Positions 1-64,000 of a DNA stretch of 64,000 nt are shown one piece after another (within the stretch, counting starts at the first letter, position 1; each line of letters opens with the position of its first letter). The notes below the pieces were generated by a model, which did not search any database, was not told where the DNA came from, and was given only the letters and a program-made list of their open reading frames with translations. The DNA is taken from the NCBI RefSeq assembly GCF_004803755.1, contig NZ_CP032311.1:1070501-1134500 (forward strand), given 5' to 3'. A program made the position numbers and the translations under genes. This stretch comes from Pseudomonas sp. DG56-2. Its GTDB lineage: Bacteria; Pseudomonadota; Gammaproteobacteria; Pseudomonadales; Pseudomonadaceae.

Positions 1-825
1 AACTTCGACATTCGTAAGCAACTGCTTGAATTCGACGACGTGGCCAACGAGCAACGTAAAGTTATCTACCACATGCGTAACAGCCTGCTGGCAGCTGACA
101 ATATCGGTGACACCATCGCTGACTTCCGTCAGGAAGTGCTCGACGCTACCGTTGCCCAGCACATCCCGCCGCAATCGCTGCCAGAGCAGTGGGACGTGGC
201 AGGCCTGGAAGCGGCGTTGGCCAGCGATTTCGGGGTGAAGCTACCGATCCAGCAATGGCTCGACGAAGACGATCACCTGTACGAAGAAACCCTGCGCGAG
301 AAGCTCATGAACGAGCTGATGGCGGCGTACAACGAGAAGGAAGAGCAGGCAAGCGCCGAAGCCTTGCGTACCTTCGAGAAGCAGATTCTGTTGCGTGTCC
401 TGGACGACCTGTGGAAAGACCACCTGTCGACCATGGATCACCTGCGTCACGGTATTCACCTGCGTGGTTATGCGCAGAAGAACCCGAAGCAGGAGTACAA
501 GCGCGAGTCGTTCAACCTGTTCCAGGAACTGCTCGAGTCGATCAAGCGCGACACTATCCGCGTGCTCTCGCACGTTCAGGTACGCCGCGAAGATCCCGCC
601 GAAGAAGAAGCTCGCCTGCGTCGCGAGGCAGAAGAACTGGCCGCGCGCATGCAGTTCCAGCACGCTGCAGCCCCTGGCCTGGAGCAAGCCGAGGAGCAGG
701 AGGAGGGCGCTGAAGTCGCCGTCGCCGCGGCTCCGGTGCGTAACGATCAGAAGTTGGGTCGCAACGAGCTGTGCTGGTGTGGTTCGGGCAAGAAGTTCAA
801 GCACTGCCACGGCCAGATCAACTAA
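1..825 (+). CDS. secA: SecA preprotein translocase ATPase, C-terminal part (5' truncated by window)
   Basis: SecA is the ATPase motor that drives unfolded preproteins through SecYEG at the inner membrane. The window opens inside the gene, in frame 1, at [20 protein letters not shown], a conserved stretch of the helical scaffold/wing region, so only the last 274 residues are present. The C-terminus has an acidic, Ala/Glu-rich linker followed by the zinc-binding tail [14 protein letters not shown], which in this family coordinates Zn and contacts SecB and phospholipid. The reading frame is open from base 1, so the methionine-like GTG at base 40 is internal. argJ follows after 125 bases, as in other pseudomonads. 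Confidence 0.98.
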
Positions 826-950
826 AGTCTTCTACCCGGCAGTCTGCTGATTCACGAACACTACGCCGCGACTGGTACCTTGCCGTCGCGGCGTTGTTCC
901 ATCTCAAGCACCGGCATCTGGCCCGGTGTACTTTTTCTAGGAGCGCTTAC

Positions 951-2168
951 ATGGCTGTTGGTCTTGGTCCTTTGCCAACGTTGCACCCGGTTCCAGGCTT
1001 TGAACTGGGTATCGCCTCTGCAGGTATCAAGCGCCCGGGGCGCAAGGACGTCGTGGTCATGCGCTGCGCCGAAGGTTCCAGTGTGGCAGGGGTGTTCACC
1101 CTCAACGCCTTTTGTGCCGCACCCGTTATCCTGGCCAAGCAGCGCGTGCAAGGCAGCGTGCGCTACTTACTGACCAACACCGGCAATGCCAACGCTGGTA
1201 CCGGCGCGCCGGGCCTGGCCGCCGCCGAGCGTACGTGCGCCAAGCTGGCTGAGCTGACCGGTGTCGATGCCAGCGCGGTGTTGCCGTTTTCTACAGGTGT
1301 TATCGGCGAGCCACTGCCGGTCGAGAAAATCGAAGGCGCCCTGCAGGCTGCCCTGGATGATCTGTCGGAAAACAACTGGGCTGAAGCCGCCACAGGCATC
1401 ATGACCACTGACACCTTGCCAAAGGGTGCCAGCCGCCAGTTCCAGCACGACGGTGTAACCATCACCGTAACCGGTATCAGCAAAGGCGCCGGGATGATTC
1501 GTCCGAACATGGCCACCATGCTCGGTTACATCGCCACCGATGCCAAGGTCGCGCCCCAGGTGCTCAAGGATCTGATGCTCGATGGCGCTAACAAGTCGTT
1601 CAACCGCATCACCATCGATGGCGATACCTCGACCAACGATTGCTGCATGTTGATTGCCACCGGCAAGGCTGATGTTGCCCAAGTCACCGAAGCCCGTGGC
1701 CCACTGTTCGAGGCGCTGAAAAAGGCGGTGTTCGAAGTGTGCATGGAGGTGGCTCAAGCCATCGTCCGTGACGGCGAAGGTGCTACCAAGTTCGTGACTG
1801 TCCAGGTCAACGGCGGCGGCAACCATCAGGAATGCCTGGATGTGGGCTACGCTGTGGCGCACTCGCCATTGATCAAGACCGCGTTGTTCGCCTCCGATCC
1901 GAACTGGGGCCGCATCCTTGCTGCCGTGGGGCGTGCCGGGGTGCCGGAGCTGGACGTTAGCCTGATCGATGTGTACTTGGGTGATGTGTGCATTGCCAGT
2001 AAAGGTGGTCGCGCCACGACCTACACTGAGGCGCAGGGTTCTGCAGTGATGGCCCAGGAAGAAATCACCATTCGCATCGAGCTGGGCCGTGGCCAGTGCA
2101 GCGAAACCATCTGGACCACCGACCTGTCCCACGAGTATGTGAAGATCAACGCCGAATACCGTACTTGA
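951..2168 (+). CDS. argJ: Bifunctional glutamate N-acetyltransferase/amino-acid acetyltransferase ArgJ
   Basis: ArgJ moves the acetyl group from N-acetylornithine to glutamate (and may use acetyl-CoA), recycling acetyl groups in arginine synthesis in the cytoplasm. The 405-residue product has the usual family length. It carries the autocleavage region [16 protein letters not shown], where the precursor is cut before the Thr of ATML to give alpha and beta chains with a new N-terminal nucleophilic Thr. The SDPNWGR segment near the C-terminus is also typical. The reading frame stays open upstream to base 771, but the ATG at 951 has an AGGAG site ending at 942 and the conserved N-terminus [14 protein letters not shown], so that start is used. 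Confidence 0.97.
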
Positions 2169-2170
2169 CT

Positions 2171-2222
2171 TGATCGCGGGTCAAGCCCGCTCCCACCGTG
2201 GGAGCGGGCTCGCTCCGCGACA
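2171..2222. repeat. REP-like palindrome between argJ and the GST gene
   Basis: The bases form an imperfect palindrome around CCCGCTCCCACC-GTGGGAGCGGG, with flanking CGCGGGTCAAG and CTCGCTCCGCG. This 'GCGGG...CCCGCTCCCAC' style is typical of the intergenic REP elements of P. putida and P. fluorescens. It fills almost all of the argJ-GST gap and could act as an mRNA end-stabilising hairpin. Confidence 0.75.
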
Positions 2223-2243
2223 GTCCCCTCGATGGAGCCGAAC

Positions 2244-2876
2244 ATGAATTACCACCTGATCATCGGCGACAAGCTGTACTCTTCCTGGTCGCTGCGCGCC
2301 GCCCTGGCCCTTGAGCTGGCCGGCGCAACCTATGAAGAAACCCTGATCAAACTCAACCAGCCCGACACCCGTACGCGCCTGTTGGAGTATTCCCCTACCG
2401 CCAAGGTACCGTTGCTCAAGTGCGAGCACGGCATCATCGCCGACTCCCTGGCGATTGCCGAGTACTTGGCCGAGCGTCACCCGCAGGCCAATCTGTGGCC
2501 GACGGATGTGGGCGCCCGTGCCCAGGCGCGGTCGGCCTGCGCGCAGATGCACAGTGGCTTTTTCGCCTTGCGTGGCAACATGCCTTTCGACCTGTCCCGG
2601 GACGAAGCGCTGGAGCATGTTCCGCTGGACGTCCAGGTGGACATCGATCGCATCGTCGCCCTCTGGTCTGAATGCCGTCTTGCCAGCAAAGAGAGCGGTC
2701 CCTTCCTGTTTGGCCAGCCATCGTTGGCGGATGCCTTCTTTGCCCCGATTGCCGTGCGGTTACGCACCTACCGGGCAGATGTGCCGGCAGAAGCGGCAAG
2801 TTATATCGAAACCATCTACCAGTGGCCGGCCTTTCAGGCCTGGCAAAAGGCTGGCCTGGCGGAGCGTGAAGGGTGA
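2244..2876 (+). CDS. Glutathione S-transferase family protein
   Basis: A 210-residue cytosolic glutathione transferase-fold protein. The N-terminal thioredoxin-like half has LYSSWSLRAALAL (the S/W region that holds the catalytic Ser in bacterial GSTs), TAKVPLL with the cis-Pro, and the glutathione-binding DSLAIAEYL near residue 69. The C-terminal helical half ends with FQAWQKAGL. A family member usually sits between argJ and mutT in Pseudomonas; its substrate is unknown. The ATG at 2244 is preferred over the in-frame ATG at 2232 because GGAG lies just upstream of it. The stop overlaps the next gene by four bases (GTGA), suggesting translational coupling. Confidence 0.9.
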   Translation: MNYHLIIGDKLYSSWSLRAALALELAGATYEETLIKLNQPDTRTRLLEYSPTAKVPLLKCEHGIIADSLAIAEYLAERHPQANLWPTDVGARAQARSACAQMHSGFFALRGNMPFDLSRDEALEHVPLDVQVDIDRIVALWSECRLASKESGPFLFGQPSLADAFFAPIAVRLRTYRADVPAEAASYIETIYQWPAFQAWQKAGLAEREG

Positions 2877-3817
2877 AACGTATACATGTAGCAGCGGCGG
2901 TGATTCGCGGTGGCGACGGTCGTATTCTCATTGCCCGTCGCGCCGATAGCCAACATCAAGGCGGTTTGTGGGAGTTCCCAGGCGGCAAGGTCGAGGAGGG
3001 CGAGGCTGTCGAACTGGCGCTGGCCCGTGAGCTGAACGAGGAACTGGGCATCGTCGTCAGCGCTGCGCGACCGCTGATCAAGGTCAGCCACGACTACAGC
3101 GACAAGCAGGTATTGCTTGATGTCTGGGAGGTCACAGGTTTTACCGGTGAGCCCCATGGTGCTGAAGGGCAGCCCCTGCTTTGGGTGTCGGCCCGCGAAT
3201 TGGCGCAATACGATTTTCCTGAAGCCAACCGGCCGATCGTTGCAGCTGCGCGCTTGCCGGCTGAATACCTCATTACCCCGGAAGGCCTGGAAGTGCCGCA
3301 GATGTTGCGCGGTATTCAGAAAGCCATCGCTGGTGGGATCAAACTGGTCCAGTTGCGCGCACCGAACATGTACGACCCCAAGTACCGTGATGTGGCCGTC
3401 GACGCAGTAGGCCTGTGTGCGGGCAAGGCGCAACTGATGCTCAAAGGGCCGTTGGAATGGCTGGGTGACTTCCCCTCAGCAGGCTGGCACCTGACCTCGG
3501 AACAACTACGCAAGTACGCCAGCAAAGGCCGTCCGTTTCCGAAAGAACGTTGGCTGGCGGCATCGTGTCATAACGCCGAGGAAATGGCGCTGGCCGAGCA
3601 GATGGGGGTGGATTTCGTCACCTTGTCACCGGTGCAGGCGACCCAGACGCATCCCGATGCCCAGCCGCTTGGCTGGGAGCAGGCACAGCAACTGATCGAC
3701 GGCTTCAATAAGCCTGTGTATCTGCTTGGTGGTGTAGGTGCTGCCGAGCGGGAGAAGGCCTGGCAGCATGGTGCTCAAGGTGTAGCAGGCATTCGCGCGT
3801 TCTGGCCTGAGGCCTGA
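2873..3817 (+). CDS. mutT: Nudix hydrolase (MutT) fused to a thiamine-phosphate-synthase-like domain
   Basis: A 314-residue fusion. Residues about 1-130 are a MutT-type Nudix domain with the box running from GGKVEEGEA through RELNEELGI (about 38-60), the metal-binding motif that hydrolyses 8-oxo-dGTP and keeps it out of DNA. Residues about 135-314 resemble ThiE, a TIM barrel: LVQLRAP, GWHLTSEQL in place of the usual GxHLGQ, FVTLSPVQATQTHP for the phosphate-side loop, and VYLLGGV. The start is GTG at 2873, overlapping the GST stop. The fusion is widespread in gammaproteobacteria; whether the ThiE half still makes thiamine phosphate is unclear because several ThiE signature residues differ. Confidence 0.92.
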   Translation: MKRIHVAAAVIRGGDGRILIARRADSQHQGGLWEFPGGKVEEGEAVELALARELNEELGIVVSAARPLIKVSHDYSDKQVLLDVWEVTGFTGEPHGAEGQPLLWVSARELAQYDFPEANRPIVAAARLPAEYLITPEGLEVPQMLRGIQKAIAGGIKLVQLRAPNMYDPKYRDVAVDAVGLCAGKAQLMLKGPLEWLGDFPSAGWHLTSEQLRKYASKGRPFPKERWLAASCHNAEEMALAEQMGVDFVTLSPVQATQTHPDAQPLGWEQAQQLIDGFNKPVYLLGGVGAAEREKAWQHGAQGVAGIRAFWPEA

Positions 3818-3842
3818 ATCAAGGGCTGCGGTGATGAACGCT

Positions 3843-4403
3843 TCAGGGTTTCGCTGCAGCCTGCCAAAGCACTTCGGCCACACCTTGGCGGCGCCCGATC
3901 AGGCGCGCCGCCACAAACAGCAAATCCGACAACCGATTGATGTATGCCAGGCCAACCCCGGCCAACGGTTCGACGCTGTTCAACTGTTGGCAGCGGCGTT
4001 CGGCGCTACGCGCCAGGCTGCGGCATACATGGGCTTGGGCAATCAATGCCGAGCCGCTGGGCAAAATGAAGTTTTCCAGTGGTCCCAGCTCTTCGTTCCA
4101 GCGATCGATAGCCGCTTCCAGGCGTTCGACCTCGGCGCTATTGAGCGCCTGATAGCTGGGCATTGCCAACTCGCCACCCAGGTCGAACAAGCGGTGTTGG
4201 CAGGGGGCCAATACCGCTGTCACTTCGTCCAGCCCGTGTTCGGCCAGTCCGGCGAGCAACACGCCGAGTTGGCTGTTAAGACTGTCGACTTCGCCGATCG
4301 CCTCGATACGGGGATGATCCTTGGGCACCCGACGGCCGTCACCGAGACCTGTTTCGCCCTTGTCGCCGGTACGGGTGTAGATCTTCGACAACCGAAAACC
4401 CAT
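3843..4403 (-). CDS. PduO-type cob(I)yrinic acid a,c-diamide/cob(I)alamin adenosyltransferase
   Basis: This enzyme transfers the adenosyl group of ATP to reduced cobalamin or corrinoid, giving the adenosylated cofactor. The 186-residue product begins with the ATP-binding signature KIYTRTGDKGETGLGDG and has the later conserved CRSLARSAERR and INRLSDLLFVAAR motifs of the PduO/CobO2 family (a five-helix trimer). Two starts are possible. ATG at 4409 overlaps the kinase stop as ATGA. ATG at 4403 has GGAG eight bases upstream and matches the family start MGFRLSKIY, so it is chosen. Either way the gene is coupled to the upstream sensor kinase. Confidence 0.93.
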   Translation of the reverse strand: MGFRLSKIYTRTGDKGETGLGDGRRVPKDHPRIEAIGEVDSLNSQLGVLLAGLAEHGLDEVTAVLAPCQHRLFDLGGELAMPSYQALNSAEVERLEAAIDRWNEELGPLENFILPSGSALIAQAHVCRSLARSAERRCQQLNSVEPLAGVGLAYINRLSDLLFVAARLIGRRQGVAEVLWQAAAKP

Positions 4404-4405
4404 GT

Positions 4406-6442
4406 TCATGTCTCCAATTTGTGTGGTTCGGCCACTGTCGGCAGACTGCCAGCCAATGGTAGGCGCAAGGTAAAGCAGGTGCCTTGACCCGGTGCGGATT
4501 GCACCTCCATCTGGCCTTTGTGATTGTTGGTGATGATGAAGTACGACACTGACAAGCCCAGCCCCGTGCCCTGACCAATTTCCTTGGTGGTGAAAAAGGG
4601 CTCGAAGGTCCGTTTGCGCACGGCCTCTGGCATGCCGACACCGTTGTCTTCGACCTGGATCTCTGCCCAAGGGGGATTGAGTCGCGTGCGCAGGATGATC
4701 CGTCCCGGTTCGCTGTCGTCTTCGCGCAGGTGGATGGCCTGGGCCGCGTTTTTCAGAAGATTGAGCAGCACTTGTTCCAATTCGTTGGCAGTGCAGGGTA
4801 CCGGGCCCAGATTGGGATCGAACTGACGGACAATCGCTTGTCCCTTGAAATCGAAGCCAATGGTCAGGTCGAAGTCATTGCCAGCAATTTCTACCGCCTG
4901 GTCGATAAGGGCCGGTAAGTCGCAGGGTGCCAGTTGTCGGTTGCTGCGGCGACTGAAACTGAGCATGTGGGTGACGATCTTGGCGGCGCGGGCCCCGGCC
5001 TGCTGAATGCCGTCGAGCAACTGCGGTACTTCACGACTCTCCAGGTAGCGGTTGACCACGGGCAGATCTATGCCGATTTCACCCGCTTGCTCCTGGTTTT
5101 TCGCCAGGTCCGGCGACAGGCGACGGCGGATGTTCTGAACGTTATGCAAAATTGCGCCCAGCGGATTGTTGATCTCATGGGCCATGCCTGCGGCCAGGCC
5201 GCCGACCGAGAGCATTTTCTCCGACTGCACCATCATTTCTTCAAGCGACAGGCGCTGGGTGATGTCGTCGATACGAATCACCACGCCGCGTCCACCACCG
5301 CCCATCAATGGATAGAACGTCAACGCGTAGTGGCGAGCGTCTTCGCCCCTGGTCCAGGTCACTCGTTCGATCTTCGCCACCCGATGCTTCTCGACGCTTT
5401 CCTTCAACTGCGGCAGGAACGGCTTGAGGGGCTCGAAGGCAAGGAAGATCGGCTGGTTCAACGCTTCGTCCAACGGCGTTCCGGAAAGCGCACTGGCTTC
5501 CTGGTTCCACTGGGTGACGTAAAGCTGCTCGTCGAGGGCGATCAGTGCCGAGGGCATGGAGTCGATGATGCTGTTGAGGTAGTTCTGAAAACCCGTGAGC
5601 TTCTTCTCGATCTTGCTGCGTACCTGAACCTCAAGCTCCAATTTGCGGTTCGTGTGACGGGTTTCCTCGGCCAGGCCCTGAGCCTGGTCGTAGGCATCCT
5701 GGAACTCGTCGCGGGCCCGCTTGAGCTGCTGCTCGCGCGCCTCAATACGCGAGAGCATGGTGTTGAACGCCTCCGCCAGACTGCCGATTTCGTCGTCATT
5801 GCCGCGCCGGGCGCGCAGGGAGTAGTTTTCTTCGCGGGTCACCTGACGAGACAGTTGTTCCAGCGAGTTGATCGGCTGGGTGATCAGGCGCTTGATTTGC
5901 CGGGCAATGATCATCCACAGCAGGATACTGAACACCAGGATCCCCAGGCTGGCGGTAAGAATGCCGGTGTAGAAGGCCATGGGCAGTTCGCTGCTAGCCA
6001 CCATCAACAGGTAGCCGGGAGGCGCCCCCGGACGCGTCAGCTTGGTGAGCTGGGTATTGCGAAACTCGGTGAGCCGCCAGTTCTCGATATGCCGAAAGCG
6101 CGTGGGCAGGGGCAACAGTTCGCCATGCTGCAGTTGCGCCAGCAGCTTGCCGTCGCTGCCGTACACCGCTGCGGCACGCAATGGGGTATAGCTGTCGAGT
6201 TCCTTGAGCAGGGCCTGGGCGTTCTCGGGCGAATCAGCCGCTTGCGAGGCCAGTTGCGGGTTGGCCACCAGGCGACCGATGGTCTGCAGTGCCTGGGGAG
6301 CCATGCTTTCCTGGGAAATCCAGTAGGCGGCACTGATGAAAGTCAGGTTGGCCACCAGCAAAATGGTGATCAACAGCACCAGTAGGGCGGCCAGCAATTT
6401 TTGCCCGACCGGCAGGTTTTCCAGGCGTTCGCGCAATGTCAT
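4406..6442 (-). CDS. Membrane sensor histidine kinase (HAMP-PAS-HisKA-HATPase)
   Basis: A 678-residue inner-membrane kinase. A first transmembrane helix at about 15-41 and a second at about 158-182 enclose a roughly 115-residue periplasmic sensor region. A HAMP linker (ITQPINSLEQLS through GSLAEAFNTML), a coiled coil and a PAS domain follow. The HisKA box is GLAAGMAHEINNPLGAI with the phosphorylated His, then come the N box (ELEQVLLNLLKNAAQAI) and G boxes (VEDNGVGM, GTGLGLS). No response regulator gene is adjacent, so the partner is unknown; P. aeruginosa has the same arrangement. Start ATG 6442 gives MTLRERLENL; an upstream extension to 6511 lacks family support. Confidence 0.9.
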   Translation of the reverse strand: MTLRERLENLPVGQKLLAALLVLLITILLVANLTFISAAYWISQESMAPQALQTIGRLVANPQLASQAADSPENAQALLKELDSYTPLRAAAVYGSDGKLLAQLQHGELLPLPTRFRHIENWRLTEFRNTQLTKLTRPGAPPGYLLMVASSELPMAFYTGILTASLGILVFSILLWMIIARQIKRLITQPINSLEQLSRQVTREENYSLRARRGNDDEIGSLAEAFNTMLSRIEAREQQLKRARDEFQDAYDQAQGLAEETRHTNRKLELEVQVRSKIEKKLTGFQNYLNSIIDSMPSALIALDEQLYVTQWNQEASALSGTPLDEALNQPIFLAFEPLKPFLPQLKESVEKHRVAKIERVTWTRGEDARHYALTFYPLMGGGGRGVVIRIDDITQRLSLEEMMVQSEKMLSVGGLAAGMAHEINNPLGAILHNVQNIRRRLSPDLAKNQEQAGEIGIDLPVVNRYLESREVPQLLDGIQQAGARAAKIVTHMLSFSRRSNRQLAPCDLPALIDQAVEIAGNDFDLTIGFDFKGQAIVRQFDPNLGPVPCTANELEQVLLNLLKNAAQAIHLREDDSEPGRIILRTRLNPPWAEIQVEDNGVGMPEAVRKRTFEPFFTTKEIGQGTGLGLSVSYFIITNNHKGQMEVQSAPGQGTCFTLRLPLAGSLPTVAEPHKLET

Positions 6443-6491
6443 GTGTGAGCGGGATCCCGGTGTGAAGGTGAAGGGCAGGGTAACGCTGTGC

Positions 6492-7502
<1,011 letters not shown>

Positions 7503-7523
7503 TTATTTTTTTGGAGAGAAGGT

Positions 7524-8009
7524 ATGCCGTCGTTCGACGTGGTATCGGAACTGGACAAACACGAAGTCACCAACGCAGTGGAAAACGCGGTCAAGGATCT
7601 GGATCGCCGTTATGACCTCAAGGGCAAGGGTAGCTTCGAATTCAAGGAAAAGGATCTGGCCATCACCCTGACTGCAGAAGCCGAGTTCCAGCTGGAAGCG
7701 ATGATCGAGATCCTCAAGCTGGCCCTGGTCAAGCGCAAGATCGACGTTCAGTGCCTGGAAGTGAAGGATGCCTACGCGTCCGGCAAGGTGATGAAGCAGG
7801 AAGCCACCCTCAAGGAAGGTATCGACAAGGAGCTGGCGAAGAAAATCGTCGCCCACATCAAGGATGCCAAGCTCAAGGTCCAGGCGGCCATCCAGGGTGA
7901 GCAGGTACGTGTGACCGGCAAGAAGCGTGACGACCTGCAGGAAGCCATCGCCGCTTTGCGGGCCAAGGAATTCGGCATGCCACTGCAGTTCAACAACTTC
8001 CGCGACTGA
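7524..8009 (+). CDS. yajQ: YajQ family cyclic-di-GMP/nucleotide-binding protein
   Basis: A 161-residue protein with the YajQ signature [15 protein letters not shown] at the start and [17 protein letters not shown] near the end. The family has two ferredoxin-like domains that bind nucleic acid or nucleotides; Xanthomonas and Pseudomonas members bind c-di-GMP and affect transcription. The ATG at 7524 follows GGAGAGAAGG, a strong ribosome-binding site. The gene is monocistronic in appearance, with a 113-base gap before the MscS-type gene. Confidence 0.95.
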
Positions 8010-8122
8010 TTGCGCGGCCTTGGAACCTTGGCGCTGTTTTGGCGTCCGAGGTTCCTGTTGCCGCTGAAACGATTGCGGCGCGATTTTTACAGCTTTTGCC
8101 CCCTCGGCATCAGGAGAACATT

Positions 8123-8965
8123 ATGGATTTGAGTGCTGAAGTCGATCAGCTGGTTAAAACGTCGCAAACGTGGGTTCCGTTGATTATGGAGTACGGTAGC
8201 CGCCTGTTGCTGGCGCTGCTGACCCTTGCCATTGGCTGGTGGGTGATCAACAAGGTGACCTATCGCCTGGGCAGATTGCTGGCGCTGCGCAATGCCGACC
8301 TGGCGCTGCAAGGCTTCATCAGCAGCCTGGCGAACATCATTCTGAAAATTCTGCTGGTGGTCAGCGTTGCCTCGATGATCGGCATCGAGACCACCTCGTT
8401 CGTCGCCGCGATCGGTGCCGCGGGTCTGGCCATCGGCCTGGCCTTGCAAGGCAGCCTGGCGAACTTCGCCGGCGGCGTGCTGATTCTGCTGTTCCGTCCA
8501 TTCCGCCTGGGTGACTGGATCGAAGCCCAGGGCGTTGCCGGTACTGTCGACAGCATCCAGATTTTCCACACCGTGCTGCGTACTGGCGACAACAAGACAG
8601 TGATTTTGCCTAACGGCAGCCTGTCCAACGGCATCATCACCAACACCAACCGCCAGCCTACCCGCAAGGTAGTCTTCGATGTAGGTGTCGATTACGAAGC
8701 CGACCTGCAGAAAGCCCGTCAGGTGCTCCTGGACCTGGCCAAGGATCCACGTATCCACCAGGATCCGGCTCCGCAGGCGGTGGTCTCGCTGCTAGGCGAT
8801 AGTTCGATCACCTTGTCTTTGCGGGTTTGGGTCAACACGGCTGACTACTGGGATGTGATGTTCATGCTCAACGAGCATGCACGTGACCGCCTGAAGGAAG
8901 AGGGTATCGACATTCCCTTTCCGCAGCGGGTTATCCGTGTAGTGCAGGAAGCGGCTGTGCAGTAA
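8123..8965 (+). CDS. Small-conductance mechanosensitive channel, MscS family
   Basis: A 280-residue inner-membrane channel of E. coli MscS length that opens under membrane tension to release solutes after hypo-osmotic shock. There are three transmembrane helices in the first 120 residues. The pore-lining TM3 is FVAAIGAAGLAIGLALQGSLANFAGGVLIL, which shows the alternating Gly/Ala packing of MscS, followed by the beta-domain segment FRPFRLGDWIE and ILPNGSLSNG. The ATG at 8123 follows AGGAGAAC. The remembered PAO1 counterpart (PA4394) is also next to yajQ. Confidence 0.95.
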   Translation: MDLSAEVDQLVKTSQTWVPLIMEYGSRLLLALLTLAIGWWVINKVTYRLGRLLALRNADLALQGFISSLANIILKILLVVSVASMIGIETTSFVAAIGAAGLAIGLALQGSLANFAGGVLILLFRPFRLGDWIEAQGVAGTVDSIQIFHTVLRTGDNKTVILPNGSLSNGIITNTNRQPTRKVVFDVGVDYEADLQKARQVLLDLAKDPRIHQDPAPQAVVSLLGDSSITLSLRVWVNTADYWDVMFMLNEHARDRLKEEGIDIPFPQRVIRVVQEAAVQ

Positions 8966-8968
8966 GCA

Positions 8969-9036
8969 GCGGCTCGATCGCGGGGCGGGCCCGCTGCCAC
9001 AGGATCCCCTGTGGGAGCGGGCCGGTCCCGGGATTA
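8969..9036. repeat. REP-like palindrome downstream of the MscS gene
   Basis: Two inverted GC-rich halves (GCGGGCCCGCTGCCACAGG and CCTGTGGGAGCGGGCC) meet at a central AT-poor spacer. The element belongs to the same REP class as the one after argJ and could terminate or protect the mscS transcript. Confidence 0.7.
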
Positions 9037-9118
9037 CACTTGTTCACGTCTTCGCGCTTTCTGCGTTTCGGTGTTTCTGGCATATAGGCTGGCTTACTTC
9101 TGTTTGTCCGGTCTTATC

Positions 9119-10369
9119 ATGCTTACCCCCTTGATCCATATCACCCCATTGCGAGCGTTCTGGTTCGCCATGACCCTGGCGCTGTTCGAGTTGCTGACCT
9201 ACGTTGCCAGCGATGTGGTGATGCCAGCCATGCCGGTTGTGGTCAGTGATCTGAATGCCAGCCCGGCGTTCATTCCTCACGCACTCAATTTGTACTTGCT
9301 CGGCGGTGTGCTGCTGCAATGGCTGATCGGCCCGCTGGCGGATCGTTATGGCCGCAGGCCGATGTTGCTGGTTGGTTGTGCCATTTTTGGTGCGACGTGC
9401 CTGGCTACTTTCTGGGTGCAGAGCATCGAGCTTTTCAACCTGCTGCGACTGTTGCAGGGGATTGGCCTGGGCTTCGTGGTGACGGTCAGTTACCCGGCCT
9501 TGAACGAAGCATTCAGCGAGGCGGACGCGGTGCGGATGATGGCCTTGTTGGCCAATATCGCGCTGCTCTCGCCGTTACTTGGGCCTTTGGTGGGCACCTT
9601 GTTGCTGGAGTGGGTGTCCTGGCGCTGGTTGTTCGTCATCTTTGGTGCCAGCGCTGTAGTGGCGTGGCTGGCGTTGTACCGGTTCATGCCCGAGACCTTG
9701 GGGGTAGCACGCAGCGATGGTACGCGCCTGGCGTTCCAGCCGATTCACCTGAAAACCTTGTTGGCCGGTTACGCCCAACTGCTTGGCAACCGACGTTTTG
9801 TTGCTGGCAGCGCAGCCTTGGGACTGATTGGCTTGCCACTGATCGGCTGGATCGGACTTTCGCCGGTGCTGCTGATCCACGATGAAGGTTTGAGTACCCT
9901 GCATTACGCCTTGTGGCAGTTGCCTGTGTTCGGTGGCCTGATTCTCGGCAACCTGGTGATCAATCGCATTGCCGATCGCTATGCACTCACTACCTTGATT
10001 CGCGGTGCGCTCTGGCCATTCCTGTTGGGGTTGTTCGCGATGATGCTCGGTACCTGGCTGGTGCCAAGTGTCGCCGCCCTGGTAGCGGGCATGTCGGTGT
10101 ATGCCCTGGGCCTGGGTATCGCCAACGCGGTGTTGTACCGCATGACGCTTTTTTCCAGCGAGCAGAGCAAAGGGTTGGTGTCGGCAATGCTCGGGATGAT
10201 CACCATTGCTCTGTTGGGTGTGGGTGGTGCCTTGTTGGCGATGATGGGGGCTGGTGCCAGCTTGCTGAGTTTCGCCATGGCCGCCGGGCTGGCCGGGTTG
10301 CTGGCGCTATGGCCGCTGAAGATCGTTCTGAACGCATCCAGCGTACCTTCCGAAGCTGTGCCGGGGTAA
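9119..10369 (+). CDS. MFS multidrug exporter, MdfA-like
   Basis: A 416-residue, 12-helix major facilitator of the drug:H+ antiporter type. It tracks E. coli MdfA closely: FELLTYVASD in helix 1 keeps the acidic residue MdfA uses for cation recognition, GGVLLQWLIGPLADRYGRRPMLL is the helix 2-3 signature loop, LLRLLQGIGLG lies in helix 4, and ANIALLSPLLGPLVG is motif C of exporters. The start at 9119 (MLTPLIHITPL) is chosen because the upstream extension has no membrane-protein character, although the ribosome-binding site is weak. A GC palindrome (CCGGGG-taa-CCCCGG) spans its stop codon and may help end transcription before the convergent ampG. Confidence 0.88.
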   Translation: MLTPLIHITPLRAFWFAMTLALFELLTYVASDVVMPAMPVVVSDLNASPAFIPHALNLYLLGGVLLQWLIGPLADRYGRRPMLLVGCAIFGATCLATFWVQSIELFNLLRLLQGIGLGFVVTVSYPALNEAFSEADAVRMMALLANIALLSPLLGPLVGTLLLEWVSWRWLFVIFGASAVVAWLALYRFMPETLGVARSDGTRLAFQPIHLKTLLAGYAQLLGNRRFVAGSAALGLIGLPLIGWIGLSPVLLIHDEGLSTLHYALWQLPVFGGLILGNLVINRIADRYALTTLIRGALWPFLLGLFAMMLGTWLVPSVAALVAGMSVYALGLGIANAVLYRMTLFSSEQSKGLVSAMLGMITIALLGVGGALLAMMGAGASLLSFAMAAGLAGLLALWPLKIVLNASSVPSEAVPG

Positions 10370-10393
10370 CCCCGGCAACAGCCTCAGGGGCGG

Positions 10394-11944
10394 TCAGGGG
10401 CGTTGTTCGGCCGCAGTACTGTCGACGGGTAGCTGTTTGCCGCGACCTTGCTCCTGATGCCAGTGCAGGGCGATCAGGATCAAGGTGGGCACACCGAGCA
10501 GCGCGGTGATCAGGAAGAAGTCGTGGTAACCGAACTTCTCTACCATAACGCCGGAGTAGCCGCCGATCAGGCGCGGCAACAGCAGCATGATCGAGCTCAG
10601 CAGGGCGTATTGGGTGGCCGAGAACTTCAGGTTGGTCAGGCTCGACAGGTAGGCAACGAAAGCCGATGTGGCCAAGCCTGAGCTGAAGTTGTCGAGGGAA
10701 ATGGTCACCACCAGCATCTGCAAGTTGGGGCCCATGTCAGCCAGCATCAGGAACAGGATATTGGTCGCCGCCGACGCTACGCCGCCAATGAACAGAATCG
10801 GCAAAATGCCGAAACGCACAATCAGCAATCCGCCCATCCCGGCACCGACCAACGTCATGATCAGGCCGAAGATCTTGCTGACACTGGCAATCTGATCCTT
10901 GGTGAAACCCTGGTCGATGTAGAAAACGTTGGCCATCACGCCCATCACCGTATCGGACATCCGATAGGTCGCGATCAGCCCGAGCAGCAGCAGTGCCTGC
11001 CAACGGTAGCGAAGAATGAAGTCATTGACCGGCGTCAGTACCGGGGCCAGGCCGCGGCGGCCCATGGACGACAGGCATAGCGTGGTCAAGGTGATGTACA
11101 GGATCGCCCGCAGGAAGGCTCGGTCTTCGAGCAGCAGATCGAGCATGCTCATACCGTCGAACAGCACGCTGGCGAAGTCGGTGTTGTACAGCTGAGTGAA
11201 GGTTGCAGGTACCGAAACCAACAGAATGATCAGCACGAACACTGACACCAACTGGTGCACCAGCCCGTAGCGGGCGGCCGACAATTGGGTGCGAAGCGGG
11301 ACGGGCGGCTCGCGCATCAGCAAGGTGGTGATCACCGCGGGCAGCATGAGTACGCCGAACAGTACGTAGGTTCCGGTCCAGGCACTGTGCAGGTAACTGA
11401 AACCGGTTGAGCCAAAGCCTTCGGCAAAGAACAAAGCACCGGCCGTGGCGAGCAACGCTGCGACCCGGTAACCGGCCATGTAACTGGCGGCCAGGGCAGC
11501 CTGGCGCTGATCGTCAGCAATTTCCAGACGATAGGCGTCGACAGCGATATCTTGTGTGGCAGAAGCGAAGGCGACCAGTACGGCCAGGGCAATCAGCCAG
11601 GACAAGTGCTTTTGCGGATCACAGAAACCCATGCCTACCAGGCCGATAACCACCAGGATCTGAGACAACACCAGCCAGGAGCGGCGTCGGCCCAGCTTGC
11701 CGAGCAAGGGCAGGCGCCATTGGTCGAGCAGCGGCGACCAGACCCATTTAAAGGCATAGGCCAAGCCAATCAGGCTGGCATATCCAATGGTTTCGCGGGC
11801 CACCCCAGCCTCGCGCAGCCATACCGATAGGGTTGAAAACACCAGCATGTAGGGCAAGCCGGCGGCAAAGCCGAGCAGCAACAGCACCAGGGTAGACGGG
11901 CTGGCATAGGCAGCGAGCGCAGCGCGCCAGGTTTTACGGGGCAT
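10394..11944 (-). CDS. ampG: Muropeptide permease AmpG
   Basis: AmpG imports GlcNAc-anhydroMurNAc (muro)peptides for cell-wall recycling; in pseudomonads this flux controls AmpR-dependent beta-lactamase induction. The 516-residue protein has the family opening PSTLVLLLLGFAAGLPYMLVFSTLSVWLREAGV, then KWVWSPLLDQWRLP, RRRSWL and SATQDIAVDAYR, all AmpG signatures, with about 12-14 membrane helices. The N-terminus is MPRKTWRAALAAYASP. It is divergent in position from yajQ/mscS as in P. aeruginosa (remembered PA4393). The ribosome-binding site before ATG 11944 is poor, so the exact start is slightly uncertain. Confidence 0.94.
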   Translation of the reverse strand: MPRKTWRAALAAYASPSTLVLLLLGFAAGLPYMLVFSTLSVWLREAGVARETIGYASLIGLAYAFKWVWSPLLDQWRLPLLGKLGRRRSWLVLSQILVVIGLVGMGFCDPQKHLSWLIALAVLVAFASATQDIAVDAYRLEIADDQRQAALAASYMAGYRVAALLATAGALFFAEGFGSTGFSYLHSAWTGTYVLFGVLMLPAVITTLLMREPPVPLRTQLSAARYGLVHQLVSVFVLIILLVSVPATFTQLYNTDFASVLFDGMSMLDLLLEDRAFLRAILYITLTTLCLSSMGRRGLAPVLTPVNDFILRYRWQALLLLGLIATYRMSDTVMGVMANVFYIDQGFTKDQIASVSKIFGLIMTLVGAGMGGLLIVRFGILPILFIGGVASAATNILFLMLADMGPNLQMLVVTISLDNFSSGLATSAFVAYLSSLTNLKFSATQYALLSSIMLLLPRLIGGYSGVMVEKFGYHDFFLITALLGVPTLILIALHWHQEQGRGKQLPVDSTAAEQRP

Positions 11945-11987
11945 GGGCCAACATCTGCCTCAAGTTTACGAAAACAAAGCGCGCACT

Positions 11988-12341
11988 CTAACCGCTGTGC
12001 TCCATCGGGCGCCAGCCATGGCGTAACATATCCACACGATTATTGTGCAGAATGACGCCTTCTGCTCGTAGCCGAGCGCGTTGTTCGTCGCCAGAAGGTG
12101 TACCCAATGCCAGGCTCAAGCGCCCACCGGCGCCAAGGACTCTGTGCCAAGGCAACTGGGTATCGGCTGGCAATTGGCTCAAGGTGCGCCCAACCCAGCG
12201 TGCGGCGCGACCAAGGCCGGCCCATTCGGCAAGTTGTCCATAGCTGACCACCTTGCCCGCGGGCACTTGCCCAAGCACCAAGTAGAGCGCCATTCGTCGG
12301 GCCTGGGCATCTTCCGATGGATCACCAGAGGGCTGCTTCAT
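11988..12341 (-). CDS. Alkyltransferase-like DNA-lesion recognition protein (Atl/MGMT family)
   Basis: A 117-residue protein of the O6-alkylguanine-DNA methyltransferase fold. The site that is PCHR in true methyltransferases reads PWHRVLG here, so the alkyl-accepting Cys is replaced by Trp. That is the hallmark of alkyltransferase-like (Atl, E. coli YbaZ) proteins, which bind O6-alkylguanine and hand it to nucleotide excision repair. The minor-groove Arg finger (GRAARWVGRTL) and GKVVSYGQLA are kept. ATG 12341 has a GAGG upstream; an extension to 12389 is in frame but unsupported. Confidence 0.92.
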   Translation of the reverse strand: MKQPSGDPSEDAQARRMALYLVLGQVPAGKVVSYGQLAEWAGLGRAARWVGRTLSQLPADTQLPWHRVLGAGGRLSLALGTPSGDEQRARLRAEGVILHNNRVDMLRHGWRPMEHSG

Positions 12342-12491
12342 CGCGCCCTCACAGGCATTGGCGCAGAAACTGGCCCGCTTATCGGGCAATCACTAATTGA
12401 ACTCATCTGCATCAGGTCGGTCTGTCCTTGCTCTATAGGCGGGTATCTGGATAATGCCCGACTTTTTGCCAATCAGAGCCCGTTATTGCTT

Positions 12492-13499
12492 ATGTTTTCT
12501 AGAGTCTTGTTGTCCCTCGCTGTTGTTGCCGCCTGTTCGCCGGCGGTCGCTGATACCGTCTGGATGAAAAACGGTGACCGGCTCAGCGGCAAGATCAGTG
12601 TCTTTGATGGTGGCAAGCTGTTGCTGCAAACCGAGTACGGTGGCTCCATCGCCCTGGACTGGAAACAGGTCAAGACGCTGGAAAGCGATCAGGAACTGCT
12701 GGTCAAACAGGATGCTTACACTGGCGAGAAAGCCAAGTCGTTGACTGCTGCCGAAGATGGCAAGGTGATCCTGGCCAATGGTGAGGCGCCGAAGACTGTC
12801 GAACTGGCCAGTATTCAGCAGATCATGAAACCCAAGCCTGTGCTTGAGGATCTGTCGTGGAAGGGCAATGTCGACCTGGCCATGGACTACAAGCGGGCCG
12901 AGTCCGATAGCGATGATTACGACATCGACTTCAAGACCACCGCACGCCACGGCCGCTGGCGTCATCAAGCGGAAGGTGAATACAACCGCGAAAGCAAGGA
13001 CGACGTTACCACCACCAACAACTGGAGCGCCGAATACGCACTCGACCGCTTCATAACCGAAAAGTGGTTCTGGCAGGGGCGTCTGGAGTACAAGCGTGAT
13101 CACATCGAAGACCTGGCCCGCCAGCGTACCGTGGGTACCGGCCCTGGTTACCAGTTCTGGGATGACGAGTTGGGCGCTTTCTCCCTGGGCTCGCTGGTCA
13201 ACCGCACCGACTATGAATATGCCGATGGCGGCAAGGACAACTTCTATTCCCTGGCCATGAAGTGGGACTACAACCGCTACCTGATTGGCAAGCGTGTCGA
13301 GTTCTTCACCAACGGCGAAGTCGGCAAGCCGCTCGATGGCGTGGCCAACTATGCGTTGGATGCCGAGGTTGGCCTGCGTTACAAGGTCACCGAATGGGCG
13401 TCGCTCAACCTCAAGGCCGAGAAAGACGTCATCAGTGGTACCCGTGACAGCGACCTGGACAAGACCCGCTATACCGCAGGCTTTGGTGTGGCCTGGTAA
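12492..13499 (+). CDS. DUF481 outer-membrane protein, YdiY-like
   Basis: A 335-residue exported protein. The N-terminus MFSRVLLSLAVVAACSPAVA is a Sec signal peptide with cleavage expected after AVA-D. A small N-terminal domain (DTVWMKNGDRLSGKI...) is followed by a C-terminal half of alternating polar/aromatic strands ending in FGVAW. A terminal aromatic residue is the usual BAM recognition signal for outer-membrane barrels. The DUF481 family has no established function; E. coli YdiY is acid-induced. The reading frame is open upstream to 12081, but this region belongs to the divergent atl gene. Confidence 0.85.
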   Translation: MFSRVLLSLAVVAACSPAVADTVWMKNGDRLSGKISVFDGGKLLLQTEYGGSIALDWKQVKTLESDQELLVKQDAYTGEKAKSLTAAEDGKVILANGEAPKTVELASIQQIMKPKPVLEDLSWKGNVDLAMDYKRAESDSDDYDIDFKTTARHGRWRHQAEGEYNRESKDDVTTTNNWSAEYALDRFITEKWFWQGRLEYKRDHIEDLARQRTVGTGPGYQFWDDELGAFSLGSLVNRTDYEYADGGKDNFYSLAMKWDYNRYLIGKRVEFFTNGEVGKPLDGVANYALDAEVGLRYKVTEWASLNLKAEKDVISGTRDSDLDKTRYTAGFGVAW

Positions 13500-13605
13500 G
13501 TCTGCTGGCAACTCCCGGCGATAATGATTATTTTGACGGTTATCCAAAGGACCGCATCGCACCTGCGGCCCGCCCTCAGAACATTATCGAATCGGGAGTT
13601 ACACC

Positions 13606-14337
13606 GTGAGCGCAAAAGTCGCACAACAAGCCCGGGAATTGCTGCTCAAGGAATACCGAGGCGTCCTCTCGACCCATTCCAAGTCGATGCCTGGCTTTCC
13701 CTTCGGTTCGGTAGTGCCGTATTGCCTTGATGCACAGGGTAATCCGCTGATACTGATCAGCCGCATTGCCCAACACACCCATAACCTGCAGAAAGACCCC
13801 AAGTGCTCCTTGCTGGTGGGGGAGCGCGATGCCGAGGATGTGCAAGCGGTCGGCCGCCTGACGGTTCTGGCGCAAGCGCGCAGGATTGAAGATCCAGCGG
13901 CCGTCGAAGCTGCTGCCGAGCGCTACTATCGCTATTTCCCCGAATCGGCCAACTACCACAAGGCCCATGACTTTGACTTCTGGGTGCTCGAGCCAGTGCG
14001 CCACCGCTACATCGGCGGCTTTGGTGCCATTCACTGGGTGGATCACCTGAGCCTGGCCAATCCATTTGCGGGCAAGGCCGAGCTGAGCATGATCGAGCAC
14101 ATGAACAGCGATCATGCCAGCGCCATAGAACATTACGTCCAGCTCAGCGGCCTGCCGCGCGAAACGCCAGCGCAGATGGTCGGGATCGACAGCGAAGGCA
14201 TGCACCTGCGTATCGGACAGGGCGTACACTGGCTGCCGTTCGCGGTACCTTGCAATACGCCGATACAAGTGCGCGAAGCGCTGGTTTTTCTGGCCCGCGC
14301 GGATCAATGGCCGGCCCGTGAACGTGCCGAGGCTTGA
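13606..14337 (+). CDS. HugZ-like heme-utilisation/pyridoxamine-phosphate-oxidase-fold protein
   Basis: A 243-residue two-domain protein. Residues about 10-150 are a split-barrel FMN-binding-like domain (GVLSTHSKSMPGFPFGSVVPY, SRIAQHTHNL). Residues about 160-240 are a DUF2470 domain with MIEHMNSDHASAIEHYV, the His-rich helix that in HugZ proteins contributes to heme binding. HugZ enzymes degrade heme to release iron; many Pseudomonas members of this family are untested, so heme oxygenase activity is an inference. The start is GTG at 13606 after CGGGAG, spaced six bases. Confidence 0.82.
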   Translation: MSAKVAQQARELLLKEYRGVLSTHSKSMPGFPFGSVVPYCLDAQGNPLILISRIAQHTHNLQKDPKCSLLVGERDAEDVQAVGRLTVLAQARRIEDPAAVEAAAERYYRYFPESANYHKAHDFDFWVLEPVRHRYIGGFGAIHWVDHLSLANPFAGKAELSMIEHMNSDHASAIEHYVQLSGLPRETPAQMVGIDSEGMHLRIGQGVHWLPFAVPCNTPIQVREALVFLARADQWPARERAEA

Positions 14338-14401
14338 AAAAGCCGTTGCTCGCAACCATTAAAGGTTAACTGCAAGGACTTCTTGCGCAGAGGAACCGTT
14401 G

Positions 14402-14896
14402 ATGCGTGCTTTTCTATTGCTGTTTCTGATTTTTCCGGTGCTGGAGCTGTATGTGTTCTTCAAGGTCAGCACCGCGATCGGCTTCTTCCCGGCGCTGCTG
14501 CTGATTATCGCGGGCTCCGCCCTGGGTGTGCTGGTCGTGCGGGTGGCAGGCCTTGCTACCGCCCTGCGTGCCCGTGAGAGCCTGCAGCGCGGAGAACTGC
14601 CAGCCGAAGACATGTTTCACGGTTTGATGCTCGCGTTGGGCGGCGGCCTGCTGCTGTTGCCTGGTTTTATCAGCGACGTGATCGGCCTGGTGTTTCTGCT
14701 GCCGTTTACCCGCCGCCTGCTGGCGCGCAAGATGCGTGAGCGCGCCGAAGCCCAGGCAATGCGTCAGCGTGCCTTTGGTGACGAGCCATTCGTAAGCCGT
14801 CCGGGCCCCGGTGCGCACCCGCGTCAACCGAATGTGATCGAGGGTGAGTACGAGCATCGTGATTCTCGTGAGCCCCGCGATCCACGCGATTTGTAA
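14402..14896 (+). CDS. fxsA: FxsA family membrane protein
   Basis: A 164-residue inner-membrane protein with four hydrophobic segments: MRAFLLLFLIFPVLELYVFF, FFPALLLIIAGSALGVLVV, GLMLALGGGLLLLPGFISD and IGLVFLLPFTRRLL. A charged cytoplasmic tail follows. E. coli FxsA, when overproduced, relieves phage T7 exclusion by the F plasmid; its normal role is unknown. The gene lies directly upstream of groESL in gammaproteobacteria, as here. The ATG at 14402 follows AGAGGA. Confidence 0.93.
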   Translation: MRAFLLLFLIFPVLELYVFFKVSTAIGFFPALLLIIAGSALGVLVVRVAGLATALRARESLQRGELPAEDMFHGLMLALGGGLLLLPGFISDVIGLVFLLPFTRRLLARKMRERAEAQAMRQRAFGDEPFVSRPGPGAHPRQPNVIEGEYEHRDSREPRDPRDL

Positions 14897-14914
14897 GCCT
14901 GCAAACGTTTGTCC

Positions 14915-14938
14915 GAACGGCCCCTGATGGGGCCGTTC
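14915..14938 (+). terminator. Probable intrinsic terminator after fxsA
   Basis: GAACGGCCCC and GGGGCCGTTC form a perfect 10-bp stem with a TGAT loop, 18 bases after the fxsA stop. The following T-run is weak, so read-through is likely. Confidence 0.6.
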
Positions 14939-14979
14939 TGCTGTAGAGGCTTGGAATGCAAAATATTTCATGTACAAGC

Positions 14980-15005
14980 CTTGTAATTGATCTTGGCGAC
15001 CTCAT
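14980..15005 (+). promoter_or_regulatory. Sigma-32-like heat-shock promoter of groESL
   Basis: CTTGTA (14980-14985) and CCTCAT (15000-15005) are separated by 14 bases. The sigma-32 consensus is CTTGAA, 13-14 bases, CCCCAT, so each box has one mismatch and the spacing is right. The site is about 146 bases upstream of groES. Confidence 0.7.
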
Positions 15006-15151
15006 GTAGGGGTTACCGCAAGGTTTCTGGGGATCTGCCCCGGACATAACATGGGTGGTTCGCACTGCGAGCTACGAGCGGCTACGCCGCAAGCATCAAC
15101 CTGCCGGTGTCGACACCGGCCGATGAAAACCACAATTAGGAGAGATCGACA

Positions 15152-15445
15152 ATGAAGCTTCGTCCTCTGCATGACCGCGTCGTTATCCGTCGCAGCGAAG
15201 AAGAATCGAAAACCGCTGGCGGTATCGTTCTGCCAGGTTCGGCCGCTGAAAAACCTAACCGTGGCGAAATCGTCGCTGTAGGTACCGGTCGCATCCTGGA
15301 CAACGGTGAAGTGCGTGCGCTGGCCGTGAAAGTGGGTGACAAGGTGGTTTTCGGCCCTTACTCGGGCAGCAACACTGTGAAAGTTGACGGCGAAGACCTG
15401 CTGGTAATGGCTGAGAACGAAATTCTCGCTGTTATCGAAGGCTGA
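15152..15445 (+). CDS. groES: Co-chaperonin GroES
   Basis: GroES is the heptameric lid of the GroEL folding chamber. The 97-residue protein starts [14 protein letters not shown] and has the mobile loop [22 protein letters not shown] (residues about 16-37), which binds GroEL, and the conserved tail [24 protein letters not shown] precedes the ATG. The gene is 47 bases upstream of groEL and shares the sigma-32-like promoter. Confidence 0.99.
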
Positions 15446-15486
15446 TTCCGCTGGTTTCCCGTTACTCCAAAGTATTCAAGGATTAA

Positions 15487-17145
<1,659 letters not shown>

Positions 17146-17170
17146 GCCAGCCTTACCTCGCTACGAAAAG

Positions 17171-17199
17171 AGCCCCGCTTAATGCGGGGCTTTTTTTTT
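17171..17199 (+). terminator. Intrinsic terminator of groESL
   Basis: AGCCCCGC and GCGGGGCT form an 8-bp stem with a TTAAT loop, followed directly by nine T residues, 25 bases after the groEL stop. This is a textbook rho-independent terminator. Confidence 0.95.
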
Positions 17200-17228
17200 G
17201 GTTCACGAAATTCCGAGGGTATGATCTT

Positions 17229-17258
17229 GGGGCGGGGCGGGGCGGGGCGGGGCGGGGC
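17229..17258. repeat. (GGGGC)6 tandem pentamer tract
   Basis: Six perfect GGGGC units are followed by TGGG, giving at least six G4 runs separated by single C on the + strand. Such a tract can form a four-tetrad G-quadruplex and is prone to slippage. It lies 30 bases past the groEL terminator, at the start of a 0.9 kb gene-free stretch. Confidence 0.9.
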
Positions 17259-17300
17259 TGGGATTTGAGTCTGTGAGCTTATCCATTCAATGCGGCGCCG

Positions 17301-17885
17301 CTGTTGGCCCCTTCCGCCCTTACGGCGGGTCCCTTTTGTCTTGGCAAAAGGAACCAAAACCGTGTGTCCCTGCATTCGGCCCTACGCTGCGCTCCGGGTC
17401 CCTTCGCTCCGGCATTGCTCCCGTCGGGACCGCACCGAAGGGCCGTCCTGGCCCTACGGTGCTCGCAGGCCATCCATGGCCTGCACCCGACTACGCAATA
17501 CCTACACTCAGCCTACTGAAGGGACGATCCAGGGTGTCTGGGCTGACGATGTAAGAAGCGCCAGATCAACATCAAAAGCTGATCACCAGCGCCTCGCCTC
17601 GCCTCGCCTTGCTGTTGCTGTTGCTGTGCTTCTCCCTGCACAAATCGTGCAGACGCCACAAATCGTCCCTTCAGCAGGCCGAATGGAGCCCTTGCGGAGT
17701 GGGGCGACGGCCATGGATGGCCGGCGAGCGCCGCAGGGCCAGGACGGCCCTTCGGCGCGGTCCCCACGGGAGCAAGGGTGGAATGAGGGAACCCGGAGCG
17801 CAGCGTAGGGCCGAATGCAGGGACAGGCCCATGCCCACTTTTGCCCCGACAAAAGTGGGTCGCCGTAAAGGCGAAACCAGCCAGT
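17301..17885. repeat. Long imperfect inverted repeat, about 240-bp arms with a 110-bp loop
   Basis: The left arm (about 17301-17540) and right arm (about 17650-17885) are diverged reverse complements. Paired landmarks, read from the outer ends inward, are TTACGGCG, a TTTTG-loop-CAAAA hairpin, CGGCCCTACGCTGCGCTCCGGG, GGGCCGTCCTGGCCCT, GGCCATCCATGGCC, and CTGAAGGGACGAT. Each arm contains its own hairpin: CCTTTTG/CAAAAGG at 17332-17352 and a perfect CCCACTTTTG/CAAAAGTGGG stem at 17834-17859. Translation of the arms gives the same GAQRRAECRD-type peptide on opposite strands, which explains the spurious reading frames here. No gene is supported from 17146 to 18077. This looks like a Pseudomonas intergenic repeat family inserted as two opposed copies. 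Confidence 0.85.
17591..17627. repeat. Compound microsatellite in the loop of the inverted repeat
   Basis: Four GCCTC-type units (the last ending in T) run directly into GCTGTT units, two complete and one partial. The array sits between the two arms of the large inverted repeat. Confidence 0.85.
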
Positions 17886-18077
17886 GGTGCCACCATATCA
17901 AACGGATATGCCCATCGACACACGAGCCACATTCCGGTGCTCACCCGCAAGCAGGCCCGGTGCGTAGTTCACGGAATTCCGCGATCAACCTTTTTGGCGC
18001 GTAGCGAACATGCTCCACTGGCAGTGAACCATCCGCTAGGAGCGGACTTGTTCCCGTGCTTCCAGCCAGCCGCCCAG

Positions 18078-18374
18078 CTATCGATGAGAGAAAATACGGT
18101 GCACGCCAAGCCCATCAAGCACTGCATCGATCAATGCCCGAGCAGCTTCTACGTGCTGGCCTGCGCCGGAAACGATAGCGCGGTCGTTGAGGGAGAGGTG
18201 ATCGAGTGCATCGCTGACCGTGGCCTCGGCGCATCGCAGTAGCTGGCAAGCGTGAAGCAGCGCTTCTTCGGCGGGAATGCCTTCGCGGACGTTGAACATG
18301 CCGTTGGTGCCGAATGGCGTGTTGGCAGTGCTTGCGGTGGATAGATCGGGGGGATCAGGGACGAGCTTTTTCAT
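18078..18374 (-). CDS. DUF6124 (former DUF3077) small protein
   Basis: A 98-residue soluble protein that begins MKKLVPDPPD, the invariant start of a Pseudomonas-specific small-protein family (DUF6124/DUF3077). The core FNVREGIPAEEALLHACQLLRCAEATVSDAL matches the family pattern of an amphipathic helical segment. Function is unknown. Many Pseudomonas genomes carry several scattered copies. The ATG at 18374 follows GAGG. The leader upstream on the same strand is highly structured (see the C4-like entry), which suggests RNA-level control. Confidence 0.82.
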   Translation of the reverse strand: MKKLVPDPPDLSTASTANTPFGTNGMFNVREGIPAEEALLHACQLLRCAEATVSDALDHLSLNDRAIVSGAGQHVEAARALIDAVLDGLGVHRIFSHR

Positions 18375-18395
18375 AGTTGGCCTCGAGTTATGAAG

Positions 18396-18546
18396 CCACC
18401 ACGCTTCGCTGCTAAACGGAGGTGGCAGCTGTACGCGGGTTAGCAGACCGGATACTCGAGGAACCCCGGCGCACCCGAAGGCGCCCCACGTACAACCGCC
18501 ATATAGCGTTGTGCCGTCGACATCGAGTATTGAGCCGGACTGCTAA
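18396..18546 (-). ncRNA. Possible C4/CI-type antisense RNA leader of the DUF6124 gene
   Basis: Read on the minus strand, the transcript contains in order: element A, TTAGCAGTCCGG (18546-18535); a 9-bp outer stem GTACGTGGG/CCCGCGTAC (18493-18485 with 18439-18431, one G-U); an inner GGCGC/GCGCC hairpin (18485-18468); element B, CCGGTCTGCTAA (18451-18440), lying single-stranded just before the outer stem closes; and element C, TTTAGCAG (18416-18409), inside a CCACC/GGTGG loop (18425-18396). B is complementary to A at 11 of 12 bases and to C at seven bases. This resembles phage P4 CI/P1 C4 RNAs, where a processed antisense RNA pairs with leader targets to stop transcription or translation. The family match is from memory; the base pairing is seen directly. 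Confidence 0.5.
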
Positions 18547-18709
18547 ATCCGATCGTTGGATTTTCCAACGACGACAGCAGCCTAGGCCCAGGAAGGGCCT
18601 GGCACAACAAGGCAACGGCACCGGAAGTATGATTCAGAATAGTCCGACAGAAAACGCCTACAGACTTGCGATTTGTCGCTGCCCGTTGTGAGGTAGGCGC
18701 TGTCGCCAA

Positions 18710-19474
18710 TCAGGGGGTGGCTGAATTGGCGCTATCACGGGTCATGTCGCGTTGTCGCTGCGCTGCGCCCACAGCGACCGACGCCGGTTTTCGATACAGC
18801 ACCCAGTAATAGCAGCCCAGACTGATCAGCCAGCAGAACACCGCGGTCCACACGTTGTGCGAGAAGAAGTGTGCGCCCTGCAGCATGCGTCCAATCGAGA
18901 AGACCGTGCCCAAGCCAAAGGCGAACAGCAACGCTGCGCGGGCCAGGCGCGGGCGGCGGTCGCGCAGGGCGAAGAACAGGGCAAACAGGGTGAAGCCCGT
19001 TGCTGCATGCCCGCCTGGCCAGCAACGCCCAGGTTTGTCGGTGGCAGGACGGGGGCTGAGCAGTTCGCTGTAGGTTTCCTTGCCGCCGAACTCCTTCAGG
19101 CTCCATGGGCATTGCACCGCGGTCACCGCTTTGACCGGCGTGACAAAACTGGTCGACAAGGCCATCGCCAGCACCAGATAGCCCAACTCTCGACGCCAGC
19201 CTTTAAGACGTGACCAAAAGAAGCTTGAGATGAAAGCAATGATGGCGCCCAGGCTAAGAAGGATGACTGCCTGTTTGGCGCGGTCATGCAGGATGTCTTC
19301 GAGAAAGTAGCTGTGGCGCCCTACAAACTGACCTGCTATTGGATCGAATGCCAGTTTGGCCAGGTCCATGTCCATGGAGGTCAGCTCCAGCAAAACAAGG
19401 GTCAGGGCAATGACAACGGGAACCCCAAGGGCGATCCACATATTGAGCGGGCGAGATGCGGCAGGTAGGGGCAT
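18710..19474 (-). CDS. PAP2-family membrane phosphatase
   Basis: A 254-residue inner-membrane protein of the PAP2/lipid phosphatase superfamily with about five to six helices. Phosphatase motifs are CWPGGHAATGF (motif 2, with the acid His) and GRMLQGAHFFSHNVW (motif 3, with the nucleophilic His region); an upstream Lys-containing segment, KEFGGKETYSELLSPRP, gives motif 1. Likely substrates are lipid A or undecaprenyl phosphates at the periplasmic face, but none is proven. It is divergent from colR. A 17-bp site shared with the warA promoter sits 80 bases upstream, matching a ColR-regulon membership I recall for P. putida PP_0900. Start ATG 19474 is chosen over an extension to 19591. Confidence 0.85.
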   Translation of the reverse strand: MPLPAASRPLNMWIALGVPVVIALTLVLLELTSMDMDLAKLAFDPIAGQFVGRHSYFLEDILHDRAKQAVILLSLGAIIAFISSFFWSRLKGWRRELGYLVLAMALSTSFVTPVKAVTAVQCPWSLKEFGGKETYSELLSPRPATDKPGRCWPGGHAATGFTLFALFFALRDRRPRLARAALLFAFGLGTVFSIGRMLQGAHFFSHNVWTAVFCWLISLGCYYWVLYRKPASVAVGAAQRQRDMTRDSANSATP

Positions 19475-19553
19475 GGCAGGTCCAGGCAGGTCGAGGGGAC
19501 AATCCGGACCGGCAATTCTCGAGGAGAGGCTATAACTTGTCCGTGAAGACAAA

Positions 19554-19570
19554 GTGAAAAAATCGTTAGC
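19554..19570 (-). promoter_or_regulatory. Putative ColR box upstream of the PAP2 gene
   Basis: On the minus strand the 17-mer is GCTAACGATTTTTTCAC, identical except for one base to the 17-mer upstream of warA. It lies 80 bases before the PAP2 start and in the colR divergent promoter region. Confidence 0.65.
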
Positions 19571-19663
19571 TTGCAATAAAGTCTCGGCCACCTAGCCGAG
19601 CGTGGCTGATGGCCGTAAGCTGCGCCTGCCAAGCAGGCAAATGCCCCGGACGGGAGAAGCTCC

Positions 19664-20347
19664 ATGCGAATTCTATTGGTTGAAGACAACCGCGATATCC
19701 TCGCCAATCTGGCCGATTACCTGGGTTTGAAAGGTTACACGGTGGATTGTGCCCAGGATGGACTGTCGGGTTTGCACCTGGCAGCCACAGAACACTATGA
19801 CTTGATCGTGCTCGACATCATGCTCCCGGGCATTGATGGCTACACCCTGTGCAAGCGCCTGCGTGAAGACGCTCGTCGCGATACGCCGGTGATCATGCTC
19901 ACCGCTCGCGATCAGCTCGATGACCGCTTGCAGGGCTTTCGCTCCGGCGCCGATGACTACCTGCTCAAGCCCTTCGCGTTGTCGGAGCTGGCAGCCCGTA
20001 TCGAAGCGGTACTGCGCCGCGCCCAGGGTGGCGGTCGACGTACCTTGCAGGTCAGTGACCTGATCTACGATCTGGATACCCTGGAGGTTACCCGCGACAG
20101 CAAACTGCTCAAGCTCAATCCGGTTGGCTTGAAGCTGTTGGCGGTATTGATGCAGAAGAGCCCGCATGTGCTGCGTCGCGAGGTGTTGGAAGAAGCGTTG
20201 TGGGGCGATGATTGCCCTGACAGCGACAGCTTGCGCAGCCACGTACACCAACTACGCCAAGTCATCGACAAGCCTTTCGAGCGCCCGTTGTTGCACACCG
20301 TGCATGGCGTCGGTTACCGCTTGGCCGAGGGCCGTGATGGAGTTTAA
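19664..20347 (+). CDS. colR: Response regulator ColR
   Basis: A 227-residue OmpR/PhoB-type regulator. The receiver domain opens MRILLVEDNRDILANLADYL with the acidic pocket, has the phospho-acceptor Asp in DLIVLDIMLPG (about residue 51), Thr in IMLTAR and Lys in LLKPFALSEL. The C-terminal winged helix contains NPVGLKLLAVLMQ and LRSHVHQLRQVIDKPF. With ColS it controls membrane-integrity, phenol and metal tolerance and lipid A-modifying genes in P. putida. The ATG at 19664 follows GGGAGAAGCTCC. The gene overlaps colS by 11 bases. Confidence 0.96.
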   Translation: MRILLVEDNRDILANLADYLGLKGYTVDCAQDGLSGLHLAATEHYDLIVLDIMLPGIDGYTLCKRLREDARRDTPVIMLTARDQLDDRLQGFRSGADDYLLKPFALSELAARIEAVLRRAQGGGRRTLQVSDLIYDLDTLEVTRDSKLLKLNPVGLKLLAVLMQKSPHVLRREVLEEALWGDDCPDSDSLRSHVHQLRQVIDKPFERPLLHTVHGVGYRLAEGRDGV

Positions 20348-21635
20348 ACAAAGCCTTGCCCAGCGGATCATCATTGCCTTTGCCTTGATGAGTGCGCTGG
20401 TGGCTGGCGCCTTCGCATTCGGTATCGTTGCCACCGTGCATCTGGTTGAGGAACGTCTCATCTCGGCGGTGCTCGGTGGTGACCTGCAGCGTTTGTTGCG
20501 TATGGACAGTGTCAACGACTGGAGCCACAGGCCGCGTCCGGACCAGTTGTTTTATTACAGTGGCGGGCGCGATGATTTCGAGATGCCCAAGGACTTGCGC
20601 CACCTGAGCCAGGGCTTTCACGAAGTGTTCCGCGAGCAATTGTCTTATCACGCCATGGTCGAGATCGTGGATGGACGGCGTTATGTACTGCTGCAGGACC
20701 AGAGCGATTTCGAAGAGCGTGAGCGCGTGCTGTTCGCTGTTGTGGTGGTGGGCTTTGTCCTGAGCCTGGTGCTGGCCGTATTTCTGGGCTGGGTACTGGC
20801 GCGACGGGTCATGGCGCCGGTCATTCGCCTGGCGCATCAGGTGCGACACCGCGATCAGTTGCTGGGCCTGGCCCCGCCGCTGGCGCCGGATTATGCGGCT
20901 GACGAAGTCGGGCAATTGGCCGTCGCCTTTGACGACACCCTTGGCCGTCTGCGCGACGCCTTGACGCGCGAGCGGTTGTTCACCAGTGATGTCAGCCACG
21001 AGTTGCGTACACCGTTGATGGTGCTGGCCAGCTCGTGCGAGCTATTGCTGGTCAACCCCAATATCGATACCCGCGCGCGCTCCCAGGTTGAGCGGATCGC
21101 CCGCGCCACCGAAGAAATGCAGGAGTTGGTAAAAACCTTCTTGATGCTGGCCCGTGCCCAGCGAGACGAAGGCGCCGTGGCATCGCAGGCGAGTATCAAG
21201 GAAGTGGCGGATGACCTGGTTGGCGTCTGGCGCGACACCATCGAGCAGAAAGGATTGACGCTGCATTACGATGCCAAGGCGGGATTACCCACACTGTACA
21301 ACGCCACGTTCCTGCAAGCGGTCATGGGCAACTTGTTGCGTAATGCCGCGCATTACACCGACTACGGGTTCATTCGCCTGATTCTGGAACCGGATGGGTT
21401 CAGGGTTGAGGACAGTGGCGTGGGAATCCCGGAAGAACAGCGTGAGGCCATGTTCCGTCCTTTTGTTCGTGGTGATGAGCGGCGAGGAGAGGGCCTTGGC
21501 CTTGGGCTGTCGCTGGTACAACGAATTTGTGATGACCAGAACTGGACGGTGAGCCTGACTGCGATGGAGCCCCATGGTTGCTGTTTTCACGTGGATCTGA
21601 GCCGTGGCCCGGAACGCCCCCTCGAAGATGCGTGA
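20337..21635 (+). CDS. colS: Sensor histidine kinase ColS
   Basis: A 432-residue inner-membrane kinase that senses excess Fe(III) and Zn in P. putida. TM1 is at about 10-33 and TM2 at about 131-152, enclosing a roughly 96-residue periplasmic domain. His95/Glu96 (GFHEVF) and the ExxE motif Glu126-Glu129 (FEERER) fall at the numbers I recall for the metal ligands. The HisKA box is FTSDVSHELRTPLMVLA, followed by the N box (VMGNLLRNAAHYT) and G boxes (VEDSGVGIP, GEGLGLGLS). The ATG at 20337 lies inside the end of colR, implying translational coupling. Confidence 0.95.
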   Translation: MEFKQSLAQRIIIAFALMSALVAGAFAFGIVATVHLVEERLISAVLGGDLQRLLRMDSVNDWSHRPRPDQLFYYSGGRDDFEMPKDLRHLSQGFHEVFREQLSYHAMVEIVDGRRYVLLQDQSDFEERERVLFAVVVVGFVLSLVLAVFLGWVLARRVMAPVIRLAHQVRHRDQLLGLAPPLAPDYAADEVGQLAVAFDDTLGRLRDALTRERLFTSDVSHELRTPLMVLASSCELLLVNPNIDTRARSQVERIARATEEMQELVKTFLMLARAQRDEGAVASQASIKEVADDLVGVWRDTIEQKGLTLHYDAKAGLPTLYNATFLQAVMGNLLRNAAHYTDYGFIRLILEPDGFRVEDSGVGIPEEQREAMFRPFVRGDERRGEGLGLGLSLVQRICDDQNWTVSLTAMEPHGCCFHVDLSRGPERPLEDA

Positions 21636-21661
21636 AATGTTCTGTAGCGTTTATCGCTACC

Positions 21662-21678
21662 GCTAACGAATTTTTCAC
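21662..21678 (+). promoter_or_regulatory. Putative ColR box upstream of warA
   Basis: The 17-mer GCTAACGAATTTTTCAC lies 68 bases before the warA start and 27 bases after the colS stop. It differs by one base from the site before the PAP2 gene. Confidence 0.65.
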
Positions 21679-21745
21679 ACCGGCATAACCTGGCACTGAC
21701 GCTTGCCTGCTTAAGGTGGGCGGCATTGGAGTCAGGAGATGCACC

Positions 21746-22426
21746 ATGCGTAGCCCCATCAAACTCGAGTTTTCCGAGAAGTACGACCAGCAGCACGCCC
21801 AGGAGTACTTTCTCAAGCATCAGGATGGCCTGGCTCGGCGCTTGTCTCACCAGCGGGATGAACAATTGGCCCGTCGCGCGCTGGCCCTGGTTGGTGAGCC
21901 AGGGTTGGTGCTCGACCTTCCTTGTGGCGCGGGCCGCTTCTGGCCCTTGCTAGCAGAAAAGCCCAATCGCGTGATCATCGGCGCAGACAACTCCGAAGCA
22001 ATGCTCGAGACCGCCACGAAGTCGCAACCTGCGCATATAGTCGAGCGGGTACGGACCTTGCAAACTTCAGCTTTCGCGATCGATTTGCCGGACAACTCGG
22101 TCGACAGTATTTTCTGCATGCGCCTGATGCACCACATTGGTGATGCTGCTCATCGGAAAACAATTCTCTCGGAATTTCAACGTGTTACCCGCGATAGCGT
22201 AATCTTGTCGCTGTGGGTTGACGGCAATTTCAAGGCTTGGCGGCGTAAAAAGCTCGAGCAGGATCGTTACGCTGAAACCGGAAAGGGCAGTTATCAGAAT
22301 CGCTTTGTGTTACCGGTTGCCACGGTCGAAGAAGAGTTCCAGGCCGCTGGGTTCCGGATCCAGGAACGTTTGGACTTTTTACCGTTCTATGCCATGTGGC
22401 GAGTTTATGTATTACGTAAGGGGTAG
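21746..22426 (+). CDS. warA: WarA-like SAM-dependent methyltransferase
   Basis: A 226-residue class I methyltransferase. The SAM motif is LVLDLPCGAGRFWPLLA, followed by IIGADNSEAML (motif II acidic residue), then LPDNSVDSIFCMRLMHH and a C-terminal VYVLRKG. In P. putida the gene after colS (warA, PP_0903) and the next gene (warB) are ColR targets involved in lipopolysaccharide/envelope integrity; the methyl acceptor is not known. AGGAG lies seven bases before the ATG at 21746. The shared ColR-box candidate suggests it has its own promoter besides read-through from colRS. Confidence 0.85.
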   Translation: MRSPIKLEFSEKYDQQHAQEYFLKHQDGLARRLSHQRDEQLARRALALVGEPGLVLDLPCGAGRFWPLLAEKPNRVIIGADNSEAMLETATKSQPAHIVERVRTLQTSAFAIDLPDNSVDSIFCMRLMHHIGDAAHRKTILSEFQRVTRDSVILSLWVDGNFKAWRRKKLEQDRYAETGKGSYQNRFVLPVATVEEEFQAAGFRIQERLDFLPFYAMWRVYVLRKG

Positions 22427-22432
22427 TGAGGC

Positions 22433-23140
22433 ATGGCGGTAGGGCGTTCAGAACCAACGGCGGCAAATCGGTTTGACCATTTCTGGCAGCAACAGGGCGA
22501 ATGGGTGGAAGAGCCGAATCAGCGCCGTGGTGGGGAAAGCGGTGTGCAGCGGCTCAACGATGAAAATGGCCAAATGCTGTATTCCAAACGCCAGATTGGT
22601 CATATCTACCGCAGCCTGATGCACCCATTCGGCCGCCCGACGGTATTGCGCGAGTACGATGCAATCAACAGCTTCGAGCAGTTGGGCGTGCGCGTACCGC
22701 ATGTCGTTTATTGCGGCGTCGAACGTGATGCGCAGAATCAATGGCGCGCATTGCTGGTCAGCAAGGCGCTGGACGGTTTCGAGGATAGCGACAGCTGGTA
22801 CGCCAGTGGCGCGCGCGAACGTTACAGCGAGGCGTTGCATGAACGCATGCTGGCGGACCTGGCACAGAACCTGGCCCGTATGCACCGCGGTCATTGGCAA
22901 CACGGCTGCCTGTACGGCAAGCATGTGTTCATCAAGGTGATAGGTGAAGGCGATGAGGCCCGCGCCGAAGTGGCGCTGCTCGACCTCGAGAAATGCCGGC
23001 GACGTATCAGTTGCCATCGCGCAGCGGCCAATGACCTAAAGCAACTGCGCCGCCATTCGTCATTCAATGACGCAGAATGGCGAAAGCTACTCTACTTTTA
23101 CAAAACGGCGTTTGGCAGCGCAGTCAAAGGTTTAGAGTAA
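22433..23140 (+). CDS. warB: WarB/InaA-like lipopolysaccharide kinase family protein
   Basis: A 235-residue protein of the Kdo/WaaP (InaA) kinase-like superfamily. It has YSKRQIGHIYRSLMHPFGRPTVLREYDAINSF (the Lys-containing N-lobe and an Arg/Glu helix), LAQNLARMHRGHWQHGCLYGKHVFIK (catalytic-loop region with H-G-C-L-Y) and ALLDLEKCRRR (metal-binding Asp-Leu-Glu). Members phosphorylate sugars of the LPS core or are related to that fold. It starts six bases after warA and its stop shares one base with the next small gene, so warA, warB and that gene form one operon. Confidence 0.82.
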   Translation: MAVGRSEPTAANRFDHFWQQQGEWVEEPNQRRGGESGVQRLNDENGQMLYSKRQIGHIYRSLMHPFGRPTVLREYDAINSFEQLGVRVPHVVYCGVERDAQNQWRALLVSKALDGFEDSDSWYASGARERYSEALHERMLADLAQNLARMHRGHWQHGCLYGKHVFIKVIGEGDEARAEVALLDLEKCRRRISCHRAAANDLKQLRRHSSFNDAEWRKLLYFYKTAFGSAVKGLE

Positions 23141-23364
23141 TGAAACTAGAAATAGCTCGAGGTTTGTTTCTGGTGGGAGCCCTCGGGGTGGCCACTGCTG
23201 CTGTGGCGGCCTGGGAGGAACCTGGCCCCGTGGTATTCAGCCATGCCGCTCCCGAGCAGTGTCCGCTACCGCGGGTGGTCAAGAGTCAGGTAACTGCCAG
23301 TCCTGATCATGACCTGCTACTTTTTCTGTTTGGAATGAGCCAAGGCTTACGCCCACAAAGCTGA
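23140..23364 (+). CDS. Small exported protein of the colRS-war operon
   Basis: A 74-residue product starting at the ATG of a TAATG junction with warB. Residues about 1-23 (MKLEIARGLFLVGALGVATAAVAA) look like a signal peptide or N-terminal membrane anchor. The roughly 50-residue remainder contains a single Cys (EQCPLPRVV) and a Leu/Phe-rich patch, LLLFLFGMSQ. I recognise no domain. One-base overlap with warB and ColRS context suggest an envelope role. Confidence 0.6.
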   Translation: MKLEIARGLFLVGALGVATAAVAAWEEPGPVVFSHAAPEQCPLPRVVKSQVTASPDHDLLLFLFGMSQGLRPQS

Positions 23365-23438
23365 CGGAGGGTGCTTATCGCCCGCCTGCCTCGCCGCTAC
23401 CCATGAGGCGCTATCCATGAGGCGCTACCCATGATTAG

Positions 23439-26400
23439 TTACTGCGGATCGTGAGGCAGGCTGGCGTGAGAATTGGTCGGGACGAGTTGAGGTTTATCCG
23501 CTCGTGCCAGCAGGGTGTAGACACACGGTAGTACGAACAGGGTAAACAGGGTGCCCACTGACATGCCGGTGGCGATGACAATACCGATGTCGAAACGACT
23601 CACCGCGCCCGCACCGCCGGCCAGAATCAACGGGAACATGCCGAAAACCATCGCCGCCGTGGTCATCAAGACTGGCCGCAAGCGAATTGCAGCCGCTTCC
23701 TCCACTGCCTCCCGGACAGTAAGCCCCTTGCTATCACGTAACTGGTTGGCAAATTCGACGACCAGAATTCCGTGTTTGCTGATCAAGCCGATGAGCGTCA
23801 CCAAACCGACCTGGGTGTAGATGTTCATGCTCGAGATGCCGAGGAACAGTGGAATCAGGGCCCCGCAGATCGACAAGGGTACGGTGACCAGGATCACCAA
23901 TGGATCGCGGAAACTCTCGAACTGCGCTGCCAACACCAGAAAGATGATTGCCAGCGCCAAGCCAAATGTCACCCATAGCGCGCTACCTTCCTGGACGAAT
24001 TGCCGTGCGGCACCGGCGTAGTCCACGGCGTAGCCTTGCGGGGCTTCTTCGCGGGCAATGTTGCGCACGGTCTCCAATGCCTCCCCCATGCTGACCATGG
24101 GGAAACCCTGGATGATCGCCGAGTTGAGTTGCTGGAACTGGTTGAGCTGGCGGGGCCGCGCACGGTCGTTGATGGTAATCAGGGTCGATAACGGCAACAT
24201 CTGGCCTTGCTGGCTTTTTACGTAGTAATTACTCAGCCAGTCGGGATTGTCCCGATAGGGGCGTTCGACCTGGGCGATCACCTTGTAGCTGCGACCATCG
24301 ATGGTAAAGCGGTTGATCTCCGCTTCGCCCAGCAACGTCGCCAGGGTGCCGCCCAGGGCATCCATGGACACCCCCATTTGCGCGGCCTTGGCCCGATCGA
24401 TTTCAACGACGACCTCCGGCTTGTCAAAGGCCAGGTCAATGTCGAGGAAGGCAAACTTGCCTGAATCCTGGGCGCGCGCCTTGACCCGTTCGGCCACCTC
24501 CAGCAACGACTCGTAGTCGTTGGCGGTATTGATCACGAACTGGAATGGCAGGCCTTCACCGGTGCCAGGCAAGGAGGGCAGGTTGAAACCAAAGATCTGC
24601 AGGCCGGCAATGCCCTCAAGTTTGCTTTGCACCAGTGGCAACAGTTCCATTTGGGTACGACTGCGCTCGTTCCAGGGTTTGAGCAGGAACCCGCCGATGC
24701 CCGACTGCACACCGTTGAAGCCGTTGATCTGGAACGAGGAATAGTACTCGGGGAAGGCCTTGAAGATTTCGATGAACTCATCGGTGTAGGCGTTCAGGTA
24801 GTCGAGGTTGGTGGGCTGCGGTGCGGTGGCCATCATGAAAATCACGCCTTGATCTTCATCCGGGGCCAGCTCGTTCTTGGTAAACATCAGGAACACTGGA
24901 ATCAGGCACAGTACGATGACCGCGAAAACCAGCACCACAGGCCGAGTGTTGAGGGTGGCATGCAGGAGCTTCTGATAGCGCACCTTGAGACCTTCGAACA
25001 GCTTGTCGAGGCGGTGTGCCAGGCCGCTGGGGTTTTGTTCGTGGCGCAGGAGCATGGCGCACATCATTGGCGACAGTGTCAGGGCAACAATGCCGGAAAT
25101 TACCACCGCACCGGCGAGGGTCAGGGCGAATTCCTTGAACAGCGCCCCGGTAAGGCCTTCCAGAAAGCCGATGGGGGCGTACACCGCCGCCAGGGTGATG
25201 GTCATCGACACCACCGGCATGGCGATTTCCCTGGCGCCCTCCAGGGCTGCATCGAACGGTGTCTTGCCCTCTTCGATGTGCCGATGGATGTTTTCCACCA
25301 CGACAATGGCATCGTCCACCACCAAACCAATAGCCAGCACCATTGCCAGTAAGGTCAGTAGATTCAGCGAGTAACCCATCAGCTGCATGAAGAACAGCAC
25401 GCCGATCATCGACAAGGGAATGGTAATGACCGGAATCAATACCGAACGCAAGGCGCCGAGAAACAGAAACACCACGACGATGACGATCAGCACCGCTTCG
25501 ACCAGGGTTTTCACTACCTCATCGATCGATGCCTGGATGAACAGAGTGGCGTCGTAGGCGATGGACGCCTTGAGGTTGGGTGGTAGCTGGCTTTCCAGCT
25601 CCGGCATCAACTTGCGTACTTCCTTGATCACATCCAGCGGGTTGGCCCCGGGGGTGGCCTTGATACCGATGTATACCGAAGGCGTGCCATCGAAGGAGCT
25701 GACAGTGTCGTAGTTTTCCGCGCCCATCTCGACGCGCGCCACGTCGCCGAGCAGTACCCGACTGTCGCCGCTGGTCTTGAGCGGAATGCTGGCGAAGGCC
25801 TCGGCGGTTTTCAGTTCGGTGGTGGCATTGATGCTGGTCACCACGTATTCGCCCTTGACCTCGCCGGCAGCCGAGAGAAAGTTGTAGCGTCGTACGGCAT
25901 CGGTTACTTCATTGGCGCTCAGGCCGTAACCTGCCAGTTTTACCGGATCGATCCACAGGCGCATGGCAAACAACTGGTTGCCGAGGATTTCCGCCTCGGC
26001 CATACCGGGTAGGGTAGCCAGCTTGGGCTGAATCACCCGCGACAGGTAATCGGTGATCTGCGGATTGCTCAACTCGCTGCTGTAGAAACTGATGTACATC
26101 AGCGCCGAAGCGTCGGCGGCTTCCTTGCTCAGTACCGGGTCTTCTGCGTCCTGAGGCAGTTTGTTCTTTACCTCGTTGGCCTTGGCCAGCAATTCGGTGA
26201 ACAGGCGGTCGCTGTCAGCGCCAATGCGCGCGTAGATGGAGATGACCGAGAAATTTTGCCGACTCACCGAGGTCATGTAGTCAATGCCCTCGGCACTGGC
26301 CAGGCTTTGCTGCATGGGTTGGGTGATATAGCCCTGGATGGTTTCGGCGTTGGCCCCGGGATAGGCGGTAGTGACCGTGATCAGCGCGTTTTCCATTTGC

Positions 26401-26513
26401 GGGTACTGCCGGATCGGCAGTTTGCTCCATGCCTGAAAGCCCAGCAGCACGATCAATAGGCTGACCACGCTGGCCAACACCGGACGCCGGATGAACGGAT
26501 CGGTAAAAGCCAT
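23439..26513 (-). CDS. mexW: RND multidrug efflux pump, inner-membrane transporter (MexW-like)
   Basis: A 1024-residue HAE-1 proton-driven exporter forming the inner-membrane trimer of a tripartite pump. It begins MAFTDPFIRRPVLASVVSLLIVLLGF, has the proton-relay Asp pair in GLVVDDAIVVVENIHRH, and two large periplasmic loops. The second half repeats the same fold, with GLISKHGILVVEFANQLR. It is 13 bases downstream of its membrane-fusion partner. Locus position relative to ColRS matches remembered PAO1 mexVW (PA4374-PA4375), hence the name. No outer-membrane channel gene is adjacent; an OprM-type channel elsewhere would be needed. Confidence 0.9.
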   Translation of the reverse strand: MAFTDPFIRRPVLASVVSLLIVLLGFQAWSKLPIRQYPQMENALITVTTAYPGANAETIQGYITQPMQQSLASAEGIDYMTSVSRQNFSVISIYARIGADSDRLFTELLAKANEVKNKLPQDAEDPVLSKEAADASALMYISFYSSELSNPQITDYLSRVIQPKLATLPGMAEAEILGNQLFAMRLWIDPVKLAGYGLSANEVTDAVRRYNFLSAAGEVKGEYVVTSINATTELKTAEAFASIPLKTSGDSRVLLGDVARVEMGAENYDTVSSFDGTPSVYIGIKATPGANPLDVIKEVRKLMPELESQLPPNLKASIAYDATLFIQASIDEVVKTLVEAVLIVIVVVFLFLGALRSVLIPVITIPLSMIGVLFFMQLMGYSLNLLTLLAMVLAIGLVVDDAIVVVENIHRHIEEGKTPFDAALEGAREIAMPVVSMTITLAAVYAPIGFLEGLTGALFKEFALTLAGAVVISGIVALTLSPMMCAMLLRHEQNPSGLAHRLDKLFEGLKVRYQKLLHATLNTRPVVLVFAVIVLCLIPVFLMFTKNELAPDEDQGVIFMMATAPQPTNLDYLNAYTDEFIEIFKAFPEYYSSFQINGFNGVQSGIGGFLLKPWNERSRTQMELLPLVQSKLEGIAGLQIFGFNLPSLPGTGEGLPFQFVINTANDYESLLEVAERVKARAQDSGKFAFLDIDLAFDKPEVVVEIDRAKAAQMGVSMDALGGTLATLLGEAEINRFTIDGRSYKVIAQVERPYRDNPDWLSNYYVKSQQGQMLPLSTLITINDRARPRQLNQFQQLNSAIIQGFPMVSMGEALETVRNIAREEAPQGYAVDYAGAARQFVQEGSALWVTFGLALAIIFLVLAAQFESFRDPLVILVTVPLSICGALIPLFLGISSMNIYTQVGLVTLIGLISKHGILVVEFANQLRDSKGLTVREAVEEAAAIRLRPVLMTTAAMVFGMFPLILAGGAGAVSRFDIGIVIATGMSVGTLFTLFVLPCVYTLLARADKPQLVPTNSHASLPHDPQ

Positions 26514-26526
26514 GATGCCTCCTCGA

Positions 26527-27678
26527 TCAGTTGATCCGTGATGGGGTGGTGGGCGCGGATTGCAGGGTCTTGTCCGGGCTGATCGTGATGGAGGCGCCTT
26601 GGGTCAGTTTCAGTTGTCCGGCGGTCACCACCTGCTCCCCAGCTTCCAGGCCCTTGATGACCACCACCAGGCCATCGCGACGTTCGCCGGTTTCGACGAA
26701 GCGCCGCTCGGCGACCAGTTCGGGTTGGCCTTCGGCATTTTTCTGCACCTGGCCTTCCTCGTTCTTCTTCGCGACGGCTACATACACCGAGTTGCCATAA
26801 AGGGTGTAGGTCACCGCGCTTTCCGGCACCACCACCCGTGGCTGCGGATTGGGCAGCAACACCTGCAGGCTGCTGAACATGCCAGGCAACAGTTTGCCCT
26901 CTGGATTGGCCAGGGTGGCGCGAACTTGTACGTTGCGTGTGCTGTCTTCGACTTTGGGGTTGATTGCACTGATTGTGCCGGGGAAGGTTTGCTGAGGATA
27001 AGCGGCAACGCTGACCAGCACTTGCTGGCCAATGCTCAGTTTGGGAATGGCCTGCTCGGCGACGAAGAAGTCGACATACAGGCTGCTCAAGTCCTGCAGG
27101 GTGGCAATTACGGTACCGCTGGCCAGGTAGGCGCCGATATCCACTTGGCGAATGCCGATGGTGCCGCTGAAGGGGGCGCTGATGCTCTTTTTTGCCAGCG
27201 CAGCCTTGAGCTGGTCGACCACGGCCTTGTTGCGCTTGTACTGTGCACTCAGGCGGTCGAATTCTCCGCGAGAAATAGCCTGGCTACCGACCAGTTGGCT
27301 ACCGCGATTGAAGTCCACCTGGGCCAGGCCCAGGTCGGCCTGGGCGGTGCCAAGCAGCGCGGTTTCAACGTCGCTGTCCAATTCCAGCAGGGGTTGGCCT
27401 TTGCTGACTTTCTGCCCGGATTCAAATTGCAGTTTCTTGACCGTGCCTGCGGTTTCCAGGCTCAAGTCGACGCCTTGCAGGGCGGTGAGGCTGCCAACAG
27501 CGGGCAGGCGGTTTTGCCAGGCGCGCTCGCTGGACTCGGTCGCCGCCACGCTGATCGGTGGCTTGGGGGCCGAGAACATCTGGACCTGCTGATAGATGGA
27601 GAATGCCTTGTAGCTTCCAAGAACCAGCACGAGTAACAGAACAACACCTAACATGATGAGCATGCGGCGGCGCAGCAT
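26527..27678 (-). CDS. mexV: RND efflux membrane-fusion protein (MexV-like)
   Basis: The periplasmic adaptor linking the RND pump to an outer-membrane channel. The 383-residue protein has an N-terminal membrane anchor (MLRRRMLIMLGVVLLLVLVLG). The lipoyl domain is split around a coiled-coil hairpin (ETAGTVKKLQFESGQKVSKGQPLLELDS ... SAPFSGTIGIRQVDIGAYL), followed by the beta-barrel domain and a C-terminal Gly-rich region (GLEAGEQVVTAGQLKLTQGA). AAGGA lies eight bases before ATG 27678; an in-frame extension to 27723 is not supported. The 139 bases upstream hold the likely operon promoter and no gene. Confidence 0.9.
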   Translation of the reverse strand: MLRRRMLIMLGVVLLLVLVLGSYKAFSIYQQVQMFSAPKPPISVAATESSERAWQNRLPAVGSLTALQGVDLSLETAGTVKKLQFESGQKVSKGQPLLELDSDVETALLGTAQADLGLAQVDFNRGSQLVGSQAISRGEFDRLSAQYKRNKAVVDQLKAALAKKSISAPFSGTIGIRQVDIGAYLASGTVIATLQDLSSLYVDFFVAEQAIPKLSIGQQVLVSVAAYPQQTFPGTISAINPKVEDSTRNVQVRATLANPEGKLLPGMFSSLQVLLPNPQPRVVVPESAVTYTLYGNSVYVAVAKKNEEGQVQKNAEGQPELVAERRFVETGERRDGLVVVIKGLEAGEQVVTAGQLKLTQGASITISPDKTLQSAPTTPSRIN

Positions 27679-27817
27679 AGTCCAGTTCCTTGGATACGAA
27701 TTATTGTTCGTTTGGCACGACAACGGGCGATCCTGCCCACGTGCGATGTAGCCGAATATTACGCATTTGACCTGGCCTGGGAACCCTGTGTTCCAGGCCC
27801 AATGACAGTAAGGCCGA

Positions 27818-28915
27818 TCAGGCCAGGTGCAAGTGGTTGTCCCAGAGCCCGGAAGGTAGCTGCAAGGGTTGGCCGATCAGCTCGCTCTTGCGGCAATCAT
27901 ACAGACGGCAACGGCCCTGACCCGAGGTTACGACGAAACCGTCGGCCACCGCGCCAACACCTGCGCAGTCTGGCATCGGGGCGTCCAGGCGAACCTGGGC
28001 GGTATCCAGGTCCCAGATGAACAGGCGATTGGCCCGAGGCGCTGTCAAGGCGACCAAGCGCAGCTCACTGTGAATAGCCACGCTGGCAGTGTAGTTGGCC
28101 ATTGATTGCAGTTGCTGCTCCGGTACGGCAAAAGCCTGAAACGCCTGCCCCGGTCGTTTGATCGCCAGCAATTCAGCCGTTTCCTCGCCTGAGCCCATGA
28201 ACTGCTGGCCCGCGACGATGGTGCCGTCATTGGCAATCGCCAGGTGGCGCACACTGTTCATCTGTTGCGACAGCACTTCTTTACTCAGCAGGGTGCCGTC
28301 GCGCTGCATCAGCACCAGGCTTGGCTGCATGGCATCCAGATTCATCTCTACGCGGCTTTCAGCCTCGGTGCGAATCCCCCCATTGGCGACCACCAGGGTT
28401 TCGCCGTCTGGCATCCACGACACTTGGTGGGGGCCGATGCCGTGCGTGGAGAGTTCACCACTGTGGTGCAGGCGCTCACCGTCAAAGCGGTAGACCCCGA
28501 GCACGCCACGACCTGGATCGGTGGTGTCGTTCTCGGTTGCATACAGCCATTCGCCGCTCTTGTGGATAACGGCGTGGCCGTAGAAGTGCCGGTTCGGCTG
28601 CGAAGCGATGGTTTGCAGCAAGCGGCCATCGCGCAGGTCGATCAGGTAGCTTTCTGTGCCGGGGCGCCGGGCGACAAACAGGGCAATTGGCTGCTCGGGG
28701 TGATTGATGATGTCGTGGCAACGCTGGCCGACCTCGGTGGCGAACACCTGCGTACCATCGAGGCGATAACCGACGGCATAGTGCTTGCCGTCAGCGTCGT
28801 CGCGCGCCGAAAGCAACAGTGGGCCGTTGTCCTTGCCGCGAAACAGGGTCCAACCGCCCAGCGTGATGGCGCTGAGCAGGACGCTACCGATTTTCAGAGC
28901 CTGGCGTCGCAACAT
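27818..28915 (-). CDS. DUF1513 beta-propeller-like periplasmic protein
   Basis: A 365-residue exported protein. An N-terminal MLRRQALKIGSVLLSAITLGG resembles a Tat-like signal (RRQALK). The remainder contains repeated WD/YVTN-style strands (HFYGHAVIHKSGEWLYATEND, GIGPHQVSWMPDGETLVVANGG, VRHLAIANDGTIVAGQQF), as in DUF1513. Function is unknown, but the gene always travels with the imelysin/DUF1111 iron locus. The start lies two bases after the imelysin gene stop, and the four genes run in the same direction. Confidence 0.85.
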   Translation of the reverse strand: MLRRQALKIGSVLLSAITLGGWTLFRGKDNGPLLLSARDDADGKHYAVGYRLDGTQVFATEVGQRCHDIINHPEQPIALFVARRPGTESYLIDLRDGRLLQTIASQPNRHFYGHAVIHKSGEWLYATENDTTDPGRGVLGVYRFDGERLHHSGELSTHGIGPHQVSWMPDGETLVVANGGIRTEAESRVEMNLDAMQPSLVLMQRDGTLLSKEVLSQQMNSVRHLAIANDGTIVAGQQFMGSGEETAELLAIKRPGQAFQAFAVPEQQLQSMANYTASVAIHSELRLVALTAPRANRLFIWDLDTAQVRLDAPMPDCAGVGAVADGFVVTSGQGRCRLYDCRKSELIGQPLQLPSGLWDNHLHLA

Positions 28916-28917
28916 GA

Positions 28918-29982
28918 TCAGTCACCGTCGTTGGCATTGAAGCCCAGCTGAATGCCCAGCGCCTTGGCCAACTCGCCTTCATGCAGGCGGTGGACGACGT
29001 TGAGGCTGTCATAGATATCGTTGAGTTGCTGGCGACCGGCTTCGTCTTCAAGCAGTTCGCCCAGCGGCTTCTGTGCGCCGTTCAGCAGTTTCACTGCGTT
29101 GGCGTAGGCCGCGTCGATCTTATCGGCCAGGGCTTTCTGGTCCTTGCCCAGCAAGCCGCGCAGCCCCTGGTTGTCGACACCTACCCACACGGTTTGTGCA
29201 GCGCTCAGGCTGGCTTCCAGGCTTTTGAGCGAGGAATGGCTGCGCCAGGCTTCTGCCTGCAAAGGCTGAGGAATGCCTTTGCTCAGGCGGCCCATGGGCG
29301 CGCCGAGTTTTTTCTTCAACGAATCCAGTGCGGTAACCTGCGCACGCAGCACATCAGCGATGGCTTCATGGGAGTCGGCGTAACGCTGGTTGGGGAACTT
29401 GGTCATCTGCGCGAGCATGCCGTCGGTGTTGTTCCAGCCTTTGAGAATCTCTTCGGCCAGGGCTTTCTGATGTTCACCAATGGCGACCAGCAACGGGCAA
29501 TAGCGGGCCTTCTGTTCGGCGCTGGCGATGTCTGGCTTGCTGTCGAACAGAATGTACTCGTAGGCGGACAGGCCGCGCACTACCACGCTGGACTTGGCAA
29601 GGCTTGCAGCATCGACCGGCTTGTCGGCGCCCACCAGTTGCTCGACCTGACGACCGACCAGGTTTTTCTTGTCGGGCCAGAACTGTACTTGCCAGGCGCG
29701 GTTGCCTTCGGCCAATGGGCCGATCAACAGCGGTTGCAGCTCGGCCCAGGCTTTTTGCGCGTGCAGAAAGTCGGCGCGTGCCGTGGCAAGGTCCGACTTG
29801 CCTTCACAGTAAGCCAGGGCGCTGACAGCCAGTTGACGGTCAGCTTCTACCCAGCGGCTGTAGGTCGGCAAGATCACTTGCTTGGCAATGGCCGCAGATG
29901 TCACGGCTTGAGGGTCCTGCGGCGAGCAGGCGCCCAAGGCAAGAGCGGCGAGGCTGGTGAACAACAGTTTAGGTCGGAACAT
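28918..29982 (-). CDS. Second imelysin-family lipoprotein
   Basis: A 354-residue protein with lipoprotein signal MFRPKLLFTSLAALALGACSP (lipobox LGAC, lipidated Cys19). The rest is the helical imelysin fold. The GxHxxE motif of imelysins is represented by GLSAYEYILF, so the His is replaced and only Glu is kept. Imelysins are periplasmic or surface proteins tied to iron uptake. It is 16 bases downstream of the DUF1111 gene and is likely co-transcribed with it and with DUF1513. Confidence 0.85.
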   Translation of the reverse strand: MFRPKLLFTSLAALALGACSPQDPQAVTSAAIAKQVILPTYSRWVEADRQLAVSALAYCEGKSDLATARADFLHAQKAWAELQPLLIGPLAEGNRAWQVQFWPDKKNLVGRQVEQLVGADKPVDAASLAKSSVVVRGLSAYEYILFDSKPDIASAEQKARYCPLLVAIGEHQKALAEEILKGWNNTDGMLAQMTKFPNQRYADSHEAIADVLRAQVTALDSLKKKLGAPMGRLSKGIPQPLQAEAWRSHSSLKSLEASLSAAQTVWVGVDNQGLRGLLGKDQKALADKIDAAYANAVKLLNGAQKPLGELLEDEAGRQQLNDIYDSLNVVHRLHEGELAKALGIQLGFNANDGD

Positions 29983-29998
29983 GCCCGGCTCCTTGGTC

Positions 29999-31426
29999 TT
30001 AAAGTGAATTCAGGAACGCCAGCAACGCGGTGCGTTGCTCGGCATTGAAGGTCAATACATGCTGCTTGGCCGCTTCCGCTTCGCCGCCGTGCCACAGCAC
30101 GGCTTCGAGCAAATTGCGGGCACGACCATCATGAAGAAACTGGGTATGGCCACTGACCGTTTCGGTCAGGCCAATGCCCCACAGCGGTGGCGTGCGCCAG
30201 TCCTGGCCGCTGGCGGCAAACTCGCTGCGGTTGTCGGCAAGACCAGGGCCCATGTCGTGCAACAGCAAATCGCTGTAAGGGCGAATGAGTTGGTTGGCCA
30301 GCTCGGGTTCGGCGGCATCGGCAGCGGTGGTAAAACTTGGGGTATGGCAACTTTGGCAGCCAGCCTGATGGAACAGGTTTTTCCCGGCAAGCACTTGAGG
30401 CGAGTCGACGTCCTGACGCGCAGGTACCGCCAGGTTGCGGGTGTAGAACAGGATCAGGCGAAGAATGTTGTCACTGATTTCAGGTTCGCCATTGGCACCG
30501 TTGCCATTGGGGGCCTTCAGGCAGTCGACCTGGCTCGGGGTGCAGTCATCCATCGGCCGCAGGCTGGTAGTCAGGCCCATGTCGCCGGACGCGGCGTGCA
30601 CGTTTTGCTGGTTGATATTGGGTTGTCCGGCCTTCCAGCCAAAGCGACCCAGGACCGTTTTGCCCTGGGCATCGTCCCAGACCTGGTTGGCGCGGCCACG
30701 GATACCGTCTCCGTTGCGATCTTCGGGATCGGCATTGGCCAGGATCGCTGCTTCGGGTATGGCTTCGAGGAGGCCCAAGCCAATCATGGGCGGGGCGACC
30801 CGGGCAGAAAAGCGTGTATCAGGGTGCATGGGGCCGTAGCCGAGCTGGGTGATCTGTAGCTGCGGCTGACGCAACTCGACACGGCTACCGTCCTTGAACA
30901 CGACGGGTACGGGTGTGTATTGAACGCGTACTTTGCCCTCGGGGGCAACGCCTGGTACGGCCATGTCCTGGAGTTGGCCGCCATAGACCGGTTCGGGAAC
31001 AATCCCCAGTTGCTCGATGACTTTGGCGTACTGCGGCTGGTCAGGGATCGACAGGCGCACGAGCATCGACACTGCATGCTTGGCTGAAGGGCCAGGCGGA
31101 TGGCCGCGACCGTCCTTGATGTGGCAGTTCTGACAAGCATTGGAGTTGAACAACGGGCCGAGTCCATCGCGGGCGGTGGTGGTCGCCGGAGCGATCACCC
31201 AAGGGTTGCGAAAGAAACTGTTGCCAACACTGAAGTCCAGGCGTCGGCTTGGCGCCAGGTTGGCCGAGGGCATCGAGTAGGCATTCTGGTCGCGCTTGTT
31301 GACGGTGGTTTTGCCACCGGCAAAGGCCTCGCCGGGTTCAGCCTGGGTAAAACGCGGGGCGTCGTCGCAGCCGGCCAGAGTCATGGCCAGAAGCAGGGGG
31401 CTGAGACGGAGCAGCGACGAAGACAT
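29999..31426 (-). CDS. DUF1111 di-heme cytochrome-like lipoprotein (thiol-oxidoreductase-like)
   Basis: A 475-residue lipoprotein (MSSSLLRLSPLLLAMTLAGC, lipobox LAGC). It has two c-type heme-binding motifs, NACQNCH near residue 98 and AGCQSCH in the C-terminal half. DUF1111 proteins resemble di-heme peroxidases and are found with imelysins and DUF1513 in iron-regulated clusters; the electron donor and substrate are unknown. ATG 31426 is preferred over TTG 31429, with AGGAT upstream. A terminator and about 220 bases separate it from the upstream icmP gene, so it probably has its own promoter in addition to read-through. Confidence 0.85.
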   Translation of the reverse strand: MSSSLLRLSPLLLAMTLAGCDDAPRFTQAEPGEAFAGGKTTVNKRDQNAYSMPSANLAPSRRLDFSVGNSFFRNPWVIAPATTTARDGLGPLFNSNACQNCHIKDGRGHPPGPSAKHAVSMLVRLSIPDQPQYAKVIEQLGIVPEPVYGGQLQDMAVPGVAPEGKVRVQYTPVPVVFKDGSRVELRQPQLQITQLGYGPMHPDTRFSARVAPPMIGLGLLEAIPEAAILANADPEDRNGDGIRGRANQVWDDAQGKTVLGRFGWKAGQPNINQQNVHAASGDMGLTTSLRPMDDCTPSQVDCLKAPNGNGANGEPEISDNILRLILFYTRNLAVPARQDVDSPQVLAGKNLFHQAGCQSCHTPSFTTAADAAEPELANQLIRPYSDLLLHDMGPGLADNRSEFAASGQDWRTPPLWGIGLTETVSGHTQFLHDGRARNLLEAVLWHGGEAEAAKQHVLTFNAEQRTALLAFLNSL

Positions 31427-31603
31427 CAAGAATCCTGAGCTTGAGCTAAAAAACCGGCGTGCAAGCTTAGCAGGCTCAGGAACATGGAATAAGAGGGATT
31501 TGCGTTAGCTTGATGAAATCTGTCTTTGTTTATCGGGGCGCGCAATGCACCATCGCAGTTGTTACCCGCTTGGTGGGGGGGCAGCCGTAGGGGAACGGAA
31601 ACG

Positions 31604-31631
31604 AAAAAGCGACCCGAGCGGGTCGCTTTTT
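31604..31631. terminator. Bidirectional intrinsic terminator after icmP
   Basis: AAAAAGCGACCC and GGGTCGCTTTTT form a perfect 12-bp stem with a GAGC loop. It lies 17 bases past the icmP stop on the minus strand, and A and T runs on either side make it work both ways. Confidence 0.9.
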
Positions 31632-31648
31632 CAGGTCCAGCCGCTTGA

Positions 31649-32980
31649 TCAGAATTCGTGATCAGCGGTGTCTGGGTTGAGGTTGGTGATGCCCAGCTTG
31701 CCAGCGGCTTGTTCGATTGCGCCGGTCTGCTTGACCAGGGAGGCGATTGCGTCGCGTACGATCTGGTTGCCGGCGGTGTTGTCGGCAGCGATCAGTTGAT
31801 CGTAGTGCTCGCCTTTGAGGGCGTGATCGACAATTACCTGGATTTTCGCTTCGGTCGCTTCCAGGTCGGCCTTCAGCGTGGTGTCGGTGGCGGGGTCGAT
31901 TTTGGCTACCAGCGACGACAGGCTAGGGCCGGTCAGCTTGGTGCCATCGGCGCGAGTGTACTCGCCCAGGTAGACGTTACGGATACCCTTGGCGTCGTAG
32001 AAGTGCGAGTAGTGGGTGTTGTCGCTGAAGCAGTCGTGCTCGTCCTCAGGCGAATTGGCTTCCAGGGAAACCTTCATGCGCTCGCCGGCCAGTTCACCCA
32101 GCGACAAGCTACCCATGCCGAACAGCATTTTGCGCAGGCCGTCGGTGACAGGCTCTGCCTCCAGCGTGGCGCGGTAGTTGGTGGCAACGTTCGGTGCCCA
32201 GTTGCCGACCATTTCTTCCAGGTCGCTGACCAGCAGTTGAGTCACGGCCTTGAGGTAGGCACGGCGACGCTCGTTGTGACCGCCAGTGGCGCCTGCGCCT
32301 TCCAGGTAGTCAGAGGCTGGACGAGCACCGGCGCCTGGGCCGGTGCCGTTCAGGTCCTGGCCCCAGAGGAGGAATTCGATGGCGTGGTAGCCGGTAGCGA
32401 CGTTGGCTTCGGAACCGCCCAGTTCATTCAGACTGGCCAGTTTTTCTGGGGTGATTTCCTTCACGTCGATCTTGTCTTCGCCGACCTGAATCTCGGTGTT
32501 GGCGATGATATTGGCCGAAGCGCCTGGGTTGCCCAGTGCGTGCTCGTAGCTGGCGTCGACGTAGTCGATCAGGCCTTCGTCCAGAGGCCAGGCGTTAACT
32601 TGGCCTTCCCAGTCGTCGATGATGGTGTTACCGAAACGGAATACTTCGCTCTGCAGGTAAGGCACGCGAGAAGCGACCCAGGCAGCTTTGGCAGCCTTGA
32701 GGGTTTCATCGTTAGGCGTGGCGAGGAAAGCGTCGATAGCGGTCTGCAGGGTTTTGGCGGTGCTCAGCGAGTCGCTGTAGACGGCGTGAACGATGTCGGC
32801 GTAGTGCTTGACCACAGCCTTGGCAGCGGCCTCGTCGACGGCACCTGCGGTAGCGGCGGCGGCAGATGGGGCCGGGGCTTGGGCTTGCGGTGCGGCGGCC
32901 TTGTCCTTGTCGTCGCCACAACCGGCGAGAGAGATGGCAATGGCCAACAGACTGGCGGTGGCCAGAGGCATACGAATCAT
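31649..32980 (-). CDS. icmP: Imelysin-family lipoprotein IcmP
   Basis: A 443-residue protein with lipoprotein signal (LLAIAISLAGC; lipidated Cys) and a low-complexity Ala/Pro/Gln linker. Its imelysin domain carries the canonical GxHxxE motif, GYHAIEFLLWGQDLNGTG. P. aeruginosa IcmP (PA4370) was described as an insulin-cleaving, metal-dependent protein, while structural studies of relatives suggest iron-binding rather than protease function. The start ATG 32980 follows AGGA; the in-frame extension to 33028 is rejected. A candidate Fur site lies about 60 bases upstream. Confidence 0.88.
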   Translation of the reverse strand: MIRMPLATASLLAIAISLAGCGDDKDKAAAPQAQAPAPSAAAATAGAVDEAAAKAVVKHYADIVHAVYSDSLSTAKTLQTAIDAFLATPNDETLKAAKAAWVASRVPYLQSEVFRFGNTIIDDWEGQVNAWPLDEGLIDYVDASYEHALGNPGASANIIANTEIQVGEDKIDVKEITPEKLASLNELGGSEANVATGYHAIEFLLWGQDLNGTGPGAGARPASDYLEGAGATGGHNERRRAYLKAVTQLLVSDLEEMVGNWAPNVATNYRATLEAEPVTDGLRKMLFGMGSLSLGELAGERMKVSLEANSPEDEHDCFSDNTHYSHFYDAKGIRNVYLGEYTRADGTKLTGPSLSSLVAKIDPATDTTLKADLEATEAKIQVIVDHALKGEHYDQLIAADNTAGNQIVRDAIASLVKQTGAIEQAAGKLGITNLNPDTADHEF

Positions 32981-33039
32981 GGTGAATTCCTGCGTCGAGA
33001 GGTTGGACAGGCGTACCGAGGTACGCAAAACTGCAACAT

Positions 33040-33058
33040 AATGCGAAAGATTTGCATT
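33040..33058 (-). promoter_or_regulatory. Candidate Fur box upstream of icmP
   Basis: The 19 bases AATGCGAAAGATTTGCATT form an imperfect palindrome; the two 9-base halves match at seven of nine positions. AT content and size fit Pseudomonas Fur boxes. The site is about 60 bases before the icmP ATG, a normal operator position. Confidence 0.5.
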
Positions 33059-33129
33059 TTGTGTAAAGAGGCAGCCACGTAAATATTCAAATGCGTGTAT
33101 CTGCCTGTTCGCTCAATGTCTTCAGGGGT

Positions 33130-35181
33130 TTAGAGAATCGAAACTTGATTGCGCTGCGCTTGGCGCAGGAAGGCCGTCAACTCCCTCGCTGGCAGCGGCT
33201 TGCTGTAGTGGTAGCCCTGACCTTCATGACAGCCCTGGGCAATGATGTAGGCCTCTTGCTCGGCAGTTTCGACACCTTCGGCGATAACCTGCATGCCCAG
33301 GCTCTTGCCCAATTGAATGATGGCGCGAACGATGGTGGCATCATCGTCGTCATCGAACAGGTCCTGGACGAAGCTCTTGTCGATCTTGATCTTGTCCAGC
33401 GGCAGTGATTTCAGGTAGCTGAGCGAAGAGTAGCCGGTACCAAAGTCGTCAATGGCGATCAGTGCGCCGGAGCGCCGCAGGCTCAGCAAGTGTTGGGCGG
33501 CGGTGCTGATGTCTTCCATCAGGCCGGTTTCCGTAACCTCCAGTTCCAGGCTGCGTGGCGGCAGGCGATAGATTTGCAGCAGGTTGTTGACCACTCGCGG
33601 CAGCTCGTTGTGGTGCAGTTGCACAGTCGAGAGGTTGACCGCCATGCGCAATTCGCTGAAGCCTTGATCGTGCCATTCGCGCAATTGCCGGCACGCCTGA
33701 TCGAGTATCCACTCGCCAATGGTGATGATGTTGCCGTTCTGTTCCGCCAAGGGAATGAACTGGTCCGGGGGCACTAAGCCCAACTCCGGATGCTGCCAGC
33801 GCAGCAGGGCCTCGACACCGACCACACGATGATCGCGGTAGCTGATCTGTGGCTGGTAGACCAGGTACAGTTGATTGCGCGGCAGGGCTTCGCGCAGGTC
33901 TTTTTCCAGCTCCCGGCGACGGCGCATTTCGCTGTCGACGCTGGCGATGTAGAACTGGTAGCGATTGCGCGAGCGAGTCTTGGCCAGGGTCATGGTCTGC
34001 TCGGCTTTTTGCAGCAGTTTTTCGGTGCTGTCGCCGTCTTCCGGGAACAAGGTGATACCGATCGTTGCCCGCAGGCGGATTTCCTGATGGTCGAGGGCGA
34101 AGGGCGCCTCCAGGTCATCGAGAATGCTTTGCGCCAGTTCGGCGGCTTCGTAGGGCTGCTCTATGTCAGCCTGGACCAGAGCAAACTGGTCGCCACCCAA
34201 GCGTGCGAGGGCACCAAGACGACCGCTGTGGGCGCGCAGGCGATCAGCCAGGGCCAACAGCAGCTGGTCCCCAGTCTGATAGCTGAATTGCTCATTGATA
34301 CCTTTGAAGTCATCCAGGCCAACACACAACACGGCGACCCGGCGTTGCAGGCGCCCGGCGTCGACGAGGATCTTGTCCAGTTGCTGTTGAAGTTGCTGGC
34401 GGTTGGGCAGGCCGGTGAGAAAGTCGTACTGGGCCATGCGCAACAGGCTGTTCTCGGCCTCGTGGCGCAAATGTGTATTGCGCTCGATCGAGGCCAGAAG
34501 CTGGTTTGCGGTATTGACCCATACACCCAGTTCGTTGCGCTCGTGCCCCTTGATCAGCGGTAACTGGTGCTGGCTGGGGCGGTCGGGATTGATCTGGGTA
34601 AGGTGCTCGATGATTTTTGACAGGGGCTTGGTCAACATCCAGTGATACACCAGATACAGCACCAGGCCCATGGCCAGGGCGCGAAGCACGCCGGATATGA
34701 AGATGATGACCGAATTGACCAGGAAGCCCGCGCCATAGGCGGCCGTGTCGAGGGTAATGCTCAAGTCGCCATAATATTCGCTGTAGGGGCCACGGCCGAC
34801 CAGTTGCGTGGTGAACGTGCGCTCCTGTCCGAGAATCAGGTCGGTCAACCAGCGCGAGGACGACTCCTGCAGGGGGCGGTTTTTCTCGGCGAGCATGGTC
34901 TCATTGGGATGGCCAATGGAAGCCATGCGCACGGATTCGTCCTGGAACAACCCCTCCATTACCTGCATGCCCATTTCCTTGTCCAGGCTATAGACCGCCT
35001 GGGTGGATGGGTCGCGAAACATGTCGAGAATTCGCTGGGCATCGTTGGCCACTGCCTGACGCGTCTTGTAGGCGTCGAAGACGATCTGCGCACAACTGAG
35101 AACGACACCAACCACCAGTGCCGAGAGCAGTACGACCCTGAGCAACTTGACCGATAAGCTGTTTTTAAGTTCCAGCTTCAA
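33130..35181 (-). CDS. bifA: Cyclic-di-GMP phosphodiesterase BifA
   Basis: BifA degrades c-di-GMP and controls biofilm formation and swarming in Pseudomonas. The 683-residue protein has TM helices near the N-terminus and around 158-187, a periplasmic domain between, a HAMP-like linker, a degenerate GGDEF domain (RLGGDQF) and an active EAL domain (EALLRW, NLSTVQLH, DDFGTGYSSLSYL, EGVET). The family N-terminus MKLELKNSLSVKLLR is matched only if translation begins at TTG 35181, which has AAGGA seven bases upstream; ATG codons at 35211/35214 would add an unsupported stretch. Confidence 0.92.
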   Translation of the reverse strand: MKLELKNSLSVKLLRVVLLSALVVGVVLSCAQIVFDAYKTRQAVANDAQRILDMFRDPSTQAVYSLDKEMGMQVMEGLFQDESVRMASIGHPNETMLAEKNRPLQESSSRWLTDLILGQERTFTTQLVGRGPYSEYYGDLSITLDTAAYGAGFLVNSVIIFISGVLRALAMGLVLYLVYHWMLTKPLSKIIEHLTQINPDRPSQHQLPLIKGHERNELGVWVNTANQLLASIERNTHLRHEAENSLLRMAQYDFLTGLPNRQQLQQQLDKILVDAGRLQRRVAVLCVGLDDFKGINEQFSYQTGDQLLLALADRLRAHSGRLGALARLGGDQFALVQADIEQPYEAAELAQSILDDLEAPFALDHQEIRLRATIGITLFPEDGDSTEKLLQKAEQTMTLAKTRSRNRYQFYIASVDSEMRRRRELEKDLREALPRNQLYLVYQPQISYRDHRVVGVEALLRWQHPELGLVPPDQFIPLAEQNGNIITIGEWILDQACRQLREWHDQGFSELRMAVNLSTVQLHHNELPRVVNNLLQIYRLPPRSLELEVTETGLMEDISTAAQHLLSLRRSGALIAIDDFGTGYSSLSYLKSLPLDKIKIDKSFVQDLFDDDDDATIVRAIIQLGKSLGMQVIAEGVETAEQEAYIIAQGCHEGQGYHYSKPLPARELTAFLRQAQRNQVSIL

Positions 35182-35402
35182 TGGGGTTTCCTTAATCCAT
35201 GCGCATGACATCATTTTGCCATCAATTTTGGCAATCCACTATCGGCCGTTGTCACAACCTTCACGCTAAAGGCGAAGTGTTTCCTGCAATCTCTTTATCG
35301 GATGCCCGGCCTTGCGACTTTAATACTGAAAGTGAACTTTCCAAGAGTTGATGTTAGCGCGGTATCAGCATGGAGCAAGAGCCAGTCGCTGTCTCTAAGT
35401 CG

Positions 35403-35432
35403 AAAAAAAACCCGGACAAGCCGGGTTTTTTT
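35403..35432. terminator. Intrinsic terminator after sodB
   Basis: CCCGG and CCGGG form the stem around ACAAG, flanked by eight A residues and seven T residues. It follows the sodB stop on the minus strand by about 13 bases, and its symmetry suggests it also stops + strand transcription. Confidence 0.9.
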
Positions 35433-35444
35433 CACTGCGTTCGC

Positions 35445-36041
35445 TTAAGCGGTGAAGGTCTTGCCTTCGAACTGCTCAGCAACGAACTTCCAGTTGACCA
35501 GGTTCCAGAATGCCTCGACATACTTGGGACGCAGGTTGCGGTAGTCGATGTAGTAGGCATGTTCCCAGACGTCGCAAGTCAGCAGTGGGGTATCACCGCT
35601 GGTCAGCGGGCAGCCGGCGCCGATGGTGCTGGCCAGAGCCAGGGAACCGTCAGCCTTTTTCACCAGCCAGCCCCAACCGGAACCGAAGGTGCCGACGGAA
35701 GTCTTGGTGAACTCTTCCTTGAACTTGTCGAAGGAGCCGAATGCAGCGTTGATGGCTTCAGCCAGCGCACCGGTAGGTTGGCCACCAGCGTTTGGCGCCA
35801 GGCAGTTCCAGTAGAAGGTGTGGTTCCAGACCTGAGCGGCGTTGTTGAAGATACCGCCCGAGGAAGACTTGACGATCTCTTCCAGGGTTTTGCCTTCGAA
35901 CTCGGTGCCTGGGACCAAGTTGTTCAGGTTCACGACATAGGTGTTGTGGTGCTTGTCGTGGTGGAACTCCAAGGTTTCCTTGGAAATGTGCGGCTGCAGA
36001 GCGTCGTGTGCATAAGGCAGCGGCGGCAATTCAAAAGCCAT
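35445..36041 (-). CDS. sodB: Iron superoxide dismutase SodB
   Basis: A 198-residue cytoplasmic Fe-SOD that converts superoxide to peroxide and O2. Metal ligands are all present: His27 within [10 protein letters not shown], His74 in VWNHTFYW, and Asp157 and His161 in [11 protein letters not shown]. The N-terminus [15 protein letters not shown] is the SodB type. AGGAG precedes ATG 36041. A long in-frame open stretch continues upstream to 36704 but covers argO on the same strand in another frame, so it is rejected. Pseudomonas sodB is usually raised by iron via PrrF/Fur; no clear Fur box was seen here. Confidence 0.97.
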
Positions 36042-36229
36042 GGTGATTCTCCTAATCAGGTCTGATGCGGTGAGCGCAAGGCCGATCACGGGCGGCCGGT
36101 GTGCGTCGGGGAGTTTGTACTCTTTGCGACGCAAGGGCTGGATCATAGCACCCGGCCCTGTGCTTAACCACGCAACAAGTGTAGGGGAAAGAGGTTCCAG
36201 AGCCTTCGAACCCGGCAGACGAGCGGCAA

Positions 36230-36829
36230 TCAGGCGAAGATCAACTGGGCCGCGACCGCGAACATCATCACCGCGACCATCAAGTCCAGCAGCCGCCAGG
36301 TGCCTGGGCGAGCCAGCCATGGGGCAAGCCAGGCGGCGCCCAGGGCCAGGGTGAAGAACCACAGCAGCGAAGCACTGGCCGCACCCGCCACGTAGGCGCC
36401 AGGCACAGTCTGTTGCGCGCCAAGGGAGCCGATCAGCAACACTGTGTCCAGATAAACGTGGGGGTTGAGCAGGGTGACGGCCAAGGCGCTGAGCAGCACC
36501 GCCCGGCGCGATCGCAGACCCTGGCCTTCTTCTTGTTGCAGGCTTTGTTTCGAGCAAGCGCGCAGCAATGCCTTGCTGCCGTACCAGATCAGGAAAACGG
36601 CGCCACCCCAGCGCGCCACCGCCAGCAAGGTCGGGTTTTGTGCCAGCACCGTTGCGAGGCCGAAGACCCCAGCGGCAACCAGCAAGGCGTCGCACAGCAC
36701 ACACAGCGCCGCCACCGGCAAATGATGTTCACGGCGCAGACTCTGGGCCAGGACGAAGGCATTCTGGGTGCCGATCGCCATGATCAGGCCGAAGGCGACC
36801 AACAGGCCGTTCAGGTAGCTTTGCCACAT
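36230..36829 (-). CDS. argO: LysE-family basic amino-acid exporter (ArgO-like)
   Basis: A 199-residue, six-helix exporter of the LysE/ArgO family that pumps out excess arginine or lysine. Family motifs are [22 protein letters not shown] (helix 1), [10 protein letters not shown] and [20 protein letters not shown]. It is divergent from the LysR regulator argP, the standard pair in which ArgP activates argO in response to arginine. GGAG lies eight bases before ATG 36829. The upstream in-frame extension to 36904 is rejected. Confidence 0.92.
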
Positions 36830-36953
36830 AGGAAGCGCTCCACAAGCACCGGCAGGCGGCCGGCACGGAAATCGGAAAGAAGATGCTGGCCATTTTGCGG
36901 TCAAGGTCTGTATAAGAAAAACAAATAAAGCTGATCCGGCATTAGGAAAAATA

Positions 36954-37844
36954 ATGTTCGATTACAAATTGCTCTCGGCCCTCGCAGCAGTCATCGAGCA
37001 GGCCGGTTTCGAGCGCGCAGCGCAGGTGCTGGGCTTGTCGCAATCGGCGATCTCGCAGCGCATCAAACTGCTGGAGGCGCGCGTCGGGCAACCGGTGCTG
37101 ATCCGCGCCAACCCTCCGAGCCCAACCGATGTCGGCCGGCAGTTACTCAACCATGTGCAGCAGGTGCGCTTGCTGGAGCGTGACCTGCAAAGCCAGGTGC
37201 CAGCGCTTAACGAGGAGGGCATGCCGGAGCGCTTGCGCATCGCACTGAACGCCGACAGCCTGGCCACTTGGTGGGCGAGTGCGGTGGGGGCTTTTTGTGC
37301 CGACCAGCAGGTGTTGCTGGATCTGGTGGTGGAGGATCAGGAAGTCGGTCTCAAGCGCATGCGTGCCGGTGAAGTGGCCGCCTGCTTGTGTGGCAGTGAG
37401 CGGCCGGTCGCGGGTGCACGCAGTATTCTGCTGGGGGCCATGCGCTATCGTGCGCTGGCCAGTCCGGCCTTCATGGCGCGCTATTTTGCCGAAGGCTTCG
37501 ACGCCAAGCGCTTACCGCGCACCCCGGCGCTGGTCTTCGGGCCGGATGATTTTCTTCAGCACCGCTACCTGGCTACCTTGGGCAGCCAGGATGGCTTCAT
37601 GCATCACTTGTGTCCTTCTTCGGAAGGTTTCTTGCGCATGACCGAGGCGGGGCTGGGATGGGGACTCGTGCCCGAACTGCAGGTCCGTGAGCAGTTGGCC
37701 AGTGGGCGTCTGGTAGAAATTTCGGCGGATAAACCCATCGATGTGCCGTTGTACTGGCATCATTGGCGCAACGGCGGGCAACTGCTCGGGCAATTGACCG
37801 AGCACTTGCGACAGACCGCAAGGCAATGGCTGGTGCCCTTGTAG
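36954..37844 (+). CDS. argP: LysR-type regulator ArgP (IciA)
   Basis: A 296-residue LysR-family regulator. The N-terminal helix-turn-helix is FDYKLLSALAAVIEQAGFERAAQVLGLSQSAISQRIKLLEAR, the ArgP/IciA pattern. The co-inducer domain includes GEVAACLCGSERPVAG and LGWGLVPELQV. ArgP binds arginine or lysine and activates argO. The 124-base gap with divergent argO holds AT-rich sequence, TATAAGAAAAACAAATAAAG, suited to an A-tract LysR operator. AGGAAAA precedes ATG 36954. Confidence 0.93.
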   Translation: MFDYKLLSALAAVIEQAGFERAAQVLGLSQSAISQRIKLLEARVGQPVLIRANPPSPTDVGRQLLNHVQQVRLLERDLQSQVPALNEEGMPERLRIALNADSLATWWASAVGAFCADQQVLLDLVVEDQEVGLKRMRAGEVAACLCGSERPVAGARSILLGAMRYRALASPAFMARYFAEGFDAKRLPRTPALVFGPDDFLQHRYLATLGSQDGFMHHLCPSSEGFLRMTEAGLGWGLVPELQVREQLASGRLVEISADKPIDVPLYWHHWRNGGQLLGQLTEHLRQTARQWLVPL

Positions 37845-37893
37845 GCACGGGTAGCGTCAGCAGCATCTGAAAATTGGTTAGGCGGAGTGGTAC

Positions 37894-38889
37894 ATGCGAA
37901 TTCTGGTCACCGGCGCAAGCGGCTTTATCGGCGGGCGCTTTGCGCGCTTTGCCCTGGAGCAGGGTCTTGATGTTCGGGTCAACGGCCGGCGTGCCGAAGG
38001 CGTCGAACACCTGGTGCGCCGCGGGGCTCAGTTCACTCCCGGCGATTTGGGCGATGCCGATCTGGCGCGACGCCTGTGCCAAGGCGTCGATGCGGTGGTG
38101 CATTGTGCCGGGGCGGTGGGTAACTGGGGCCGCTACCAGGACTTCTACCAGGGCAACGTGGTAGTCACCGAGAACGTGGTCGAGGCTTGTCTCAAGGAAC
38201 AGGTGCGGCGCCTGGTGCACTTGTCGTCACCGTCGATCTACTTCAACGGCCGCTCGCAGTTGAATATCAATGAAGAGCAGGTGCCGCGGCGCTTCCATGA
38301 TCACTATGGGGCCACCAAGTACCTGGCGGAGCAGAAAGTGTTCGGGGCGCAGGAGTTTGGCCTGGAAGTAATGGCGCTGCGGCCACGTTTCGTTACCGGG
38401 GCGGGTGATGTCAGTATTTTCCCGCGGCTGTTGCAGATGCAGCGCAAACGCCGCCTGGCCATCATCGGAAACGGCCTGAACAAGGTCGATTTCACCAGTG
38501 TGCAGAATCTCAACGAAGCGCTGCTCAGCGCTTTGTTCGCCGATGAACAGGCCCTGGGCCAGGCGTACAACATCAGTAATGGTCATCCACTGCCCGTGTG
38601 GGATGTGGTCAACTACGTGATGCGCCAGATGCATTTGCCACAAGTCACCCGCTATCGCTCCTATGGCCTGGCCTACAGCTTGGCCGCGTTGAATGAGGGG
38701 GCTTGCATGCTCTGGCCAGGCCGCCCACAGCCGACCCTGTCGCGCCTGGGGATGCAGGTGATGAGCAAGGACTTCACCTTGGATATCACCCGCGCCCGGC
38801 AGTTGCTGGACTACCGACCCACCGTCAGTTTGTGGACCGCCTTGGATGAGTTTTGTGGCTGGTGGAAGGCGCAACAGTCCCATCGGTGA
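37894..38889 (+). CDS. NAD-dependent epimerase/dehydratase (3-beta-HSD-like SDR)
   Basis: A 331-residue extended SDR enzyme. The NAD motif is ILVTGASGFIGGRFARF, the catalytic Ser/Tyr/Lys are in HLSSPSIYF and HYGATKYLAEQ, and the C-terminal half includes LRPRFVTGAGDVSIFPRLL and the substrate-side KVDFTSVQNLNEALL. The pattern is closer to 3-beta-hydroxysteroid dehydrogenase-like and sugar-nucleotide enzymes than to a known pathway member; substrate unknown. The start ATG at 37894 has GGCGG upstream and lies 49 bases after argP. Confidence 0.88.
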   Translation: MRILVTGASGFIGGRFARFALEQGLDVRVNGRRAEGVEHLVRRGAQFTPGDLGDADLARRLCQGVDAVVHCAGAVGNWGRYQDFYQGNVVVTENVVEACLKEQVRRLVHLSSPSIYFNGRSQLNINEEQVPRRFHDHYGATKYLAEQKVFGAQEFGLEVMALRPRFVTGAGDVSIFPRLLQMQRKRRLAIIGNGLNKVDFTSVQNLNEALLSALFADEQALGQAYNISNGHPLPVWDVVNYVMRQMHLPQVTRYRSYGLAYSLAALNEGACMLWPGRPQPTLSRLGMQVMSKDFTLDITRARQLLDYRPTVSLWTALDEFCGWWKAQQSHR

Positions 38890-38977
38890 ACCCGCAGGTG
38901 GGTTTGTGGTCGATCAGTGCGCCGTGTAAGCGGTTTATACTAGTGCCTATTTGCTATTACGGCGGTTGAAGGCTCCC

Positions 38978-39832
38978 ATGCGTAACGATGCTCAAGAAAA
39001 TTTCGACAATGTTCCGACGCTGCGTGCCCAGTTGCGCGACGACGATGACTTCGACAGTCTGCCGCCAGACCGCGGTCCGATTGTAGCTGGCGCGCGTAAA
39101 GCTCCACGGGCGGCAAGCACCGGGCCATTGTGGGCATTGCTGGGGGCATCGGTGATTGCATTGGCGGGGCTTGGCTGGTGGAGTTTCCAGCAGATCTCGT
39201 TGATGGAACAGCAATTGATTGCGACCCAGGAAAGCTTTGCCCGTATCAGCGAAGAAGCGGCAGGGCGGCTGCAGGTGATCAGTGGCAAGGTCGATGCCAG
39301 TGAGACCAGTGTCAACAGCGGCAGCGAGGCGTTGAAGCTGCAGATCAAGCAACTGCAAGCCAATCTGCTCGAACAGAAACAGCAGCAACAGGGTGTCGCT
39401 GGCCAAGCCGGCGATTTGAGCAAGCGCCTCGAGCAAGTGCTGGCCCAGGCCACTTTGCAGCAAACGGCTTCGGCAGCGGCCACGGCCAAGTTGCAGGAAG
39501 AGTTGCAGGCACAGCTCAAGGCGGTGAATGCCGAGTTGGCTGTCTTGAAGGCGGCGCAAGTTGATGGCGGCAAGCTCGATACCCAGATCAAAAGCCTCAC
39601 TGCCGATATTGCGGCCTTGAAGAAGCAGGGCAATCCGAATGCTGCTATCGAGCGTCTGGAGCAGGATTTGTTGGTGCTGCGCAGCGAGCAGGACAACCGT
39701 CCGGCAACGCCTGTAGCGGCGGGAGCTTCGGTTGCCGAGTTTGATGCGTTCCGACGTCAGATGAGTCGCAGCATTACGACTTTGCAGAGTCAGGTACAGA
39801 ACCTGCAGCAGCAGATCAACGCTCGGCCTTAG
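38978..39832 (+). CDS. Single-pass membrane protein with long coiled coil
   Basis: A 284-residue protein. The acidic N-terminus (RNDAQENFDN, DDDDFDSLPPD) is cytoplasmic, one transmembrane helix lies at about 48-68 (GPLWALLGASVIALAGLGWW), and a long Gln/Ala/Leu-rich coiled coil covers about 70-230. The end has a conserved-looking EFDAFRRQMSRSITTLQSQVQNLQQQI helix. No enzymatic motif is visible. It has the general design of envelope spacer proteins. The start at 38978 is preceded by TTGAAGG. A candidate promoter lies in the 88-base gap after the epimerase gene. Confidence 0.8.
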   Translation: MRNDAQENFDNVPTLRAQLRDDDDFDSLPPDRGPIVAGARKAPRAASTGPLWALLGASVIALAGLGWWSFQQISLMEQQLIATQESFARISEEAAGRLQVISGKVDASETSVNSGSEALKLQIKQLQANLLEQKQQQQGVAGQAGDLSKRLEQVLAQATLQQTASAAATAKLQEELQAQLKAVNAELAVLKAAQVDGGKLDTQIKSLTADIAALKKQGNPNAAIERLEQDLLVLRSEQDNRPATPVAAGASVAEFDAFRRQMSRSITTLQSQVQNLQQQINARP

Positions 39833-39882
39833 CCGGTGGGGCGTAGTGCGTGATCTGCTGCGCAGTGGTGGTAAAACCTGAG

Positions 39883-40932
39883 TTACATCCGTGGATAGTC
39901 GATGTAACCCACCGGACCTTTGGCGTAGAAGGTTTCCGGGTGCGCTTCGTTCAAGGGGGCATCCGCCGCCAGTCGCGCCGGCAGGTCAGGGTTGGCAATG
40001 AACGGGACGCCGAAGGCAACTGCATCGGCTCGACCGCTGGCCAATGATGCGTTGGCGCTGGCTTTGGTGAAACGCTCGTTGACGATGTAAGGACCGCCGA
40101 ACGCTTCCTTGATCAATGGTCCGATGCTGTCGTCGCCTTCTTTTTCTCGTGAGCAGATGAAGGCAATTTTGCGCTTGCCCAGCTCACGGGCAACGTAGGT
40201 GAAGGTTTCTGCGCGATTGGCATCGCCCATGTCGTGCAGGTCGGCACGTGGGGACAGATGAACACCGACCCGTTGCGCGCCCCATACCTCGATCAAGGCA
40301 TCAGTCACTTCCAACAGCAGGCGCGCACGGTTTTCCAGGGAACCACCGTATTGGTCGCTGCGCAGATTGGTGCTGCTCTGCAGGAATTGATCGAGCAGGT
40401 AGCCATTGGCGGCATGTACTTCCACGCCATCAAAACCTGCAGCCTTGGCGTTCTCGGCGCCGGTGCGATACGCCTCGACGATATCGGCAATTTCCTCGGT
40501 TTCCAGGGCCCGTGGGGTCGGGAAGTCGGCCATCGGACGCACCAGGCTGACGTGGCCTTTGGGCTGGATTGCGCTCGGTGCTACCGGGGCTTCGCCATTG
40601 AGGTAGAGCGGGTGCGAGATGCGCCCCACATGCCACAGTTGCAGGTAGATCCGTCCGCCAACAGCGTGGATGGCTTTGGTCACGTTGGTCCAGCCGCGTA
40701 CCTGATCGCTGGACCAGATGCCAGGGGTGTCTGGATAACCGACACCCATCGGTGTTACCGAAGTGGCTTCGCTCAGAATCAGGCCGGCGCTGGCGCGTTG
40801 TACGTAGTACTCGGCCATCAGCGCATTCGGCACTCGGCCTTGGTCGGCGCGGCAACGGGTCAGCGGGGCCATGATGATGCGGTTCGGCAGCTCAAGGTCG
40901 CCGAGGGTGATCGGGTCGAAAATAGTCGTCAT
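39883..40932 (-). CDS. xenB: Xenobiotic reductase XenB (Old Yellow Enzyme family)
   Basis: A 349-residue FMN-dependent ene/nitro-ester reductase with a TIM barrel. Features are the N-terminal substrate loop APLTRCRA, the flavin-contact His/Asn pair in EVHAANGYLLDQFLQ (HxxN, as in classical OYEs), and the C-terminal GRADAVAFGVPFIANPDLPAR FMN-phosphate site. XenB reduces nitroglycerin and TNT in P. fluorescens, but the physiological substrate is unknown. It is the last gene of an arsR-MFS-xenB operon (17 bases after the MFS gene), so its expression probably follows the ArsR-family regulator. Confidence 0.93.
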   Translation of the reverse strand: MTTIFDPITLGDLELPNRIIMAPLTRCRADQGRVPNALMAEYYVQRASAGLILSEATSVTPMGVGYPDTPGIWSSDQVRGWTNVTKAIHAVGGRIYLQLWHVGRISHPLYLNGEAPVAPSAIQPKGHVSLVRPMADFPTPRALETEEIADIVEAYRTGAENAKAAGFDGVEVHAANGYLLDQFLQSSTNLRSDQYGGSLENRARLLLEVTDALIEVWGAQRVGVHLSPRADLHDMGDANRAETFTYVARELGKRKIAFICSREKEGDDSIGPLIKEAFGGPYIVNERFTKASANASLASGRADAVAFGVPFIANPDLPARLAADAPLNEAHPETFYAKGPVGYIDYPRM

Positions 40933-40949
40933 AGGTACCTCAAGACTGA

Positions 40950-42119
40950 TTAATGAGTAGCAGGTGCCAGTTCGGTTTTGCCGCCGCGCTGGCTGAAAGT
41001 GATCAGGGTGACGATGAGGGCGAGTACTGCCAGTGCAGCGGCTGCCAGGGGGACGCGGGTAAGGCCCAGTCCTTGTGCGATGACCGTGCCGCCAACCCAG
41101 GCACCGAGGGCGTTGCCCAGGTTGAATGCGCCAATGTTCAGGGTCGATACAAGGTTGGGGGCAGCCTTGCCGAAGGTCACCACGTTGACCTGCAGTGCAG
41201 GTACGGCGGCGAAGGCAGCTGTGGCCCAGAGGAACAAGGTGATTTCCGCGGGGATCAACGCAGAGCTGGTCCAGCTCAGTACAGTGGAGATCACGGCCAT
41301 GCTGGCGAACACGCCAACCAGGGTGGCGGCGAGGCGCTTGTCCGCCAACTTGCCTCCGACAATGTTGCCCAGGGTCAGGCCAACACCAATCAACAGCAGG
41401 GTCCAGGTCACGCCGCGCGGCGACACGCCGGTGACATCACCCAGCAGTGGTGCGACATAGGTGAACAGGGCAAACATCGAGGCCGAGAAGAGTACGGTCA
41501 TCGACAACGACAACCAGATACCCGCGCCCTTGAGGGCGGCCAGTTCGGCACGCATGTCGAGCTTTTCTTCGTCATGGCGAAACGGCAGGAAGCGGATCAG
41601 GCCGATCAAGGCAATCACGCCGATCACCGTCACTGCCCAAAACGTTGAGCGCCAGCCGTACTCCTGACCCAGGGCAGTGCCCAGCGGCACGCCAAGCACG
41701 TTGGCCAGGGTTAAACCCGTGAACATCAGTGCCACCGCCGAGGCGCGACGATTGGCTGGTACCAGGCTGGCTGCCACCACCGAACCGATACCGAAGAAGG
41801 CGCCGTGACACAGGGCGGTGACCACCCGGGCGAACATCAGCAGGTTGTAGTCGCTGGCCACCGCACACAGCAGGTTGCCGACGATGAACACGCCCATCAG
41901 GGCGATCAACGCAGCTTTGCGCGGTAGCCGCGAGGTGGCCAGGGCCATGAATGGCGCGCCGATAGCCACGCCTAATGCGTAGCCGGTGACCAGCCAGCCT
42001 GCGCCGGGAATCGTCACGCCCAGGTCTGCTGCAACATCAGGCAGCAGACCCATGATCACGAACTCGGTGGTACCAATGGCGAAGGCGCTGAGCGCCAGGA
42101 TTATTAATGAAAGGGGCAT
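40950..42119 (-). CDS. MFS transporter, DHA1 family (AraJ/YdhP-like)
   Basis: A 389-residue, 12-helix exporter. Signatures are SAFAIGTTEFVIMGLLPDVAADLG (helix 1), GAPFMALATSRLPRKAAL (loop 2-3) and ANVLGVPLGTALG (motif C). It lies between arsR and xenB in the same operon; AAGGA is seven bases before ATG 42119. The substrate is probably a small organic compound that also serves, or resembles, a XenB substrate. An eight-residue N-terminal extension to 42143 would overlap arsR and is not used. Confidence 0.9.
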   Translation of the reverse strand: MPLSLIILALSAFAIGTTEFVIMGLLPDVAADLGVTIPGAGWLVTGYALGVAIGAPFMALATSRLPRKAALIALMGVFIVGNLLCAVASDYNLLMFARVVTALCHGAFFGIGSVVAASLVPANRRASAVALMFTGLTLANVLGVPLGTALGQEYGWRSTFWAVTVIGVIALIGLIRFLPFRHDEEKLDMRAELAALKGAGIWLSLSMTVLFSASMFALFTYVAPLLGDVTGVSPRGVTWTLLLIGVGLTLGNIVGGKLADKRLAATLVGVFASMAVISTVLSWTSSALIPAEITLFLWATAAFAAVPALQVNVVTFGKAAPNLVSTLNIGAFNLGNALGAWVGGTVIAQGLGLTRVPLAAAALAVLALIVTLITFSQRGGKTELAPATH

Positions 42120-42132
42120 TGCAAGGTCCTTG

Positions 42133-42435
42133 TCAGAGCTCATTGCTCATCTGCTTGAGGAACGCCTGGATGGTTTCCTCGTTGCGCTTGAAAAAATGCC
42201 ACTGGCCGATCTTCTGGCTGCTGATAAGGCCGGCACGCTGCAAGGTGGCCAGGTGGGCCGAGACGGTTGACTGCGACAGGCCGCAGCGTTGGTCGATTTG
42301 ACCGGCGCAGACACCGTGTTCGGTGCTGTGGTGCTGGTCAGGAAATTGCGCGTCGGGGTCTTTCAGCCAGTTGAGGATTTCTCGCCGTACTGGGTGGGCC
42401 AGGGCTTTTATTATTTCGTCGAGATCGAGAGGCAT
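42133..42435 (-). CDS. ArsR-family winged-helix repressor
   Basis: A 100-residue DNA-binding protein. The core is ALAHPVRREILNWLKD followed by CGLSQSTVSAHLATLQRAGLISSQKIGQWHFFKRN, the ArsR helix-turn-helix and wing. Cys residues are in VCAGQIDQRC, not the classic metal ELCVCDL box, so the ligand is more likely organic or redox. First gene of the arsR-MFS-xenB operon. The ATG at 42435 is chosen; the upstream extension to 42507 crosses the palindromic operator region. Autoregulation by the neighbouring palindromes is likely. Confidence 0.9.
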   Translation of the reverse strand: MPLDLDEIIKALAHPVRREILNWLKDPDAQFPDQHHSTEHGVCAGQIDQRCGLSQSTVSAHLATLQRAGLISSQKIGQWHFFKRNEETIQAFLKQMSNEL

Positions 42436-42460
42436 GGTTGGGCTCGTGGTTGTGTAGCGG

Positions 42461-42561
42461 TATATCGCGATGAGGCGAAATATAAATCGATATTTCGCGA
42501 TATACAAATATGAAGAGGTTCTTAGCTCAGCTTGAATCGCTATATCGGGTTATAACGATAT
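42461..42561. promoter_or_regulatory. Palindromic operator region between arsR and acpH
   Basis: Three inverted repeats are seen: TATATCGCGA (42461-42470) with TCGCGATATA (42495-42504); nested CGAAATA (42476-42482) with TATTTCG (42491-42497), an 8-base spacer; and ATATCG (42542-42547) with CGATAT (42556-42561). The shared ATATCG core suggests several copies of one regulator site, most likely for the ArsR protein, placed to control both the arsR operon and divergent acpH. Confidence 0.65.
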
Positions 42562-42588
42562 GGCCGGCACAGGTGCTAAACTGCGCGC

Positions 42589-43170
42589 ATGAACTATCTC
42601 GCACACCTACATCTGGGCGGCCAGCAGCCCGAGCAGTTGCTCGGCAGTCTCTATGGCGATTTTGTCAAAGGGCCGCTGGCCGGGCGCTTTTCTGTTTCCT
42701 TGGAAGCGGCTATTCGCTTGCATCGGCAGATTGATGTATTCACCGATAGTCATCCCTTGGTACTGCAGTCGCTCGCGCGCTTTCCCCGGGAACGGCGACG
42801 CTATGCCGGGATCATCCTTGATGTGTTTTTCGATCATTGTCTGGCGTTGCACTGGCAGGACTATGCCGAGCAGCCGCTGGAGCAATTTACCGGCAACGTC
42901 TATCAAGTGTTGGCAGCGCAAGCGGACTTACCCGGACGGCTGGCACAGATCGCACCGTACATGGCGGCGGACGATTGGCTGGGCTCATACCGTGATTTTG
43001 CAGTGTTGGAGCAGGTGTTTCGCGGTATCGCCCGGCGCCTGTCGCGCCCGGAGGGCATGGACGGGGCGCTGGAAGAGGTTGACGCGCTGTACGCACCGCT
43101 GATGGAAGACTTCCGCAGCTTTTACCCCGAGTTACAAGCCTTCGCCGGCAAGGCCCTGTTTCAGCGTTAG
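42589..43170 (+). CDS. acpH: Acyl-carrier-protein phosphodiesterase AcpH
   Basis: AcpH removes the 4'-phosphopantetheine group from acyl carrier protein. The 193-residue protein starts MNYLAHLHLG, contains LLGSLYGDFVKG and IRLHRQIDVFTDSHP, and has the metal-binding His/Asp positions typical of this HD-like family (DVFFDHCLALHW). It is divergent from arsR and convergent with olsA; its stop overlaps the olsA stop by four bases. Confidence 0.92.
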   Translation: MNYLAHLHLGGQQPEQLLGSLYGDFVKGPLAGRFSVSLEAAIRLHRQIDVFTDSHPLVLQSLARFPRERRRYAGIILDVFFDHCLALHWQDYAEQPLEQFTGNVYQVLAAQADLPGRLAQIAPYMAADDWLGSYRDFAVLEQVFRGIARRLSRPEGMDGALEEVDALYAPLMEDFRSFYPELQAFAGKALFQR

Positions 43171-43955
43171 GCCGCCTTGGCCCGACGTTGTGTCTGGACC
43201 GCCGGCTGGTTCGTACCAAACAATGCGGTTTGAATAGCCTGCTGCGCCTTGAACGCCAGCGCTGCCCGTTCTTCACCGCTACTGGGTATCGGCTTTAGCA
43301 GGTGGATTTCCACTTCTGCGCATTCATGCTTGAACAAGCGCATCAGGTGCGAAAGCAGATCATCATCGCCAACGAACGGGGCGATTGGATCGACCTGGCC
43401 ATCGCGAAGGTAACGCAACGCCACCGGTTGCAGGGGTACCTGAGTGTCGATGGCACTGGCTAACAGGCGGCCATGGAAGGTGCGTAGGCTGCGACCATCC
43501 GTGGTGGTGCCTTCCGGGAACATCAACAACGCGCAGGCGTGTTGCAGATGCTGGCTGATTTGGCTGCGCAACAACTGGCTGTCACTGCCACCGCGACGGA
43601 TGAACAGGGTCCCGGCCTTGAGCGCCAGCCAACCTGCTACTGGCCAGGTGCGAACTTCTGCCTTGGACAGAAATGACAGCGGGGTGAGCATGCCAAGCAG
43701 GGGGATGTCGGTCCAGGACACATGGTTGCTGACCCAGAGCATGGGTTGTTGCGGCAATTGGCCGAGCACGCGAACCTTGAAGGGCAGGGCATTACTCAGC
43801 TTACGCATGAACAGTTGTGACCAGCGCTGGCGGCGTTCAGCCGAGGCCGGGATGCGCAGCTGTTCGTAGAAGGTGAATAACGCAGCCATGCCTAAACCGA
43901 ACATTACCACCAGCAGCACCCGCAGAACGCGTGCGAGTACGCGCAAGCGCTGCAT
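43167..43955 (-). CDS. olsA: Lyso-ornithine-lipid O-acyltransferase OlsA (PlsC family)
   Basis: OlsA adds the second acyl chain to lyso-ornithine lipid. The 262-residue protein has an N-terminal membrane helix (VLLVVMFGLGMAALF), the PlsC NHVSWTD block (HxxxxD), FLSKAEV, and FPEGTTTDGRSL motifs. The start overlaps the olsB stop as TGATG, so the pair is one operon. Ornithine lipids replace phospholipids in Pseudomonas under phosphate limitation; a PhoB box was not identified. Confidence 0.92.
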   Translation of the reverse strand: MQRLRVLARVLRVLLVVMFGLGMAALFTFYEQLRIPASAERRQRWSQLFMRKLSNALPFKVRVLGQLPQQPMLWVSNHVSWTDIPLLGMLTPLSFLSKAEVRTWPVAGWLALKAGTLFIRRGGSDSQLLRSQISQHLQHACALLMFPEGTTTDGRSLRTFHGRLLASAIDTQVPLQPVALRYLRDGQVDPIAPFVGDDDLLSHLMRLFKHECAEVEIHLLKPIPSSGEERAALAFKAQQAIQTALFGTNQPAVQTQRRAKAA

Positions 43956-44710
43956 CACACCGCCGCCTTGAAGTGGCGGGCATAGCGCGGGCATAGCTCG
44001 TCGCGTTTTAGCAGGATGAAAACATCGGCGACCTGGAAGTCTTCATCCCAGCAGGGCTCGCCGCAAATCTTCGCCCCCAGGCGCATGTAGGCCTTGAGCA
44101 GCGGTGGCATTTCGGCGATGACGTTGCCGTGTAGTGCCAGGCTTGGCAGCGGATTCTTCGGTTCGGCGCGCAGGTTTTCAGTGCACAGGTGGCGTTCGCG
44201 CAGGCGCTGCATGATCGCGTGGGCTTGCACACCGCCGTCCTGCATGGGAATGCTGGCGCAGCCCATCAGGTAGCTGTAGCGACCCTCATTGAGCACTTCT
44301 GCCAACTCGGCCCAGAGCACGGCGATGGTGCCGCCGTTGCGGTAGGCAGGGTCGACGCAGGTGCGACCGAGTTCCAGTATGGGGCCTTGCAGGTGGCCAA
44401 GACCATGCAGGCTGAATTCTTCTTCGCTGTAGAAGCGCCCCAGGCTGTTGGCCGCCTGGTGGTCGAGCAAGCGAGTGGTGGCAACCAAACGACCGCTGAT
44501 GAGATCGCGCACACCGATGTGGCGGCAATGAATGTCGTAGTCATCGATGTCCAGGCCCAACTCGGCACCCTTGAGCTTGGCGTTGAATTCACCGCTGAAA
44601 ACGTTGAAACGAAGCGTTTGTGCTTCCTGCAGGGCCGTTGGCCCGACCAGGCGTTCGGCTTGTAGACGGCGTTCAGTGCTGTTGTCGCTAGTGCGAGCGA
44701 TCCGAGTCAT
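43955..44710 (-). CDS. olsB: Ornithine N-acyltransferase OlsB
   Basis: OlsB acylates the alpha-amino group of ornithine with 3-hydroxyacyl-ACP, the first step of ornithine-lipid synthesis. The 251-residue GNAT-fold protein starts [17 protein letters not shown] and contains [39 protein letters not shown] and [12 protein letters not shown], all conserved in OlsB. GGAG lies eight bases before ATG 44710; an upstream extension to 44884 is rejected. Same-strand coupling with olsA. Confidence 0.93.
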
Positions 44711-44842
44711 TACGAGTCTCCATAAGCCAGCCATGGGTTGCGGCCGGTCGGCTTTGTTGTGCAAGCTCAGCCTAGGTAGACGCAGTGTCACCCCCATGAA
44801 CCTTTGGTGATGCTTGTATGACAGCCCTCGAGGAGCGCTCCA

Positions 44843-45730
44843 ATGACCTGGCTGCAACGACTCAACGACCCGCAACGACATCATTTTTCGGACAGTCTGG
44901 CTGACAGCTACAGCAGTTTGCTGGGGCGACTGGGGGCGGTCAGTCCGTTTGAATTGGCCGTGCTGGGCGCGCGGGCCATGCCAACCCCGGGACTGGCCTT
45001 TCTGCTCGGTTACCAGGCGGCCTTGCGGGTGCTTTGGCCAAGCGCCCCGGCGAGCCTTGGTGCCTTGTGTGCCAGCGAGCGACGCAGCGTACGGCCGGCG
45101 GATATGCAGGTACGCCTGGATGATCTGCGTCTGAGCGGCAGCAAGGACTTCGTCACTGCCGGGCTGGACGCCGAGTGGCTGCTGGTCGCTGCACGCAGCG
45201 AGGTCTCTGGCGAATCACCGCAAGTGAGCCTGGCAGTGGTCTATCCGGGTGAGCCGGGCGTGCGCCTTGAGCCGCTGCCCGCTTTGCCCTTGATGCCGGA
45301 AGTGGGGCATGCCCGCCTGCACCTGGATCAAGCCTTGTGTGAGCGCTTGGCGGGGGACGGCTGGGACGCTTATGTCAAACCCTTCCGCACCCTTGAAGAC
45401 CTCTATGTGCTCAGCGCCCTGTGCGCCTGGCTTTATGGCGTGGGGCAAGACAGTGGATGGCCGCAAGCCTTGCAATTACGACTGATCGGTCTGCTGGGTG
45501 GCTGCGCCGAGGGTAGCCGTCAATGCGCAGACTCCACTGCATGCCATTTGCTGCTGGGTGGATTGTTCGCCCAATTCGCTGCGCTCAAGGATGAGATCAA
45601 CCGGGCCTTGTACCAATCGACGGGGGAGTGGGCTGCGTTATGGCAACGCGACCAGGGGTTGCTGGAAATCGCCAGTGCCGCGCGTGCCAAGCGCCTGGCC
45701 AAAGCCTGGGCCAGCGCCGGATTGTCATGA
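44843..45730 (+). CDS. Short acyl-CoA-dehydrogenase-like protein
   Basis: A 295-residue protein whose fold cues ([57 protein letters not shown]) recall the acyl-CoA dehydrogenase superfamily. It is about 85 residues shorter than classical members and I do not see the usual catalytic-Glu segment. It could be a catalytically weak relative. It diverges from olsB, with a 132-base gap holding both promoters; a lipid-metabolism link is only inferred from that neighbour. GGAG precedes ATG 44843. Confidence 0.7.
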
Positions 45731-45773
45731 AGACAGGCTAGTCTGAGAAGACCCTGACCTTGAGTGACACCGC

Positions 45774-46874
45774 ATGTACAAAGCGCTGTTGGCTGTGTCG
45801 CTCAGCCTGTTTCTCACCAGCTTCCAGGCGCTTGCCGAGGAAGTCTGGCCCAGCCCTGACTGGCGCGTGGCGGATGACTCCAGCACTACGGACTGGCGAG
45901 AGGTTCAAGCCTATGCGTTTGCCGACCGTGACGACAGCCGTCGTGAAGGTGTGCGCACCGATGCTTTGTTGGTAATCAAGGATGGGCGCATTGTCTACGA
46001 GCACTATGCTGCGCCAACTACCGCCAATACCCCGCACCTGACTTGGTCCATCAGCAAAAGTGTATTGGCCGCTGTGCTGGGCGTTGCATACGGTGAGGGC
46101 CGTTTTCACCTCAACGACCCAGTGGCCGGCTTTTATCCTCCGATGCAGTCTCACCCTCACGTTCGCCTGGAGGATCTGCTGCATTGGGCCAGTGGTCTGA
46201 ATTGGCAGGAAAACTACGAATACGCCCCGTTGCATTCATCGGTGGTGGCCATGCTCTACACCCGCGGGCGCGGTGATATGGCCGCCTTCACTGCCGCTCG
46301 ACCCGCGGCCGAAACGCCAGGCCAACGCTTTCTCTACTCCAGTGGTGATAGCAATCTGTTGGCAGCGGCCTTGCGTGCAATGCTACCGCCCGGAGATTAC
46401 GCCGCGTACCCCTGGGATGCCCTGTTCACGCCATTGGGAATCGAATCCGCCGTGTGGGAAAAAGACACCAGTGGCACATTTGTGGGCTCATCCTATCTGT
46501 ATATGAATGCACGCGACCTGGCGCGGATCGGCTTGCTGATGCTGCGAAACGGCCGCTGGCACGCGCAGCAGGTTGTGCCCCAGGACTGGGTTGCCTTCAA
46601 TCGCAAGCTGTTCGACAAGGCAGTCGCCGAACCCGGAGAAGCCAACCCTGGCGGACACTGGTGGCTCAATCAGCCGCTAGCCGGTGGCGGGCGGCCTTGG
46701 CCGGATGCGCCGGCCGATACCTTCGCGGCCTTGGGCCATTGGGGCCAGGCGCTGTATGTGCTACCGCAGAAGCAGATGATCGTGGTGCGTTACGCCGATG
46801 ATCGCGATGGCCGCTTTCAGCACAACGAATTGCTCAAGCGGGTGCTGGCGGCACAGGTCGAGGGGCAACCATGA
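45774..46874 (+). CDS. Exported serine beta-lactamase-fold hydrolase
   Basis: A 366-residue protein with signal peptide MYKALLAVSLSLFLTSFQALA. The beta-lactamase/penicillin-binding fold has SISKSV (SxxK with nucleophilic Ser), YSSGDSN (YxN-like motif) and GHWGQALYV (a KTG-equivalent, HxG). Such class C-like proteins are mostly esterases or D-aminopeptidases, so beta-lactam hydrolysis should not be assumed. The stop overlaps the next small gene by four bases (ATGA). It lies 43 bases after the acyl-CoA-dehydrogenase-like gene. Confidence 0.88.
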   Translation: MYKALLAVSLSLFLTSFQALAEEVWPSPDWRVADDSSTTDWREVQAYAFADRDDSRREGVRTDALLVIKDGRIVYEHYAAPTTANTPHLTWSISKSVLAAVLGVAYGEGRFHLNDPVAGFYPPMQSHPHVRLEDLLHWASGLNWQENYEYAPLHSSVVAMLYTRGRGDMAAFTAARPAAETPGQRFLYSSGDSNLLAAALRAMLPPGDYAAYPWDALFTPLGIESAVWEKDTSGTFVGSSYLYMNARDLARIGLLMLRNGRWHAQQVVPQDWVAFNRKLFDKAVAEPGEANPGGHWWLNQPLAGGGRPWPDAPADTFAALGHWGQALYVLPQKQMIVVRYADDRDGRFQHNELLKRVLAAQVEGQP

Positions 46875-47167
46875 AGCGCGTGTCGCTGGTGCTTGTGTTG
46901 CTCGTTGGGGCCTGGGGATGGCACGAACGCCAGGCCTTGGCGGATTTTCCCGGGATTCTCAGCGCCTATTCTGCCAAGGAGTACTGTTCTTGTCGGTTCG
47001 TCATGGGTTTCGATACGCCTTACTGCCAGGCCTACGTGCGCCAATATCTGCCCTTGAGCCGTCTTGTGGAAAACACTCAGGCTCGCCAGGTCACTGCAGT
47101 GGGGCTCGGGGTTGAACGTCGTGCATTGTGGCGGGGCACCCGCGAAGGCTGCAGCTTGCTGCCGTGA
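46871..47167 (+). CDS. Small exported Cys-rich protein
   Basis: A 98-residue product translated from the ATGA overlap with the serine hydrolase gene. MKRVSLVLVLLVGAWGWHERQALA is a likely signal peptide. The mature part has four Cys (EYCSCRF, DTPYCQ, EGCS), which would form disulphides in the periplasm. I recognise no named domain, although homologues coupled to the same hydrolase are common in pseudomonads as far as I recall. Confidence 0.75.
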   Translation: MKRVSLVLVLLVGAWGWHERQALADFPGILSAYSAKEYCSCRFVMGFDTPYCQAYVRQYLPLSRLVENTQARQVTAVGLGVERRALWRGTREGCSLLP

Positions 47168-47212
47168 GGGCAGCCGGGTAATGTTGACGGCCTCAGTGTT
47201 ACAGGATCTCTC

Positions 47213-47794
47213 ATGTTCTCTTTGCCTCGTCTGCTACTTGCCCTGCTTGCTGCCGTGAGCCTCTCCGCCAATGCCAATTGGCACCTGGATGGCGAGTCGT
47301 CGCGCCTGTCCTTTATCTCCAGCAAAAATGGCGATACCGCCGAAGTCCACCGCTTTTTGGTTTTACACGGCAAAGTCGACCGTAAGGGCGCCGCCGAGCT
47401 GATGATCGAGATGGACTCCAACAATAGTGGCGTGCCACTGCGTGATGAGCGCATGCGCAAGGATCTGTTCGACTATGCGCGCTTCCCGGAAGCCAAGGTC
47501 AGGGCCCAGATCGATTTGCGTCCGATCAACGACCTGGCCAATGGCGCTCAGGTCGAGTTGCGCATGCCATTGACGGTCGAGCTGCATGGAAAGGAGCACA
47601 GTTACAACGCCTTGTTGTTGGCCACACGCCTGGACGAGCGGCGCTTTCAGGTGGTGACCCTGGAACCATTGATGCTACGCGCCGAAGACTTCGATTTGCT
47701 CCCAGGCGTAGAGACGCTGCGCAAGCTGGCGGGGCTCACATCCATCAGCCCGTCGGTGCCGGTCAACGCGGTTCTGATCTTCACGGCGCGCTGA
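47213..47794 (+). CDS. YceI-family periplasmic isoprenoid-binding-like protein
   Basis: A 193-residue exported protein with signal MFSLPRLLLALLAAVSLSANA. The mature part starts NWHLDGESSRLSFISSKNGDTAEVHRF and has the YceI lipocalin-like beta pattern, MIEMDSNNSGVPLRDERMRKDLFD and a final NAVLIFTAR. Family structures hold polyprenyl or similar lipids. It is one base upstream of the phospholipase D gene, suggesting a shared membrane-lipid job. Confidence 0.85.
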   Translation: MFSLPRLLLALLAAVSLSANANWHLDGESSRLSFISSKNGDTAEVHRFLVLHGKVDRKGAAELMIEMDSNNSGVPLRDERMRKDLFDYARFPEAKVRAQIDLRPINDLANGAQVELRMPLTVELHGKEHSYNALLLATRLDERRFQVVTLEPLMLRAEDFDLLPGVETLRKLAGLTSISPSVPVNAVLIFTAR

Positions 47795-47795
47795 C

Positions 47796-48953
47796 ATGGC
47801 CGGACCGGTCTTCCCTTGGCGAGATGGCAACCGGTTCGAATTATTGATCGACGGCCCTGCGTTTTTTCCGCGCATGCTTACAGCCATCGTGCGGGCTGAG
47901 CAGCAGGTCGATCTGGAACTGTACCTGGTGGAGGCGGGTGCATGCGCCGAGACCATGGTCCAGGCGTTGATCCAGGCGGCTGAACGCGGCGTGCAAGTGC
48001 GTTGCCTGTTCGATGACTATGGGGCGCTGGCCTTCACCTTGAACTTGCGTAAGCGCCTGATTGCGGCGGGGGTCGAGTTACGCTGGTATAACCGTCTGAG
48101 CTGGCGCCGGGGCGTGCGCAATCTCTACCGGGATCACCGAAAATTGCTGCTGGTCGATCAATCCTGGGCGGTTGTTGGCGGTACCGGTGTTACAGATCAA
48201 TTCTGGGTGCCGGAACAAGATACCAGCGAGTGGCATGAGGTGATGGTGCAGATGCAGGGGCCGTTGGTGGCCGACTGGCAAATGCTCTTCGATCGCCAAT
48301 GGCGCGCCAACCTGCGCCGCACGGCCTGGCGACCACCCACGCACTTCGGCCTGCCGCGCCTGCCCCATGTGCCTGATCGTGGCGAGGGTATGGGCCGCGT
48401 AGCTTATGCCGATGCCCGCCAGCATCGGGACATTCTGCAATCGCTGGTGCGTGCATTGAACAGCGGTCAAAAGCGTATCTGGCTGGCTACGCCCTACTTC
48501 TTGCCGACATGGAAAGTACGTCGCTCCCTGCGACGGGCTGCCGCTAACGGTATCGATGTGCGGCTGCTATTGACCGGCCCACGTACCGATCATCCGTCGG
48601 TGCGTTATGCCGGCCATCGTTATTACCCGAGATTGTTACGTGCAGGGGTGAAAATCTACGAATACCAGCCGTGCTTCTTGCACCTGAAAATGGTGCTGGT
48701 GGACGACTGGGTGAGTATCGGCTCGTGCAACTTCGATCATTGGAATCTGCGATTCAATCTCGAGGCCAATGTCGAGGCACTTGATCCGCCGCTGACGGCT
48801 GCGGTAGCAGCGAGTTTCGAGCGTGACTTTGCGCAAAGCCTGTGTATTGATTTCGCCCATTGGCATGCGCGGCCGTTGTGGAAGCGCTTGCAGCAGAGGG
48901 TATGGGGGTGGTTGGACCGGTTGGTGGTTAACTTGCTGGATCGGCGTAATTAA
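47796..48953 (+). CDS. Phospholipase D/cardiolipin synthase-like protein (ClsB type)
   Basis: A 385-residue PLD-superfamily enzyme. Two HKD motifs are visible, DHRKLLLVDQSWAVVGGTGV and LHLKMVLVDDWVSIGSCNFD, which together form the catalytic centre for phosphatidyl transfer. It starts MAGPVFPWRDGN and lacks the N-terminal helices of ClsA, as in ClsB, so it is probably membrane-associated. Cardiolipin synthesis is the best guess; a transphosphatidylase or phospholipase role is possible. Nearly abutting yceI. Confidence 0.85.
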   Translation: MAGPVFPWRDGNRFELLIDGPAFFPRMLTAIVRAEQQVDLELYLVEAGACAETMVQALIQAAERGVQVRCLFDDYGALAFTLNLRKRLIAAGVELRWYNRLSWRRGVRNLYRDHRKLLLVDQSWAVVGGTGVTDQFWVPEQDTSEWHEVMVQMQGPLVADWQMLFDRQWRANLRRTAWRPPTHFGLPRLPHVPDRGEGMGRVAYADARQHRDILQSLVRALNSGQKRIWLATPYFLPTWKVRRSLRRAAANGIDVRLLLTGPRTDHPSVRYAGHRYYPRLLRAGVKIYEYQPCFLHLKMVLVDDWVSIGSCNFDHWNLRFNLEANVEALDPPLTAAVAASFERDFAQSLCIDFAHWHARPLWKRLQQRVWGWLDRLVVNLLDRRN

Positions 48954-49022
48954 CCCGGTGAATTTTAAACCGGGCGAAACGTTCTCGGTAAGCCGGACAC
49001 TAACGTGGGCTTTAAATCGTGT

Positions 49023-49044
49023 CACCTAGCAAAAATACTAGGTG
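49023..49044. repeat. Palindrome CACCTAG/CTAGGTG downstream of the PLD gene
   Basis: Seven-base perfect inverted arms around an A-rich 8-base loop (CAAAAATA). A second weaker hairpin, CCCGGT/ACCGGG, lies at about 48955-48975. Neither has a T-run, so they are not clear terminators. This 174-base gap before fumarase contains nothing else but the fumarase terminator. Confidence 0.6.
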
Positions 49045-49081
49045 TCAAGACGCTTTAAAGATAACTTGGAGGTAGCGAAAA

Positions 49082-49112
49082 TAAAAAAGCCCGGCATGTG
49101 CCGGGCTATTTC
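49082..49112 (-). terminator. Intrinsic terminator of the fumarase gene
   Basis: AGCCCGGC and GCCGGGCT form an 8-bp stem around ATGT; on the minus strand the stem is followed by a U-run from the A-rich stretch at 49083-49088. It lies about 20 bases past the fumarase stop. Confidence 0.85.
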
Positions 49113-49127
49113 AACGCAAGAAGTGAA

Positions 49128-50651
49128 TCACTTCACCTCTACCGCCAGACTTTCGGCGATTTTGCTTTGCCACAGTGCAGGCCCGGTGATGTGCACCGAC
49201 TCACCATTGCTGTCGACCGCAACGGTAACGGGCATGTCCTTGACGTCGAACTCGTAGATCGCTTCCATTCCCAGTTCGGCGAATGCCAGTACCTTGGACT
49301 TCTTGATCGCCTGGGCCACCAAGTAAGCGGCACCACCGACAGCCATCAAGTAAACGGCTTTGTTGTCCTTGATCGCTTCGATGGCGGTAGGGCCACGCTC
49401 GGACTTGCCGATCATGCCCAGCAGGCCGGTTTGCTCAAGAATCTGGCGCGTGAACTTGTCCATCCGCGTAGCGGTAGTTGGGCCGGCAGGGCCAACCACT
49501 TCTTCGCGTACCGGATCAACCGGGCCCACGTAGTAGATGAAACGACCCTTGAGGTCGACCGGCAGCTCTTCGCCACGGTTGAGCATTTCAACCATGCGTT
49601 TGTGTGCAGCGTCACGACCGGTGAGCATCTTGCCGTTGAGCAGGATGGTCTCGCCCGGCTTCCAGCTTTGCACCTCTTCCGGCGTCAGGGTGTCGAGGTT
49701 GACACGGCGGGCCGACGGGCCAGCTTCCCAGACGATTTCCGGGTAGGCATCCAGCGATGGCGCCTCAAGATCAGCCGGGCCGGAACCGTCGAGCACGAAG
49801 TGGGCGTGACGGGTCGCTGCGCAGTTGGGGATCATGCAAACCGGCAGGGACGCGGCATGGGTTGGGTAATCCATGATCTTGACGTCGAGCACGGTGGTAA
49901 GACCGCCCAGACCCTGGGCACCGATGCCCAGCTGGTTAACTTTCTCGAACAGCTCCAGGCGGATCTCTTCGATACGGTTTTGCGGACCACGGGCCTTGAG
50001 CTCGTGAATGTCGATGGATTCCATCAACACTTCCTTGGCCATCACTGCGGCCTTCTCGGCGGTACCGCCGATGCCGATGCCGAGCATACCCGGCGGGCAC
50101 CAGCCAGCACCCATGGTCGGAACGGTCTTGAGCACCCAGTCGACGATCGAGTCGGACGGGTTGAGCATGGCCATTTTCGACTTGTTCTCGGAGCCGCCGC
50201 CTTTGGCTGCCACATCCACTTCTACGGTGTTACCCGGAACGATGGAGTAGTGGATGACCGCAGGGGTGTTGTCCTTGGTGTTCTTGCGAGCGCCTGCCGG
50301 GTCGGCAAGGATCGAGGCACGCAGGACGTTTTCCGGCAGGTTGTAGGCGCGACGCACGCCTTCGTTGATCATGTCGTCCAGGCTCATGGTGGCGCCATCC
50401 CAGCGCACATCCATACCAACGCGCACGAACACGGTGACAATACCGGTGTCCTGGCAGATCGGGCGGTGACCCGTGGCGCACATGCGCGAGTTGATCAGGA
50501 TCTGCGCGATGGAGTCACGCGCAGCAGGCGACTCTTCACGCAGATAGGCCTCATGCATGGCCTGAATGAAGTCAACGGGGTGGTAATACGAAATGAACTG
50601 CAGGGCGTCGGCAACGCTCTGAATCAGGTCGTCTTGCTTGATCACGGTCAT
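49128..50651 (-). CDS. Class I (4Fe-4S) fumarate hydratase
   Basis: A 507-residue oxygen-sensitive Fe-S fumarase that interconverts fumarate and malate in the TCA cycle. Signatures are ATGHRPICQDTG, GGGSENKSKMAML and MIPNCAATRHAHF. The C-terminal part is the beta-type domain PTTATRMDKF through GESVHITGPALWQSKI. The single-chain length fits FumA/FumB-like enzymes. The AGGAG eight bases before ATG 50651 sets the start; a ten-residue extension to 50681 is ignored. It is separated from the divergent ferredoxin-reductase gene by 252 bases, in which I see only promoter sequence. Confidence 0.95.
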   Translation of the reverse strand: MTVIKQDDLIQSVADALQFISYYHPVDFIQAMHEAYLREESPAARDSIAQILINSRMCATGHRPICQDTGIVTVFVRVGMDVRWDGATMSLDDMINEGVRRAYNLPENVLRASILADPAGARKNTKDNTPAVIHYSIVPGNTVEVDVAAKGGGSENKSKMAMLNPSDSIVDWVLKTVPTMGAGWCPPGMLGIGIGGTAEKAAVMAKEVLMESIDIHELKARGPQNRIEEIRLELFEKVNQLGIGAQGLGGLTTVLDVKIMDYPTHAASLPVCMIPNCAATRHAHFVLDGSGPADLEAPSLDAYPEIVWEAGPSARRVNLDTLTPEEVQSWKPGETILLNGKMLTGRDAAHKRMVEMLNRGEELPVDLKGRFIYYVGPVDPVREEVVGPAGPTTATRMDKFTRQILEQTGLLGMIGKSERGPTAIEAIKDNKAVYLMAVGGAAYLVAQAIKKSKVLAFAELGMEAIYEFDVKDMPVTVAVDSNGESVHITGPALWQSKIAESLAVEVK

Positions 50652-50903
50652 GCAGCGCGCTCCTCTTAAAGACGGGAACATTCAATAAGGTATTCCGACG
50701 CGGACAGGCCGAGGTGTCGAAACGACCTTTCACGGCGCGCCGACGGTCTGACTGGCGGCGCAAAAAGGCGCGGCAGTATAGCGCGCATCGGCCATTGGTT
50801 CACGTATCAGTGGTCTGACGAAGGTCGGTAACCGCCAGGCATCGTTTTTGCGTAACGCCTGTTTATGCATAAACTGACTGCCTTGAGGTCTGGGAGACCA
50901 TTG

Positions 50904-51842
50904 ATGCCTGAATTGCGGGTGGATGAGCAGCAGTGGACGGTGGCGCCGGGCAGCAATCTGCTCGATGCACTCAACACTGCAGGTTTTTCGGTGCCGTACA
51001 GTTGTCGCGCTGGTAGTTGCCATGCGTGCCTGGTGCGCTGCCTGCAAGGCCAGCCGCAGGACGCCCGGCCCGATGCCTTGAGCGCGGAGCAGCACCGCTT
51101 GGGTTGGCGCCTGTCCTGTCAATGTCGGGTTGAAGAGGATTTGCAGGTTGCCCTGTTCGATCCGCATCAAGATGGTATCGGCGCAACGCTGATAGCGCAC
51201 GATTGGTTGAGCCCGACGGTGTTGCGCCTGCGTCTGCAAGCGGAGCGGGCGTTGCGCTACCGGGCAGGTCAGCACCTGGTGTTGTGGAGTGCCAACGGCG
51301 TAGCTCGGCCTTACTCATTGGCCAGCCTGCCCGATGAAGAGCGCTTTTTGGAGTTTCATCTGGATTGTCGTCAGCCCGGTGCGTTTTGTGACGCAGCGCG
51401 CCAACTACAGGTTGGGGACGCCTTGCGGTTAGGTGAGTTACGCGGCGGTGCGTTGCACTACGACCCGGACTGGCAGGAGCGTCCGCTCTGGCTGTTGGCT
51501 GCAGGGACCGGCTTGGCGCCGTTGTGGGGCATTTTGCGCGAAGCCCTGCGACAGGAACACCACGGGCCGATTCGTCTGCTGCACCTGGCCCATGATGGCG
51601 AGGAGCATTATCAAGCAAGCGCCTTGGCTGAGTTGGCCAACGACCACCCGCAACTGCAAGTGGAGTTGCTCACTGCGCAAGATGTGCCCCAGGCGCTGGC
51701 ATCGATACGTTTGCAATCACGCCAGACCATTGCCTTGGCCTGCGGTTCTCCCGCCAGCGTCGAGCAGTTTTCCCGACGACTGTTTTTGGCAGGGTTGCCG
51801 CGCAATCAGCTGTTTGCCGATATCTTTATCGGACATGCATAA
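50904..51842 (+). CDS. 2Fe-2S ferredoxin / FAD-NAD(P) reductase fusion
   Basis: A 312-residue electron-transfer protein. Residues about 1-90 are a plant-type 2Fe-2S domain with VPYSCRAGSCHACLVR (four-Cys cluster with CQC further on). Residues about 95-200 form an FAD domain with ARPYSLASLPDEE. Residues about 205-312 form the NAD domain with LLAAGTGLAPLWGILREAL and ACGSPASVEQF. This is the domain order of oxygenase reductases and CDP-6-deoxy-glucose reductases. No oxygenase component is adjacent, so the acceptor is unknown. GGGAG precedes ATG 50904, and the in-frame ATG at 50865 is set aside. Confidence 0.9.
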   Translation: MPELRVDEQQWTVAPGSNLLDALNTAGFSVPYSCRAGSCHACLVRCLQGQPQDARPDALSAEQHRLGWRLSCQCRVEEDLQVALFDPHQDGIGATLIAHDWLSPTVLRLRLQAERALRYRAGQHLVLWSANGVARPYSLASLPDEERFLEFHLDCRQPGAFCDAARQLQVGDALRLGELRGGALHYDPDWQERPLWLLAAGTGLAPLWGILREALRQEHHGPIRLLHLAHDGEEHYQASALAELANDHPQLQVELLTAQDVPQALASIRLQSRQTIALACGSPASVEQFSRRLFLAGLPRNQLFADIFIGHA

Positions 51843-51869
51843 AAAACCGCAGCACAGGCTGCGGTTTTT
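51841..51869. terminator. Bidirectional intrinsic terminator between the reductase and pykA genes
   Basis: CCGCAGC and GCTGCGG form a 7-bp stem around ACAG with six A residues before and five T residues after. It begins at the reductase stop codon and also ends convergent pykA transcription. Confidence 0.92.
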
Positions 51870-51885
51870 CTGTTACCAGGCAGAA

Positions 51886-53337
51886 TCAGACCAGCGAATC
51901 ACCAACATGCAGGATCTTCATGCCGTTGGTGCCACCAATGGTGTGGTAGCTGTCGCCTTTGGTCAGGATTACCCAGTCACCGGGCTCCACCAGACCACGC
52001 TTGAGCAGCTCATCGACCGCTGCCTGACTGACTTTCTCCGGTGCCAGGGCAGCTGGATCGAAAGCAATCGGGTAGACACCGCGGAACATCGAGGCGCGAG
52101 CCTGGGTGGCGCGGTGTGGCGACAGGGCGAAGATCGGCACCGAGGAACGCAGGCGCGACATGATCAGCGGGGTGTAGCCACTTTCGGTGAGGGCGATGAT
52201 CGCCTTGACGCCCGGGAAGTGGTTGGCCGTGTACATGGCCGCCAGGGCGATGCTTTCGTCGCAGCGCTCGAAGCGGGTATGCAGACGGTGGCTGGACTTC
52301 TGGCTGGTCGGATGCTTTTCAGCACCCTGGCAGATGCGCGCCATGGCCTGGACCGCTTCGATCGGGTAGGCGCCAGCGGCACTCTCGGCCGAGAGCATCA
52401 CCGCGTCGGTGTTGTCGAGCACGGCGTTCGCCACGTCGGACACTTCAGCACGGGTCGGCATCGGGTTCTGGATCATCGACTCCATCATCTGTGTCGCAAC
52501 GATGACGGCTTTGTTGTTGCGCCGGGCGTGCTGGATGATTTTCTTCTGGATAGCGATCAGCTCGGCGTCGCCGATTTCCACACCCAGGTCACCACGCGCA
52601 ACCATCACTGCGTCACTGGCAGCGATCAGGCCGTCGAGGGTTTCGTCGTCGGCGACCGCTTCGGCGCGTTCGATCTTGGCTACCAGCCAGGCGCTACCGC
52701 CAGACTCGTCACGCAGGCGACGGGCGTATTCCATGTCGCTGGCATCACGCGGGAAGGAAACGGCCAGGTAGTCCAGGTCCATTTCGGCTGCCAGCTTGAT
52801 GTCGGCCTTGTCTTTTTCCGTCAGGGCCGGGGCGGTCAGGCCACCCCCTCTGCGGTTGATGCCTTTGTGGTCGGACAGCGGGCCACCGATCAGCACCGAG
52901 CAGTGCAGGGCATCGCTGGTGGCGGTTTCGACGCGCATAACCACGCGACCATCATCGAGCAGCAACTCGTCACCGACGCCGCAGTCTTTGACCAGGTCCG
53001 GGTAGTCGATACCGACGATATCCTGGGTACCGTCTGTCAGCGGGTGAGCGGTAGAGAACGTAAAGCGATCACCGACTTTCAGTTCGATGCGCTTGTTGGT
53101 GAATTTGGCGATACGAATCTTCGGACCTTGCAGGTCGCCGAGCAGTGCCACGTGGCGGCCCAGGCGTGCCGCAATCTCGCGAATCAGGCGAGCGCGAGCC
53201 TTGTGCTCATCGGGCGTGCCATGGGAGAAGTTCAGGCGAGCCACATCCAGACCGGCAAGGATCAGTTGTTCGATAACTTCCGGTGAGTTGCTGGCGGGGC
53301 CTAGGGTGGCGACGATTTTGGTACGGCGGATGGTCAT
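51886..53337 (-). CDS. pykA: Pyruvate kinase PykA
   Basis: PykA converts PEP and ADP to pyruvate and ATP, the last step of glycolysis. The 483-residue protein starts MTIRRTKIVATLGPASNS and has LLGDLQGPKIRIAKF, the catalytic Lys/acid loop VAKIERAEAV, MVARGDLGVEIG, and ATQMMESMIQNPMPTRAEVSDVANAVLD. The C-terminal effector domain ends KILHVGDSLV. The type resembles E. coli PykA (AMP/sugar-phosphate responsive) rather than PykF. The 220 bases upstream hold only the two divergent promoters. Confidence 0.96.
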   Translation of the reverse strand: MTIRRTKIVATLGPASNSPEVIEQLILAGLDVARLNFSHGTPDEHKARARLIREIAARLGRHVALLGDLQGPKIRIAKFTNKRIELKVGDRFTFSTAHPLTDGTQDIVGIDYPDLVKDCGVGDELLLDDGRVVMRVETATSDALHCSVLIGGPLSDHKGINRRGGGLTAPALTEKDKADIKLAAEMDLDYLAVSFPRDASDMEYARRLRDESGGSAWLVAKIERAEAVADDETLDGLIAASDAVMVARGDLGVEIGDAELIAIQKKIIQHARRNNKAVIVATQMMESMIQNPMPTRAEVSDVANAVLDNTDAVMLSAESAAGAYPIEAVQAMARICQGAEKHPTSQKSSHRLHTRFERCDESIALAAMYTANHFPGVKAIIALTESGYTPLIMSRLRSSVPIFALSPHRATQARASMFRGVYPIAFDPAALAPEKVSQAAVDELLKRGLVEPGDWVILTKGDSYHTIGGTNGMKILHVGDSLV

Positions 53338-53557
53338 GCACAGACTCCTATAGTGAAGCGCAGCGAAAGGCTACTCTGGAATTTCGCTGTAGTCATTGTT
53401 CCTTTGCACTACCTTGCCCGTTGGCAGGGGGGCGTTTGAACGGTGTTGTGGTGGGTGGCGCGATGGCGTAAGGGTATGCAACGAGGACAGCAACAGGCCT
53501 TGCTGCTACAGATTTTTCGTTAGAGGTCGATAAACTGTGCAATACAGGAGATTCCCC

Positions 53558-53944
53558 ATGCGAGCCTTGATCGTTATTGCCTTGGCGACCAGTGTCGTCG
53601 GCTGCACCCGTTGGTCGATGGACCATCATCTGAACAACGCCTACCGTGCCTATGATCGCGGCAATTGCGAGCAGGTCATGCTTGAGTTGTCGCAAGTAGA
53701 CCGGACCAGCCGCGCTCGCCCATTCATTCATCCAGAAGTGTCAATGCTGCGCGGCCAATGCCTGGAACGCCAGAAGCTGTATGTCGATGCCGCACAGACC
53801 TATCAGTACCTTATTGCCCGTTATCCGCAGAACGAATACGCCTATCGCGCCCGCGCCCGTTTGCAGACGCTGGAGCAACTGGGGCACTTTCGCAGCGCCG
53901 AGACCGCAACGGCCCGACCGCTGGCCACTACGCCTTGGCGTTAA
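53558..53944 (+). CDS. TPR-type lipoprotein
   Basis: A 128-residue protein with lipoprotein signal MRALIVIALATSVVGC (lipobox VVGC; Cys16 lipidated). The mature part has helical repeats of TPR kind: NNAYRAYDRGNCEQVMLELSQ and GQCLERQKLYVDAAQTYQYLIARYPQNEYAYRARARL. These suggest a scaffold at the inner leaflet of the outer membrane. CAGGAG precedes ATG 53558. Function unknown. Confidence 0.85.
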   Translation: MRALIVIALATSVVGCTRWSMDHHLNNAYRAYDRGNCEQVMLELSQVDRTSRARPFIHPEVSMLRGQCLERQKLYVDAAQTYQYLIARYPQNEYAYRARARLQTLEQLGHFRSAETATARPLATTPWR

Positions 53945-54068
53945 TACCAAAGTGCGCTGGGCGATTGTGACGCCAGGGTCAGGTTGCGCTAATCTTATGA
54001 CTGAACCTTACACACATCAGTAGCACTAGCGCGGCCCTGCTAAAGGGTCTCCGACAGCGATTGCGATC

Positions 54069-54428
54069 ATGTTCGACGAGCGCCGCATCGAGCGTCACCA
54101 GCTCCCTTATTTCCTCAAAGTCTTCAACCGTTTTACCGATCAGCCCATCGGCTATCTGGGTAACGTGTCCGAGGACGGCCTGATGCTGATCAGCCAGTTA
54201 CCTATGCTGGTCGGTCCGGATTTCGAGTTGCAACTGAAAGTGATCGGCCGCAGCGGTGGGGTCCACTTGATCAACCTGACCGCCAGTTGTCTGTGGTGCC
54301 ATGAAGACGAGACCCCCGGTCACTACGATTCCGGCTTCATGCTGCTGCAGGCGCCCGACGAATACGCCAAGCTGGTGCGCGCCCTGCGCAACTATTTCAG
54401 CTTCTACCCGTTAGGGGCTTCCGCCTGA
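54069..54428 (+). CDS. PilZ-domain c-di-GMP-binding protein
   Basis: A 119-residue single-domain PilZ protein. The RxxxR motif (ERRIERHQ, Arg5 and Arg9) and the NxSxxG-type motif (GNVSEDGL) are both intact, so c-di-GMP binding is expected. Single-domain PilZ proteins act as effectors on pili, flagella or polysaccharide export. bifA, a c-di-GMP phosphodiesterase, lies about 19 kb away, so both may use the same pool, but no direct link is shown. The start ATG at 54069 has a poor ribosome-binding site. Confidence 0.9.
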   Translation: MFDERRIERHQLPYFLKVFNRFTDQPIGYLGNVSEDGLMLISQLPMLVGPDFELQLKVIGRSGGVHLINLTASCLWCHEDETPGHYDSGFMLLQAPDEYAKLVRALRNYFSFYPLGASA

Positions 54429-54489
54429 TGCTGGCCGTGGCAAGAGAGTAGCCCTAGACTCTGGTCGACCCTATGTTCAGGACGACCCT

Positions 54490-55920
54490 GTGAGCACCAG
54501 CATTTTCTGGCACGACTACGAAACCACCGGTATCAATCCGCGCAATGACCGGCCGCTGCAAGTGGCCGGTGTTCGCACCGATCTCGACCTCAACGAGATA
54601 GACGCGCCAATCAATTTCTACTGCCAGCCCAGTGACGACATTCTGCCGCATCCGGCGGCTTGTCTTGTGACCGGTATCACGCCTGCGCACCTGGCCAGTC
54701 GCGGTTTGAGCGAAGCCGAGTTCATGACACGTGTGCATGCCGAGCTTTCCCGCCCCGGCACGTGTGGTGCCGGCTATAACAGCTTGCGTTTCGATGACGA
54801 AGTGACGCGCTACAGCCTGTACCGCAATTTCTTTGATCCGTATGCCCGCGAATGGCAGGGCGGGAACAGCCGTTGGGACCTGATCGATGTGGTACGTGCC
54901 GCTTATGCGTTGCGACCCGATGGCATCGTCTGGCCCGAGCAAGAGGGGCGTGTCAGCTTGCGTCTGGAATTGCTCACCGCCGCCAATGGTATCGATCATG
55001 GCCAGGCTCACGAGGCACTGAGCGATGTGCGCGCTACCATTGCGCTGGCGCGGTTGATCCGAGAGAAACAACCAAAGCTGTATGACTGGTTGTTTCAATT
55101 GCGCAGTAAACAGAAAGTGTTGGACCAGATCCGCTTGCTGCAGCCGTTGGTACATATTTCCGGGCGTTTTTCTGCGGCACGTAATTACCTTGGAGTTGTC
55201 CTGCCGCTTGCCTGGCATCCGCGTAATCGCAATGCCTTGATTGTCTGTGACCTGGGCATGGACCCTCAGCCCTTGTTGGAGGAGGATGGCGAATCACTGC
55301 GCCAGCGTTTATACACGCGACGTGAAGATTTGGCGCAGGGACAATTACCGGTGCCGTTGAAGTTAGTACACATCAACCGATGTCCGGTTGTTGCGCCGCT
55401 CAATGTATTGCGAGAGCAAGATAAGCAACGCCTGGAACTGGATATGTCCTTATTCCAAGCGCGGGCATCCAGTCTGATAGCGGCTGAGGCGCGGTGGCAA
55501 GATAAGTTACAGAATCTTTATCGTGAGGAAGCATTTGCCCCGTGCGAAGATCCCGAGCAGCAACTGTATGACGGATTTATTGGTGACCGTGACAGGCGCC
55601 TGTGCGAGCAAGTGCGCAATGCCGAGCCAAAGCAGTTAGGGCAGGGGCACTGGATGTTTGATGATGAACGACTGCCGGAGTTGTTGTTTCGCTATCGGGC
55701 GCGCAATTTTATCGAGACCTTGAGCGATGAAGAATTGCAGCGCTGGCAGCTGTTCTGCAAGCAGCGTTTGAGCGACCCACAGTGGGGCGCACCGAATACG
55801 GTTGGGGATTTTGAACAGGCGTTAGAGGCCTGCTGGGGCAAGGCTGATGCAGCTCAGCGCGAGCTGCTCGGGCAGTGGCGGGCGCACGTCCAAACGCTGA
55901 AATTGCAGTTTGGGTTGTAA
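54490..55920 (+). CDS. sbcB: Exodeoxyribonuclease I
   Basis: ExoI degrades single-stranded DNA 3'-to-5' and works in recombination and mismatch repair. The 476-residue protein has the DEDDh exonuclease core: FWHDYETTGINP (first Asp/Glu), RFDDEVTRY, and HEALSDVRATIAL with the catalytic His. A C-terminal SH3/helical domain follows. The start is a GTG at 54490, close to the family N-terminus STSIFWHDYE. It is convergent with mvaT and ends at a shared terminator. Confidence 0.95.
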   Translation: MSTSIFWHDYETTGINPRNDRPLQVAGVRTDLDLNEIDAPINFYCQPSDDILPHPAACLVTGITPAHLASRGLSEAEFMTRVHAELSRPGTCGAGYNSLRFDDEVTRYSLYRNFFDPYAREWQGGNSRWDLIDVVRAAYALRPDGIVWPEQEGRVSLRLELLTAANGIDHGQAHEALSDVRATIALARLIREKQPKLYDWLFQLRSKQKVLDQIRLLQPLVHISGRFSAARNYLGVVLPLAWHPRNRNALIVCDLGMDPQPLLEEDGESLRQRLYTRREDLAQGQLPVPLKLVHINRCPVVAPLNVLREQDKQRLELDMSLFQARASSLIAAEARWQDKLQNLYREEAFAPCEDPEQQLYDGFIGDRDRRLCEQVRNAEPKQLGQGHWMFDDERLPELLFRYRARNFIETLSDEELQRWQLFCKQRLSDPQWGAPNTVGDFEQALEACWGKADAAQRELLGQWRAHVQTLKLQFGL

Positions 55921-55931
55921 ACATCGGGATG

Positions 55932-55961
55932 AAAAAAACGCCAGCTAGCTGGCGTTTTTTT
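55932..55961. terminator. Bidirectional intrinsic terminator between sbcB and mvaT
   Basis: ACGCCAGCTAGCTGGCGT is a self-complementary stem of nine bases per side flanked by A7 and T7 runs, 11 bases after sbcB and 34 bases after the mvaT stop. Confidence 0.95.
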
Positions 55962-55995
55962 ATGTCAGTGCAAATGAGGTTGCAGCGACTGGCAA

Positions 55996-56373
55996 TTAAC
56001 CCAGCAAGGTCGCCCAGCCTTCAACCACATCGCCACCCCACTTGGCTTTCCACTCTTTCAGGGTTTTGTGGTTGCCGCCTTTGGTTTCGATGACTTCACC
56101 GTTGTGCGGGTTTTTGTATTGCTTGACCTTGCGCGCGCGCTTGGTACCGGTGGTTTTAACAGCGCCACGAGGTACTTTTACCGATTTTGCTTCTGGGTCG
56201 AGCAGCGCAATGATATCGCGCAGCGACTTCTGATACTCACCCATCAGAGTGCGCAGTTTGCCTTCGAACTCCAGCTCTTTCTTCAGCTTGTCGTCGTTCG
56301 ACAGGTTTGCCAGACGCGCTTGCAGTTCTTTGATGGCTTCTTCTGTAGCGCGGTATTCGTTGATCAGGGACAT
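55996..56373 (-). CDS. mvaT: H-NS-family xenogeneic silencer MvaT (TurA)
   Basis: MvaT binds AT-rich DNA and silences foreign and virulence genes in Pseudomonas. The 125-residue protein starts MSLINEYRATEEAIKELQARL, an N-terminal coiled-coil oligomerisation helix. The C-terminal DNA-binding domain is RARKVKQYKNPHNGEVIETKGGNHKTLKEWKAKWG, with the R-GN-type pincer loop. P. putida calls this orthologue TurA. ATG 56373 is preferred over the extension to 56418. Its own promoter gap is strikingly AT-rich, consistent with autoregulation. Confidence 0.96.
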   Translation of the reverse strand: MSLINEYRATEEAIKELQARLANLSNDDKLKKELEFEGKLRTLMGEYQKSLRDIIALLDPEAKSVKVPRGAVKTTGTKRARKVKQYKNPHNGEVIETKGGNHKTLKEWKAKWGGDVVEGWATLLG

Positions 56374-56685
56374 TTGAGGATCCTTGGAAATAGGGAAATC
56401 AGGGAGACAGTGGTCCAATAATAGTCAGAGCGTACTGCCAAGTAAACATTTAACTTGGTAATAAATGCGCAGGTGCTTAAATCAATCCAATAATTTGTAT
56501 TAAGAAAAATTTACAAACTAAGACTTGCAGATAACACTCAACTTGTCGCCACACCGTTCGGTGCGCTGCTTCCGCCAGCCTCGGGCGCTGCAGATAAAGG
56601 CGACGGGTTGGACACATTCTCTACTGCAGTTTTTCCGGGCAATCGTTAGAATGAGCGCCTTTGCGAAGTATCTGGAGCCCCTTTC
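56374..56685. promoter_or_regulatory. AT-rich divergent intergenic region mvaT-purU
   Basis: A 312-base gap holding both promoters. The 56430-56520 part is unusually AT-rich for this genome (TTTAACTTGGTAATAAATG, AATAATTTGTATTAAGAAAA), so it is a natural MvaT/TurA target and would allow autorepression. A small GC hairpin region near 56560-56600 precedes purU. No gene or tRNA is visible. Confidence 0.6.
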
Positions 56686-57537
56686 ATGCAAACCTACCGG
56701 CTGGTGATTGCTTGCCCCGACCGCGTTGGCATCGTCGCCAAAGTCAGTAATTTCCTGGCGTCCTATAACGGCTGGATCAACGAAGCGAGCCATCACTCCG
56801 ATGAGCAGAGCGGTTGGTTCTTCATGCGTCATGAAATTCGCGCACAAACGCTGCCATTTGGCATCGAGGCGTTTCGCGAAGCGTTTGCACCCATTGCCGA
56901 AGAATTCTCGATGGTCTGGCGTATAACCGACACCGATCAGAAGAAGCGCGTGGTGTTGATGGCCAGCCGCGAGTCTCATTGCCTGGCGGACTTGCTGCAC
57001 CGTTGGCATGCAAAGGAACTGGATTGCGATATTCCTTGCGTGATTTCCAACCATAACGACCTGCGTAGCATGGTCGAATGGCATGGCATTCCGTTTTTCC
57101 ACGTCCCGGTAGACCCGCAGGACAAGCAACCTGCGTTTGCTGAAGTTTCGCGTCTGGTCAAGGAACACGCTGCGGATGTTGTGGTGCTGGCGCGTTACAT
57201 GCAGATTCTGCCGCCGCAACTGTGCCAGGAGTATGCCCAGCAGGTGATCAACATTCACCACAGCTTCCTGCCATCGTTCGTCGGTGCCAAGCCTTATCAC
57301 CAAGCCTCGTTGCGTGGTGTGAAACTGATTGGTGCTACTTGCCACTATGTAACCGAAGAGCTGGATGCCGGTCCGATCATCGAGCAAGACGTCGTACGCG
57401 TCAGCCACAGCGACAGCATCGAGGACATGGTCCGATTCGGTCGTGACGTCGAGAAGATGGTGCTGGCCCGCGGTTTGCGCTATCACCTGGAAGACCGCGT
57501 ACTGGTTCACGGTAATAAAACGGTGGTTTTCAACTAA
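56686..57537 (+). CDS. purU: Formyltetrahydrofolate deformylase PurU
   Basis: PurU hydrolyses 10-formyl-THF to formate and THF, balancing the one-carbon pool. The 283-residue protein has an N-terminal ACT domain (YRLVIACPDRVGIVAKVSNFL) and a C-terminal formyltransferase-like domain with NIHHSFLPSFVGAKPYHQA and GATCHYVTEELDAGPII. The gene lies next to mvaT as in P. aeruginosa. ATG 56686 starts MQTYRLVIA; no good alternative. Confidence 0.95.
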   Translation: MQTYRLVIACPDRVGIVAKVSNFLASYNGWINEASHHSDEQSGWFFMRHEIRAQTLPFGIEAFREAFAPIAEEFSMVWRITDTDQKKRVVLMASRESHCLADLLHRWHAKELDCDIPCVISNHNDLRSMVEWHGIPFFHVPVDPQDKQPAFAEVSRLVKEHAADVVVLARYMQILPPQLCQEYAQQVINIHHSFLPSFVGAKPYHQASLRGVKLIGATCHYVTEELDAGPIIEQDVVRVSHSDSIEDMVRFGRDVEKMVLARGLRYHLEDRVLVHGNKTVVFN

Positions 57538-57559
57538 CGCGTTCGATGGAGGTTGCAAG

Positions 57560-57730
57560 ATGGCCGATCCGTTCGACAAGGCAACCTCCAAGGCCCCGCC
57601 AGTTCTCGGCGAGGGCTGTTCGAGCCGTTACGATCCAGAAGCCCTGGACAGTGAAGACGGCACCGATTTTCCCGGTGCCGCCGAACTCTGGGAGAAGCAA
57701 TCGGCTAACGACGTGCCCGAGCCTGATTGA
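57560..57730 (+). CDS. Small acidic hypothetical protein
   Basis: A 56-residue protein, MADPFDKATSKAPPVLGEG to a DVPEPD end, rich in Asp/Glu/Pro and with one Cys. No domain is recognised. GGAGG lies seven bases before the ATG, so translation is likely. It is 22 bases after purU and its last 26 bases overlap the convergent flippase-like gene. Confidence 0.65.
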   Translation: MADPFDKATSKAPPVLGEGCSSRYDPEALDSEDGTDFPGAAELWEKQSANDVPEPD

Positions 57731-58709
57731 AGCGCCAGCGCGCCAGCAAGGGTCTGCCCAGCAGGCACAGGAATACCGGGCCACCGGCCAGCAAGTAGAA
57801 GTAATACGTCACCACCCGCCAGATCAGAATTGCAGCCGCCGCTGTAGATTTGCCTACCAGCGGGGTCAACAAGGCTGCCGAGGTCAGTTCTGCGGCACCG
57901 GCACCGCCTGGCAACAGGCTGAACTGGCCGGCGCTTAGCGAGAGCATCTGGACCAGAAAACTCAGCATCCATTGCAGGTCCACCCCAAGCCCGCGCAAGG
58001 CCAGATACAGCACGCTGTAACGCAATCCCCAGTGTACGCAGGTCAGGGCGAACACCAGTGCCAGCGTTCGCTTTGGCAGGCGCCAGGTGTCGGCCAACGC
58101 GCGAAAAAAGTGCAGTATCTTGCAGGTCCAGCGACGTCGACGCGAGGTTGATACCTTGAGTTTTCTTAGCAGGCGGCCGCTCAAGCGCAGCATTGGACGT
58201 CGGTATCCCAGAACCAGAACAACCCCAGCCAGTACCGCGACCATCAGTGCGGCGCTGCTGGCGAGCAGCCCCTCCAGGTTGCGACTGATGCTGTGAAATA
58301 CGGAATACCCAGCGATTGCGAGCATGGCGCAGAGAAAAAAGACCAGGTCATTGATCTGGTCGGCGGCGAATACGGCGCCGCTACGCGCAGGCCTGATGCG
58401 ATCCTGCGCCAATAGCGCCATCAAAGCCAGAGGACCGCCGCTGCCACCGGGGGTGGTACAGATGGCGAACTCGGTGGCCATGATTACTCCCAGGCTACGT
58501 ATCCGCCCCAGTTTTTCGCCCTGACTTCCCAGGAGCAGACGCAAGCGCATGGCATTGATGATCCAGCACACGAGAATCATACCCAGCAGACCGAGCATCA
58601 GGCTCGGGGCGAAGCTGCGCAGGCGTATCAGTAGATCGCTACCGCCCAGCAAGGTTGGCACCAGCAGCGCCATGACCAGGGCCAGGAGCAACCAGAGCAG
58701 GCGGTTCAC
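57705..58709 (-). CDS. Lysylphosphatidylglycerol-synthase-TM/flippase-like membrane protein
   Basis: A 334-residue protein of the PF03706 (UPF0104) family with about eight membrane helices. Signatures include ATEFAICTTPGGSGGPLALM, QINDLVFFLCAML and LLPGGAGAAELTSAALL, the conserved P-G-G-x-G repeats of this fold. Members act as lipid flippases or the membrane half of LPG synthases. The start is GTG 58709, overlapping the deacetylase stop as GTGA. It is the last gene of the three-gene operon. Confidence 0.85.
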   Translation of the reverse strand: MNRLLWLLLALVMALLVPTLLGGSDLLIRLRSFAPSLMLGLLGMILVCWIINAMRLRLLLGSQGEKLGRIRSLGVIMATEFAICTTPGGSGGPLALMALLAQDRIRPARSGAVFAADQINDLVFFLCAMLAIAGYSVFHSISRNLEGLLASSAALMVAVLAGVVLVLGYRRPMLRLSGRLLRKLKVSTSRRRRWTCKILHFFRALADTWRLPKRTLALVFALTCVHWGLRYSVLYLALRGLGVDLQWMLSFLVQMLSLSAGQFSLLPGGAGAAELTSAALLTPLVGKSTAAAAILIWRVVTYYFYLLAGGPVFLCLLGRPLLARWRFNQARARR

Positions 58710-59476
58710 CTGGCCGGCCTGCTGGAGAGCCAGGCGGATTTGGTCAGCGGCGTGCGGCCCTGTCGCATCAAGTGCTGCAAGGTTTGCAGCCAGTAGTGGC
58801 GGGAGAAGCTGTGGCGCATATCCACCGGGTGCAAGCCCAGGCGTATCACCGGTGCCTGCTGCAAGTGCCAGGCGTGCAGGTCGCAGGCAACCTTGGATAG
58901 GCCGCGACGCCAGGCACTGCGCGCGCTCCACACTAGGCCAGGGGCCTTGATAGGGGTGAATGCTGGCAAGCGATACAAATAACGCGGGTCGCTGGTGTAC
59001 TGCAAGGGCAGTCTGCGCAATGCCTGGCGGGTGCCTTCGCTCATTAGCCAGGCCGGCGCGACAAAGCCTGCCAGAGGCCAGTCGAATTGGCGGAACACGT
59101 CCATGCCGGCCTCCAGACGTTCGAGTGCCGCAGCCTGGTCCAGGCTGTAGAACTCACCTTCGTGTGTGTATATCCGCCGCATGAAATAGTCTCGCACCGA
59201 GCGGGGCGCTGGGCTGTCGTCAGCATGGTAGAAACCGTGCAGCACGAGCTCGTCGCCACGGCGCAGGCGCAGGTCTAGCACGCGTCGCAAGCGACTGGAG
59301 CGTGCCAGCGGATCGCGCTGGTGGAAGTCAGGAACCACCAGCCATGTCATGGGGATATCGCCTAAGGCGTCCACGGCCTCTACGAACGGTTGGTAGTCCG
59401 GCCAGGTGTGTGGTGCTACGTCATGCAGCACCAGCAGCAGACTCTGCCCGCCTTGGTTTGCAGCGGGCTCAAGCAT
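58706..59476 (-). CDS. DUF2334/polysaccharide-deacetylase-like protein
   Basis: A 256-residue protein of the NodB/DUF2334 deacetylase fold. SLLLVLHDVAPHTWPDYQPF gives the metal-binding HD motif, then ELVLHGFYHADD (H-x3-H) and LAGFVAPAWLMS (F-x-P-W-type). The substrate is presumably an acetylated glycan or glycolipid. Start ATG 59476 overlaps the glycosyltransferase stop by eight bases (ATGCTTGA), so the two are translationally coupled. An upstream extension to 59716 is rejected because it runs into the glycosyltransferase. Confidence 0.82.
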   Translation of the reverse strand: MLEPAANQGGQSLLLVLHDVAPHTWPDYQPFVEAVDALGDIPMTWLVVPDFHQRDPLARSSRLRRVLDLRLRRGDELVLHGFYHADDSPAPRSVRDYFMRRIYTHEGEFYSLDQAAALERLEAGMDVFRQFDWPLAGFVAPAWLMSEGTRQALRRLPLQYTSDPRYLYRLPAFTPIKAPGLVWSARSAWRRGLSKVACDLHAWHLQQAPVIRLGLHPVDMRHSFSRHYWLQTLQHLMRQGRTPLTKSAWLSSRPAR

Positions 59477-60590
59477 GGGTTCGTACCTGCAGCTCATGGC
59501 CCAGAACGGCGCGGTAGTGGGCCAGCAAGCCATTGACCACGCTGTCCCAGGCGTAGTGTTGCTCGACGTGGCGACGCGCCTGCTGGCCGAGCTGCACCGC
59601 ACCCTCTTCGAAGACTTCACGCACTGCCTTGGCCATGGCCTGGCCATCGTTGGGGGTACACAACCGACCAAAACGGTCGTCGACAATCTCCCTGAATGCG
59701 CCTGCGGCCACCGCAATTACCGGGATTGCGCTGGCCATGGCTTCGAGTATGACCAGGCCGAAAGTTTCCTGGTCGCCAGCATGGACCAGGGCATCGGCAC
59801 TGGCCAGCAAGCGACCGACTTCGTGGGCCGGACAGAAGTGGTCGATGACGCTGACGTTGGCCGGCACGTTGGAAGGCATGTGCGAGCCTACCAACAGCAA
59901 GTGGTAGTGCCTGCCGAGGCGTTTCATGCAATCCAGCAGTACAGGAAGGTTCTTTTCCCGCGAGCCACGGCCGGCAAACACCAATAAGTGGGTGTTGTCA
60001 GCGATGTGCAGTTGGCGGCGCAGATCGTCGTCGCGGTGCTCTGGATTGAAGGTGGCAAGGTCTACGCCCAGGCGCTGGACATGAACATTGCCCACGCCCA
60101 GGCCGCGAAGTTTGTTGGCCATTACCAGGCTGGGGGCCAAGACCCGGTCGAAGTTGCCATACAGCTTGCTGACATAGGCCTCGACATTGGGGGTGAACCA
60201 GTTGCCCATGCGGTTGCTGACCAACAGCGGTAGGTCCGAGTGGTAGAAGCCGATCACCGGTACGTCGAGCTGGCGCCGCGCATCCAGTGCGGCCCAGGCA
60301 GTGAGGTAAGGGTCACCGACTTCAATCAGGTCCGGTTGCAGGTCCTGGAGAATGTTGCGCCAGGGTGCCAGGCGCAGGGGAAAGCGGTAGCCGTTTCCGA
60401 ATGGCAGGGCGGGGGCCGGGACCTGATAGATACCATTGGCATGCTGGGGGCTGGCACCGGGGATCAACAGGCTGTGACGGACACCGGGGGTGTGGTCCAG
60501 GCGGCGATGTTTGGCATCAAGATAAGTCCGCACCCCGCCACTGGCCGGGGCGTAGAACATGGTGATGTCAGCGATGTGCACGATCAGCAT
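59469..60590 (-). CDS. GT4-family glycosyltransferase
   Basis: A 373-residue, GT-B-fold glycosyltransferase. MLIVHIADITMFYAPASGGVRTYLDAK is the N-terminal domain start; LVFAGRGSREKNLPVLLDCMKRL and AGDQETFGLVILEAMASAIPVIAVAAG (EX7E motif) are the donor-binding C-terminal signatures. The product is likely a glycolipid or exported glycan because it heads an operon with a deacetylase and a flippase-like membrane protein. A strong GGAGGG sits close to ATG 60590. Confidence 0.85.
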   Translation of the reverse strand: MLIVHIADITMFYAPASGGVRTYLDAKHRRLDHTPGVRHSLLIPGASPQHANGIYQVPAPALPFGNGYRFPLRLAPWRNILQDLQPDLIEVGDPYLTAWAALDARRQLDVPVIGFYHSDLPLLVSNRMGNWFTPNVEAYVSKLYGNFDRVLAPSLVMANKLRGLGVGNVHVQRLGVDLATFNPEHRDDDLRRQLHIADNTHLLVFAGRGSREKNLPVLLDCMKRLGRHYHLLLVGSHMPSNVPANVSVIDHFCPAHEVGRLLASADALVHAGDQETFGLVILEAMASAIPVIAVAAGAFREIVDDRFGRLCTPNDGQAMAKAVREVFEEGAVQLGQQARRHVEQHYAWDSVVNGLLAHYRAVLGHELQVRTHA

Positions 60591-60698
60591 CCCTCCAAGA
60601 TCGTCTCCAGGGTGTGTCATCGGGGGTTGCTGCCCGGTGACGTACCTAAAGGTGGACCTCTATGAAGGATAGTTTGTTCGATCGCGCTGCGAGGGGAG

Positions 60699-60722
60699 GG
60701 GCAGCGGCGTGCGCCGCTGCCC
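60699..60722 (-). terminator. Hairpin downstream of the chemoreceptor gene
   Basis: GGGCAGCGGC and GCCGCTGCCC form a perfect 10-bp stem with a GTGC loop, nine bases after the chemoreceptor stop. No T-run follows, so it may be a rho-assisted terminator or mRNA end stabiliser. Confidence 0.55.
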
Positions 60723-60730
60723 GAGGACAT

Positions 60731-62611
60731 TCAGATGCGGAAACTGCCGACCAGATGTTTCAGGCGCGTGGCCTGTTGCTCGAGGTCGGCACAAGCGCGC
60801 AGGGTCGACTGCAGGTTTTCCACGCCTTCCTGGTTGAGCATGTTGATCTCGTTGATGTCCATGTTGATCGAATCGACCACGGCAGTTTGCTCTTCGGTAG
60901 CGGTAGCCACTGATTGGTTCATGCCGTCGATCTCGCCGATGCGCAGGGTGACGCTGCCCAGGCGCTCACCGGCCTGATTGGCGATTTCGACGCTGTCCTG
61001 GCTGTGGCGCTGGCTCTGGCCCATGGTGTCGACCGACTCGCGGGCTCCCACTTGCAGCTCCTCGATCATGTTCTGTACTTGTTGCGCAGACTCCTGGGTA
61101 CGGTGGGCGAGGTTGCGCACCTCATCGGCGACCACGGCGAAACCTCGACCGGCTTCACCCGCCCGGGCAGCTTCGATTGCAGCGTTGAGTGCGAGCAGGT
61201 TGGTCTGCTGGGAGATGCTGGTGATCACTTCGAGGATCTGGCCGATATTCACGGTCTTGCTGTTGAGCGTCTCGATGTGCGAACTGGAGGTGCAGATCAA
61301 ATCCGACAGGCGGTTCATCGCGGCAATACTGCGATCGACCACCTGCTGGCCCTCTTCGGCCAGATGACGCGCCGAACTTGCTTGCTGCGAGGCCTGGGCG
61401 GCGTTGTGGGCGATTTCCTGGGCAGCGGCGCCAAGCTGGTTGATTGCGGCAGCGACGCTGTTCGTCCGATTGGATTGCTCGTCGGAGTTGACCATCGAGG
61501 AGTTCGAGGCGCTGACCACGCGCAGTGCCACTTCGTTGACCTGTTCGGTGGCCGAAGACACTTCGCGGATCGAGGTATGAATACGCTCTACAAAGCGGTT
61601 GAAAGCAGTGCCGAGGATGCCGAATTCGTCCTGGCTGTGCAGGGTCAGGCGTTTGGTCAGATCACCTTCGCCTTCGGCGATGTCTTCCATGGCCCGGGTC
61701 ATGGTATGCAATGGTTGCAACAACACCCGAATCAACAGGCCGAGCAGGCCGATGATGATGACCACTGCAACCAGCGTGGCGATCACCGCTGAAGTGCGGA
61801 ATGTGCTGAGCATTGCGTAGGCTTTGTCTTTTTCGACGGACAGGCCGATGTACCAGTTGGCAGACGGCAGGCCTTTGACCGGGGCGAAGGTCAACAAGCG
61901 GGTCTGGCCGTTGATCTGCACCTCGCTGAGGTCCTTGGTCAGGCGTGGGGTATTCTGCGGGAACAGGTCTGAAAGCGACTTCATCACCAGGTTCTTGTCT
62001 GGGTGAACCAGAATCTTGCCTTGGTCGTTGACCAGGAAGGCATAGCCCATGCCGCCAAAGTTCAGCGAGTTGATGATTTCGGTGAGACCATCAAGTGCCA
62101 GGTCGCCGCCGACGACCCCGACGTTGCGCGCGGCAGTGGCCACGACAGAAATAACCATTTTGCCGGTGCTGACATCAATATAGGGTTCAGTGAGGATTGG
62201 GCCATTGGCAGCCATGCCGTCTTTGTACCAGGGACGCACACGTGGATCGTAGCCATCCGGCATTTTGGTTTGAGGGCGAATGGTGAAGCCACCGTTGACG
62301 TCACCCAGATAGACAGTCAGAAAGCTTGAGACCAGCGCTTGTTGGCCGAGCAAGGTGCCAACATTCTCTGCACCGGGAAACGCAGCAATGTTCTGTGCCA
62401 CGTTTTGTACGAGCAAAATACGCCCATCGAACAGGTTCTTAATATTGGTTGAGGTGGTATCGCCCATCTCTGCCAGATAACGTTCCAGATCCTCTCGAAT
62501 TGCATTGCGCTGTAGGTAATCGTTGTACAAAGTGAAGAGTGTGAAAGCGATCATGACGATCAAAGAAGCGGCCAGAAGGATCTTGTGGCTGAATCGGAGG
62601 TTTTTATTCAT
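60731..62611 (-). CDS. mcpG: dCache chemoreceptor (McpG/PctC-like amino-acid family)
   Basis: A 626-residue methyl-accepting chemotaxis protein. TM1 at about 10-28, a periplasmic dCache_1 domain, TM2 at about 279-298, then HAMP ([16 protein letters not shown]) and the signalling hairpin with [39 protein letters not shown]. The dCache ligand motif typical of amino-acid sensors is present: [19 protein letters not shown] and GGDLALDGL. The locus next to mvaT/purU matches the remembered position of P. putida McpG (PP_1371), a GABA receptor. Ligand identity is therefore inferred from position and motif. Confidence 0.9.
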
Positions 62612-62779
62612 AACGAGTTTGTCCGCTAAGGTTTGTTATCCGGGTCGTTCGCACAAAGAACAGTTTGAAAGCAGTGCAGGTCCCCTTTCCTTGTCGGGCT
62701 TATCCTGTCTTTCTGATGGTCTATCGCTAATGAGATATCGGCCGATTCGAGCCAAAGCTTAAATAGAGGGTGAAAAAAC

Positions 62780-64000
62780 ATGCCTGACTTTTCGCAGTTC
62801 ATTCTTGGTGCCGATCCGGCCGGTCAACCGGTAGCTCAAGCTATGCGTCTGGCCAACCGTCACGGCCTGGTTGCCGGCGCTACCGGCACAGGTAAGACGG
62901 TGACCTTGCAACATATGGCCGAGGCGTTCAGCGATGCTGGAGTCGCTGTGTTCGCCGCCGACGTCAAAGGTGACCTGTGTGGCTTGGGCGCCATCGGCAA
63001 CCCCCAGGGCAAAGTGGCAGAGCGCATTGCCACAATGCCGTGGCTCGAGTATCGGGCGCAGGCTTACCCCGTCAGCCTCTGGGATATTCATGGGCAGACT
63101 GGCCACCCCTTGCGTACCACCCTCAGTGAGATGGGGCCGTTGTTGCTGGGGAACCTGTTGGAACTGACCGACAGCCAGCAGGCAGCACTTTATGCAGCAT
63201 TCAAGGTGGCTGATCGCGAAGGTCTGCTGCTGCTCGACATCAAGGACCTCAAGGCACTTCTTGCGCACCTCAAGGACAACCCGCAGTTGCTGGGTGATGA
63301 CAGCGCTCTGATGACAACCGGCTCCAGTCAGGCGCTGTTGCGGCGTTTGGCTACCCTGGAGCAACAAGGTGCCGAGGCCTTGTTTGGTGAGCCGGCGTTG
63401 CAATTGGAGGATCTGCTGCGCCCTGATGCCGACGGTCGTGGACGTATTCACCTGCTCGACGCCAGCCGCCTGGTTCACGAGGCGCCGAAGGTCTATGCGA
63501 CATTCTTGTTATGGCTTCTGGCTGAGCTGTTCGAGCAGCTTCCTGAGCGCGGCGATGCCGACAAGCCTTTGCTGGCGCTGTTTTTCGACGAAGCGCACCT
63601 GCTCTTCAATGGCACGCCCAAGGCGTTGCAGGATCGCCTGGAGCAAGTGGTTCGTCTGATTCGCTCCAAAGGTGTGGGGGTGTACTTCGTCACTCAGTCG
63701 CCAAGTGATTTGCCAGACGATGTTCTGGCCCAGTTGGGTTTGCGGGTTCAGCACGGGCTGCGCGCTTTCACTGCCAAGGAGCAGAAGTCCTTGAAAGCCG
63801 TGGCTGAAGGCTTTCGTCCCAACCCTGATATCGACACCTTGAGTGTGTTGACTGAACTTGGGATCGGTGAGGCCTTGGTGGGTACTTTGCAGGAGAAGGG
63901 CACACCGGGCATGGTCCAGCGCGTGTTGATTGCCCCGCCACAATCGCGGATGGGGCCTTTGAGCGACTCTGAGCGCGCTGCACTGATCAAGGCCTCGCCG
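62780..64000 (+). CDS. HerA-like/DUF853 (YjgR) ATPase, 3' truncated by window end
   Basis: The first 407 residues of a P-loop ATPase of the DUF853/YjgR group, related to HerA helicases. Walker A is GATGTGKT (residues about 34-41), Walker B is LLALFFDEAH with the catalytic Asp/Glu, and YFVTQSPSDLPDDVLAQLGLRVQHGLRAF is the sensor/Arg-rich segment of the family. The frame stays open to base 64000, so the C-terminus is missing. AGAGGG precedes ATG 62780. The cellular role is not established. Confidence 0.93.
   Translation, partial: MPDFSQFILGADPAGQPVAQAMRLANRHGLVAGATGTGKTVTLQHMAEAFSDAGVAVFAADVKGDLCGLGAIGNPQGKVAERIATMPWLEYRAQAYPVSLWDIHGQTGHPLRTTLSEMGPLLLGNLLELTDSQQAALYAAFKVADREGLLLLDIKDLKALLAHLKDNPQLLGDDSALMTTGSSQALLRRLATLEQQGAEALFGEPALQLEDLLRPDADGRGRIHLLDASRLVHEAPKVYATFLLWLLAELFEQLPERGDADKPLLALFFDEAHLLFNGTPKALQDRLEQVVRLIRSKGVGVYFVTQSPSDLPDDVLAQLGLRVQHGLRAFTAKEQKSLKAVAEGFRPNPDIDTLSVLTELGIGEALVGTLQEKGTPGMVQRVLIAPPQSRMGPLSDSERAALIKASP

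Follow-up and report, generated by a model that had tools for sequence, protein, structure and literature searches.

C4 RNAs are known as phage-immunity regulators. Why, then, should the leader of a small DUF6124 gene on the chromosome of Pseudomonas sp. DG56-2 look like one, and what might such an RNA control there? All coordinates refer to the window, the whole 64,000-nt stretch of DG56-2 DNA that was analyzed, in which the DUF6124 unit lies on the minus strand.

The leader of the DUF6124 gene

A sequence-only reading of the window had proposed a C4-like architecture for this leader, and the Rfam covariance search that it called for returned a match along the full length of the model. RF01695 aligns to 18506-18418 (-) with 74.8 bits (cut-off 45, E 8.9e-13 over 64 kb). 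The positive controls, the C4 RNAs of phages P4 and P1, scored 74.9 and 68.8 bits with the same model, and no match above the cut-off was found in any of 14 control genomes. The window c4-a1b1 element (RF03163) reaches 43.1 bits, just below its cut-off of 46.7 (E 2.3e-9), and the isrK model matches the same stretch weakly (22 bits against a cut-off of 50). Read in the direction of the gene, the elements follow in the order a1-b1-C4-a2-b2-gene and are located as follows.

18088-18690 (-): ~0.6-kb unit common to orthologous cassettes elsewhere in chromosomes, as delimited by the ends of blastn homology
18625-18639 (-): promoter-like conserved TTCTGAATCATACTT, present upstream in orthologous cassettes; putative promoter
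18532-18585 (-): c4-a1b1 element (RF03163), two hairpins, the second exposing a1 TTAGCAG (18546-18540)
18523-18530 (-): b1, target of the loop guide on the upstream side, ATACTCGA; 8 uninterrupted Watson-Crick pairs
18418-18506 (-): C4 antisense RNA (RF01695, model positions 1-87 complete)
18485-18501 (-): 5' arm of the C4 closing stem P1 (Rfam alignment and covariation)
18452-18465 (-): b', loop guide of hairpin P3, GGTTCCTCGAGTAT (Rfam alignment and pairing test; loop not placed by the single-sequence fold)
18440-18446 (-): a', linker guide CTGCTAA (Rfam alignment and pairing test)
18423-18439 (-): 3' arm of the C4 closing stem P1 (Rfam alignment and covariation)
18409-18415 (-): a2, target of the linker guide, TTAGCAG; 7 uninterrupted Watson-Crick pairs
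18392-18402 (-): third strand GTGGTGGCTTC, complement of the C4 stem 3' arm (18430-18422) and partial complement of the Shine-Dalgarno
18381-18388 (-): b2, loop target ACTCGAGG, containing the Shine-Dalgarno GAGG; pairs with the C4 hairpin loop over 8 uninterrupted Watson-Crick positions
18078-18374 (-): DUF6124/DUF3077 gene, 98 aa, N-terminus MKKLVPDPP, with PF19619 and PF11275 matches

The pairings described in the earlier reading were reproduced. Its element B (18451-18440, CCGGTCTGCTAA), which contains the linker guide, is complementary at 11 of 12 bases to an upstream element A (18546-18535, TTAGCAGTCCGG), which contains a1, and over seven bases to a downstream element C, identical to a2 (TTAGCAG, 18415-18409). 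The GGCGC/GCGCC hairpin is present where it had been placed, and the 9-bp stem formed by 18431-18439 and 18485-18493 turns out to make up the inner part, about half, of a closing stem of 17 bp, in which the Rfam alignment pairs 18501-18485 with 18439-18423.

A second guide had gone unnoticed. It lies in the C4 hairpin loop (18461-18454, CCTCGAGT), and all 8 of its bases can pair with ACTCGAGG (18388-18381), the Shine-Dalgarno region, which ends six bases ahead of the ATG. A further 8-base match to this loop is found upstream at 18530-18523; the linker guide pairs over 7 contiguous bases with the downstream a2. Among the nine leaders of its own genome, the loop forms its most stable duplex with its own Shine-Dalgarno region (-15.5 kcal/mol); for the linker, four sister leaders pair better than its own by duplex energy. 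The blocking logic first proposed, in which B pairs with A or C, stands as far as the pairing itself is concerned and has to be amended at the blocked site, which is predicted to be the Shine-Dalgarno, reached through the hairpin-loop guide, and not C only. Following the naming used for Acinetobacter baumannii (PMC5320573), b' denotes the loop covering the ribosome site, and the remaining guide is a'.

The 89-nt C4 RNA folds with -49.6 kcal/mol (z -4.76) and the 266-nt leader with a z of -6.84; none of 200 shuffles matched either value. When the window sequence is folded by itself, the minimum-energy structure retains the 17-bp closing stem and draws the interior as one long hairpin from which the family hairpins P2 and P3 are absent, and the position of the guide loop consequently rests on the family alignment. 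Compensatory changes, the other check that had been asked for, were found among 83 sequences in an alignment that was fitted to the C4 model and is thereby biased towards the structure: changes on both sides occur at 14 of the 17 pairs of the closing stem, at all 5 pairs of P2 and at 3 of 6 of P3. In the same alignment, 96.6% of the structure cells are paired, as compared to 36-42% after displacing the partner by 1-3 columns. At the level of sequence, these analyses support the C4 reading of the leader: it carries a member of the C4 family with two guides, a1/b1 and a2/b2 targets for them, and a b2 that lies on the Shine-Dalgarno.

The protein encoded downstream matches PF19619 (41 bits, cut-off 27) and PF11275 (26.6 bits, cut-off 21), and its predicted structure consists of two long helices (mean pLDDT 86.8). 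Twenty homologous proteins were found, all of the organism-named ones from Pseudomonas. The two matches in PHROGs were weak (best E 0.0025) and of unknown function, and candidate relatives of solved structure found by sequence were set aside as chance at a best E of 0.012. No function for DUF6124 or DUF3077 was found in the literature searched; the only paper found to mention DUF3077 describes a P. putida DUF3077 pseudogene, altered in a furfural-tolerant evolved strain, with no function demonstrated there (PMC9630843).

C4 loci and their guides across Pseudomonas genomes

That the arrangement recurs at several loci per genome had been anticipated, and the DG56-2 genome indeed contains nine C4 units, with matches of 69.7-79.2 bits. 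All nine have a c4-a1b1 element close upstream (25.8-65.9 bits, six of the nine above cut-off) and, 43-56 bases downstream, a reading frame starting M-x-K-x-VPD; in one of them (G000:2168110) the first ORF is only 30 codons long. C4 was present in 72 of 79 genomes sampled from the genus versus 18 of 274 sampled from the class, each sample including DG56-2. Three complete genomes hold 54 (52 above cut-off), 47 and 30 C4 matches, and per-genome counts near 47 in the 79-genome survey are to be read as at least that number.

The link to DUF6124 was apparent from either side. In four genomes, C4 lies upstream of 92 of 105 DUF6124 matches (same strand, at most 900 bases), and it is directly upstream in 64 of 67 named relatives of the window protein, a sample biased by having been found partly via the peptide MKKLVPDP. 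Four of these relatives come from metagenome bins labelled Formivibrio or Paucimonas, the others from Pseudomonas. Across the 79 genomes, C4 and DUF6124 counts correlate with a Spearman coefficient of 0.88 (kinship ignored); C4 occurs with no DUF6124 match in 13 genomes and DUF6124 with no C4 in one. Fifty of the 140 C4 loci of the four genomes have no assigned DUF6124 match, and the other C4-led genes comprise Bro-N genes, DUF3077 genes and families without Pfam names. In two genomes (G048 and G061), C4 also stands upstream of ~100-aa RYMPL/LLIDT proteins, a second small-protein family, three members of which were scanned and gave no Pfam match.

An N-terminal xPxPP motif tends to accompany C4: among 12 C4-less DUF6124 regions it is intact in none, with something similar in two. 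These class labels come from regular expressions, one of which assigns 89 of the 140 loci to the xPxPP class and a second 93; seven of the 140 have no ORF under the rule used. One C4-led gene (G048:C1:6041087) has a TPNPP N-terminus fused to a Bro-N domain, a fusion which suggests that the first codons travel with the leader. Indispensability of C4 to its gene (addiction) was rejected, as two C4-less named relatives (L235, L245) keep an intact MKKLVPDPP gene and, with it, the xPxPP motif. Two further C4-less DUF6124 genes (L186, L187; from G048 and G061) belong to a subfamily of their own, set apart by the N-terminus, and may be older representatives of the family.

Each guide was tested against every leader of the same genome at the 140 C4 loci of the four genomes (9, 54, 47 and 30 loci, counting the two of the 54 that fall below cut-off, at 40.2 and 39.8 bits). 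The linker guide finds at least seven contiguous pairs in its own leader downstream at 123/140 and upstream at 127/140 loci, and the loop guide at least six pairs downstream at 98/140 and upstream at 91/140; loop-target matches fall short of six contiguous pairs at 42/140. For all four combinations of guide and side, the observed mean was never reached in 2,000 trials of reassignment within genomes. Both guides match the own leader at 93 of 140 loci, and a foreign leader in 10 of 5,966 pairings.

The two guides differ in how far they discriminate. P3 loops are distinct at 9/9, 54/54, 47/47 and 29/30 loci of the respective genomes, whereas linker 7-mers recur between loci (for example, 30 distinct among 54). 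Ranked by duplex energy, the own leader comes first for the loop guide at 62 of 140 loci, with 4 expected, and in the DG56-2 genome it is the most stable loop partner at nine of nine; for the linker guide it comes first at only 15 of 140. The linker was rejected as the main specificity element on this ranking, strong as its contiguous matches are. With loops nearly all unique and linkers ranking poorly, insulation appears to rest mainly on the loop. Given that the guides vary from locus to locus, a unit should act on its own gene and on almost none of its sisters, and mutual insulation of the C4 units is accordingly offered as a prediction.

A sister species gives a view of how guides change. 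P. arcuscaelestis (L189) has a C4-DUF6124 unit at the same chromosomal site as the window. Identity to the window is 96% at the PAP2 end and complete (100%) over the intergenic stretch; the gene stands at 97% and the leader as far as a1 at 94%. It drops to 60% in the b1 stretch, 80% in C4 and 67% between a2 and the ATG. The new loop fits the new Shine-Dalgarno region over 9 bases, and the upstream b1 match comprises only 5 pairs. In this pair of species, the loop guide and its predicted Shine-Dalgarno target have changed together beside near-identical flanks. In four of nine close orthologues (L194, L195, L196, L198), b2 has only 5 contiguous pairs, which by our reading belong to a 10-bp match interrupted once by a G-U. 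Comparative sequence evidence of these kinds establishes both guide-target coevolution and the C4-DUF6124 link.

Eight orthologous cassettes were found at other loci in P. putida, P. donghuensis, P. alkylphenolica and Pseudomonas sp. H9. Their similarity to the window begins at the promoter-like stretch and stops with the gene (~18690-18088), with blastn homology ending near 18679-18693 and 18076-18091. Homology restricted in this way at other loci indicates that the unit relocates as a ~0.6-kb piece, a size that refers to the window's own subfamily. Among 15 other genomes with a PAP2 match, the groEL-PAP2 gap measures 187-321 bases in eight (L257-L264), too short for the unit, and ~1.3 kb in one (L265); groEL was not seen beside the PAP2 match in the remaining six (L266-L271). 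The upstream flanks of four relocated cassettes (L190, L195, L197, L198) contain whole or partial GTGGGAGCGGGCTTGCCCCGCGAT repeats, which we take to be REP-like. In Pseudomonas sp. H9 (L197), a deletion running from the a1 site into the gene has removed C4 and the gene start.

A predicted antisense switch and its alternatives

We consider it probable that the DUF6124 mRNA leader holds a C4-type antisense RNA acting as in phages P1 and P4. A C4 RNA of ~80 nt would be excised from the leader by RNase P and would pair with a2 and b2 on further copies of its own mRNA. Pairing at b2 would stop ribosome binding and lower translation, and elongation would perhaps be lowered too; in the work on P1 and P4, Rho is involved. 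Pairing at a1/b1 would provide a second, earlier control point, and the output would be the small two-helix protein. For the window C4, processing to a short RNA and repression of the DUF6124 gene are what we infer by analogy. RNase P cutting of C4 is reported for P1/P7. Published accounts of P1, P7 and P4 describe C4 as cut from its transcript and blocking translation and CI as causing termination (PMC5320573, PMC12197685, PMC4825925, PMC8198154), the latter through pairing with upstream seqA and downstream seqC (PMC4825925).

The upstream region was examined for other signals. A motif resembling TTCTGAATCATACTT is found at five of the nine DG56-2 loci, with a looser form at a sixth; a sigma-70 consensus promoter was looked for upstream of the window unit and not found. 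By our own yardstick for a putative terminator, at least five T within 60 nt upstream of C4, the window C4 has no T-run. Such runs are present at 24/26 class-level loci, 18/30 top genus loci, 19/89 xPxPP-class loci and 1/9 Bro-N-like loci. Bro-N-like loci thus mostly lack a T-run as well, so its absence is not special to DUF6124. Intrinsic attenuation at an upstream T-run was rejected as a general mechanism on the 19/89 figure, and the scarcity of T-runs at xPxPP-class and Bro-N-like loci makes upstream intrinsic termination an unlikely general output in these genomes.

The leader holds one more conserved element. Between a2 and the Shine-Dalgarno, GTGGC[AG]GCTCC is matched at 8 or more of 11 positions in 63% of 113 leaders versus 2.9% of shuffles. 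This third strand resembles the 5' arm of the C4 stem and is complementary to the 3' arm. Over the loci that pass ORF and distance rules (132 or 113, according to the test), none of 2,000 permutations equalled the covariation between third strand and cognate C4 3' arm, and the CTCC of the third strand forms at least four pairs with the Shine-Dalgarno in 68% of cases versus 38% when shuffled. The third strand could compete with C4 formation or keep the ribosome site closed.

It bears on an alternative that we regard as unlikely: a switch acting in cis only, in which C4 stays part of the leader and its loops pair with a2 and b2 of the same molecule, or in which the C4 stem faces competition from the third strand. 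All elements do lie within one ~260-nt leader, locus-specific guides would fit cis action equally well, and the complementarity and covariation of the third strand with the C4 3' arm are what such competition would call for. Against this, the most stable leader fold retains the C4 closing stem, the C4 of P1/P7 is reportedly released from a longer transcript by cleavage before it acts on target mRNA, and the C4-like RNAs of A. baumannii show processed read patterns (PMC5320573). A C4 RNA excised and acting on further mRNA copies is the reading we retain.

The remaining alternatives look to phages, and the surroundings of the unit bear on them. Its neighbours include groES, groEL, FxsA, a pyridoxamine oxidase-like gene, a PAP2 phosphatase, a two-component pair, a methyltransferase, a Kdo/WaaP kinase and an RND pump, groES being named by eye and from its leader RNA. 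This leader, Pseudomon-groES (RF01721), scores 75.8 bits at 15006-15120 (+), upstream of groES. Between groEL and the unit lies a large, imperfect inverted repeat (17312-17876, ~74% identical to its own reverse complement), which contains a TwoAYGGAY RNA match at 17701-17764 (43.6 bits, cut-off 43). The unit had been described as lying outside any prophage. For its surroundings this is accurate, the seven scanned neighbours, PAP2 and the response regulator being ordinary chromosomal genes; it needs qualifying in that C4 and DUF6124 both have matches in phage records.

Those matches are few. For the window protein itself, none was found among 50,697 records of phages and 72,556 of plasmids, and a search of IMG/VR with one peptide pattern gave 15 pattern matches, none confirmed. 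A TPNPP-type DUF6124 piece from another genome matches one of the 50,697 phage records, EU982300 (phage DVM-2008), and C4-like DNA matches eight phage records. At positions 52-538, EU982300 holds a C4-led DUF6124-like gene at the edge of the record, divergent from prtR. The window unit has chromosomal neighbours and a DUF6124 target, where a phage-immunity locus would have a phage or prophage site and an antirepressor or replication target, and it matched none of the PADLOC defence families.

We regard as very improbable the idea that chromosomal C4 RNAs confer phage immunity by silencing the antirepressors of incoming C4-bearing phages. The C4 of Pseudomonas phage PAShipCat1 does precede a gene annotated as anti-repressor Ant (in PAJU2 the gene that follows is annotated only as hypothetical), and such a role has been suggested for A. 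baumannii (PMC5320573). Most chromosomal C4 loci, however, have their own adjacent target, and guides of the xPxPP class matched phage-type targets (four phage records and ten Bro-N-like or ALNPS loci, other genomes only) with at least seven pairs for both guides in only 1 of 1,042 pairings, as compared to 6 of 5,338 with xPxPP-class targets of other genomes. A bank of phage-immunity guides was dropped on the 1/1,042 result. Least probable of all is a non-functional remnant of a prophage immunity region, dropped even though C4 is classically a phage element and broken units exist (the L197 deletion, the 30-codon ORF at G000:2168110), given that the scanned neighbours include no phage genes, the stems covary, guides and targets covary, and the loop guide and Shine-Dalgarno target were rewritten together beside near-identical flanks.

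Known C4 systems and implications

The trans-acting C4 switch that we favor has its closest counterparts in phages. The P1/P7 C4 (immI: c4-icd-ant) shares the family match, the a' and b' guides, upstream and downstream matches, and a b2 at the ribosome site. The window unit differs in having a chromosomal DUF6124 gene in place of icd/ant and no phage genes nearby, and the Pseudomonas units in being multi-copy with distinct guides; the P1 third strand is only 5 nt long. The P4 CI RNA (seqA-seqB-seqC) resembles the window C4 in score and in its third strand of 9 nt. Unlike the window RNA, CI silences the P4 replication genes (PMC4825925), and by the same pairing test P4 has no upstream linker match longer than 4 nt within 130 nt. 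In PAJU2, where the third strand measures 8 bases, and in PAShipCat1 the downstream linker match is only 4 bases.

Chromosomal relatives are also on record. The Group 1 C4-like sRNAs of A. baumannii have many chromosomal copies, a variable a' region and apparent processing, and the sections of that source available here name no gene family with them (PMC5320573). Most Pseudomonas C4 RNAs, by contrast, are tied to an adjacent small gene and have their own matched targets. In the Gifsy-1 system of Salmonella (IsrK/AnrP/AntQ), IsrK is called a structural homologue of the P4 SeqA RNA (PMC4825925); that system is a prophage circuit, and the window falls far below the isrK cut-off. PMC5320573 quotes a prediction from 2010 of C4 in Pseudomonadales, and PMC2864571 lists C4 in Proteobacteria and phages. 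The RNA family is therefore already known. In titles and abstract openings of mainly open-access literature, no chromosomal, multi-copy, locus-specific C4-DUF6124 set was found, nor any link of C4 to DUF6124 or account of locus-specific C4 sets in Pseudomonas, and as far as that literature shows the Pseudomonas set is new.

On a broader hypothesis, which we hold to be about evenly balanced, Pseudomonas has domesticated C4 and amplified it into up to dozens of relocating, mutually insulated riboregulators, each for its own small protein, with the loop and Shine-Dalgarno rewritten together so that new copies arise without cross-talk. If this is true, these genomes would contain a naturally arisen library of orthogonal antisense switches that may maintain itself, and the C4 RNAs of Pseudomonas would constitute a large chromosomal regulatory family. 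With dozens of guide/target pairs per cell, RNA-RNA specificity, insulation after duplication and guide-target coevolution would become directly testable, and the C4-DUF6124 units would be candidate orthogonal riboregulators as well as a first handle on DUF6124.
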